A DNA stretch of 32,213 nt. Origin: Bacteroidota bacterium. Its GTDB lineage: Bacteria > Bacteroidota > Bacteroidia > Bacteroidales > VadinHA17. Below, one piece after another: positions 1 to 32,213 of this stretch (position 1 is its first letter; the number at the start of each line of letters is the position of its first letter). Location of the stretch: the NCBI GenBank assembly GCA_011049175.1, contig DSCJ01000097.1, forward strand, positions 1 through 32,213. The letters are read 5' to 3'. The position numbers were made by a program, and so were the translations under genes. The notes under the pieces are model-generated. The model worked only from the letters and a program-made list of their open reading frames with translations, made no database searches and was not told where the DNA came from.

Positions 1-96
1 AATATATACTCAGCATTTTTCGTACATACCCTGTATCCTTTGCGGTTGAGAATTTTCTTAGACAGCTTCTTCCTTCCTGATAAATTATAAAAATAA
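1..96. other. Left-edge segment, coding status unresolved
   Basis: No start codon with a convincing gene is visible. One plus-strand frame is open from the window edge to a TAA at 88-90, and one minus-strand frame is open from inside the adjacent repeat out through the edge. Neither resembles a family I recognise. The stretch is AT-rich. It could be the 3' end of a gene lying to the left, or plain intergenic DNA; the sequence here cannot decide. Confidence 0.25.
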
Positions 97-345
97 GCCT
101 CTGAGGGTTTTATGAGAAAAACATAGCAGGGAAAAATGCGCCATGGCCTGTGCAGCGATCCTGTCTGAGTCCCTGACAGGCGAAGCGCTGTCAGGGACGG
201 GTTTGGATCGCGGCAGGCTTTCCTCCGCCGTCGTTTTTCCATAAAAGCATCAGTAGCCGGAGGATTTTTTTGCCTGCTTTTTTCATCCCTGAAAAAAGCA
301 GGTCGTTTGCCCCAGGGCGGCAAACGAAACCGGCCTGAGGGGCTG
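97..345 (+). repeat. Structured dispersed repeat, copy A
   Basis: About 249 bases recur at 31625-31880 (copy B), and the 3' half recurs at 31309-31437 (copy C), all in the same orientation. The 5' part (108-246) folds as one long imperfect hairpin. Its outer arms are TTTTATG (108-114) and CATAAAA (240-246), its middle arms GCGATCC (155-161) and GGATCGC (205-211). The apical stem is CCCTGACA, bulged G, GCG, loop AAG, CGC, TGTCAGGG (171-196). Two perfect hairpins follow: 273-302 (13 bp, loop TCCC) and 303-327 (9 bp, 7-base loop). GCCGG near 255 can pair with CCGGC near 330, closing a multi-branch structure. Paired bases differ in a compensatory way from copy B. It may be a MITE or REP-like element, or a structured RNA. 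Confidence 0.85.
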
Positions 346-540
346 GTGGCATGAATGTATCAAAGATAAAGTGACAAGTACGAATTTTATTTCACCTGAC
401 AGGTGATGGTTTTTTTCAGTAATTGATTGAATAACGATATATTGATTGTTTTCTCAAAAAGACTTGCGAATTTGAGGACGTAGATAGATCTGAATCGCCG
501 GATACAACCCGGAGTTTCAGGTAAATGGTACCATGAAGCA
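346..540. other. Intergenic region between repeat A and the C1 protease gene
   Basis: No gene is seen. It contains a small hairpin, TCACCT-GAC-AGGTGA (392-406), followed after three bases by seven T on the plus strand (410-416). That is a weak intrinsic-terminator-like structure and would end transcription running rightward out of repeat A. ATGGTACCAT at 525-534 is a perfect 10-base palindrome just beyond the stop codon of the minus-strand protease gene. Confidence 0.35.
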
Positions 541-1677
541 TTATTCCAGCCCAAGTTTCAAAGCAATATCCCGGGGAATGGCATCCCGGTGCACCATGAT
601 GTTGGTGCTTTTGTACAGAACATATTCCCGGCTGGCATACCAGAATCCTTCATAATTTCCCGTAATGCCCCAGGAGTTTTTCACCCGGTAGTAACGGTTT
701 CCCAGCTGATCGGTAGCGCATCCCACCAGGTGCATGCCGTGATCATCGGTGGTGGTGAGGTTATCAAAGCCCGCCTGCCGCATTTCCTGTGTGATGACCC
801 GTTGCTTTGCCGGACTTTCCAGCGCATTCATCCTTTCGCTGTCATCCATTTCTTCCCATGGTTTTTCAGGCACGATGGCCAGGCCGGCAGAAGTAAAACC
901 CGGATCGCTCATATCACTGGCCCAGGCTACGGTAAATCCTTTGTTCAGGGCATGATCGATAACCCTTCCGAATTCTTCCAGGGGGAGGTTCAGGCAGGTC
1001 CCCCAGGCCCAGTTGTCGGGTACTTCCAGTATGAAAGGCTCATAAAAAGGATGGTGAGTGAAGCTGCTGAGAATAACATAATCGTCAGGATCCAGCCCCA
1101 GTGATTCAGCAAAGCTTGCCGGAGTGAAGGTATTTCCCTGCCAGGTAAACGTTTCGGGAGATTCTCCCAGATAGGCATCGAGGATCCCCCGGAATCCCTT
1201 CATCCAGGCAGTGCTTAGCTTGCGGTTCGGATTTTTGATTACGGCATCCATATATCCTTTAAGAACGGCATCCAGTTCACGGTGGTTGTGTTGTTCATCT
1301 CCATATTCCAGGCCCGGGTAAGCGGCTTCCGGCACCAGCCCGTAATTTTTCAGCACATTCAGGGCATCGTGGAAGGCGCCTCCTCCGGCAAAATTCACGG
1401 TTCCCGACATGCGAACGTACTTGTCGGCTTTGCCTTCATAGGTATGCCGTACAATGAACATTTCCGAGAGATCTGTTTCGGGCTTGCCCATGCGCAACAA
1501 TTCCGATTCAAAAAAAGATACGGATGAAAAACTCCAGCAGGTGCTGGTCCGGTGCTGGTCCTTGACAGGGGTGCAGGGAATGTCCTGCACCATTTGAAAT
1601 ACATAGCCGGTATCCTGTGAAACACCCGCCAGGGTAGTGAATGCGGCGATCAGGAATACCATCAGTAATTTGTTCAT
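541..1677 (-). CDS. Secreted papain-fold cysteine protease, C1 / bleomycin-hydrolase-like
   Basis: The 378-residue protein begins with MNKLLMVFLIAAFTTLAG, a typical Sec signal peptide. I chose this ATG over one 13 codons upstream because it places the signal peptide at the N-terminus. The papain catalytic set is visible: Gln41 and Cys47 in DQHRTSTCWSF, His313 in DDHGMHLVG, and Asn334 in VKNSWG. The arrangement resembles C1B aminopeptidase C/bleomycin hydrolase, with a long insert between Cys and His, but at 378 residues it is shorter than the roughly 450 usual for that group. The known cytosolic enzymes lack a signal peptide, so this copy should act in the periplasm or outside the cell on peptides. 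It is transcribed away from the DUF1360 gene across a 166-base divergent gap. The substrate cannot be told from sequence. Confidence 0.9.
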   Translation of the reverse strand: MNKLLMVFLIAAFTTLAGVSQDTGYVFQMVQDIPCTPVKDQHRTSTCWSFSSVSFFESELLRMGKPETDLSEMFIVRHTYEGKADKYVRMSGTVNFAGGGAFHDALNVLKNYGLVPEAAYPGLEYGDEQHNHRELDAVLKGYMDAVIKNPNRKLSTAWMKGFRGILDAYLGESPETFTWQGNTFTPASFAESLGLDPDDYVILSSFTHHPFYEPFILEVPDNWAWGTCLNLPLEEFGRVIDHALNKGFTVAWASDMSDPGFTSAGLAIVPEKPWEEMDDSERMNALESPAKQRVITQEMRQAGFDNLTTTDDHGMHLVGCATDQLGNRYYRVKNSWGITGNYEGFWYASREYVLYKSTNIMVHRDAIPRDIALKLGLE

Positions 1678-1843
1678 ATCAAAGGAATGTTTTGTTTTTT
1701 TTCGAAAAATACACAAAGTTCTTCCAAATGCAAGTGTTTAAAAACCATATACCCGGGAATCATGAACGGTAAAATCCGGAAAAGGGATGTATGTGGAAAA
1801 AAATGTCTATTTTTCAGACCGGAACAACAAGAAAAACAATCCA

Positions 1844-2311
1844 ATGCCCGGTATCACGACAAAAGAAAAAATCTGGAACCTGGTTTCTCTGGTGGTTTAC
1901 ACCGCTCTGGCGGCCACAACGGGTTATTTTTTTGAAAAATACGGGAAGGGATTTGAAGATGTTTCCGTACGGGAATGGGTCGTCATGGCCCTGGCCACTT
2001 ACCGCCTCACCCGCATTCTGGTTTACGACCGCATTTTTAAAGTTTTTCGCGATTTTATCCGGGCCAATGAACGGTTCGGTCTCATGGTGTCACTCAAATC
2101 GCTGATCACCTGTCCGTGGTGTGCCGGGGTTTGGGCTGCCCTGGGAGTATTTGTTCTGCAATACTTTGTTCCCTACGGGTATGTTTTGAACATTCTGTTA
2201 TCCCTGGCGGGTGTGGCAACATTTATCCTTGTGCTGGTCAATCTCATTGGCCTGAAAAACGAAAAAACCCAGGCGGAGGTGAGAAAAAGCCGGTTCTTCG
2301 ATCAGATGTAA
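1844..2311 (+). CDS. DUF1360 family membrane protein
   Basis: This is a 155-residue protein if translated from the ATG at 1844; an in-frame ATG at 1787 would add 19 polar residues and looks less likely. Two to three hydrophobic segments are visible, one near the N-terminus (NLVSLVVYTALAATTGYF) and two near the C-terminus. The DUF1360 signature is present: a TYRLTRILVYDRIFKVFRDF segment followed by a membrane-proximal CPWCAGVWAAL motif with paired cysteines. The family (which includes Bacillus YjcA) has no established biochemical role in this phylum. A small cupin gene follows after 12 bases and is probably co-transcribed. It is divergent from the C1 protease gene. Confidence 0.8.
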   Translation: MPGITTKEKIWNLVSLVVYTALAATTGYFFEKYGKGFEDVSVREWVVMALATYRLTRILVYDRIFKVFRDFIRANERFGLMVSLKSLITCPWCAGVWAALGVFVLQYFVPYGYVLNILLSLAGVATFILVLVNLIGLKNEKTQAEVRKSRFFDQM

Positions 2312-2323
2312 ACCTGTCGTGTT

Positions 2324-2650
2324 ATGCCCCATTTACCAGCAATACCTGTTTACATCCATCCAGAAGAAGCCGGTATTATTCTGGAGAAACCTCTTGGCAA
2401 ACGATTGTTCCGGGCCCCCGGACTGGAACTGGTCTCCCTCAGGCTCGAACCCGGTGAATCGCTGCCCCTGCACATCAATCACCAACCGGTTGTTTTTATG
2501 GTACAAAGAGGAAGGGTGGAACTGTTGCTGGAGAAAACAACCAGGCACATGGATTCACCGGAAGGGGTTTACCTGCCTGCCGGCCTTCCCAGGGGGTGGA
2601 ACAACCCGTTTGGCGAACCGGCCGATCTGATGGTAATTAAATGGCAGTAA
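2324..2650 (+). CDS. Small single-domain cupin protein
   Basis: This is a 108-residue protein with one conserved beta-barrel (cupin) domain spanning most of its length. The first cupin motif is visible as PGESLPLHINHQPVVFMVQRG, split here as PGESLP, the HINH pair of metal-ligand histidines, and the VQRGRVEL strand. The usual glutamate ligand between them is not obvious, and the second motif (YLPAGLPRGWNNP) has a Pro-Ala-Gly turn but no clear His, so metal binding may be weak or altered. There is no signal peptide. It starts 12 bases after the DUF1360 gene, suggesting an operon. The ligand is unknown; it could be a small-molecule binding or isomerase-type cupin. Confidence 0.75.
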   Translation: MPHLPAIPVYIHPEEAGIILEKPLGKRLFRAPGLELVSLRLEPGESLPLHINHQPVVFMVQRGRVELLLEKTTRHMDSPEGVYLPAGLPRGWNNPFGEPADLMVIKWQ

Positions 2651-2677
2651 AGGAGGTAGCTGAAGGTTAGGCCAATT

Positions 2678-2727
2678 TGTTGTACAGCATTTCCTATTCC
2701 TGTTGTAGTATTCGTGTTATTTCCTAT
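2678..2727. repeat. Paired direct repeats in the nrfHA promoter region
   Basis: ATTTCCTAT occurs at 2689-2697 and again at 2719-2727, exactly 30 bases apart (about three helical turns). TGTTGTA occurs at 2678-2684 and 2701-2707, 23 bases apart. The second ATTTCCTAT copy overlaps the proposed -7 element, which would suit a regulator touching the nrfHA promoter. No known operator is recognised. Confidence 0.45.
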
Positions 2728-2732
2728 ATTCA
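2703..2732 (+). promoter_or_regulatory. Candidate promoter for nrfHA
   Basis: TTG at 2703-2705 lies 19 bases before TATATTCA (2725-2732). The spacing fits the Bacteroidota promoter pattern (TTTG, 19-21 bases, TAnnTTTG), but the -7 box matches only four of its six fixed bases. It would give a leader of about 12 bases before the nrfH ATG. A weak match may mean that an activator is needed. Confidence 0.35.
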
Positions 2733-2751
2733 TATTTGATTTTGTTGTGAT

Positions 2752-3345
2752 ATGCGGCGTCAATTCTTTCAACGGATCAACCCGCCGAAAAAGTGGCGCT
2801 GGCCCGTTTTGGGCCTGGTGGCGATATTCTCCGGCCTGATCCTTTTTACCCTGTACCTTTCCAAAGCCCCTTCCTATTTTTCCGACAAGCCCGAAACCTG
2901 TGTCAACTGCCACATTATGGCTCCGCAGTATGCTACGTGGAGCCACAGCTCGCATCGCGAATGGGCCCACTGCAACGATTGCCATGTTCCGCATAATAAT
3001 GTGCTGAACAAATATTATTTCAAGGCCAAAGACGGCCTGCGGCATGCCACCGTTTTCACGTTGCGGAAGGAGCCTCAGGTGATACATATCAAGGAAGAGG
3101 GAAGGGAGGTGGTTCAGAACAATTGCATCCGGTGTCATGATCACCTGCTGGATCATTTCCGTTACCTGGCGGGAACAGGCCCTCATCTGGAAGAGATGAC
3201 CGGCCGTCTTTGCCGGGACTGCCACCGGGAAGTGCCCCACGGAAGGGTGAATAGCCTGTCGAGTACGCCCAACGCACGAGTCCCCCTTCCGCAGAGCCCG
3301 GTTCCCGATTGGCTGAAAAAACTAACCGAAACACAAAAAGATTAA
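2752..3345 (+). CDS. nrfH: Cytochrome c nitrite reductase small subunit NrfH
   Basis: This is a 197-residue tetraheme membrane cytochrome of the NapC/NirT/NrfH family. One transmembrane helix (about residues 17-37) anchors it, with the hemes on the periplasmic side. Four CxxCH motifs are visible at Cys50, Cys74, Cys125 and Cys154. The first reads CVNCHIM, the CxxCHxM form that in NrfH supplies a methionine ligand to heme 1. NrfH oxidises menaquinol and passes electrons to NrfA in the membrane-bound complex. The length is slightly above the usual 150-170 because of a Pro-rich C-terminal tail. The stop is three bases before the nrfA ATG, so the two are one operon. Confidence 0.97.
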   Translation: MRRQFFQRINPPKKWRWPVLGLVAIFSGLILFTLYLSKAPSYFSDKPETCVNCHIMAPQYATWSHSSHREWAHCNDCHVPHNNVLNKYYFKAKDGLRHATVFTLRKEPQVIHIKEEGREVVQNNCIRCHDHLLDHFRYLAGTGPHLEEMTGRLCRDCHREVPHGRVNSLSSTPNARVPLPQSPVPDWLKKLTETQKD

Positions 3346-3348
3346 CCC

Positions 3349-4842
3349 ATGAAATCCATCCGGAACATTACCGAAAAAAAACCCTGGGTCGGCTGGTTCC
3401 TGTTCTGCCTGACTGTTGTGGTCGTTTTTCTTCTGGGACTGCTGGCAGCGTCCATTGTGGAAAGGCGCGCCGAAGCGGTTTTTGCCTATACTCCCCAGGT
3501 GGATATCCGCGAATTCGAACCCCGGAATGAAATCTGGGGACAGAATTTTCCCAGGGAGTATCAGTCGTATCTGCAGACAGCCGATACTTCCTTCCGGAGC
3601 CGGCACAACGGGAGCGCCTTTATCGACATGCTGGAAGTGGATCCCCGGCTGGTGGTGCTGTGGGCGGGCTACAGCTTTTCCAAAGAGTACAACCAGGGAA
3701 GGGGGCATTATTACGCGGTGCAGGATATTCATGAAATTCTCCGTACCGGCGGTCCCACCGCCCCAGGTGAAGGCCCCATGCCCAATACCTGCTGGACCTG
3801 CAAAAGTCCCGATGTACCCCGGGTGATGTCGGAAGTGGGGGTGGAAGAGTTTTACCGGGGAGCCTGGGCTTCGCGCGGGCCGCAGATCGTGAATTTTATC
3901 GGCTGCGCCGACTGCCATGACCCCGAAACCATGAACCTGAGGATCACCCGGCCGGCCCTGCTCGAAGCTTATGAACGCATGGGGAAGGACATCGGCCGGG
4001 CCAGCCATCAGGAAATGCGTTCGCTGGTGTGCGCCCAGTGTCACGTGGAATATTATTTCAGGGGAGAAGGCAATTACCTTACCTTTCCGTGGGACAATGG
4101 CTTCTCCGCCGAAGAAATGGAAGCGTATTATGACGGGTATGGTTTTGCCGACTGGACCCATGCCCTGAGCCGCGCTCCCATGCTGAAAGCCCAGCATCCC
4201 GATTACGAGGTCTATATGACCGGGATCCATGCCGACCGCGGCGTGGCGTGTGCCGATTGCCACATGCCCTATAAAAGCGAGGGAGGAGTGAAATTTACCG
4301 ATCACCACATTCAAAGCTCCCTGAACAACGTGGCCAGTTCCTGCCAGGTGTGCCACCGGGAAGAAACGGAAAAACTGGTGGCCAATGTGTACCGGCGCCA
4401 GGAACAGATCCTGGAAAACCGCGACCAGCTGGAGCGCTTGCTGGTGAGGGCCCATGTGGAAGCCGCAGAAGCCTGGAAACTCGGCGCCACGGAAGACGAA
4501 ATGGAAGATATCCTCACAGGCATACGGCATGCCCAGTGGAGATGGGATTATGCCGCCGCCACCCATGGGGGCTCCTTCCATTCGCCTGTGGAGCTCAGCC
4601 GGCTGATCGGCACCGCCATCGACAGGGTACAGGAAACCCGTATCGGGCTGGCCCGCCTGCTTCTGAAAAAAGGATACGAAGGAGAAGTGCCTTATCCGGA
4701 CTTATCAACCAAAGCCAGGGCACAGGCTCTCGTGGGTCTGGATATGAAAGCGCTGAACGAAGAAAAGCAGTATTTTCTGGAAAATATCGTGCCCGCATGG
4801 CTCCAACAGGCGGCCGAACGGGAAGCGGGATGGGGAAAGTAA
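3349..4842 (+). CDS. nrfA: Ammonia-forming cytochrome c nitrite reductase catalytic subunit NrfA
   Basis: This is a 497-residue pentaheme enzyme that reduces nitrite to ammonium with six electrons in the periplasm (the last step of dissimilatory nitrate reduction to ammonium). The active-site heme has the diagnostic CxxCK motif, CWTCK at 148-152. The other hemes are CADCH 186-190, CAQCH 228-232, CADCH 301-305 and CQVCH 332-336. By alignment with the E. coli enzyme, Glu234 and Tyr235 (CHVEYY) with Lys280 and Gln282 should bind calcium, and Tyr235 and His283 (KAQHPDYE) line the active site. A hydrophobic N-terminal helix (about 13-35) serves as signal or membrane anchor. It is coupled to nrfH. 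No terminator of note follows; only a weak hairpin before TTTTAT near 4875. Confidence 0.98.
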   Translation: MKSIRNITEKKPWVGWFLFCLTVVVVFLLGLLAASIVERRAEAVFAYTPQVDIREFEPRNEIWGQNFPREYQSYLQTADTSFRSRHNGSAFIDMLEVDPRLVVLWAGYSFSKEYNQGRGHYYAVQDIHEILRTGGPTAPGEGPMPNTCWTCKSPDVPRVMSEVGVEEFYRGAWASRGPQIVNFIGCADCHDPETMNLRITRPALLEAYERMGKDIGRASHQEMRSLVCAQCHVEYYFRGEGNYLTFPWDNGFSAEEMEAYYDGYGFADWTHALSRAPMLKAQHPDYEVYMTGIHADRGVACADCHMPYKSEGGVKFTDHHIQSSLNNVASSCQVCHREETEKLVANVYRRQEQILENRDQLERLLVRAHVEAAEAWKLGATEDEMEDILTGIRHAQWRWDYAAATHGGSFHSPVELSRLIGTAIDRVQETRIGLARLLLKKGYEGEVPYPDLSTKARAQALVGLDMKALNEEKQYFLENIVPAWLQQAAEREAGWGK

Positions 4843-5001
4843 TACCAAACAAAAATTGCCCTTGCGTTTTTCAGGGTTTTATCATACCTTAATAAACTAA
4901 TTTATCGAAATATATATAAATGTAGTATGCCATAAATTTTGTATACGTAACGTTTAACTTAATACCGGTGAAACAGACTGCCGGCCCGAAAACACCTGAC
5001 T

Positions 5002-8000
5002 ATGCTCCCAGCCCGATCTGTCAAGCCGAGAACCCTGCTGCTGATCTCAGCATTCATTGTACTGGCCGGCCTCCTGGCATTTGCCACCCTCCATTATTTC
5101 AGGAACTACAAGCAGGGAATCATCCGGCAGGTGGAAAATGAACTTGCAGCGGTGGCGGAACTGAAAATTTCCGAGCTGACCCGCTGGCGCCAGGAAAGAT
5201 TTTCTGATGCATCGGTATACTACAGGAATGACAATTTCAGCAGTCTGGTTTCTCGCTATATTGAAGAAGAAAATGGTGAATCAGAGGAAAGGCTGAGGAT
5301 CTGGCTGAGGCAGATCAGGGAGGCCTACGACTACGACCGCATCTGCCTGCACGATACCTCGGGCAGGGAACTGATTGCCTGGCCGACGGGTACTGTTCCC
5401 ATCCCGCATGCTTTTCACCAGGACCTGCAAAAAGCGCTTGTTTCGGGGAGCATCATGTGGGAAGATTTTTATATGAATGAATACGACGGGAACATCTACC
5501 TGTCAGTACTTACACCGGTCATTCAGGAAGGACCCGACAGTACGGTGATCGGGGTGCTGGGTTTCCGGATCGATCCCGAAACCTACCTGTATCCCATGAT
5601 CAACCGCTGGCCCGTACCGAGCCGGACGGAAGAAACCCTGATTGTACGGAGGGAAGGTGACGAGGTGGTATTCCTCAATTCCCTGAGGTTCAACCCCGAT
5701 GCCGCCCTGAACCTGAGGGTGCCGGTGAGCGAAATGAGTCTGCCGGCGGTGCAGGCGGTTACCGGTCACATGGGCATTACGCGGGGAACAAACTACCGGG
5801 GCACTCGAGTCTTTTCCTGTGTGGCGCATGTGCCGGGTTCGGAATGGTACCTGGTGGCCAATGTGGATGAGGAAGAGGCACTTGAGCCCCTGGCTGAAGT
5901 GCGCAGGAACCTGGCCATGATGGTGTTTTCCCTGCTGGTCCTTACCGGGGGATTGATGGGAATGATCTGGAGGCAGCAGTATATTGCTTCCATTAAGGAA
6001 AAAGCGGAAACGGCCGAAAAACTGAGGAAGCTCAACCGGGTATACGCCGTGCTGAGCGATATCAACCAGGCCATTATCCGTTTCAGGGACAAAGAAGCGC
6101 TGTACCGGGAGGTGTGCCGCATTGCCACCGGCAAAGGGGAATTTCTGCTTGCCTGGCTGGGGAAATATGACCCGGGCACCGAACAGGTGGATATGGTAGC
6201 CTTCGATACCCAGGCTGAGATGGATGCGGAAGGGGTTATTCCCGATATGCACGACAGCAGCGAGAGTGCCCGGCCAGTATTCAGGTGCATTCAAACGGGC
6301 GAACGGATCATTGTGAACGACATCATGGCAGAACCGGCCCTGGCTCCCTGGCATGATCAGTCCCGGCAGGCGGGTTTTCGTTCCATGGCGGTTTTCCCCC
6401 TGAAGGTTGGCGAGGAACTCTGGGGGATTTTTACCCTGTATGCTTCCGCACCGCATTTTTTTGATGAGGAGGAGATCAGGTTGCTCGACGAACTGGCCAT
6501 GGATATTTCTTTTTCCATTGAATATATGGAGCTGGAAGAAAAAGAGAGGGAAACACGCGAAGAACTGAAGAAAATAGAATGGCTGCTGCAACCCGGGGAT
6601 TTCAGGGACCACATTCATGCACCGGTGTACGGTGACATTACCCGGCTCAATCGCGGAGGACTGATCCTGGAGGCGGTGGGGAAGGAAGCCCTTAACGGCA
6701 TTATCGGCGAATTCATGGACCTGCTGGGAACTTCCAGCGCCGTGTACGAAAAGAACGGGGATTACGCGGCAGGCATTTTTTCCTCGGGATGGTGCCGTTT
6801 CATGGACCGGTGTTCGTTTGAGCTCTGCGGAACGGATAACCTGGCCGAAGCACTGCAATCGGGCAGGTGGCATTGCCATGAATCCTGCTGGAAAGATGCG
6901 GCAGTGAAGAGCATGGAAACCAATGGCCCTGTAGATATCGAATGTGCCGGGGGAATCCACCTGTATGCCGTTCCCATCAGGGCGGGAGAGGAAATTATTG
7001 GATCCATCAATTTTGGCTACGGCAACCCCCCGCGGGACCGGGAAACCCTGAATGAGCTGGCGGAGAAATATGGTACCAGCCCCGAAATCCTGCAGGAAAA
7101 AGCCGAAGAATATGAAAGCCGTCCCCCCTTCATTGTTGAACTGGCCAAGTTCAGGCTGGAAGGGGCAGCCCGGCTGATCGCCCTGATGGTGGAAAGGCAT
7201 CGCACCCGCCAGGAACTGGAGAATGCCCGTTATCTGATGGATTATATCATCCGGCACGATCCCGATGCCATTGCCGTATTTGACCGGGATATGAAATATA
7301 TTTTTGTGAGCGAACGCTACGTGCAGCATTTCGGCCTGGAAGAAACAGAGCTGATGGGGAAAGTGTATGATGAGGTTTTGCCCGATACTTCGGATGAGAT
7401 GAAGAAAGTTTACAGGGATGCATTGAAAGGCAAAATCACACGCAAAGAAGAAGATGAATTTGTAAGAGAAGACGGAGAAAAAATAGTTACCCGCTGGGAA
7501 TGCCGCCCATGGCATAATGCCGACGGATCTGTGGATGGCGTTATTCTATATATCGAGGAGATCACCGAAGAGAAAAAAGCCGAAATGGAACTGCGGGAAA
7601 GTGAGTCAAGGTACCGCAGCCTGGTGGAATATGCCCCCGATGCCATCTTTATCAACCTTTTCGATAAGGTGATCATGGCCAATAAAGCCTGCCTGGAAAT
7701 GTTCGGCGCTGAAAATCCCGAAGAACTGGTCGGGAAGTCGATATACGAAATATTTCATCCAGACAGCCACGATCTTGTCCGGGAACGAATACGGGTGCTG
7801 CACGAAACGGGTGAGGCTGTGCCCCCTGTGGAAGAGAAAATGGTCAGGCTTGACGGCCAGGTGGTCGAAGTGGAAACGGTGGCAGCTCCCTTTTCCTATG
7901 GAGGGGTGAATGCCATTCATGTGATACTGCACGATCTGACCCGGAGGAAGCTGGACCAGAAGAAGCTGGAGGAAAGGAACGCCTTTATCCAGTCGATCCT

Positions 8001-9117
8001 GGACAATCTCCCCATAGGTGTGGCTGTGAATGAAACGCAGACCGGGAAGGCCACCTATATGAACCGCATGTTCGGGCAAATTTACGGCTGGCCGAACAAA
8101 GAGCTGACCAGCGTGGAACGGTTTTTCGAACTGGTGTATCCCGATCCGGAGTACCGGGGCATGATCATGAAGAAGGTGATGGAAGACATCCGAAGCGGCG
8201 ATCCATCCCGGATGCACTGGGAAGAGATCAGGGCGACCACCGCGGAGGGAGAGAAGAAATATGTAAATGCTGTGAACATACCGGTGCCGGGGCAGGCCGT
8301 GATGGTATCCACGGTCCAGGATGTGACGGAAATCGTGGAAGCACGCATGCGGTTGGAGGATATCAACCGGGAGCTCGAAGAAAGGGTAACGGAACGAACC
8401 GCCCAGCTTCAGGCTACCAACAAGGAGCTCGAGGCCTTTGCCTATTCGGTGTCACACGACCTGCGGGCTCCGCTTAGGGCCATCGATGGCTTCGCCCGGA
8501 TCATTGAAGAGGAATATGCCCCGCAACTCGACCGGGAAGGAAGGCGCCTGTTCGGCGTGGTACGTGAAAGCGCAGAAACGATGGACAAACTGATATCCGA
8601 CCTGCTGGAGCTTTCCCGCACAGGCAGAACATCCGTCAAACCCGAAAAAGTGAATATGGCGGAGGTGGTGAGATCGGTGTTTCTTGAAATTGTTCCGGAG
8701 GACACAAGAAAATTGTTCCGCATGCAGATAGGCAAAATGCCCGATGCCCGGGTCGACCCGTCCCTGATAAAACACGTATGGACGAATCTGTTGTCGAATG
8801 CCGTAAAATATTCCATGCCGTCAAAAACGAAAAAGATCGAGGTGGGCGGAACCAGGAAAGAAAACAAACTGATCTATTTTGTCAGAGACCATGGGGTGGG
8901 ATTCAATCCGGAGTATGCCCACAAGTTGTTCGGGGTGTTCCAGCGCTTACACAGGTCGGAAGAGTTCGAAGGCACCGGCGTGGGGCTGGCCATTGTGCAA
9001 CGCATTGTGCACCGGCACGGAGGAGAAGTATGGGCCGAAGGGGAAGAAGGGAAAGGGGCCACCTTCTGGCTCAGCCTGCCGTTACCTGGCGTGGAAACCA
9101 AAAAAGAACATGGATAG
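5002..9117 (+). CDS. Membrane sensor histidine kinase: extracellular sensor, GAF, PocR, three PAS, HisKA, HATPase
   Basis: This 1371-residue kinase has a first transmembrane helix at about 10-32, a Cache-like periplasmic sensor up to about 300, and a second helix at about 303-324. The cytoplasmic part holds a GAF domain (about 340-505) and a PocR-type ligand domain (about 543-730) with its cysteine-rich stretch and the ECAGGIHLYAVPI motif (Cys648). Three PAS domains (about 735-1110), a coiled coil and HisKA with the phospho-accepting His1152 in SVSHDLRAP follow. The HATPase has N-box NLLSNAVKYS and G-boxes DHGVGF and GTGVGLAIV. It carries no receiver; the Rcp1-type regulator 62 bases downstream is the likely partner. 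The SHDLRAP H-box matches the phytochrome-like kinase group, though no chromophore domain is present. PocR domains bind small organic ligands in known cases; the ligand here is unknown. A start at 5002 puts the first membrane helix near the N-terminus. Confidence 0.95.
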   Translation: MLPARSVKPRTLLLISAFIVLAGLLAFATLHYFRNYKQGIIRQVENELAAVAELKISELTRWRQERFSDASVYYRNDNFSSLVSRYIEEENGESEERLRIWLRQIREAYDYDRICLHDTSGRELIAWPTGTVPIPHAFHQDLQKALVSGSIMWEDFYMNEYDGNIYLSVLTPVIQEGPDSTVIGVLGFRIDPETYLYPMINRWPVPSRTEETLIVRREGDEVVFLNSLRFNPDAALNLRVPVSEMSLPAVQAVTGHMGITRGTNYRGTRVFSCVAHVPGSEWYLVANVDEEEALEPLAEVRRNLAMMVFSLLVLTGGLMGMIWRQQYIASIKEKAETAEKLRKLNRVYAVLSDINQAIIRFRDKEALYREVCRIATGKGEFLLAWLGKYDPGTEQVDMVAFDTQAEMDAEGVIPDMHDSSESARPVFRCIQTGERIIVNDIMAEPALAPWHDQSRQAGFRSMAVFPLKVGEELWGIFTLYASAPHFFDEEEIRLLDELAMDISFSIEYMELEEKERETREELKKIEWLLQPGDFRDHIHAPVYGDITRLNRGGLILEAVGKEALNGIIGEFMDLLGTSSAVYEKNGDYAAGIFSSGWCRFMDRCSFELCGTDNLAEALQSGRWHCHESCWKDAAVKSMETNGPVDIECAGGIHLYAVPIRAGEEIIGSINFGYGNPPRDRETLNELAEKYGTSPEILQEKAEEYESRPPFIVELAKFRLEGAARLIALMVERHRTRQELENARYLMDYIIRHDPDAIAVFDRDMKYIFVSERYVQHFGLEETELMGKVYDEVLPDTSDEMKKVYRDALKGKITRKEEDEFVREDGEKIVTRWECRPWHNADGSVDGVILYIEEITEEKKAEMELRESESRYRSLVEYAPDAIFINLFDKVIMANKACLEMFGAENPEELVGKSIYEIFHPDSHDLVRERIRVLHETGEAVPPVEEKMVRLDGQVVEVETVAAPFSYGGVNAIHVILHDLTRRKLDQKKLEERNAFIQSILDNLPIGVAVNETQTGKATYMNRMFGQIYGWPNKELTSVERFFELVYPDPEYRGMIMKKVMEDIRSGDPSRMHWEEIRATTAEGEKKYVNAVNIPVPGQAVMVSTVQDVTEIVEARMRLEDINRELEERVTERTAQLQATNKELEAFAYSVSHDLRAPLRAIDGFARIIEEEYAPQLDREGRRLFGVVRESAETMDKLISDLLELSRTGRTSVKPEKVNMAEVVRSVFLEIVPEDTRKLFRMQIGKMPDARVDPSLIKHVWTNLLSNAVKYSMPSKTKKIEVGGTRKENKLIYFVRDHGVGFNPEYAHKLFGVFQRLHRSEEFEGTGVGLAIVQRIVHRHGGEVWAEGEEGKGATFWLSLPLPGVETKKEHG

Positions 9118-9179
9118 CGTGTGACGAACCGGAGAACATATATGATTGAGAAGATTACAGAATAATATGAGGGTATATT

Positions 9180-9635
9180 ATGGAAAAAAAAGTCACTACA
9201 AAAGCCGTAGAAATTCTGCTGGTGGAAGACAATCCCCATGATGCGGAACTGGCTATGCGGGCGTTGAAAAAAAGCCGCCTGGCCAACCGGGTGGTGCATG
9301 TATCCGATGGAGAGCAGGCGCTGGATTTTTTGTTTGCCAGGGGGAAATACAGCCACCGGCAGAAAACCGATCAGCCGAAAATGATATTGCTCGACCTGAA
9401 GCTGCCCAGGGTAGACGGAATGGAAGTGCTCAAAGCCGTCAAATCCAATCCCCGCACCAGGGTAATACCCATTGTTGTGCTGACATCCTCGCGGGAGGAA
9501 AGGGATATTATTGATAGTTATGAACTGGGAGTGAACAGCTACCTGGTCAAACCGGTGGATTTTGACAAGTTCGTGGAGGTGGTAAAAGATCTGGGGATGT
9601 ACTGGCTGGTGCTGAACCAGCCGCCACGTATTTAA
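9180..9635 (+). CDS. Single-domain response regulator, Rcp1-like
   Basis: This 151-residue protein is one receiver domain with no output domain. Acidic residues lie in [11 protein letters not shown] (Glu16, Asp17), the phospho-acceptor is Asp72 in [11 protein letters not shown], the switch Thr102 is in VVLTSSRE, and Lys124 is in YLVKPVDF. The extended loop before the acceptor ([16 protein letters not shown]) is typical of Rcp1-type regulators, which pair with phytochrome-like kinases bearing a SHDLRAP H-box. The kinase encoded just upstream is of that kind, so the two probably form a pair. The next gene, a hybrid kinase that itself starts with a receiver, begins 16 bases later, suggesting a three-gene operon and possible phosphorelay. 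Confidence 0.93.
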
Positions 9636-9651
9636 TAAAAAAGAACCGGTT

Positions 9652-11949
9652 ATGGAAAATCGCCTGAAAATTCTGTTTGCAGAAGATCTTCCCACCGATT
9701 ATGAGCTGGCGGTAAGGGAGATACGGCAATCGGGAACAGCAATAGAAACCACCAGGGTGGATGAGCCGGCGTCTTTCCGGAAAGCTTTGGAAACCTTTCG
9801 TCCCGATGTGGTGATATCCGATTATGCCATGCCCCGGTTCAACGGGCTGGATGCCCTGAAAATCACACGGGAAACCGATCCCTATCTGCCTTTTATCGTG
9901 CTGACCGGTTCCATGAACGAGGAAACGGCGGTTGAATGCATGAAAGCCGGGGCCACCGATTATGTGATTAAAGAGCACCGCACCCGTCTTCCTTATGCCG
10001 TGCAGGAGGCGTTGAAAAAACGGAAAGTAGCCCGGGAAAAGGAACAGGCTTTGCAGCAACTGAGAGAAAGCGAGGAAAAATACAAATCCCTTTTCCGCAA
10101 CAACCATGCAGTGATGATGCTGATTGACCCCGAGGACGGCACCATTGTGGATGTTAACCCCGCTGCCTGTAATTTTTACGGATTTACACACCAGGAACTC
10201 ACCTCAAAAAAAATGGCGGATATCAATACCCTCACGGCGGAAGAGGTGGAAAAGGAAATGAAAGATGCCGTGGCGGAAAAAAGGAATCATTTCCAGTTCA
10301 GGCACCGGAAAGCCAGCGGGGAGATACGGGATGTGGAGGTGTTTAGCGGGCCCATTCCCATGGAAGGGAAAATATTGCTCTATTCCATTGTGCATGATAT
10401 TACGGAAAGAAGGGAACTGGAAAACGCACTGCAGGAGAGTGAAAAAAGGTACCGGGAAATGTTTGTGAACAATCCTGTGCCTATGCTGATCTATGAGGTG
10501 GAAACCCTTCAGATCATGGAAGTGAATGATGCGGCCGTGAACAAGTATGGGTATACCTATGATGAATTTACGAAAATGACCCTGAAAAATATCAGGCCCG
10601 AAGAGGATGTTCCTGAATTGCTGGAAGCTGTTCAGAATTCTTCGGAAGACTTCCGGCATTTGCGCGTTTGGAGGCACCGGAAAAAAGACGGCAGCCTGAT
10701 GATGGTGGAGATCGCTTCCCATGCCCTGCCCGAAAGGGATGGTAAAAAGTATCGCCTGGTGCTGGCCAATGACGTAACGGCGCGGCTCGAGGCGGAAAAT
10801 ATGCTGCGCGAGGCCAAGGAGAAAGCCGAGGCAAGCGACCGGCTGAAAACAGCCTTTATGAACAATATTTCCCATGAGGTACGCACCCCCATGAACGGAA
10901 TCGTGGGTTTTGCCGAGATACTGATGGGTGAGGACATGCCGCGGGAAGAAAAGGAAGAGGCTCTGCGGGTGCTCCAGTCGAGCAGCGAACGCCTCATTAG
11001 CACCATCAATAATTACATGGATATCTCCCTGATTGTTTCCGGGAATATGGAAGTGAACGTCACCCGGGTGGATTGCCGGGAGCTTCTGCAGGATATTTTT
11101 ATGACGTGCAGAAACCGGGCCGAAGCCAAGGGGCTTCAGGCCGGCCTTGAGGTTCCGGAATCCCTCACCGATCCCTTTCTGGAAACCGATCCCGAACTGC
11201 TGAAAAAGGCTCTTGGGCATCTTACAGAAAATGCCTTGAAGTTTACTGGCCAGGGGGAGGTGACGCTGGGGTTACGCAGGGAGAAGGATGTGATGGTGTT
11301 TTTCGTGAGGGATACGGGGCCCGGCATACAAAAGGAATCCCTCGAAAATATTTTTGCCCATTTTTCACAGGAGGATGAATCACGCACACGGAAATTTGAA
11401 GGCAGTGGATTGGGGTTGTCTATTGCCAGGGGTATTGCCGGGATTCTTGGTGGTAACATTGCAGTCGATACGGAGCCCGGAAAAGGATCGGAGTTCCGGT
11501 TGGTCCTGCCTGCGGGAGAGAAATCCCATGTCCCCGGGAAGGAAACCCTGGCGGGAATTTCTTCGGAACATAGTGAGGTACCCCTGAAAATTCTGGTGGC
11601 GGAGGATGATCCGGCCAGCTTCTTTTATCTGCAAAAGATTATGGAGAAAAAGATACGGGCTGAAATGATCTATGCCCGGAACGGACAGGAAGCGGTGGAA
11701 AAATTCCGGGAGAATCCGGGGATTGATCTGGTGCTGATGGATATCAAAATGCCGGTGATGAACGGACTGGATGCTACCCGGCAGATCAAATCCATGGATA
11801 AAAAGGTGCCGGTGCTGGCCATTACCGCCTATGCCCTGAGCGGGGAAGAGTACCTGGCCCGGGAAGCCGGATGCGACGAATACATCACCAAGCCCGTGTA
11901 TGTTGATCTGCTGATGCAGAAAATAGAAAAATACGTGTACCGGCCGTAA
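9652..11949 (+). CDS. Cytoplasmic hybrid histidine kinase: receiver, two PAS, HisKA, HATPase, receiver
   Basis: This 765-residue soluble protein has receiver domains at both ends. The N-terminal receiver (about 5-120) has Asp57 in VVISDYAMPRF. PAS domains follow at about 141-260 and 263-385. HisKA carries His408 in NNISHEVRTPMNG, and the HATPase (about 505-620) shows N-box HLTENALKFT and G-boxes RDTGPGI and GSGLGLSIA. The C-terminal receiver (about 644-760) has Asp697 in VLMDIKMPVMNG and Lys in ITKPVYVD. No membrane helix is present, so the N-terminal receiver probably takes the input. It is the third gene after the GAF/PocR kinase and Rcp1-like regulator. It converges with the minus-strand regulator gene, with only 7 bases between stops. 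Confidence 0.95.
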   Translation: MENRLKILFAEDLPTDYELAVREIRQSGTAIETTRVDEPASFRKALETFRPDVVISDYAMPRFNGLDALKITRETDPYLPFIVLTGSMNEETAVECMKAGATDYVIKEHRTRLPYAVQEALKKRKVAREKEQALQQLRESEEKYKSLFRNNHAVMMLIDPEDGTIVDVNPAACNFYGFTHQELTSKKMADINTLTAEEVEKEMKDAVAEKRNHFQFRHRKASGEIRDVEVFSGPIPMEGKILLYSIVHDITERRELENALQESEKRYREMFVNNPVPMLIYEVETLQIMEVNDAAVNKYGYTYDEFTKMTLKNIRPEEDVPELLEAVQNSSEDFRHLRVWRHRKKDGSLMMVEIASHALPERDGKKYRLVLANDVTARLEAENMLREAKEKAEASDRLKTAFMNNISHEVRTPMNGIVGFAEILMGEDMPREEKEEALRVLQSSSERLISTINNYMDISLIVSGNMEVNVTRVDCRELLQDIFMTCRNRAEAKGLQAGLEVPESLTDPFLETDPELLKKALGHLTENALKFTGQGEVTLGLRREKDVMVFFVRDTGPGIQKESLENIFAHFSQEDESRTRKFEGSGLGLSIARGIAGILGGNIAVDTEPGKGSEFRLVLPAGEKSHVPGKETLAGISSEHSEVPLKILVAEDDPASFFYLQKIMEKKIRAEMIYARNGQEAVEKFRENPGIDLVLMDIKMPVMNGLDATRQIKSMDKKVPVLAITAYALSGEEYLAREAGCDEYITKPVYVDLLMQKIEKYVYRP

Positions 11950-11956
11950 AACGGGT

Positions 11957-12385
11957 TTAATTGAATTGCATTCTGATCACCTTGCCCTCGGGGAACAGGT
12001 AGTGTTCCAGGGTGCTGATCAGTACCTGCGGAGGAATGGGCTTGACCAGGTATTCATGGCAGCCTGCCATAAATGATTTTCTTCTGACATCGGGCGATGA
12101 ATAAGCCGTTTCCGCAATGATGGGCACCCCACGGCGGCATTTTCTGATCTCTCTGATTACCTCCACCCCGTTGATGAAAGGGATCTGGATATCCACCAGG
12201 GCCAGGTCAATTTGTTTATCGGTGTAACAACAATAATCAATGGCATCGGGACCTGTTTCCAGGTGGACAACGGTGGCTCCCGTTCTTTTCAGTATCTCCT
12301 CAAAATACCGGTAACACGACAGGTTATCTTCTACGATCAGAATCACCTTGTCATGCCAGTCCTTTTTGAAAATAGAATTTTCCAA
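11957..12385 (-). CDS. Single-domain response regulator
   Basis: This is a 142-residue stand-alone receiver. Conserved positions are Glu19-Asp20 in LIVEDNLSCY, acceptor Asp65 in LALVDIQIPFINGVE, Thr in AETAYSS and Lys in YLVKPIPP. The sequence style (AETAYS, AGCHEYLVKPI) is very close to the C-terminal receivers of the hybrid kinases at 9652, 19186 and 21156, so it may share their kinase or act as a phosphate sink. No DNA-binding or enzymatic output is present. It lies downstream of the sigma factor gene on the same strand, but a strong hairpin (12608-12642) sits between them, so it probably has its own promoter. Confidence 0.9.
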   Translation of the reverse strand: MENSIFKKDWHDKVILIVEDNLSCYRYFEEILKRTGATVVHLETGPDAIDYCCYTDKQIDLALVDIQIPFINGVEVIREIRKCRRGVPIIAETAYSSPDVRRKSFMAGCHEYLVKPIPPQVLISTLEHYLFPEGKVIRMQFN

Positions 12386-12706
12386 CCGGAAATCAGGTTT
12401 GGGGTTAGGTTTTTAATTTTTCGCCATGCAAAATATAAAACTCCGGGCAGAAATCATTGGAATTAAGCAGAAAAGGTCCGGTGATTTTTCAACAGGTTGC
12501 GCAACAAATGTAATACTCAGGAATACAGAGGGGTAGATGTCATGGCAAACAGGTTATCAACCGGAAAGGCCATGAAAATCAGGATGCTTCAACGAACATA
12601 AAACACAAATACCGCCTTATCTGAAACAGATATGGCGGTATTCAGGTACATGGTTCTTTTTCTCTCCTTTTCTGAGGCGACCGGTTTTTATTTCCCGATG
12701 CAGGGG
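12386..12706. other. Intergenic region between sigma factor and response regulator
   Basis: No gene is supported in these 320 bases. The only clear structure is the terminator hairpin at 12608-12642. CAAAATATA near 12428 is a one-base-off reverse complement of the TAnnTTTG box and could drive the minus-strand regulator, but no TTG is found at the usual distance. Confidence 0.4.
12608..12642 (-). terminator. Intrinsic terminator of the sigma factor gene
   Basis: Arms 12608-12623 and 12627-12642 are complementary over 16 positions with one mismatch, around an AAA loop (TTT on the minus strand). Read on the minus strand it starts 64 bases past the sigma factor stop and is followed by TGTGTTTTATG, a T-rich but interrupted tract. 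Confidence 0.7.
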
Positions 12707-13573
12707 TCAGGTCTGGTCAAAATAATTCTGCAGCAGCTTGCGCCGCGAACTGTGGCGCATTTTTTTCAATGCCTTGTCGCGCACCTGTCTTACCCTTTCC
12801 CGGGTCAGGTGCATTTTCTCGCCGATTTCTTCCATAGTCATCGGTTGCATGCCGATACCGAAAGAAAGCTTGATAATATCTTCCTCCCGTTTGCTCATGG
12901 AGCGGAGTACGCGTTCGATTTCCTTCTGCAGCGACTCCTTGCTGAGCCCTTCGTCGGGTGAAGGCTCGCTGCTACTGGCCAGTACATCCAGCAGGGTACC
13001 GTCTTCTTCTTCCGAGAAAGGGGCATCCACGGAAACCGGTTTCCCCGAAAGGGGAAGGGTTTGCTTTACCTTGTCTATGGGTACTCCCATGGATTGAGCA
13101 AGCTCCTCCGGTGTGGGTGTCCGTTCATTTTCCTGTTCAAACTGGTTCTGTGCTTTATGGAGCTTTTGAAGCGTTCCCGACTGGTTCAGCGGAATCCTCA
13201 CCACCCGGCCTTTTTCAGCAATGGCCTGCAGAATGGACTGCCTGATCCACCATACGGCATATGAGATAAACTTGAAGCCGCGGGTTTCATCGAAACGCTG
13301 GGCCGCCTTGATCAGCCCCAGATTCCCCTCGTTGATCAGATCGGGCAGGCTCAGCCCCTGCCGCTGGTACTGTTTGGCCACGGATACAACAAAACGCAGA
13401 TTGGCCCGTACCAGCCTGTCCAGGGCTTTTTGGTCACCTTCCCTGATCCGTCGGGCCAGAGCAGCCTCCTCTTCCACACTGATCAGCTCTTCTCTGGCAA
13501 TGTCCTGTAAATACTTGTCAAGCGATGCACTTTCCCTGTTGGTAAATGATTTTTCAATTTTTAACTGCCTCAT
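12707..13573 (-). CDS. RNA polymerase sigma-70 factor, RpoD/SigA family
   Basis: This 288-residue sigma factor has the compact Bacteroidota RpoD layout: region 1.2 ([17 protein letters not shown]), region 2 with [13 protein letters not shown] and the 2.3/2.4 segment [19 protein letters not shown], region 3, and region 4 with the helix-turn-helix [20 protein letters not shown]. It lacks region 1.1, as usual in the phylum. It opens with the family-typical MRQLKI. Region 2.4 onward ([21 protein letters not shown]) and region 4.1 differ from the near-invariant primary sigma of Bacteroidota as I remember it, so it may be a second, alternative RpoD paralogue. It sits alone on the minus strand among signalling genes, preceded by a perfect Shine-Dalgarno and followed by a terminator. 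Confidence 0.93.
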
Positions 13574-13581
13574 GTCTTTCC

Positions 13582-13587
13582 CCTCCT
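13582..13587 (-). promoter_or_regulatory. Strong Shine-Dalgarno of the sigma factor gene
   Basis: AGGAGG (within AAAGGAGGGG on the minus strand) ends 8 bases before the ATG at 13573. It fixes the start codon. Perfect Shine-Dalgarno motifs are uncommon in Bacteroidota, and I see none comparable in front of the other genes here. Confidence 0.75.
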
Positions 13588-13683
13588 TTCCTGAATAAAT
13601 TTAATAAAATCGTGACCGGATGTCAAATCCTTCCCGGTTCATTCTGCTCTTTTCCCCGCAAATAGAACGTTTTCAAAACAAAA

Positions 13684-13717
13684 TTGTTTCTTCTTTCGTA
13701 AATATTTATATAATTTG
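13684..13717 (+). promoter_or_regulatory. Candidate promoter for the 9-PAS kinase
   Basis: TTG at 13684-13686 precedes TATAATTTG (13709-13717) by 22 bases. This resembles the Bacteroidota TTG / TAnnTTTG pair, with one extra base in the -7 box and slightly long spacing. It would give a leader of about 160 bases. The call rests on sequence similarity alone. Confidence 0.3.
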
Positions 13718-13835
13718 TTATATTGATGATCGCTGCCGGGGCTTTTGCCCGGTTTCATCCCTGTTATTCGTGATGCGCGTTAAGAGGGTTTGGTTGCGTG
13801 CTTAGGGGGGTTATTTTCTTAAAAATAGTTAAAAT

Positions 13836-13857
13836 CCAACAGGATACATTCTGTTGG
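13836..13857. promoter_or_regulatory. Inverted repeat upstream of the 9-PAS kinase
   Basis: CCAACAG (13836-13842) and CTGTTGG (13851-13857) are perfect inverted copies separated by 8 bases. The site lies about 30 bases before the upstream GTG of the kinase frame and could be an operator or a leader hairpin. No T-tract follows, so it is not a terminator. Confidence 0.4.
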
Positions 13858-13886
13858 GTGAAAATTAACGGATAGCAATATAACTG

Positions 13887-13952
13887 GTGGCAGATCAAAA
13901 AAGTGAAAAAGGGGGAAAGCAGCCGCAAAATAAAAAATGGCTGAACGCCTAA
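13887..13952 (+). other. Probable original N-terminus of the 9-PAS kinase, cut off by an in-frame TAA
   Basis: From GTG at 13887 the kinase frame reads 21 sense codons ending in KKWLNA, then TAA at 13950-13952, and then continues as ALLDSLPGMAF, a normal PAS beginning. Codon choice just before the stop (CTG AAC GCC) looks like coding sequence of this region. A single change from CAA (Gln) would explain the stop. An alternative is ATG 13937 in another frame, giving MAERLSL, which would join the kinase if one T of the CTT at 13955-13957 were absent. Confidence 0.45.
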
Positions 13953-13955
13953 GCC

Positions 13956-16900
13956 TTGCTCGACAGCTTACCGGGCATGGCTTTTCGCTGCCTGGATGAT
14001 GCGAACTGGACCATGCTGTATGTAAGCAGGGGATGTATGGAACTGACCGGTTTTCAGCCGGAAGCATTGATCGGGAACAGGGATTATCCCTACGAACACA
14101 TTATCCATCCGGACGACCGCAAGAGGGTAAGAGAGGAAGTCCATACAGCCTTTTCACAGGGTCGGAGCTATGAGCTAACCTACCGGATCAGGACGCGCGA
14201 CCGGCAAACCCGCTGGGTGCTGGAACGGGGATTTAAATCGGAAGAAGCGTACCGGGAAAAACGAATTATTGAGGGAGTGATTGTGGATATTACCGCCCGG
14301 AAGAAAGCCGAGGAGCGGCTGTTGGCCGAAGAAAATTTGCTGAGGAGTGTGCTGAGAAGTATTCCCGGTGGCGTGGGGATGGTCAGAAACCGCATCCTGA
14401 TATGGGTGAACGACACGTTTTGCCGTATGTTCGAGCGTCCGGAAGAAGAACTGATCGGGAAAAACACCTCGGTGATTTATCCGTCAACACAGGAATATGA
14501 ACGGGTAGGAAAGGAACTGTACCCGGCCCTCGAAAGAGACGGGTTTGCCGGTTTGGAAGCGGAGCTGATAACAGGCACCGGCCGGTTGCTCCATGCCATT
14601 TTTACCATCACACATGTCAACCCCCAAAAACCGGAGGAAGGAGCTGTTTTTGTGGTGACCGATGTTTCGGGCATGAAAAAGGTGGAGCGGGAGCTCAGGG
14701 AAAGTGAAATGAAATACAGCCAGCTCGTACGTTCAAACCCCGATTCTATCATGGTGATTTCCGGGGGGAAATATGTTTATGTCAATCCGGCCGCTTTCAA
14801 AACGCTGGGTTACAGAAATGCGGAAGAGGTAACCGGTTTGGAAGCGGATGTAACGGTTCACCCTGATTTTCGGCTCTTTATCGAAAACCGCAGAAAGAAA
14901 GCCCTGCAGGGGGAGACCAATCCGCCGGCAGTGATCCGCATGCTGAAGAAAAACGGGGAAACCCTGTGGGCCGAAACCTATTCCATGCCCATGGTTTATC
15001 AGGGAGAGAAAGCCGTAATGGTCATAGCTAAGGACGTTACGGAAAAACTGATAGCTGAAGAAAAACTCAGGCAGAGCGAAACCCTTTTGAAGAAAATATA
15101 CGACACGACCCCTGTGGGATTGGGGATCATGCAGAACAGGGTACTGAAGAGCGTGAACCGGGGTTTTATGCAGATAACGGGATACAGTGAGGAAGAGCTG
15201 CGGGGACGTTCAGCCCGAATGCTGTACCACAGTGAAGAAGAGTTTAACCGGGTGGGTAAACTGATAGAGAAATTCAGGACCGACCGGTCGTTCCAGCCTA
15301 TTGAAACGGTGATCAGGCATAAAACGGGCAGGGAAGTCCCCGTATATTTCCAGACCCTGCCGGTACTGGCCACCGACCTGATGGGAGAAATGGTGTTTTC
15401 CGTAATCGACCTCACCCCCATCAGGGAGGCGGAAACCAGAATGCAGCAAAGCCAGACCACCTTCCAGACCTTTATGGATAACCTGCCGGCCAGCGCCTAC
15501 ATCAAGGATGACAGGCTGAGGCATGTTTTTGTGAACCGGTATCTTCTGGATATTACAGGCCTGAAAGAGGAAGAGATCATCGGAAAAAAAGGACGGGAAG
15601 TATTTCCGCCCTCCACTGCTGAAGCCATGGAGCGAATGGACCAAATCGTTCTGGACAAAGGGAAAACAGTTACCCGGGAATATCCGATTGTTCTTCCGGG
15701 GGGAGAAACATCCTGGCAGTATGATATCAAATTTCTGCTTACCGGCGTGGACGGCTCCCGGATGGTAGGCGGGATCAGTGTTGACATTACCCGGCGGAGG
15801 GAAATGGAAGAAAAACTGCGCGAAAGCGAGGAAAGGTTCCGGGCCCTGGTCAGCTCCATGGAAGATATTATTTTTACACTGGATACCCGCGGACGTCATA
15901 CAGGTCTTTATGGAAGGTGGGTGGAAAAATACGCGGCCAGTCCGGCAGATTTTCTTGGGAAAAGTGCGGCGGAAGTGTTCGGTAAAAAGGCCGGCAGGGT
16001 GCATATGGAAGCCAACAGGAAAGCCCTGAAGGGGGAATTTCTGGTATACGAGTGGAAAGCCGGCGATGGGGAAGAGATAAGCCATTTTCAGACCTCCCTC
16101 AGCCCCATAAGAAACAGTAAAGGACAGGTTTCGGGCCTGGTTGGGATCGGCCGGGATATTACGGAGCTCAAAAAAGCAGAAGCACAAGTGCGCGACAGCG
16201 AAAAGAATTTCCGTGCCTTCATGGATTATATACCCGCTTACATTGTGTTGAAAGACAGCCATCTGAATTATGTATATGCCAATAAGCGGTTGATCACTGA
16301 TCTGGGTATTACGGAAGACGACCTGAAAAACCTGAAAGATGAGGAACTGTTTGATCCGCACATGGCGGAAACCATCATACGGCTGGAGAAAAAGGTCATG
16401 AGACAAAAAAACGTGCAGGAAATTCCGGAAGTCAGGATCAGGTGGAAAAACCGGGAGCGGTGGCTGCGCGGCGTGGTGTTCCCGGTTATCATGTCTGGGA
16501 ATGAGGAATTCGTCGGGGAATTCTATGTGGATATCACCGCCCATAAACAAATGGAAGAAACGCTCCAGCAGGCCCTCCAGACTTCCGATGACATTGTCCG
16601 GACCATTCCTTCCGGATTGTTAATTTTCGGACTTGCAGGAAAAGGGCAGCTAATCCTGGAAGGAGGCAACCCCCAGGCCGCCCGCATTACGGGAATGAAA
16701 ATCAATGACTGGCTGGGCAGAACCTTTGAAGAGATCTGGCCCGATAAGGCAGGAGAAGGCCTGAAAAAGACTTTTCTCAAGGTAATTGAAAAGGGAAATA
16801 CATACCACAATGATGATTTCCATTATGAAGGGAAATCTTTAAAAGGCACTTTCCGCATCAGGGCTTTTCGCATGCCCGGCCAGCGGGTGGGTGTGGCATT

Positions 16901-17993
16901 TGAGGATATTACCGTATTTAAGAAAGCGGAACAAAACCTGCGCGAAAGTGAAAAAAAATACCGCGATCTGGTGGAAAAAGCAGGTATCGGCATCCTGATC
17001 GACAACCGGGAAGGGAGGATAACCTATGCCAACCGGGTGCTGGCGAAAATGTTCGGATATTCCATGAATGAGATCGTGCGGATGAAAAATACCGATCTTT
17101 TTTCCCGGGAAGACATTCCCCGAATCATGGAATACCACCGGAAAAGAATGGCAGGGGACAGGGCCCCTTCGAGGTATGAGCTGAGGGGAGTCAAAAAAGA
17201 CGGGAAAGTTTTCTGGATAGAAATAAAAGTGACACCCCTGAAGGAAAAGAACCGGATTACGGGCACCCGCAGCTACCTGTGGGATATTACCGAAAGAAAG
17301 AAAAGGGAAGATGAACTGAGGGAATCATACCGGCAGATCAGGGAGCTCAGCCGGCACCTGGATAAGGTGAGGGAGGAGGAACGAAAAGGCATTGCCCGGG
17401 AAATTCACGATGAGTTGGGTCAGATCCTTACCGCATTGAAAATAGACATTTCCTGGATGGAAAAACGTTCAGGCCGGGAGAAGCCGGAATACCTGGCTAA
17501 AGCCCGGTCTATGAAAGAAATGGCCGATATGGCTATCCAGAGTGTTCAACGGATATCGGCGGAACTGCGGCCCAGCCTGATCGACGACCTGGGACTGAAA
17601 GATGCCCTGGAATGGATCATGAACGACATGGAGAGAAGATCGGGGATCCGTATTCAATTCGATATGGCTCCCGAAGTCACTGACATCGACACGAAGCAGG
17701 CCATTACCGTATTCCGCCTGGTGCAGGAGGGCCTGACCAATGTGGCGAGGCATTCGGAGGCTGACCGGGCAAGGGTTTCCATTACGCCCAGGGAAGGAAT
17801 GCTGAAAATCATTATTTCGGATAACGGAAAAGGCGTTGAACCGGAAAAGATGCGCTCAGTCGAATCGCTGGGCATTATGGGCATGCGGGAACGGGCCATG
17901 TTGTACGACGGCGATGTGCAGATATCGGGGGAAAAAGGAATCGGAACAACAGTAACTATCCAGATGAAATTCCATAAACAGGAACAACCATGA
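13956..17993 (+). CDS. Cytoplasmic histidine kinase with nine PAS domains and a HisKA_3 core
   Basis: This 1345-residue protein is read from TTG 13956; the next in-frame ATG is at 13977. The frame is open only after a TAA at 13950, so the annotated start is forced and is probably not the ancestral one. Nine tandem PAS/PAC units fill residues 1 to about 1115, separated by linkers of the DITxRKKAEExLRESE type. No transmembrane segment is visible. The kinase core is HisKA_3 with His1151 in REIHDELGQILTALK, then a HATPase with N-box EGLTNVARHSEA, G1 ISDNGKGV and GIMGMRERA, as in NarX/DegS/UhpB-type kinases. The response regulator gene overlaps the stop by four bases (ATGA), so they form a coupled two-component pair. 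Some PAS units may bind redox or gas-sensing cofactors; this cannot be seen. Confidence 0.9.
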   Translation: MLDSLPGMAFRCLDDANWTMLYVSRGCMELTGFQPEALIGNRDYPYEHIIHPDDRKRVREEVHTAFSQGRSYELTYRIRTRDRQTRWVLERGFKSEEAYREKRIIEGVIVDITARKKAEERLLAEENLLRSVLRSIPGGVGMVRNRILIWVNDTFCRMFERPEEELIGKNTSVIYPSTQEYERVGKELYPALERDGFAGLEAELITGTGRLLHAIFTITHVNPQKPEEGAVFVVTDVSGMKKVERELRESEMKYSQLVRSNPDSIMVISGGKYVYVNPAAFKTLGYRNAEEVTGLEADVTVHPDFRLFIENRRKKALQGETNPPAVIRMLKKNGETLWAETYSMPMVYQGEKAVMVIAKDVTEKLIAEEKLRQSETLLKKIYDTTPVGLGIMQNRVLKSVNRGFMQITGYSEEELRGRSARMLYHSEEEFNRVGKLIEKFRTDRSFQPIETVIRHKTGREVPVYFQTLPVLATDLMGEMVFSVIDLTPIREAETRMQQSQTTFQTFMDNLPASAYIKDDRLRHVFVNRYLLDITGLKEEEIIGKKGREVFPPSTAEAMERMDQIVLDKGKTVTREYPIVLPGGETSWQYDIKFLLTGVDGSRMVGGISVDITRRREMEEKLRESEERFRALVSSMEDIIFTLDTRGRHTGLYGRWVEKYAASPADFLGKSAAEVFGKKAGRVHMEANRKALKGEFLVYEWKAGDGEEISHFQTSLSPIRNSKGQVSGLVGIGRDITELKKAEAQVRDSEKNFRAFMDYIPAYIVLKDSHLNYVYANKRLITDLGITEDDLKNLKDEELFDPHMAETIIRLEKKVMRQKNVQEIPEVRIRWKNRERWLRGVVFPVIMSGNEEFVGEFYVDITAHKQMEETLQQALQTSDDIVRTIPSGLLIFGLAGKGQLILEGGNPQAARITGMKINDWLGRTFEEIWPDKAGEGLKKTFLKVIEKGNTYHNDDFHYEGKSLKGTFRIRAFRMPGQRVGVAFEDITVFKKAEQNLRESEKKYRDLVEKAGIGILIDNREGRITYANRVLAKMFGYSMNEIVRMKNTDLFSREDIPRIMEYHRKRMAGDRAPSRYELRGVKKDGKVFWIEIKVTPLKEKNRITGTRSYLWDITERKKREDELRESYRQIRELSRHLDKVREEERKGIAREIHDELGQILTALKIDISWMEKRSGREKPEYLAKARSMKEMADMAIQSVQRISAELRPSLIDDLGLKDALEWIMNDMERRSGIRIQFDMAPEVTDIDTKQAITVFRLVQEGLTNVARHSEADRARVSITPREGMLKIIISDNGKGVEPEKMRSVESLGIMGMRERAMLYDGDVQISGEKGIGTTVTIQMKFHKQEQP

Positions 17994-18616
17994 TCAGGGT
18001 ACTCATTATTGATGATCATCCCATTGTCAGGCAGGGGATCACCCAGATCCTCTCGGAACTAGATATGTTGGTGGAAACCTCCGGGGCCGGAACCGTTGAG
18101 GAAGGACTGAAACGGTTCCTGAAAGAAAAATTCGATGTGGTGCTGCTCGATATCAGCATGCCGGGCCGCAGCGGTCTGGATGCCATCAAGGATTTCAAAA
18201 AGATCGGGCCCTCGGTCCCCGTCCTGATGCTGAGTATGTTCCCCGAGGAACAGTATGCCATCAGGGCCATGCGCTCAGGGGCTTCAGGGTACCTCACCAA
18301 AAACAGCGCGCCCGATGAGCTGGTGGCTGCTGTAAAAAAAGTGCTCGACGGGGGGAAATACATCACCCTTTCCCTGGCAGAAAAGATTTTCGACGGCCTG
18401 GACGGGTCCGATGAACCCACCCGGAAACTATCTGACCGGGAACGTGAGGTGCTGCTTGGAATAGCCCGGGGAAAAACAATCCGCGAAATTGCTGCCTACC
18501 TCCACCCGAATGAAAAAACCGTCAGCACCTACCGGTCCCGCCTTCTTGAAAAACTGAGCCTTTCCAGCAATGCCGATATTGTCCGGTACGCCCTCCGGGA
18601 AGGGTTGGTAAGCTGA
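17990..18616 (+). CDS. NarL/LuxR-family response regulator
   Basis: This 208-residue two-domain regulator has a receiver with Asp8-Asp9 in LIIDDHPIV, acceptor Asp54 in VLLDISMPGRSG, Ser82 in LMLSMFPEE and Lys104 in YLTKNSAP. The C-terminal LuxR-type helix-turn-helix (about 140-205) begins at LSDREREVLLGIARG and includes NEKTVSTYRSRLLEKL. It is the cognate partner of the 9-PAS HisKA_3 kinase, whose stop it overlaps as ATGA. Phosphorylated NarL-type regulators dimerise and bind inverted heptamers. The inverted repeat at 18691-18708, 75 bases downstream of this gene, is one possible target. The regulated genes are unknown. Confidence 0.95.
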   Translation: MIRVLIIDDHPIVRQGITQILSELDMLVETSGAGTVEEGLKRFLKEKFDVVLLDISMPGRSGLDAIKDFKKIGPSVPVLMLSMFPEEQYAIRAMRSGASGYLTKNSAPDELVAAVKKVLDGGKYITLSLAEKIFDGLDGSDEPTRKLSDREREVLLGIARGKTIREIAAYLHPNEKTVSTYRSRLLEKLSLSSNADIVRYALREGLVS

Positions 18617-18630
18617 GGGCAAACCCGGTC

Positions 18631-18650
18631 ATTCCTTCCGGAATCTTTTC
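18631..18650 (+). terminator. Weak intrinsic terminator after the LuxR regulator
   Basis: ATTCC-TTCC-GGAAT (18631-18644) forms a 5-bp stem followed by CTTTTC. The stem is short and AT-rich, so termination would be partial at best. Confidence 0.3.
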
Positions 18651-18687
18651 TGTTCCACTCCATTTCCTTACAGAAAGGTAAGAGTTT

Positions 18688-18717
18688 TCCTACACCTGAT
18701 TGGGTGTATATCCTACA
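18688..18717. promoter_or_regulatory. Inverted and direct repeats upstream of the stand-alone receiver gene
   Basis: TACACC (18691-18696) and GGTGTA (18703-18708) form a perfect inverted repeat with a 6-base spacer. TCCTACA occurs at 18688-18694 and again at 18711-18717, 23 bases apart. The arrangement resembles a dimer-binding site for a LuxR-type regulator, one of which is encoded immediately upstream. It lies about 100 bases before the ATG at 18813. Confidence 0.4.
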
Positions 18718-18812
18718 TTTATTTGGGGTGCAGGTTTACAGGCTATTACCCGGACAACGGATACTTTTATATCCAGGAATTCAGAATAACGGTATCCCTA
18801 ACTGATACAAAG

Positions 18813-19193
18813 ATGGTGGTTGTCATTATTGACCGGACCCCTTTTACCATGTCCCGGCTTGCCGCAATGCTGGCCGAAACCGAGGAGGTGGACGTCATGG
18901 TAAAAGTGGTAAACCCGGAGGAAGCCAGAGAAAAAGTGAAACAGTACAATCCCAATGTGGTGATCATGGACCTGAACCTGAGTGGAATCGACAGCATGGG
19001 TCTGATCAGTGACCTTCTCCGCGACCGTCCGGATGTGCGCTGGATCGGGCTTACCAGCTATGCGGTGGAGCAGTACCGCAAAACCTGCCGGGAAGCCGGA
19101 GTGGAATACTGCCTTGACAAAAACCATGATTTTGAGCGAATACCGGCTTTACTAAAGAAAATCAAAACAAATAATTCCGGGAAGAATGCCTGA
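18813..19193 (+). CDS. Stand-alone receiver protein with atypical acceptor loop
   Basis: This is a 126-residue protein from ATG 18813, chosen because it begins directly with the first receiver strand (MVVVIIDRTPF). The longer frame needs a TTG start and adds 30 unrelated residues. Conserved residues are Asp7, acceptor Asp53, Thr81 and Lys103. The usual acidic pair is reduced to one Asp (IIDRT), and the acceptor loop reads MDLNLSGIDS where the common form has Met-Pro-x-x-x-Gly. It may therefore phosphorylate poorly or signal by protein contact. No output domain is present. It overlaps the next gene, a hybrid kinase, by eight bases (ATGCCTGA), so the two are translationally coupled. Confidence 0.8.
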   Translation: MVVVIIDRTPFTMSRLAAMLAETEEVDVMVKVVNPEEAREKVKQYNPNVVIMDLNLSGIDSMGLISDLLRDRPDVRWIGLTSYAVEQYRKTCREAGVEYCLDKNHDFERIPALLKKIKTNNSGKNA

Positions 19194-21138
19194 ACATACC
19201 GAAATGATCAATGCCCGTGACCGGGACCAGCTCCTGGAAAGCATTTTCTACGGTACAGACATTGCCATCTTCGTTGTGGAGGTGTCGCCGGACGGAGAGT
19301 TCAGGTACCTGGAGCTGAATCAGGCTCATGAGAGAATATCCGGACTGAAATCCGGAGAGATCAGGGGGAAACGCCAGGAAGACCTGTTCCCCGATGTTCC
19401 ACGCAAAGTGATCAGGCAGATCAGAAACCATTATGAGGAATGCCTTGAAAAGGGAAGCAGCATAGAATATGAGGAAATGATCCCCATCAGGGGGAAAAAC
19501 CTCTGGTGGCTTACCCGCCTCACTCCCCTGAAAAACAGGGTTGGAAAAATTTACCGTATTATCGGAACTTCTACCCACATCTCCAGGCTGAAACAAACGG
19601 AAGAGGAGCTCCTTATGCACAAAGAACAGCTGGAGCAGAGGGTGGCAAAGCGAACGGCCGAACTGAAGGAAAGCGAACAACGCTGCACCCGCATACTTGA
19701 TTCCATGAGCGATCTGGTGATGATCTGTGAGTCCGGTGGCCGGGTGGAATATGCCAACCGGGCCATGAAGGAAAGTCTGGGGAAGAATATTACGGGAGAT
19801 AATTGTTATTCGGCCCTGTTTGGGTTTGAGAAACCCTGTGCCTGGTGCCGCAAAGACAGCCGGCAAATGCTGAATGAGGAAATCAGACTTCCCCATAACG
19901 GACGCACTTATCAGTGGTCGTCCACCCCCATTGAGTTGACACATAACCATACCAGCCGGCTGAATGTGTTCAGGGACCTGTCGGATATTCTTTCGGCAAA
20001 GAAAAAAGCCGAGGAAAGCGACCGGCTGAAAACCCGGTTCCTGGCCACCATGTCGCATGAGCTCCGTACCCCGTTGAATGCTATCATGGGATTTTCAGCA
20101 TTGATGAAAGAAACCCGGTCGCAGGAGGAAATGCTGGAATATGCCGGGATCATTTACCAGAGCGGGGAAAAACTCCTGGAACTTATCGATAATCTGTTTT
20201 TCCTGACTTCTTACGAAAGCGGAAGGCTGGAAATAAACCCGGTCAGTTTCAGCGTGGCCGAACTGCTGAAGGAAATCGAAAGGGAGTTAAAACTGGTGCA
20301 GGAAAAGGTGCATGACGGCAGAGTCCGTCTCCTTGTGGATATTCCGGCCGAAGAGGAGGACACCATCCTGTTCAACGACCGGACAAAACTGCGGCAGGTA
20401 TTACTTCAGCTCGTCAAGAACGGGTTCATGTTTACCCGGGAAGGGCATGTGAAATTGGCACTGGAACGGGAAGACCCTGAGACCCTTCTGTTCCGGGTGG
20501 AGGACACCGGAATAGGAATCAGTCCGGAAAAGCTGGAGATTATTTTTGAAAAATTCCGTCAGGCAGATGAATCCAACACCCGGATATTCGACGGCACCGG
20601 CATAGGCCTTTACATTGCCCGAAGCCTGATCGAAATGATGGGTGGTAAAATCAGTGTGGAATCCGTTCCCGGTAAAGGCTCTGTATTTACCGTTCAATTG
20701 CCGGTTCAACACAACCGTGAAGGGAAAGATAAGGAAGGTGAAAAAACGGCAACGGTAAAGGAAAACCCGACCATCCTGGTGGTGGACGACGAACCCGATA
20801 ACGCAGCTTTGCTGGAAACCCTCCTGCGCCTGGAAGGAGCCCTGGTGGAAATGGCCGGGAACGGAAAGGAAGCGGTGCAGAAAGTGCGCAACGGCAGGCG
20901 TTTCGATATGGTGCTGATGGACCTGAAAATGCCTGTGATGGATGGATTCGAAGCAACCCGGCAGATCAAGGAAGCCTTTCCCGACTTGCCGGTCATTGCC
21001 CAGTCGGCCTATGTGGTGCCTGAAGAAAAAAGGAAAGCCATGGAAGCCGGCTGCGATGCCTTTCTTACCAAGCCCATTCACAGGGAATCATTGAAAAAAA
21101 TAGTGGATGCGTACTGCATAAAAAGAAGTGAATCCTGA
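19186..21138 (+). CDS. Cytoplasmic hybrid histidine kinase: two PAS, HisKA, HATPase, receiver
   Basis: This 650-residue soluble kinase has PAS1 at about 20-135, a coiled coil (EQLEQRVAKRTAELKESEQ), and PAS2 at about 165-270, which contains a cysteine cluster (CYSALFGFEKPCAWC) seen in some PAS domains. HisKA carries His291 in ATMSHELRTPLNA. The HATPase (about 390-505) has N-box QLVKNGFMFT, where the second conserved Asn-containing segment is atypical, and G-boxes EDTGIGI and GTGIGLYIA. The receiver (about 525-645) has Asp579 in VLMDLKMPVMDG and Lys in FLTKPIH. It overlaps the preceding receiver gene and is followed after 17 bases by the HisKA-receiver protein, suggesting a three-gene relay operon. 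Confidence 0.94.
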   Translation: MPEHTEMINARDRDQLLESIFYGTDIAIFVVEVSPDGEFRYLELNQAHERISGLKSGEIRGKRQEDLFPDVPRKVIRQIRNHYEECLEKGSSIEYEEMIPIRGKNLWWLTRLTPLKNRVGKIYRIIGTSTHISRLKQTEEELLMHKEQLEQRVAKRTAELKESEQRCTRILDSMSDLVMICESGGRVEYANRAMKESLGKNITGDNCYSALFGFEKPCAWCRKDSRQMLNEEIRLPHNGRTYQWSSTPIELTHNHTSRLNVFRDLSDILSAKKKAEESDRLKTRFLATMSHELRTPLNAIMGFSALMKETRSQEEMLEYAGIIYQSGEKLLELIDNLFFLTSYESGRLEINPVSFSVAELLKEIERELKLVQEKVHDGRVRLLVDIPAEEEDTILFNDRTKLRQVLLQLVKNGFMFTREGHVKLALEREDPETLLFRVEDTGIGISPEKLEIIFEKFRQADESNTRIFDGTGIGLYIARSLIEMMGGKISVESVPGKGSVFTVQLPVQHNREGKDKEGEKTATVKENPTILVVDDEPDNAALLETLLRLEGALVEMAGNGKEAVQKVRNGRRFDMVLMDLKMPVMDGFEATRQIKEAFPDLPVIAQSAYVVPEEKRKAMEAGCDAFLTKPIHRESLKKIVDAYCIKRSES

Positions 21139-21155
21139 AAAGAGAAAGTTCTGTT

Positions 21156-22043
21156 ATGAAAAGAAGCAGTATTCGGTGGATCATATTACTTGCCGTTGCC
21201 TTTATCTGGCTTTCACATTCGCTGATACAGGCGCTGCTCATTGAAGACCTTACCCTGGGCCAGGCCCTCTTGCTGAAGGTTCCGGCCGATGATATGGTCT
21301 TCAGATTCTTTGTTATCCTCCTGGTGATCCTGCTGGGGATGAAAGTGTGTTGCGCACCTCGCCGGAATCACAGGTATCTCATGGACGATCTCTATATACC
21401 TGAAAACCGGGCAAATCACCTCAACCCGGCTACCCGTAACCAGATCTCACGCTTTGTGCATGAAATCCGGACCCAGCTGCACAACATTGTAGGATTTTCT
21501 CAGTTGCTGGAAAAAAACCCCCTCCGCGAAAGGGACAGAAACCGGTACCTGCATTATATTGAAAACAGCAAACGGGCCATGGGGAGAGCGGTTGACGAAT
21601 TATATACATACCAGCGTGCAAAAACCTCAGGGAAGAAAAACGGGCAATCCGCAGAAATATTTCCACAGGATAAATGGAAGGGGAAAACCATTCTGGTAGC
21701 AGACGATGTGCAAACCAATTACATGTTGCTCAAACTGCCCCTGCAACGTACCGGGGCAGAAATACTCTGGGCAAAAAACGGGAAAGAAGCCGTGGATCTT
21801 TTCAAAGAAACGGAACAGGTAGATCTGGTGCTGATGGATATCCTGATGCCTGAAATGGACGGGTTCGAAGCCACCCGCAAAATCAAGGAGATCAGCCCAC
21901 AGGTTCCTGTCGTGGCCCAGACTGCCTATTCATACGATGAAATGGCGGTAAATTACGGAGCGGCCCCTTTCGACGGGTACCTGATCAAACCTATCTGGCA
22001 TGTGGATCTTTATAACAAATGCTCCCGGTTTCTGGGAAAGTAA
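21156..22043 (+). CDS. Membrane HisKA-receiver protein lacking the kinase ATPase domain
   Basis: This is a 295-residue protein. Two hydrophobic helices (about 8-28 and 48-66) are followed by a HisKA-like dimerisation segment, QISRFVHEIRTQLHNIVGFS, with His102 in the H-box position, then directly by a receiver (about 176-292). The receiver has Asp183-Asp184 in VADDVQTN, acceptor Asp228 in VLMDILMPEMDG, Thr257 in AQTAYS and Lys278 in YLIKPI. Between about residue 155 and 176 there is only a short linker, with no N-box or G-box, so no ATP-binding domain exists and no frameshift remnant of one is seen. It cannot autophosphorylate alone. It may be a membrane-tethered phosphotransfer hub or a dimer partner for the kinase encoded upstream. 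Confidence 0.85.
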   Translation: MKRSSIRWIILLAVAFIWLSHSLIQALLIEDLTLGQALLLKVPADDMVFRFFVILLVILLGMKVCCAPRRNHRYLMDDLYIPENRANHLNPATRNQISRFVHEIRTQLHNIVGFSQLLEKNPLRERDRNRYLHYIENSKRAMGRAVDELYTYQRAKTSGKKNGQSAEIFPQDKWKGKTILVADDVQTNYMLLKLPLQRTGAEILWAKNGKEAVDLFKETEQVDLVLMDILMPEMDGFEATRKIKEISPQVPVVAQTAYSYDEMAVNYGAAPFDGYLIKPIWHVDLYNKCSRFLGK

Positions 22044-22091
22044 TATCAGATTTACTGAAAATACAAAAATCAACCTGACTAATTGTACCTG

Positions 22092-24644
22092 ATGACCAGG
22101 TTAGCATATATTTACCGGCTTACCCTCTGGATGATCCTGTGGGGGATCCCCCATCTGCTTGCTGCACAGGATGAGTCACAGACCTTCAGGCGGATTTTCA
22201 ACGAAGCGGAATCGGTCATGCTGTACCTGCACGATTATGAAAAAGCCCTTCCGCTTTACCTGATACTGAATGATATGGATAAAGAAAATGCCCATATCAT
22301 GTACAAAACAGGCCTGTGCTACCTGAACATTCCGGGAAAGAAGAGCGAAGCCATTTCCTGGTTCCGGAAGGCAACAGGAAACATCAGCCGGAATTTCGTG
22401 CCGGTGTATGACGAGCGGAAAGCCCCGCCTGAAGCATGGTTTTACCTGGCACGGGCTTATCATGTTACAAACCGACTGGAAGAGGCCATTGAAACCTATC
22501 AGGTGTATGCCGGTGAAGCGGGTCCGACGGAATATTACGATATGGCCTTTGTGAAACAACAGGTGGAAGGATGCCGGCTGGCGCTGGAAATGCAGGATAA
22601 TCCGGTTCCTGTGCAGGAAACCCTCCTGCCGGAAACGGTGAATGCCTATACGGAAAATTTCAATCCCGCATTGTCGGGCAACGGGATGCACCTGGTGTAC
22701 ATGGCACGCAGCGGCGACGAGAACCGCATTATCTATTCCCAAAGAAAGGGAGGAAAGTGGGCTGAAGGAAGGGATATCACCCCGGAGTTGGGGGACCCGG
22801 GGATGATGATGATTTCCTCCCTTTCTTTTCAAGGGAACCGGCTGGTGGTTTTCCGGGATGACCAGGGGAAGGCAGACCTGTATGTCAGTTACCGGAATGG
22901 GGACCACTGGAGCCCTCTGGAGAAAATGAACCGGAATATCAATACCCGCTACTGGGAAGGCAACGGTTGTTTTTCACCCGACGGGAACACCTTTGTTTTT
23001 TCCAGCAACCGGAAAGGAGGGTTGGGTGGCCTCGATCTCTATTATTCAGAAAAGAATGAAAAAGGGGAATGGGGCCCTGCCCGTTCCCTGGGCAAAACTG
23101 TCAATACCCCTCTGATGGACGATGCTCCATATTTCTCTGCCGACGGTAGCCGCCTGTATTTCAGCTCCCAGGGCCACCATGCCATGGGTGGTTACGACCT
23201 GTTTTTCACAGAACGAACCGGGGAAGGAACATGGAGCCGGCCGGTCAACCTGGGGTATCCGGTGAATACCACCGATGACGACCTGTTCATTGCCTCGGTA
23301 GGAAATGGCGATACCGCTCTGTACGCCCGCTTTACAGGGGAAGGTATGGTACGCAAAGGAATTTACCTGATTGTTCTGCGGGCCGAAGAACCGGCTGCCA
23401 CGCTGAAACTGGCGGGAGAAATCAGGCTGGCCGATGGCAACCGGGGAAAAACATCCGGCTGGTCGGTGGAAGTAACCGATACCCTCACAGGAGAAACCCT
23501 GGTTGAAGTACACCCTGATACGGCATCAGGCCGGTTTTCTCTGGATCTTTCCCCGGGAATATACCGGGTGACATGCAGGGCGGCGGGATATGCCACCACC
23601 CGTCAGGTGCTGGCCGTAAATGGGGATATCGGCTCCCGAACATTGATTATGAATACTACCCTGTATCCCGATGCGGTGGCTTCAGGGGAATACCACCTTC
23701 TCCACAATACATATTTTGATTTCAATGAACACAGGCTTACTGCAGGAGAAAAGAGAAAACTCGACCGGATTGCCGCCACCCTGCTGGAATATCCGGAACT
23801 GAAATTCGAACTGACCGGATATGCCGATCCGCAGGGAAATGCCCGGTATAACCTGGAGCTCAGCGACCGCCGGGCCCAGGCTGTGGCTGAATACCTGTTA
23901 CATCATGGGGTGGATCCGGAAAGAATGATCGCCAGAGGAGTGGGTGAAATTGCCGCTGTGCCCTCTTCCGCATCACGACCCGGAAATTTGCAAAAAGATG
24001 GGAATGCATTGATGAGGAAGGTGGCAGTACGGATCATCAGAACAGGGGAAGAACAGGGGATTCCCGAAGAAATATCCATCCCTGAGTACCTGCAGGGGCC
24101 GTATGCTCTCAGGTATTCCGTAATCGTGATCAAGGTGGATGAACCCCTTCCATCGGATTATTTCAGCCGCTTCTCAATGGATGAACTAAGGTATGTCAGG
24201 GAACTGAAAGTGAAAGACGGATTCATTTACACCCTGGGCAGTTATGCGGAAAAACCCCGGGCAATCAGGACCCTGGGCGAACTGGTCAGGCTGGGGTTTA
24301 CCGAGGCGGTGGTGGTGGATCAGCACAAGCTGGAAGAGATGGTACTCGATGCCCTGGAGCACGAAAGCCTTCTGGGCCGCCCGACCATGATCACCGAAAT
24401 CCCCTGGTACACCATACAGATCTATGCCCTGAAAAACTCCCCCCACGAAAACGCCTTCAGGGAACTGGACAATATCATGGTTTTCCGTGGGAACGACGGG
24501 TTCACCCGGTATACCACAGGAAAATACCAGGGATATCTGAAAGCAAGGGAAGCACTGGAAGGGATTTATGGAAAGGGATACCCCGAATCGTTTGTTCGTT
24601 TGCTCGAACCGTTGTACGGAGGACTGAACGCAGACCTGCCGTAG
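22092..24644 (+). CDS. OmpA-family envelope protein with TPR, PD40 propeller, regulatory-like and SPOR-like domains
   Basis: This is an 850-residue protein from ATG 22092; the longer frame starts at a TTG three codons earlier. A signal peptide ends near HLLAAQ. In order: TPR-like helices (about 28-165), PD40 beta-propeller repeats with PDGNTFVFSSNRKGG and SADGSRLYFSSQG (about 183-433), a carboxypeptidase-regulatory-like sandwich (about 437-530), and an OmpA C-terminal peptidoglycan-binding domain (about 533-650; FDFNEHRLTAGE, LTGYADPQGN, LSDRRAQAVAEYL). Two SPOR-like segments follow (about 670-760 and 775-845). The TPR-PD40-CRD-OmpA order is that of PorE-type proteins of the T9SS, though PorE is not known to me to carry SPOR repeats. 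A T9SS cargo gene lies 2.5 kb downstream. It likely links the outer membrane to peptidoglycan. Confidence 0.88.
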   Translation: MTRLAYIYRLTLWMILWGIPHLLAAQDESQTFRRIFNEAESVMLYLHDYEKALPLYLILNDMDKENAHIMYKTGLCYLNIPGKKSEAISWFRKATGNISRNFVPVYDERKAPPEAWFYLARAYHVTNRLEEAIETYQVYAGEAGPTEYYDMAFVKQQVEGCRLALEMQDNPVPVQETLLPETVNAYTENFNPALSGNGMHLVYMARSGDENRIIYSQRKGGKWAEGRDITPELGDPGMMMISSLSFQGNRLVVFRDDQGKADLYVSYRNGDHWSPLEKMNRNINTRYWEGNGCFSPDGNTFVFSSNRKGGLGGLDLYYSEKNEKGEWGPARSLGKTVNTPLMDDAPYFSADGSRLYFSSQGHHAMGGYDLFFTERTGEGTWSRPVNLGYPVNTTDDDLFIASVGNGDTALYARFTGEGMVRKGIYLIVLRAEEPAATLKLAGEIRLADGNRGKTSGWSVEVTDTLTGETLVEVHPDTASGRFSLDLSPGIYRVTCRAAGYATTRQVLAVNGDIGSRTLIMNTTLYPDAVASGEYHLLHNTYFDFNEHRLTAGEKRKLDRIAATLLEYPELKFELTGYADPQGNARYNLELSDRRAQAVAEYLLHHGVDPERMIARGVGEIAAVPSSASRPGNLQKDGNALMRKVAVRIIRTGEEQGIPEEISIPEYLQGPYALRYSVIVIKVDEPLPSDYFSRFSMDELRYVRELKVKDGFIYTLGSYAEKPRAIRTLGELVRLGFTEAVVVDQHKLEEMVLDALEHESLLGRPTMITEIPWYTIQIYALKNSPHENAFRELDNIMVFRGNDGFTRYTTGKYQGYLKAREALEGIYGKGYPESFVRLLEPLYGGLNADLP

Positions 24645-24676
24645 GTCATTCCTGTTTGGCTAACAGCTTCAGTCCG

Positions 24677-24703
24677 CCGGATCAGAACATCCGGGTTTTT
24701 TTT
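24677..24703 (+). terminator. Intrinsic terminator after the OmpA-family gene
   Basis: CCGGAT (24677-24682), loop CAGAAC, ATCCGG (24689-24694), G, then eight T (24696-24703). It overlaps the stop codon of the convergent minus-strand gene at 24682. Confidence 0.8.
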
Positions 24704-25101
24704 GCGGAAAATTCCCGGCGGTAAGCTTCTTCATCTCCATAGGGTATGAATTCCGCATGGTGCGCAGGAACTACAAAACCCTCCTTGTTCCGGTGCTGTA
24801 TCCCGCACCAGTATTTTTCCGTTTCACCGATAATCTTTACCCAGTACTGCAATATCCCGTTGGCATAGCCACAATATATGCAGTTGAGCTTCTGCATGAC
24901 GTTGAGGTATTGCAACCGGTGCCGGTCAATCAGTACATACCGGCTCCGTTTCACCGCAGGTATTCCATATATGGGGAAAGAAATCCGGTGGTACAGCTCA
25001 ATCCAGAAATCGAGCAAAAACAGAAGGATTCCTGCAGGGTATATGAAAGGAAGTATGATCAGGTGCTTCAGGAACCGGTGTCGGGTTTTCAGGTATTTCA
25101 T
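24682..25101 (-). CDS. Conserved hypothetical membrane-associated protein of Bacteroidota
   Basis: This is a 139-residue protein from ATG 25101; a GTG start 12 codons upstream is possible. One long hydrophobic stretch lies near the N-terminus (KHLIILPFIYPAGILLFLLD), followed by a basic, aromatic-rich region with LQKLNCIYCGYANGILQYW and EKYWCGIQH, which contain three cysteines and conserved-looking aromatic residues. I recall similar uncharacterised proteins across Bacteroidota, but no function is established. The Cys-x-x-Cys and later Cys could bind metal; that is a guess. It converges with the OmpA-family gene and its 3' end overlaps that gene's terminator. Confidence 0.75.
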   Translation of the reverse strand: MKYLKTRHRFLKHLIILPFIYPAGILLFLLDFWIELYHRISFPIYGIPAVKRSRYVLIDRHRLQYLNVMQKLNCIYCGYANGILQYWVKIIGETEKYWCGIQHRNKEGFVVPAHHAEFIPYGDEEAYRREFSAKKTRMF

Positions 25102-25284
25102 GAGCAGTGGGTTTTTTTCCGCAATAAATCTAACCACAAGTTTTTTATCCCCAATAACCGATTATAGGATCATACGATTTGCATAAGAGACGAACATGAG
25201 GTAATTTTATCAGGATCAACGATTTTACCGCTTCGTTGACACGATTATGTTTTTTGTGCTATAAAACATCTTAATTTCTTACAC

Positions 25285-26400
25285 ATGACGTTATTCCTAC
25301 GCTTGAGCCTTGTTTTGCTCCCCATGGTATCATGCACGGCACAACCCGACATGGCCTGGGAAAAACTACACCTTCGATCAGTAATGGGTCTTCATGCCTG
25401 TAGTTCGGAACTTGAAGCGCCCGATCCCTTCGATGCGCCGGGGCCATACGGCGCCCACCACCTGCTTGACGGAGACCTTTCCACCGCCTGGTCGGAAGGG
25501 GTGGAAGGGCCCGGCCTGGGAGAATATGTCTATCTGGCAGTGGGTAATGTCTTTCCGGAAAAGCTTCATATAGCCAATGGATACCAGAAATCCCCCGGGG
25601 TGTACGAAGCGAACAACCGGGTGAAAACGATTCATGTACGTCTTTATGCCGGCTTTATGATCCCAGGTGAAGTAACCGAGGTGGAAACGGTGGTCAGGGT
25701 GCGGCCTTTTCCGCAAAACCATGTCATTCCCCTGGCCGATCAAACCGGCGTTCAGGAGTTTAACCTTCCCTTCCGGAAAGAAAAAGCGGCTGCATTTGTG
25801 AAGGAATGTCGCGGGGATTTTCTGTCTGAGTTTGCTTCTGAACTGGAAACAGTGGCTGCCTTCTCTCCTTCCGGGGAAGTTGAGCCGGAATTTAACTGGA
25901 TTGTGCAACTGGAGATAAAAGAAATCTACCCGGGCTCCCGCTGGGACGATACCTGCCTGTCGGAAGTCTGGACAGAAGAGGAAGAACAGGCCGGCAAACC
26001 ACTGAAAATTAACGAGATACGTGAAGTTTATGCCTCTGATGACGGGAATTTTATCTATGTAAAAACCAACCTGCCGGAACCGGTCATCCTGGTCGACCGT
26101 TCTGTGGAGGAAACCGGCATGGGACTGCCGGAAGAACAGCACCTGGCCCTGGCCCTGATGGATGTGAGCCCCGACAGGGAATGGGCACAGGTGGATTTTA
26201 TGGTGGGGCAGGAAGCTGAAGCCCGCGTGGAGGAAACCTCCCGGCTGTATTATGTGCCGGCCCTGCGATGGGTTGAGCCGGAAGCCTACGGGAATCCCAT
26301 GGGATTATATGGGTTCGAAGAGAAGGATGGGAAAACATTCCTGATCACCGATAAAGGAGAGACCGATCTGAACTTGCTCAGGGAGCAACTGAACCTTTGA
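25285..26400 (+). CDS. Lipoprotein with NADase-type glycan-binding (discoidin-like) domain
   Basis: This is a 371-residue protein with a lipoprotein signal peptide; the lipobox Met-Val-Ser-Cys places the lipidated Cys17. Residues about 32-130 fit the discoidin-like domain called NADase-type glycan-binding: an Ala/Ser-Ser-Leu start, HHLLDGDLSTAWSEG, GPGLGEYVYL, IANGYQKSP and ANNRVKTIHV. The later YPGSRWDDTCLSEVW also matches the usual end of that domain. The remainder (about 240-371) is Glu-rich with no recognised domain. In other proteins the domain helps bind glycans or envelope components; no NADase catalytic part is present here. The thiol peroxidase gene begins 39 bases downstream. Confidence 0.8.
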   Translation: MTLFLRLSLVLLPMVSCTAQPDMAWEKLHLRSVMGLHACSSELEAPDPFDAPGPYGAHHLLDGDLSTAWSEGVEGPGLGEYVYLAVGNVFPEKLHIANGYQKSPGVYEANNRVKTIHVRLYAGFMIPGEVTEVETVVRVRPFPQNHVIPLADQTGVQEFNLPFRKEKAAAFVKECRGDFLSEFASELETVAAFSPSGEVEPEFNWIVQLEIKEIYPGSRWDDTCLSEVWTEEEEQAGKPLKINEIREVYASDDGNFIYVKTNLPEPVILVDRSVEETGMGLPEEQHLALALMDVSPDREWAQVDFMVGQEAEARVEETSRLYYVPALRWVEPEAYGNPMGLYGFEEKDGKTFLITDKGETDLNLLREQLNL

Positions 26401-26439
26401 GCAGGTTCATCTGTTAACCCGTATAAACAGAAAAGGATT

Positions 26440-26937
26440 ATGGCAACGATTACACTTAACGGGAATCCTGTACACACAACGGGGAACCTCCCGGAAAAAG
26501 GTCAGACAGCCCCCGGTTTTACGCTGGTGAAATCAGACATGAATGATCTCACCCTGCAAGAACTGCAGGGGAAACGGGTTATCCTGAGTATTTTTCCCAG
26601 CCTCGACACGGATGTGTGTGCCGTTTCGGTGAGGAAATTCAACGAAAAAGCCGCCGGACTCGCCAACACGGTGGTGCTGGCCATTTCGAAAGACCCTCCA
26701 TCTGCTATGGGCCGTTTCTGCAGCGCCGAAGGCATCGACCGGGTCATCACCCTTTCGGCTTTCCGGAACCCATCTTTCGGAAAGGAATACGGGGTGGAGA
26801 TCACCGACGGGCCTTTCGCCGGCCTTCTGGCCCGCAGCGTGCTGGTGCTCGATGAGGAAGGGAAGGTGATCCATTCACAGCTGGTCCCCGAGATAGCCCA
26901 GGAACCCGATTATGAAGCCGCCCTGTCGGTGTTGTAA
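26440..26937 (+). CDS. tpx: Thiol peroxidase Tpx (2-Cys peroxiredoxin)
   Basis: This is a 165-residue peroxiredoxin of the Tpx subfamily, full length. The peroxidatic Cys60 is in PSLDTDVCAVSVRKF with Thr57 and Arg65, and the resolving Cys94 is in MGRFCSAEGI; these are the exact family positions. The Tpx-typical start MATITLNGNPVHTTGNLP is present. The enzyme reduces hydrogen and alkyl peroxides using thioredoxin, and it has no signal peptide, so it acts in the cytoplasm or periplasm by leaderless location as in other bacteria. It is 39 bases after the lipoprotein gene, so co-transcription is possible, and it is followed by a strong terminator. Confidence 0.98.
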   Translation: MATITLNGNPVHTTGNLPEKGQTAPGFTLVKSDMNDLTLQELQGKRVILSIFPSLDTDVCAVSVRKFNEKAAGLANTVVLAISKDPPSAMGRFCSAEGIDRVITLSAFRNPSFGKEYGVEITDGPFAGLLARSVLVLDEEGKVIHSQLVPEIAQEPDYEAALSVL

Positions 26938-26967
26938 AGGGCTTTAAATGAGAGTATTTACAAACAG

Positions 26968-27015
26968 ACCGTTTTGCCGGTACAGATCATGCCGGCGGAA
27001 CGGTTATTTTTTTTT
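26968..27015 (+). terminator. Strong intrinsic terminator after tpx
   Basis: Arms 26968-26982 and 26990-27004 form a 15-bp RNA stem including three G-U pairs, with a 7-base loop. After T-A, nine consecutive T follow (27007-27015). Confidence 0.9.
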
Positions 27016-27132
27016 CTGTTGATCAGGCCTTACAGAGCTTTCGTCAATTCTTCCGGGAAATCACTTGAAAATTACCGGGTGTTTTACGAAATTTAAACAG
27101 CTATTCCAACTCATAACTTAAAAACAAAACCT

Positions 27133-30100
27133 ATGAAAAAATCTCTACTCGCTTTTACCTTTTTGTTTTTCATCTTTTCCGCGTTTTCCCAGTCTGTTTT
27201 TATCAATGAGATCCATTACGATAATGATGGAGGGGATACAGATGAAGGGGTGGAAATTGCCGGTCCGGCCGGAACCGACCTAACCGGCTGGTCGCTGGTT
27301 GGCTATAATGGAAATGGGGAAGCGGTGTACAGCACCACGAATCTTTCGGGCACTATCCCCAACCAGATGAATGGCTATGGTACCCTGTGGTTTGCAATTG
27401 CCGGTTTGCAAAACGGCGACCCCGACGGCATTGCCCTGGTGGATCCCACCAGCAATGTGGTCCTGTTTCTGAGCTATGAAGGGGCATTTACCGCTGCTGA
27501 CGGGCCTGCCAGCGGCATGGAAAGTACGGATATCGGTGTACAACAAGCGAGCAGTACACCGATTGGTCTTACGCTGCAATTAAGTGGTGAGGGGACCGAT
27601 TATACCGATTTTACCTGGGAAGGCCCGGTGGCTGAAACCAGGGGGAATGTGAATCTGAACCAGATGCTGGGCACGGACGAAGATCCTCCTGAGTGGACAA
27701 CAGATTTCCCTGTGATGCAGAATGTTCTGGATACAAAGGGCAACCTGCATGTCAGCCTTAACGAGCCCGGCACGGTGTACTATGTGGTGCTGGCCGACGG
27801 GGCTACGGCCCCTACTTCCGAAGAAGTGAAAGCCGGGGTAGATTACGGCGGAGTAGAGGTGCTGGTGGCCGGCAGCATCGATGTGGCAGAAGCGGAAACA
27901 GAATACGTGGAAACCATTCCGGGAGCCACCCCTGAAACCCCATACGATATTTATGTGGTGGCCGAGGACAAAGCTTCTACGCCCAACCTGCAGGCTGCGC
28001 CTGTGCTGCTGGAAGTGACCACCACTGCCGGGCGTATGCTGACCATTGTGGCCCCGGAGGCAGGAGACACTTATTATGTGGGTGATGAAGTAATCTTTCA
28101 GTGGACGTCCGGGAACATTGCACACGTCATGATCGGAGGCTATGATTTCACCGGAGGGGAATACTTTTTCCTGGCGGATGAGAATACGGGCGAACCGTTT
28201 GTGATCGATGCTGCCCTGGGGCAATTTGCCTATACCATTCCCAATTTTGCTTCCACCGAACAGATCGATATCCGTATATTCGATGCAGCCGATACTACAT
28301 TCTATGATAAGGTATACCCCGTATACCTGGTGGACGAGGTGGATCCGGCCCTGTATGCCACCTATCCCGGGAACGGGGCCGTGGATGTTCCGCTGAACAT
28401 TCAGCTGGTGGCGGCTTTCGATGAGGAGGTATATGCAGGCACGGGGAATGTGGTGATCAAAAATGCCGATAATACGGTGTTCGAGAGCTTCGACATTGCC
28501 GCGGCCGGTCCGGGCGAATCGCTTGAAATTGAAGATAACCTGCTGTACATACGGGCTGCGTCTTCTTTTGCCCAGCTGAAGAAGTATTTTGTGGAAATGG
28601 ATGCAGGCGTGGTGGTCGATTTCAAAGACAATCCCTTCCCGGGTATCTCGGGCATGGACACCTGGAGCTTTACCACCACAGCCGTACCTGCGGGTATTTT
28701 CTTTGATGATTTCAATGGCACGGATCTTTCTCCGTGGGAAAATTATAATGTTTCCGGAGCCACGAAGGAATGGCATGTTTACGCCGATACCGTTGCCCGA
28801 ATGAACGGGTACGATTCGGGAGACCTGGAAGAAGACTGGCTGGTTTCCCCTGCCATTGATCTGACAAATTACACCGGGGTGTTCCTTCTGTTTGATATCT
28901 ATAAAAAATTCGGCTTCGACGATGCGGACAATTACCTCAAGCTGTTCTATTCCACCGACTTTACGGGCGATTCGGCCAACCTGGGCACAGCCACGTGGAC
29001 GGAGATCAGTTTTGACTACCCATCCTCTGAAGATACCTGGAAAAGAACGGATACCCTGGCCATTCCCGATCTGGAGACCACGGTATATTTTGCCTTCAAA
29101 TACCATTACAGCAGCGGGAACTACCGTGACTGGAGAATAGACAATTTTACCGTGGCGGGATATGCCCCGGTGGGCTCCGATGCCTCCCTGTCCGATCTGC
29201 TGGTTGACGGAACCACGGTGGAAGGGTTCGATCCGGCAAAAACCGATTATACCATGATCCTGCCGGCAGGTACCACCACGCCCCCCGAGGTTACCTTTAC
29301 CCTGAACGATCCTGAAGCCTCGGCCTATGTGACCGATGCGGCCGACCTGACCGGTGACGCTGCCGAACGCACCAGCACCGTCACGGTTACCGCTTCCGAC
29401 CAGACCACTACCCGGGTGTACAGCATCCGGTTCGATCCCATCCTGGAAGTGGCCGACCTGGCTGCCCTGAGAGCTGCCACGGATTTCACACGGGTGTACA
29501 AAGTAACGGGAGAAGTGATCGTTACAGCTATTGTGCCTTATAACAACCAGAAATACATGCAGGATGCCAGCGGCGGGATCCATGTGTTCGATGAGGACGG
29601 TGTGATTACCACCACCTACAATGAGGGCGACGGAATCACCGGACTCACAGGCACCCTGGAGGATTATTACGGCATGCTGGAACTCTTCCCCTACGAGGAT
29701 CCCGGAGCGGCTTCTTCCACCGGCAATACGGTTGACCCGCAGGTTATATCCATCAATGAATTGAACACAAATTTTGAGGATTACGAAGCCGAACTGGTGA
29801 AAGTGGAAGGAGTGAGCTTTCCTGATGCCGACGGTTCGGCGGAATTTGCCAACGGAGAGGATTATGAGATCACTGTGGGTGCGGAAAGCGCCATTGTACG
29901 GGTCCATTTCTACAACACCACGGTTACGGGAGCCGTGATCCCCGCCCAGGCCGATGTGCAGGGCATCGCCATCTGGCATTATGATGAGGCCAAGATCAGT
30001 CCGCGGTATATCGAAGATATCACCGATGTTACCTCAACGGAAAAGGTGCTGTCGGGTCAGTTGCGGATTTATCCCACTCCGGTAAGCGATATCCTGTACC

Positions 30101-30285
30101 TGGAGAATATCAGGGGCGTCAATACCCTTGAAGTGCTGGACGTAACCGGCAGCCGGATGATCATGAGAAATGTACAGGGTGAAAATGCATACCGACTGGA
30201 TGTTTCCACCCTGCCGAGAGGGATTTATTTCATCAGGCTGAATATGGATCAGGAAACCCTGGCCAGAAAAATCATCAAAAATTAG
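27133..30285 (+). CDS. Large secreted T9SS cargo protein with lamin-tail, choice-of-anchor and OB-like domains
   Basis: This is a 1050-residue protein. A signal peptide (MKKSLLAFTFLFFIFSAFS) precedes a lamin-tail domain (about 20-175; VFINEIHYDNDGGDTDEG). Then come a fibronectin-like sandwich (about 180-300), a domain starting LTIVAPEAGDTYYVGDEV (about 303-400), and a Big_5/SbsA-like Ig domain (about 408-520; YPGNGAVDVPLNIQLV). A choice-of-anchor J domain (about 521-680; FFDDFNG, DWLVSPAIDL, WRIDNFTV), a cadherin-like sandwich (about 680-770) and an OB-fold/DUF5689-like domain (about 771-965) follow. The end is a type-A T9SS sorting domain (972-1050; LRIYPTPVSDILYLEN, LPRGIYFIRL). No catalytic domain is seen. 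Lamin-tail plus OB domains usually accompany a nuclease domain; here one is encoded by the next gene. Confidence 0.92.
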   Translation: MKKSLLAFTFLFFIFSAFSQSVFINEIHYDNDGGDTDEGVEIAGPAGTDLTGWSLVGYNGNGEAVYSTTNLSGTIPNQMNGYGTLWFAIAGLQNGDPDGIALVDPTSNVVLFLSYEGAFTAADGPASGMESTDIGVQQASSTPIGLTLQLSGEGTDYTDFTWEGPVAETRGNVNLNQMLGTDEDPPEWTTDFPVMQNVLDTKGNLHVSLNEPGTVYYVVLADGATAPTSEEVKAGVDYGGVEVLVAGSIDVAEAETEYVETIPGATPETPYDIYVVAEDKASTPNLQAAPVLLEVTTTAGRMLTIVAPEAGDTYYVGDEVIFQWTSGNIAHVMIGGYDFTGGEYFFLADENTGEPFVIDAALGQFAYTIPNFASTEQIDIRIFDAADTTFYDKVYPVYLVDEVDPALYATYPGNGAVDVPLNIQLVAAFDEEVYAGTGNVVIKNADNTVFESFDIAAAGPGESLEIEDNLLYIRAASSFAQLKKYFVEMDAGVVVDFKDNPFPGISGMDTWSFTTTAVPAGIFFDDFNGTDLSPWENYNVSGATKEWHVYADTVARMNGYDSGDLEEDWLVSPAIDLTNYTGVFLLFDIYKKFGFDDADNYLKLFYSTDFTGDSANLGTATWTEISFDYPSSEDTWKRTDTLAIPDLETTVYFAFKYHYSSGNYRDWRIDNFTVAGYAPVGSDASLSDLLVDGTTVEGFDPAKTDYTMILPAGTTTPPEVTFTLNDPEASAYVTDAADLTGDAAERTSTVTVTASDQTTTRVYSIRFDPILEVADLAALRAATDFTRVYKVTGEVIVTAIVPYNNQKYMQDASGGIHVFDEDGVITTTYNEGDGITGLTGTLEDYYGMLELFPYEDPGAASSTGNTVDPQVISINELNTNFEDYEAELVKVEGVSFPDADGSAEFANGEDYEITVGAESAIVRVHFYNTTVTGAVIPAQADVQGIAIWHYDEAKISPRYIEDITDVTSTEKVLSGQLRIYPTPVSDILYLENIRGVNTLEVLDVTGSRMIMRNVQGENAYRLDVSTLPRGIYFIRLNMDQETLARKIIKN

Positions 30286-30308
30286 GAATTTTGATAAATG
30301 CATACCGG

Positions 30309-30346
30309 GAGGATGTCGGGTGCCGGCCCGGCATCCTCTTTTTTTT
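30309..30346 (+). terminator. Intrinsic terminator after the T9SS cargo gene
   Basis: GAGGATGTCGGG (30309-30320) pairs with CCCGGCATCCTC (30327-30338) with one G-U pair and a 6-base loop, then eight T (30339-30346). Its presence argues against starting the next gene at the earlier ATG 30298. Confidence 0.92.
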
Positions 30347-30381
30347 GCATCTTTGCAGAGCAAATAGGTAAAAATTCATTT

Positions 30382-31269
30382 ATGAAAAGAGGGGTGGTAA
30401 TAGCCCTGGCGATGGTCCTGTTGGTCGCCGGTTGCCGGAAACCCGATAATCCGCCGGTTCCGGATAACGGGATCGATTTTTCGGCCTGTGTGGGCGGATA
30501 CGGAACGGCGGGCTTTGAAATCGTGACCTTCAATGTGCAGACATTTCCCCGTTCAGGGTATGAAAGCGTACAGGTACTGGCTTCCCTGATACGTGAAATG
30601 GATGCCGACCTGATCGCCTTTCAGGAAGTGGCCTCGGAAGCGGATTTCGAAAAGCTGGATGAGCTGCTGGCCGGATACCGGGGGATTTTCTATCCCGTCA
30701 ATAACAGCGACTGGAACCTGGCTTATCTTTATAAGACAGCAGAAATTGCCGTGGATGAAGAAAAGACGGCTGTTTTGTTTACAGGAGACTGGTATGCTTT
30801 CCCCCGCCCCCCTTTCGAGATACACATTACCCATCTTCCCAGCGGCATTTCATCGGTAGTGATCAACAACCACCTGAAATGCTGCGGAGGAAGCGACAAC
30901 GAAGCCAGAAGACGTACGGCCTCCGATCAACTGCATGCCTATGTCCTGACGAATTATCCGGAAGTGCCGGTGATCATTCTGGGAGATCTGAACGACGATA
31001 TCATTGGGACTACGGAGGAAGAAAATGTTTTCTGGAGTTTTACGAACGACCCGGATCATTTCGCATTTACCGATATGGACATTGCGGCTGGTTCCCCTGC
31101 CCGCTGGTCGTACCCTTCCTGGCCCAGCCACCTCGACCATATCATTGTTTCCGATGAATGGTTCCCGTATGTGGATACCTGTCTGGTGTTCAAGCCCGAA
31201 GCATGCTACAGCCTGTATCCTGATGTAATTTCCGACCACCGGCCGGTTTTTCTCCGGTTAACTCAGTAG
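30382..31269 (+). CDS. Endonuclease/exonuclease/phosphatase-family lipoprotein
   Basis: This is a 295-residue protein from ATG 30382, chosen because it starts a lipoprotein signal peptide with lipobox Val-Ala-Gly-Cys18; the earlier ATG 30298 reads through a terminator. The DNase I-like fold motifs are present in order: IVTFNVQTF (Asn), IAFQEV (catalytic Glu), VVINNHLKC, VIILGDLNDD (Asp and Asn), and HLDHIIVS with VISDHRPVF (Ser-Asp-His). These are the metal and catalytic residues of EEP phosphoesterases. It probably cleaves nucleic acid or another phosphoester at the cell surface or periplasm. The gene before it encodes lamin-tail and OB domains that often accompany this nuclease fold. No terminator is evident after it. 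Confidence 0.92.
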   Translation: MKRGVVIALAMVLLVAGCRKPDNPPVPDNGIDFSACVGGYGTAGFEIVTFNVQTFPRSGYESVQVLASLIREMDADLIAFQEVASEADFEKLDELLAGYRGIFYPVNNSDWNLAYLYKTAEIAVDEEKTAVLFTGDWYAFPRPPFEIHITHLPSGISSVVINNHLKCCGGSDNEARRRTASDQLHAYVLTNYPEVPVIILGDLNDDIIGTTEEENVFWSFTNDPDHFAFTDMDIAAGSPARWSYPSWPSHLDHIIVSDEWFPYVDTCLVFKPEACYSLYPDVISDHRPVFLRLTQ

Positions 31270-31308
31270 AACCCCACAGGTAAATCCCAATACGCGGATC
31301 CCGGTTAT

Positions 31309-31437
31309 TCATCGCTGAAAAAAGCAGGTCGTTCGCCGTGGGGCGGCGAACGAAAACCGGCCTGAGGGGCCGGGTAAACGGTTTATCAGGATAAAAAAAA
31401 ATATACTGCCGTCCCTACGGGACTTATTGGAATATAT
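31309..31437 (+). repeat. Structured dispersed repeat, truncated copy C
   Basis: It corresponds to the 3' part of copy B (about 31811-31940) and lacks the long 5' hairpin. The 9-bp hairpin TCGTTCGCC / GGCGAACGA (31329-31337 and 31345-31353) is intact with a loop differing from A and B. The tail hairpin GTCCCTACGGGAC is at 31411-31423. It ends exactly where the transposase remnant begins. Confidence 0.8.
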
Positions 31438-31560
31438 TTAATGCATTGTTACTACTGATTCAATATTTTCTTTTGCTCCGGCCTTTGAAATACATCCATC
31501 TAAAATCTCCCGGACAACATCTCGTTTGAATGATTCGGTGTAATAATTATATCCTTTCAT
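31438..31560 (-). pseudogene. IS3-type transposase OrfA, N-terminal fragment
   Basis: A 40-codon frame begins at ATG 31560 (MKGYNYYTESFKRDVVREIL) and stops at 31438. The first 30 residues match the start of IS3-family OrfA helix-turn-helix proteins, which normally run about 90-120 residues and continue with a Tyr-Gly-Ile-x-Gly segment. Here the sequence diverges (IESVVTMH) and ends, so the gene is truncated. It would not be functional. Confidence 0.65.
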
Positions 31561-31600
31561 AAGTCTACGTTTTGTGTAAACCTATTTCAGGACAAGTCAC
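31438..31600 (-). mobile_element. Remnant of an IS3-like insertion sequence with one end
   Basis: Upstream of the orfA fragment the minus strand holds a sequence at 31575-31599 that begins TGACTTGTCCTGAAATAGG and ends TTTACA. This is the form of IS3/IS150-group left ends, placed the normal short distance before orfA. The right part of the element, including orfB, is absent from the window. Confidence 0.6.
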
Positions 31601-31624
31601 TCCCTTACTCCCTCACCAGGACAG

Positions 31625-31931
31625 GCCTCTGAGGGTTTTATGAGAAAAACAAGGCGGGGGAAAAAGCGCTATGGCCTGCGGAGCGATCCTGTCTGAGCCA
31701 CTGACGAGGCTTTGCCCGTCAGGGGCAAGTTTGGATCGCGGCAGGCTTTCCCCCGCCGTAGTTTTTCCATAAAAGCATCAGCAGCCGGAGGATTTTTTTG
31801 CCTGCTTTTTTCATCCCTGAAAAATGCAGGTCGTTCGCCATTGGGCGGCGAACGAAAACCAGCCTGAGGGGAGGGTAAACGCTTCATCAGACCCCCAAAA
31901 AAATATACTGCCGTCCCTACGGGACTCATTA
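31625..31931 (+). repeat. Structured dispersed repeat, full copy B with tail
   Basis: It aligns with copy A from GCCTCTGAGGG onward and extends further through a tail shared with copy C. The long hairpin spans 31636-31774: outer arms TTTTATG and CATAAAA, an 11-bp perfect stem GGCGGGGGAAA / TTTCCCCCGCC (31653-31663, 31747-31757), GCGATCC / GGATCGC (31683-31689, 31733-31739), and the apical stem CTGACG, bulged A, GGC, TTT, GCC, CGTCAG (31701-31722). Two further hairpins lie at about 31801-31830 and 31831-31855. The tail carries GTCCCTACGGGAC (31913-31925), a compact palindromic hairpin. Confidence 0.88.
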
Positions 31932-32066
31932 GGATTTATTTGATCCGTTTTTTATATCCCTTGATGCTCCTGACCGCGAAACCCTGGAAATGCATGGTTG
32001 TGGGGGATATAGGTTATGAATCTCCTGTCGAATGAACCTGCTGCGGTGATCTCCCCCGACAAACAA

Positions 32067-32086
32067 CTACGTAGGTACCAACGTAG
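32067..32086. promoter_or_regulatory. Near-palindrome, candidate operator of the antitoxin-like gene
   Basis: CTACGTAGGTACCAACGTAG is a 20-base inverted repeat with a perfect GGTACC centre and outer CTACGT/ACGTAG arms, broken by one mismatched pair. It lies 10 bases before the candidate -33 element, a place suited to autoregulation as found in toxin-antitoxin operons. Confidence 0.45.
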
Positions 32087-32096
32087 ATAACTGGCT

Positions 32097-32132
32097 TTGT
32101 TATGATATAATCAGCAATTATTTGTATATTTG
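32097..32132 (+). promoter_or_regulatory. Candidate promoter of the antitoxin-like gene
   Basis: TATATTTG (32125-32132) matches the Bacteroidota -7 consensus TAnnTTTG exactly. TTTG ending at 32099 is the nearest -33 candidate, but the gap of 25 bases is longer than the usual 19-21. The start codon follows 14 bases after the -7 box. Confidence 0.5.
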
Positions 32133-32146
32133 GAAAAAATGCTGTT

Positions 32147-32213
32147 ATGGAATTGTCAGAAATTAAACAGGCTATTGAAAAACTCAGTGAAGAGGAGCGT
32201 CAACAGCTACTCA
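32147..32213 (+). CDS. N-terminus of a small antitoxin-like protein (cut by window end)
   Basis: Twenty-two codons are visible: MELSEIKQAIEKLSEEERQQ then Leu-Leu, running off the right edge. The helical pattern with a Leu-Ser-x-Glu-Glu-Arg-x-x-Leu turn is typical of short addiction-module antitoxins (Unstab_antitox-like) and related small proteins, whose toxin gene usually follows. A good -7 box and a near-palindrome precede it. With so few residues the family is only a suggestion. Confidence 0.45.
   Translation, partial: MELSEIKQAIEKLSEEERQQLL

Follow-up and report, generated by a model that had tools for sequence, protein, structure and literature searches.

A conserved folded module, with the potential for a pseudoknotted triple helix, as probable cargo of several MITE types in Bacteroidota

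The window analyzed here, a stretch of 32,213 nt that is the whole of one contig (C37) of a 3.24 Mb, 139-contig assembly of a Bacteroidota bacterium, carries copies of a repeat with nested hairpins, which raises the question of what this element is, whether its pairing is under selection, and what moves it. Copies A (97–345) and B (31625–31871) are 88–91% identical, and a third, copy C (31305–31369), retains part of the repeat (Table 1). Re-reading of the sequence confirmed the letters, coordinates, arms, and loops given for all three copies in a preliminary description of this DNA, and the nested fold reported there as common to A and B is predicted by RNAfold at −119.2 kcal/mol for A and −124.1 kcal/mol for B. 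That the copies belong to a repeat family was borne out by BLAST, which yields at least 47 matches of copy A in the genome, some of them fragments, from the 40 of 114 first-look candidates that were scored. Many of the matches sit at contig ends, and cores arranged in tandem are spaced 377–381 bp apart, core to core, on contigs C60, C6, C87, and C45 and 322 bp apart on C12. The preliminary description recognized no named family; likewise, the window and 18 further loci (15 places) have no Rfam match at gathering score, and E-value scans of short stretches return only sub-threshold miRNA, snoRNA, and sRNA matches. Literature searches by words and by sequence strings, which strings printed only in figures would escape, found no description of the module. 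Taken jointly with the readings as an RNA terminator or cap and as IS1380-MITE cargo developed below, the repeat is, with a little more than even confidence, a lineage-specific variant, amplified in part in tandem, of a folded module of ∼200–300 nt that is itself conserved.

Table 1. Positions in the window of the features of copies A, B, and C and of the element carrying copy A.
Feature	Position	Strand	Remarks
IS1380-type MITE (putative) with copy A, left end lost at contig start	1..477	+	lead, core, alpha3, and right modules in order; right TIR 461-477
MITE leader module, repeated in other copies	1..91	+	82.8% to positions 132-224 of C6-copy leader
P1 5' side, copy A, GC-CT-CTGA; CT is the recurrent internal-loop strand	97..104	+	pairs with 250-257, read on the sequence; same pairing in copy B
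P1 3' side, copy A, TCAG-TA-GC (TA becomes CA in B and most others)	250..257	+	sequence reading
P3 5' strand GCGATCC	155..161	+	other letters, 6/6 pairs, in other genera
Recurrent internal-loop strand TGTCTGA	162..168	+	
Variable apical hairpin, tip inverted in copy B	169..198	+	
Internal-loop strand GGGTTT (GAGTT in most copies)	199..204	+	
P3 3' strand GGATCGC	205..211	+	
Pseudoknot strand GGAT, pairs with loop 285-288 (predicted)	262..265	+	4 pairs only in A and B
T-tract, proposed third strand of triplex	265..271	+	
Hairpin H1 CCTGCTTTTTTC-ATCCCT-GAAAAAAGCAGG	273..302	+	
Hairpin H2 CGTTTGCC...GGCAAACG, terminator-like on minus strand	304..326	+	
MITE right module, ends in TIR GACTTGCGAATTTGAGG (461-477)	352..477	+	
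ACGT adjoining TIR, probable 4-bp target within CTACGTAG	478..481	+	
Copy B, same module, inverted apical tip	31624..31871	+	
Copy B P3, internal loops, inverted apex	31683..31739	+	
Copy B T-tract and hairpin H1	31793..31830	+	
Copy B hairpin H2	31832..31854	+	
Copy C, 3' hairpins only	31305..31373	+	

The differences between the apical hairpins of copies A and B had been explained as compensatory substitutions, but a single inversion of the hairpin tip fits them better. The 12-nt tip of copy B differs from each of 36 A-type tips at three or more positions when reverse-complemented and at eight or more when read directly; the corresponding values are 2 and 8 mismatches against the copy in a genome of the same genus (G001) and 5 and 10 against copy A itself. 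Because a single flip of the tip changes both arms at once, paired differences arise without separate substitutions. By chance, three or fewer mismatches to an A-type tip are reached by 1.4% of random composition-matched 12-mers and by 1.7% of hairpin-forming ones. A second hairpin contains an exact loop flip (GCCCTC/GAGGGC), and in the C66 and C4 units the core has been lost between GGGTTTT repeats. Tip inversions and core deletions are consistent with unstable hairpin DNA. Within the genome the long hairpin has almost no covariation: over 39 full cores (38 from this genome, one from G001), a two-sided change is seen in 1 of 53 pairs, compared with 0.7 in shuffles. The T:A to C:G change noted in the third hairpin is real, but the C12 copy has a one-sided intermediate, C/A. 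The 3' hairpins do covary, at 8 of 20 pairs in 16 sequences, mostly through one split between alpha and beta sub-families and partly through the copy in genome G021. Strong covariation is thus confined to comparisons of one sub-family, or one genus, with another.

Selection for a folded molecule, which had been argued from copies A and B, is strongly supported by other genera and not by that comparison. Plain DNA searches recover copy A in only 3 of 60 relatives, its own genome included, and the exact pattern GTTACTTTTTTG..CAAAAAAGTAAC is absent from 395 genomes of the phylum; exact letters are therefore a poor probe. Among viral contigs, one carries that pattern and none the 22-base 5' pattern. 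A covariance model (R1), for which the 3' hairpins of this genome and of G021 were used, finds matches in 12 of 117 genomes of the family, these two included, and upstream of several R1 matches the long hairpin recurs in different letters, with its motif at 7 of 13 copies. A second model (R2) was built from this genome and two others (g7 and g11) with shortened apices, since with full-length apices MAFFT misplaced GAGTT. It has matches in 68 of 295 genomes of the order, this one included, and in 55 of 184 genera, with copies per genome ranging from 1 to at least 11, the scoring cap, which several genomes reach. Unlike the within-genome result, the covariance-model check on relatives gives two-sided changes in 20 of 21 pairs among 42 aligned matches from 36 loci. 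Cells changed on both sides number 235 in these 42 matches, against 66.5 ± 6.7 when shuffled and at most 60 when slid, in an alignment that is fitted to the model but in which 30 of the 36 source loci (29 other genomes plus copy A) played no part in building it.

The letters of the stems change whereas the shape of the fold is kept. P3 is spelled GATCC/GGATC here, CAATAC/GTATTG in g7, AAAAT/ATTTT in g11, and AAAATG/CATTTT in g3, and it always surrounds strands resembling TGTYTGA...GAGTT, with 6 of 6 pairs (small offset allowed) in 11 of 11 sequences carrying four unrelated spellings. A strict pattern of motif plus stem is present at 18 of 37 loci, the failures including members with mismatched stems such as that in G539. 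P1, with a CU/CA internal loop between complementary arms, is found at 12 of the 18 strict loci, of which one does no better than chance (21 of 100 shuffles), and was not detected at the remaining 6; its spellings are again unrelated, for example GAC-CT-CATCTC/GAGATG-CA-GTC in G735. These comparisons show a predicted long hairpin (P1, P2, and P3) with recurrent internal loops CU/CA and UGUYUGA/GAGUU and a variable apex, followed by hairpin H1.

The segment preceding the T-tract is complementary to the loop of H1, again in changing letters (CTTGAT/ATCAAG, CTTGAC/GTCAAG, CTTGAA/TTCAAG, CTTGACC/GGTCAAG, and CGGCN/N'GCTG). The longest Watson-Crick run has a mean of 4.95, compared with 3.81 after permutation, and none of 2000 permutations is as high. 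Counting G-U, at least 5 pairs form in 32 of 42 rows, again with 0 of 2000 permutations as high; the pairing fails, with at most 3 pairs, in five of the 42 (L247 twice, L249, L252, and L255) and reaches only 4 in copies A and B. The T-tract in turn matches the purine strand of H1 in the parallel (Hoogsteen) orientation at 102 of 127 positions over 43 rows, those from one genome not being independent, a total reached by 0 of 2000 permutations, nor reached when G-bearing rows are permuted alone. The purine arm has an internal G in 14 rows; in 11 of them at least one G lies opposite a C (best register), the exceptions being L234, L239, and L256, and a C lies inside the matched segment in 12; no C does so in the 29 rows with an all-A arm. 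Taken alone, the count of G opposite C is not above expectation when tracts are permuted among the G-bearing rows (1261 of 2000 reach it). T-tract length correlates weakly with the length of the purine run (rho 0.36). The strand order S1-L1-S2-S1'-L3-S2' is that of an H-type triple-helix pseudoknot, for which telomerase RNA and the ENEs of transposon RNAs offer comparisons, and its pairing is kept by covariation. By these patterns of complementarity, most copies are able to fold their 3' part into an H-type pseudoknot that contains a T.A-T / C+.G-C triple helix. The last loop, after the pseudoknot pairing, has only 1–3 nt, which is short for crossing 5–6 bp in an RNA pseudoknot; S1 may therefore form only in part, or the triplex may be one of DNA.

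The order and orientation of the modules are consistent across the fetched loci: the element begins with the left end and leader, continues with the core hairpin, the 3' hairpins of alpha or beta type, a spacer, and additional cores, and closes with the right module and right end. Mapping of the six modules detected neither leader nor right modules at copies B and C. The ends are inverted copies of CCTCAAATTCGCAAGTC, and the end pattern GACTTGCGAATTTGAGGAC has 22 matches in this genome and none for the reversed control. ACGT lies directly outside the end at 9 of 23 ends in this genome (after dropping 4 further rows as chance matches in hairpin loops), 2 of 7 in G001, 5 of 5 in G026, and 2 of 2 in G003. 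The target is palindromic, and five intact end pairs show no clean duplication, the closest being C21 with 3 of 4 bases. In G003 the end adjoins a gene for a 436-aa IS1380-family transposase (NF033539, E 1.5e-61, above cut-off; contig C261), the other end lies on contig C255, which shares 141 identical bases with the 5' part of the IS element, and the MITE end is found at both ends of the element (C261 and C255) with 2 and 3 mismatches. An exact copy of the end (0 mismatches) lies on G001 contig C152 beside a decayed IS1380 gene that has one stop and an identity of 43% over 117 aa. By count alone, matches to the TIR are not above the reversed control (2 versus 2 in G003; 5 versus 4 in G026), so that the link to IS1380 is drawn from the position of the ends at IS ends and from the flanking ACGT. 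The assembly of this genome has no match to the IS1380 transposase, and multicopy genes are easily lost from assemblies. From the shared ends and their position beside IS1380 genes, copy A is therefore best read as the cargo of an IS1380-type MITE.

The module is not tied to one carrier. In G539 it lies in a MITE of 314–316 bp with GGCTCTAT ends, which we take to be ISL3-like, and perfect 8-bp target duplications flank 4 of 6 copies examined, the end search having missed the other two. A 367-bp element of G650 has GGG..TGCTGAAAAA ends and, read by eye, 6-bp duplications in 2 of 3 copies. In G719, TCCTGTTTTGTG ends stand ∼1 kb apart in 2 of 3 copies and are lacking in the third, and one flank in G003 is similar to these ends. 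The dispersed unit of G735 (∼230–265 bp) has no recognizable TIR. By comparison of ends, the module rides in three, probably four, MITE types with unrelated termini, two of them with target duplications.

Among named hosts, three records of Parabacteroides distasonis were found by BLAST, two of which were confirmed with R2, and Ilyobacter polytropus (Fusobacteriota) has the module at 39–47 bits with motif and H1. On plasmid pAT6 of Aureibacter tunicatorum (L298 1430–1543) the module sits within a type I-D CRISPR operon, with cas7d on one side and cas5d on the other, in the same sense as the genes. In P. distasonis NZ_OY725754.1 (L295 1406–1964, near 17.8–18.1 kb of the record) two inverted modules surround a 'smalltalk' gene between HU-family and amidase genes, and genes of the same two kinds flank a single module in NZ_OY725823.1 (near 2.1–2.3 kb). 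A wide occurrence of TGTTTGAGC..GAGTT repeats among Proteobacteria was not confirmed, a collection of 5,426 E. coli genomes being without a match to the Parabacteroides copy.

What the module does has to be judged from its layout. A structured non-coding RNA, one of the candidates put forward in the preliminary description, remains the best reading of the cargo, and its most likely role appears to be that of a terminator or insulator through which the insertion of a MITE can be tolerated. No sign of another of those candidates, a recombination site, emerged from the analyses made. This is favored because the base of P1 closely precedes the T-tract as in an intrinsic terminator, because H2 of copy A is terminator-like on the other strand, and because, of 26 placements with a left ORF (30 examined, 4 without one), 19 have that gene directed into the module, although ORF calls were crude and the 19:7 bias is modest. 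Two features count against it: the recurrent internal loops exceed what a terminator needs, and a T-tract taken up in a triplex may not be free to act in termination. The active form would be RNA, transcribed from an upstream gene or from the MITE; the P1 base followed by a triplex-locked T-tract would end transcription and cap the 3' end; insertions insulated in this way would be tolerated, so that several MITE families would keep the module; and an IS1380-family transposase would mobilize the MITE of copy A through its terminal repeats, at CTACGTAG sites. As a whole, this proposal of a folded module with a pseudoknot and triplex, carried as MITE cargo, acting as an RNA terminator or cap that insulates insertions, and mobilized by IS1380, is held to be somewhat likelier true than false on sequence comparison. 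A broader form of it is possible and is put forward only tentatively: that this is an undescribed family of folded RNAs with a pseudoknotted triple-helix end, a shared passenger of unrelated MITEs in Bacteroidota and at least one fusobacterium that any MITE can pick up, which ends and protects transcripts at insertion sites as a counterpart of eukaryotic transposon-RNA triple helices.

In the main rival reading, DNA is the active form of the module: an intrastrand triplex and a cruciform, made by the T-tract, H1, and the long hairpin, would cause replication to pause or would draw in transposase or recombination, with selection or drive acting on single-stranded DNA. Polypyrimidine mirror repeats suit H-DNA as well as RNA, intrastrand DNA triplex repeats linked to instability are described for bacteria (PMC4666352), and the tip inversions and the deletions between GGGTTTT repeats in the genome's own copies are what unstable single-stranded hairpins would be expected to produce. 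However, the unpaired CU/CA and UGUYUGA/GAGUU loops have no obvious use in a DNA triplex, and both the P1 base with its T-tract and the orientation bias suit transcription, so that a DNA role is regarded as unlikely, if a serious contender. Less probable still is a trans-acting or protein-bound regulatory RNA for which MITEs are merely the vehicle: recurrent internal loops and a knotted 3' end do resemble RNAs with a binding partner, but the ORF lists, read by eye, offer no obvious recurrent neighbor, and copy number varies from genome to genome as given above. It is very improbable that selection is absent and that palindrome correction by template switching keeps the arms matched and mimics covariation, since this leaves the recurrent unpaired motifs, the pseudoknot match, and the separate Hoogsteen match of the T-tract unexplained, even though inversions in two hairpins show that such events happen and core covariation within the genome is no higher than in shuffles. 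Finally, of the earlier proposal of a REP or MITE element moved as a single strand by a Y1 (IS200-like or RAYT) transposase the MITE part stands, whereas the Y1 part, to which hairpins and intergenic multicopy placement would be suited, has next to no probability, with no match to Y1_Tnp (PF01797) in this genome by a search whose control is positive in 5 of 14 genomes, and with IS1380-family ends and target duplications of the DDE-type MITE kind.

Several known systems share parts of this picture. The BrickBuilt MITE of Porphyromonas gingivalis (PMC4596501) is like the carrier in being a MITE of Bacteroidota in which tandem repeats lie between a leader and a tail, in its long predicted stem-loops and intergenic position, and in the report of no Rfam match; it differs in having 23-bp repeats without spacers and no BLASTn match beyond the species. 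The 23-bp tandem unit is not what is seen here, where units stand 322–381 bp apart, the fold is common to many genera, and several MITE types carry it. With the IS1380 family and its derived MITEs (NCBIfam NF033539) the element shares the ends of its A copies, which match those beside the transposase gene of G003 and the decayed one of G001, whereas the folded cargo is not part of the IS and this genome has no match to the transposase. Like the module, the TM_ECO repeats (PMC4666352), which form intrastrand DNA triplexes, are intergenic and have three strand segments able to form a triplex, but they have a G/C-rich purine motif and are reported to be unlinked to mobile elements, whereas the motif of the module is a pyrimidine one, rich in A/T, and belongs to a larger fold carried by MITEs. 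Compared side by side, the module does not show the TM_ECO pattern CCCTCNCCC...GGGNGAGGG, its order being pyrimidine-pyrimidine-purine and A/T-rich. H-type triple-helix pseudoknots, among them that of the SAM-V riboswitch (PMC6061858), resemble the module in strand order and in a U-rich loop 1 beside an A-U-rich stem 2; the module differs in its very short last loop, has no known ligand or host gene, and may not act as RNA. A 131-bp repeat of Fusobacterium nucleatum, of the same phylum as Ilyobacter, is described as multicopy, intergenic, and of no known role (PMC1924603), and it may be a relative, its sequence being given in a figure only. MITEs with repeats (PMC4596501), intrastrand triplex repeats (PMC4666352), and triple-helix pseudoknots are thus each known, and no account of their combination as a shared cargo came up in the literature searches described above.

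About a quarter of the genomes sampled from the order (68 of 295) contain this structured family, which is unannotated. MITEs are usually viewed as empty transposon shells, and a conserved fold in shells with unrelated ends suggests that small transposons share a functional nucleic-acid cargo. The third-strand covariation makes a bacterial triple helix directly testable in vivo, and the copies in a culturable gut commensal allow the module to be tested there.

Other repeats occur near the module. Short arrays of CTACGTAG-like units lie beside both the MITEs and the multicopy IS described next (window 32068–32087; L086, L087, and L084) and may be a shared landing site or excision footprints. 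Window positions 32090–32213 hold the left end of another multicopy IS, with an ORF starting MELSEIKQAIEKLSEEERQQLL; its left end is found at 25 places and its right end at 21, almost all at contig ends, and as these are nearly identical they indicate a recent burst. The short N- and C-terminal ends of its product have no Pfam match, and the 37-aa C-terminal end has no plasmid match and is absent from 39 relatives. As far as seen, this IS is not the mover of the repeat. Sites in G045 resembling the TIR (L172–L177, with a GACTTGCGGATTTNAGGAA-like string) were not taken for relatives, having no ACGT flank and no transposase among the three longest ORFs listed, and are perhaps an unrelated repeat. 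A REP-like sequence, AAAAAAATATACTGCCGTCCCTACGGGACT, adjoins copies B and C (window 31395–31450 and 31897–31952), and a similar string occurs near a module fragment in G001 (L055). In the same genome (C143; L052 1–350) a module copy lies at the tip of a long foldback, its flanking sequence, which includes CTACGTAG, recurring in inverted orientation on the two sides. Elsewhere in the window, translations as read indicate probable nrfHA-like cytochrome c nitrite reductase genes (2752–4842), followed by apparent large multi-PAS histidine kinases (5002–9117 and 13956–17993).
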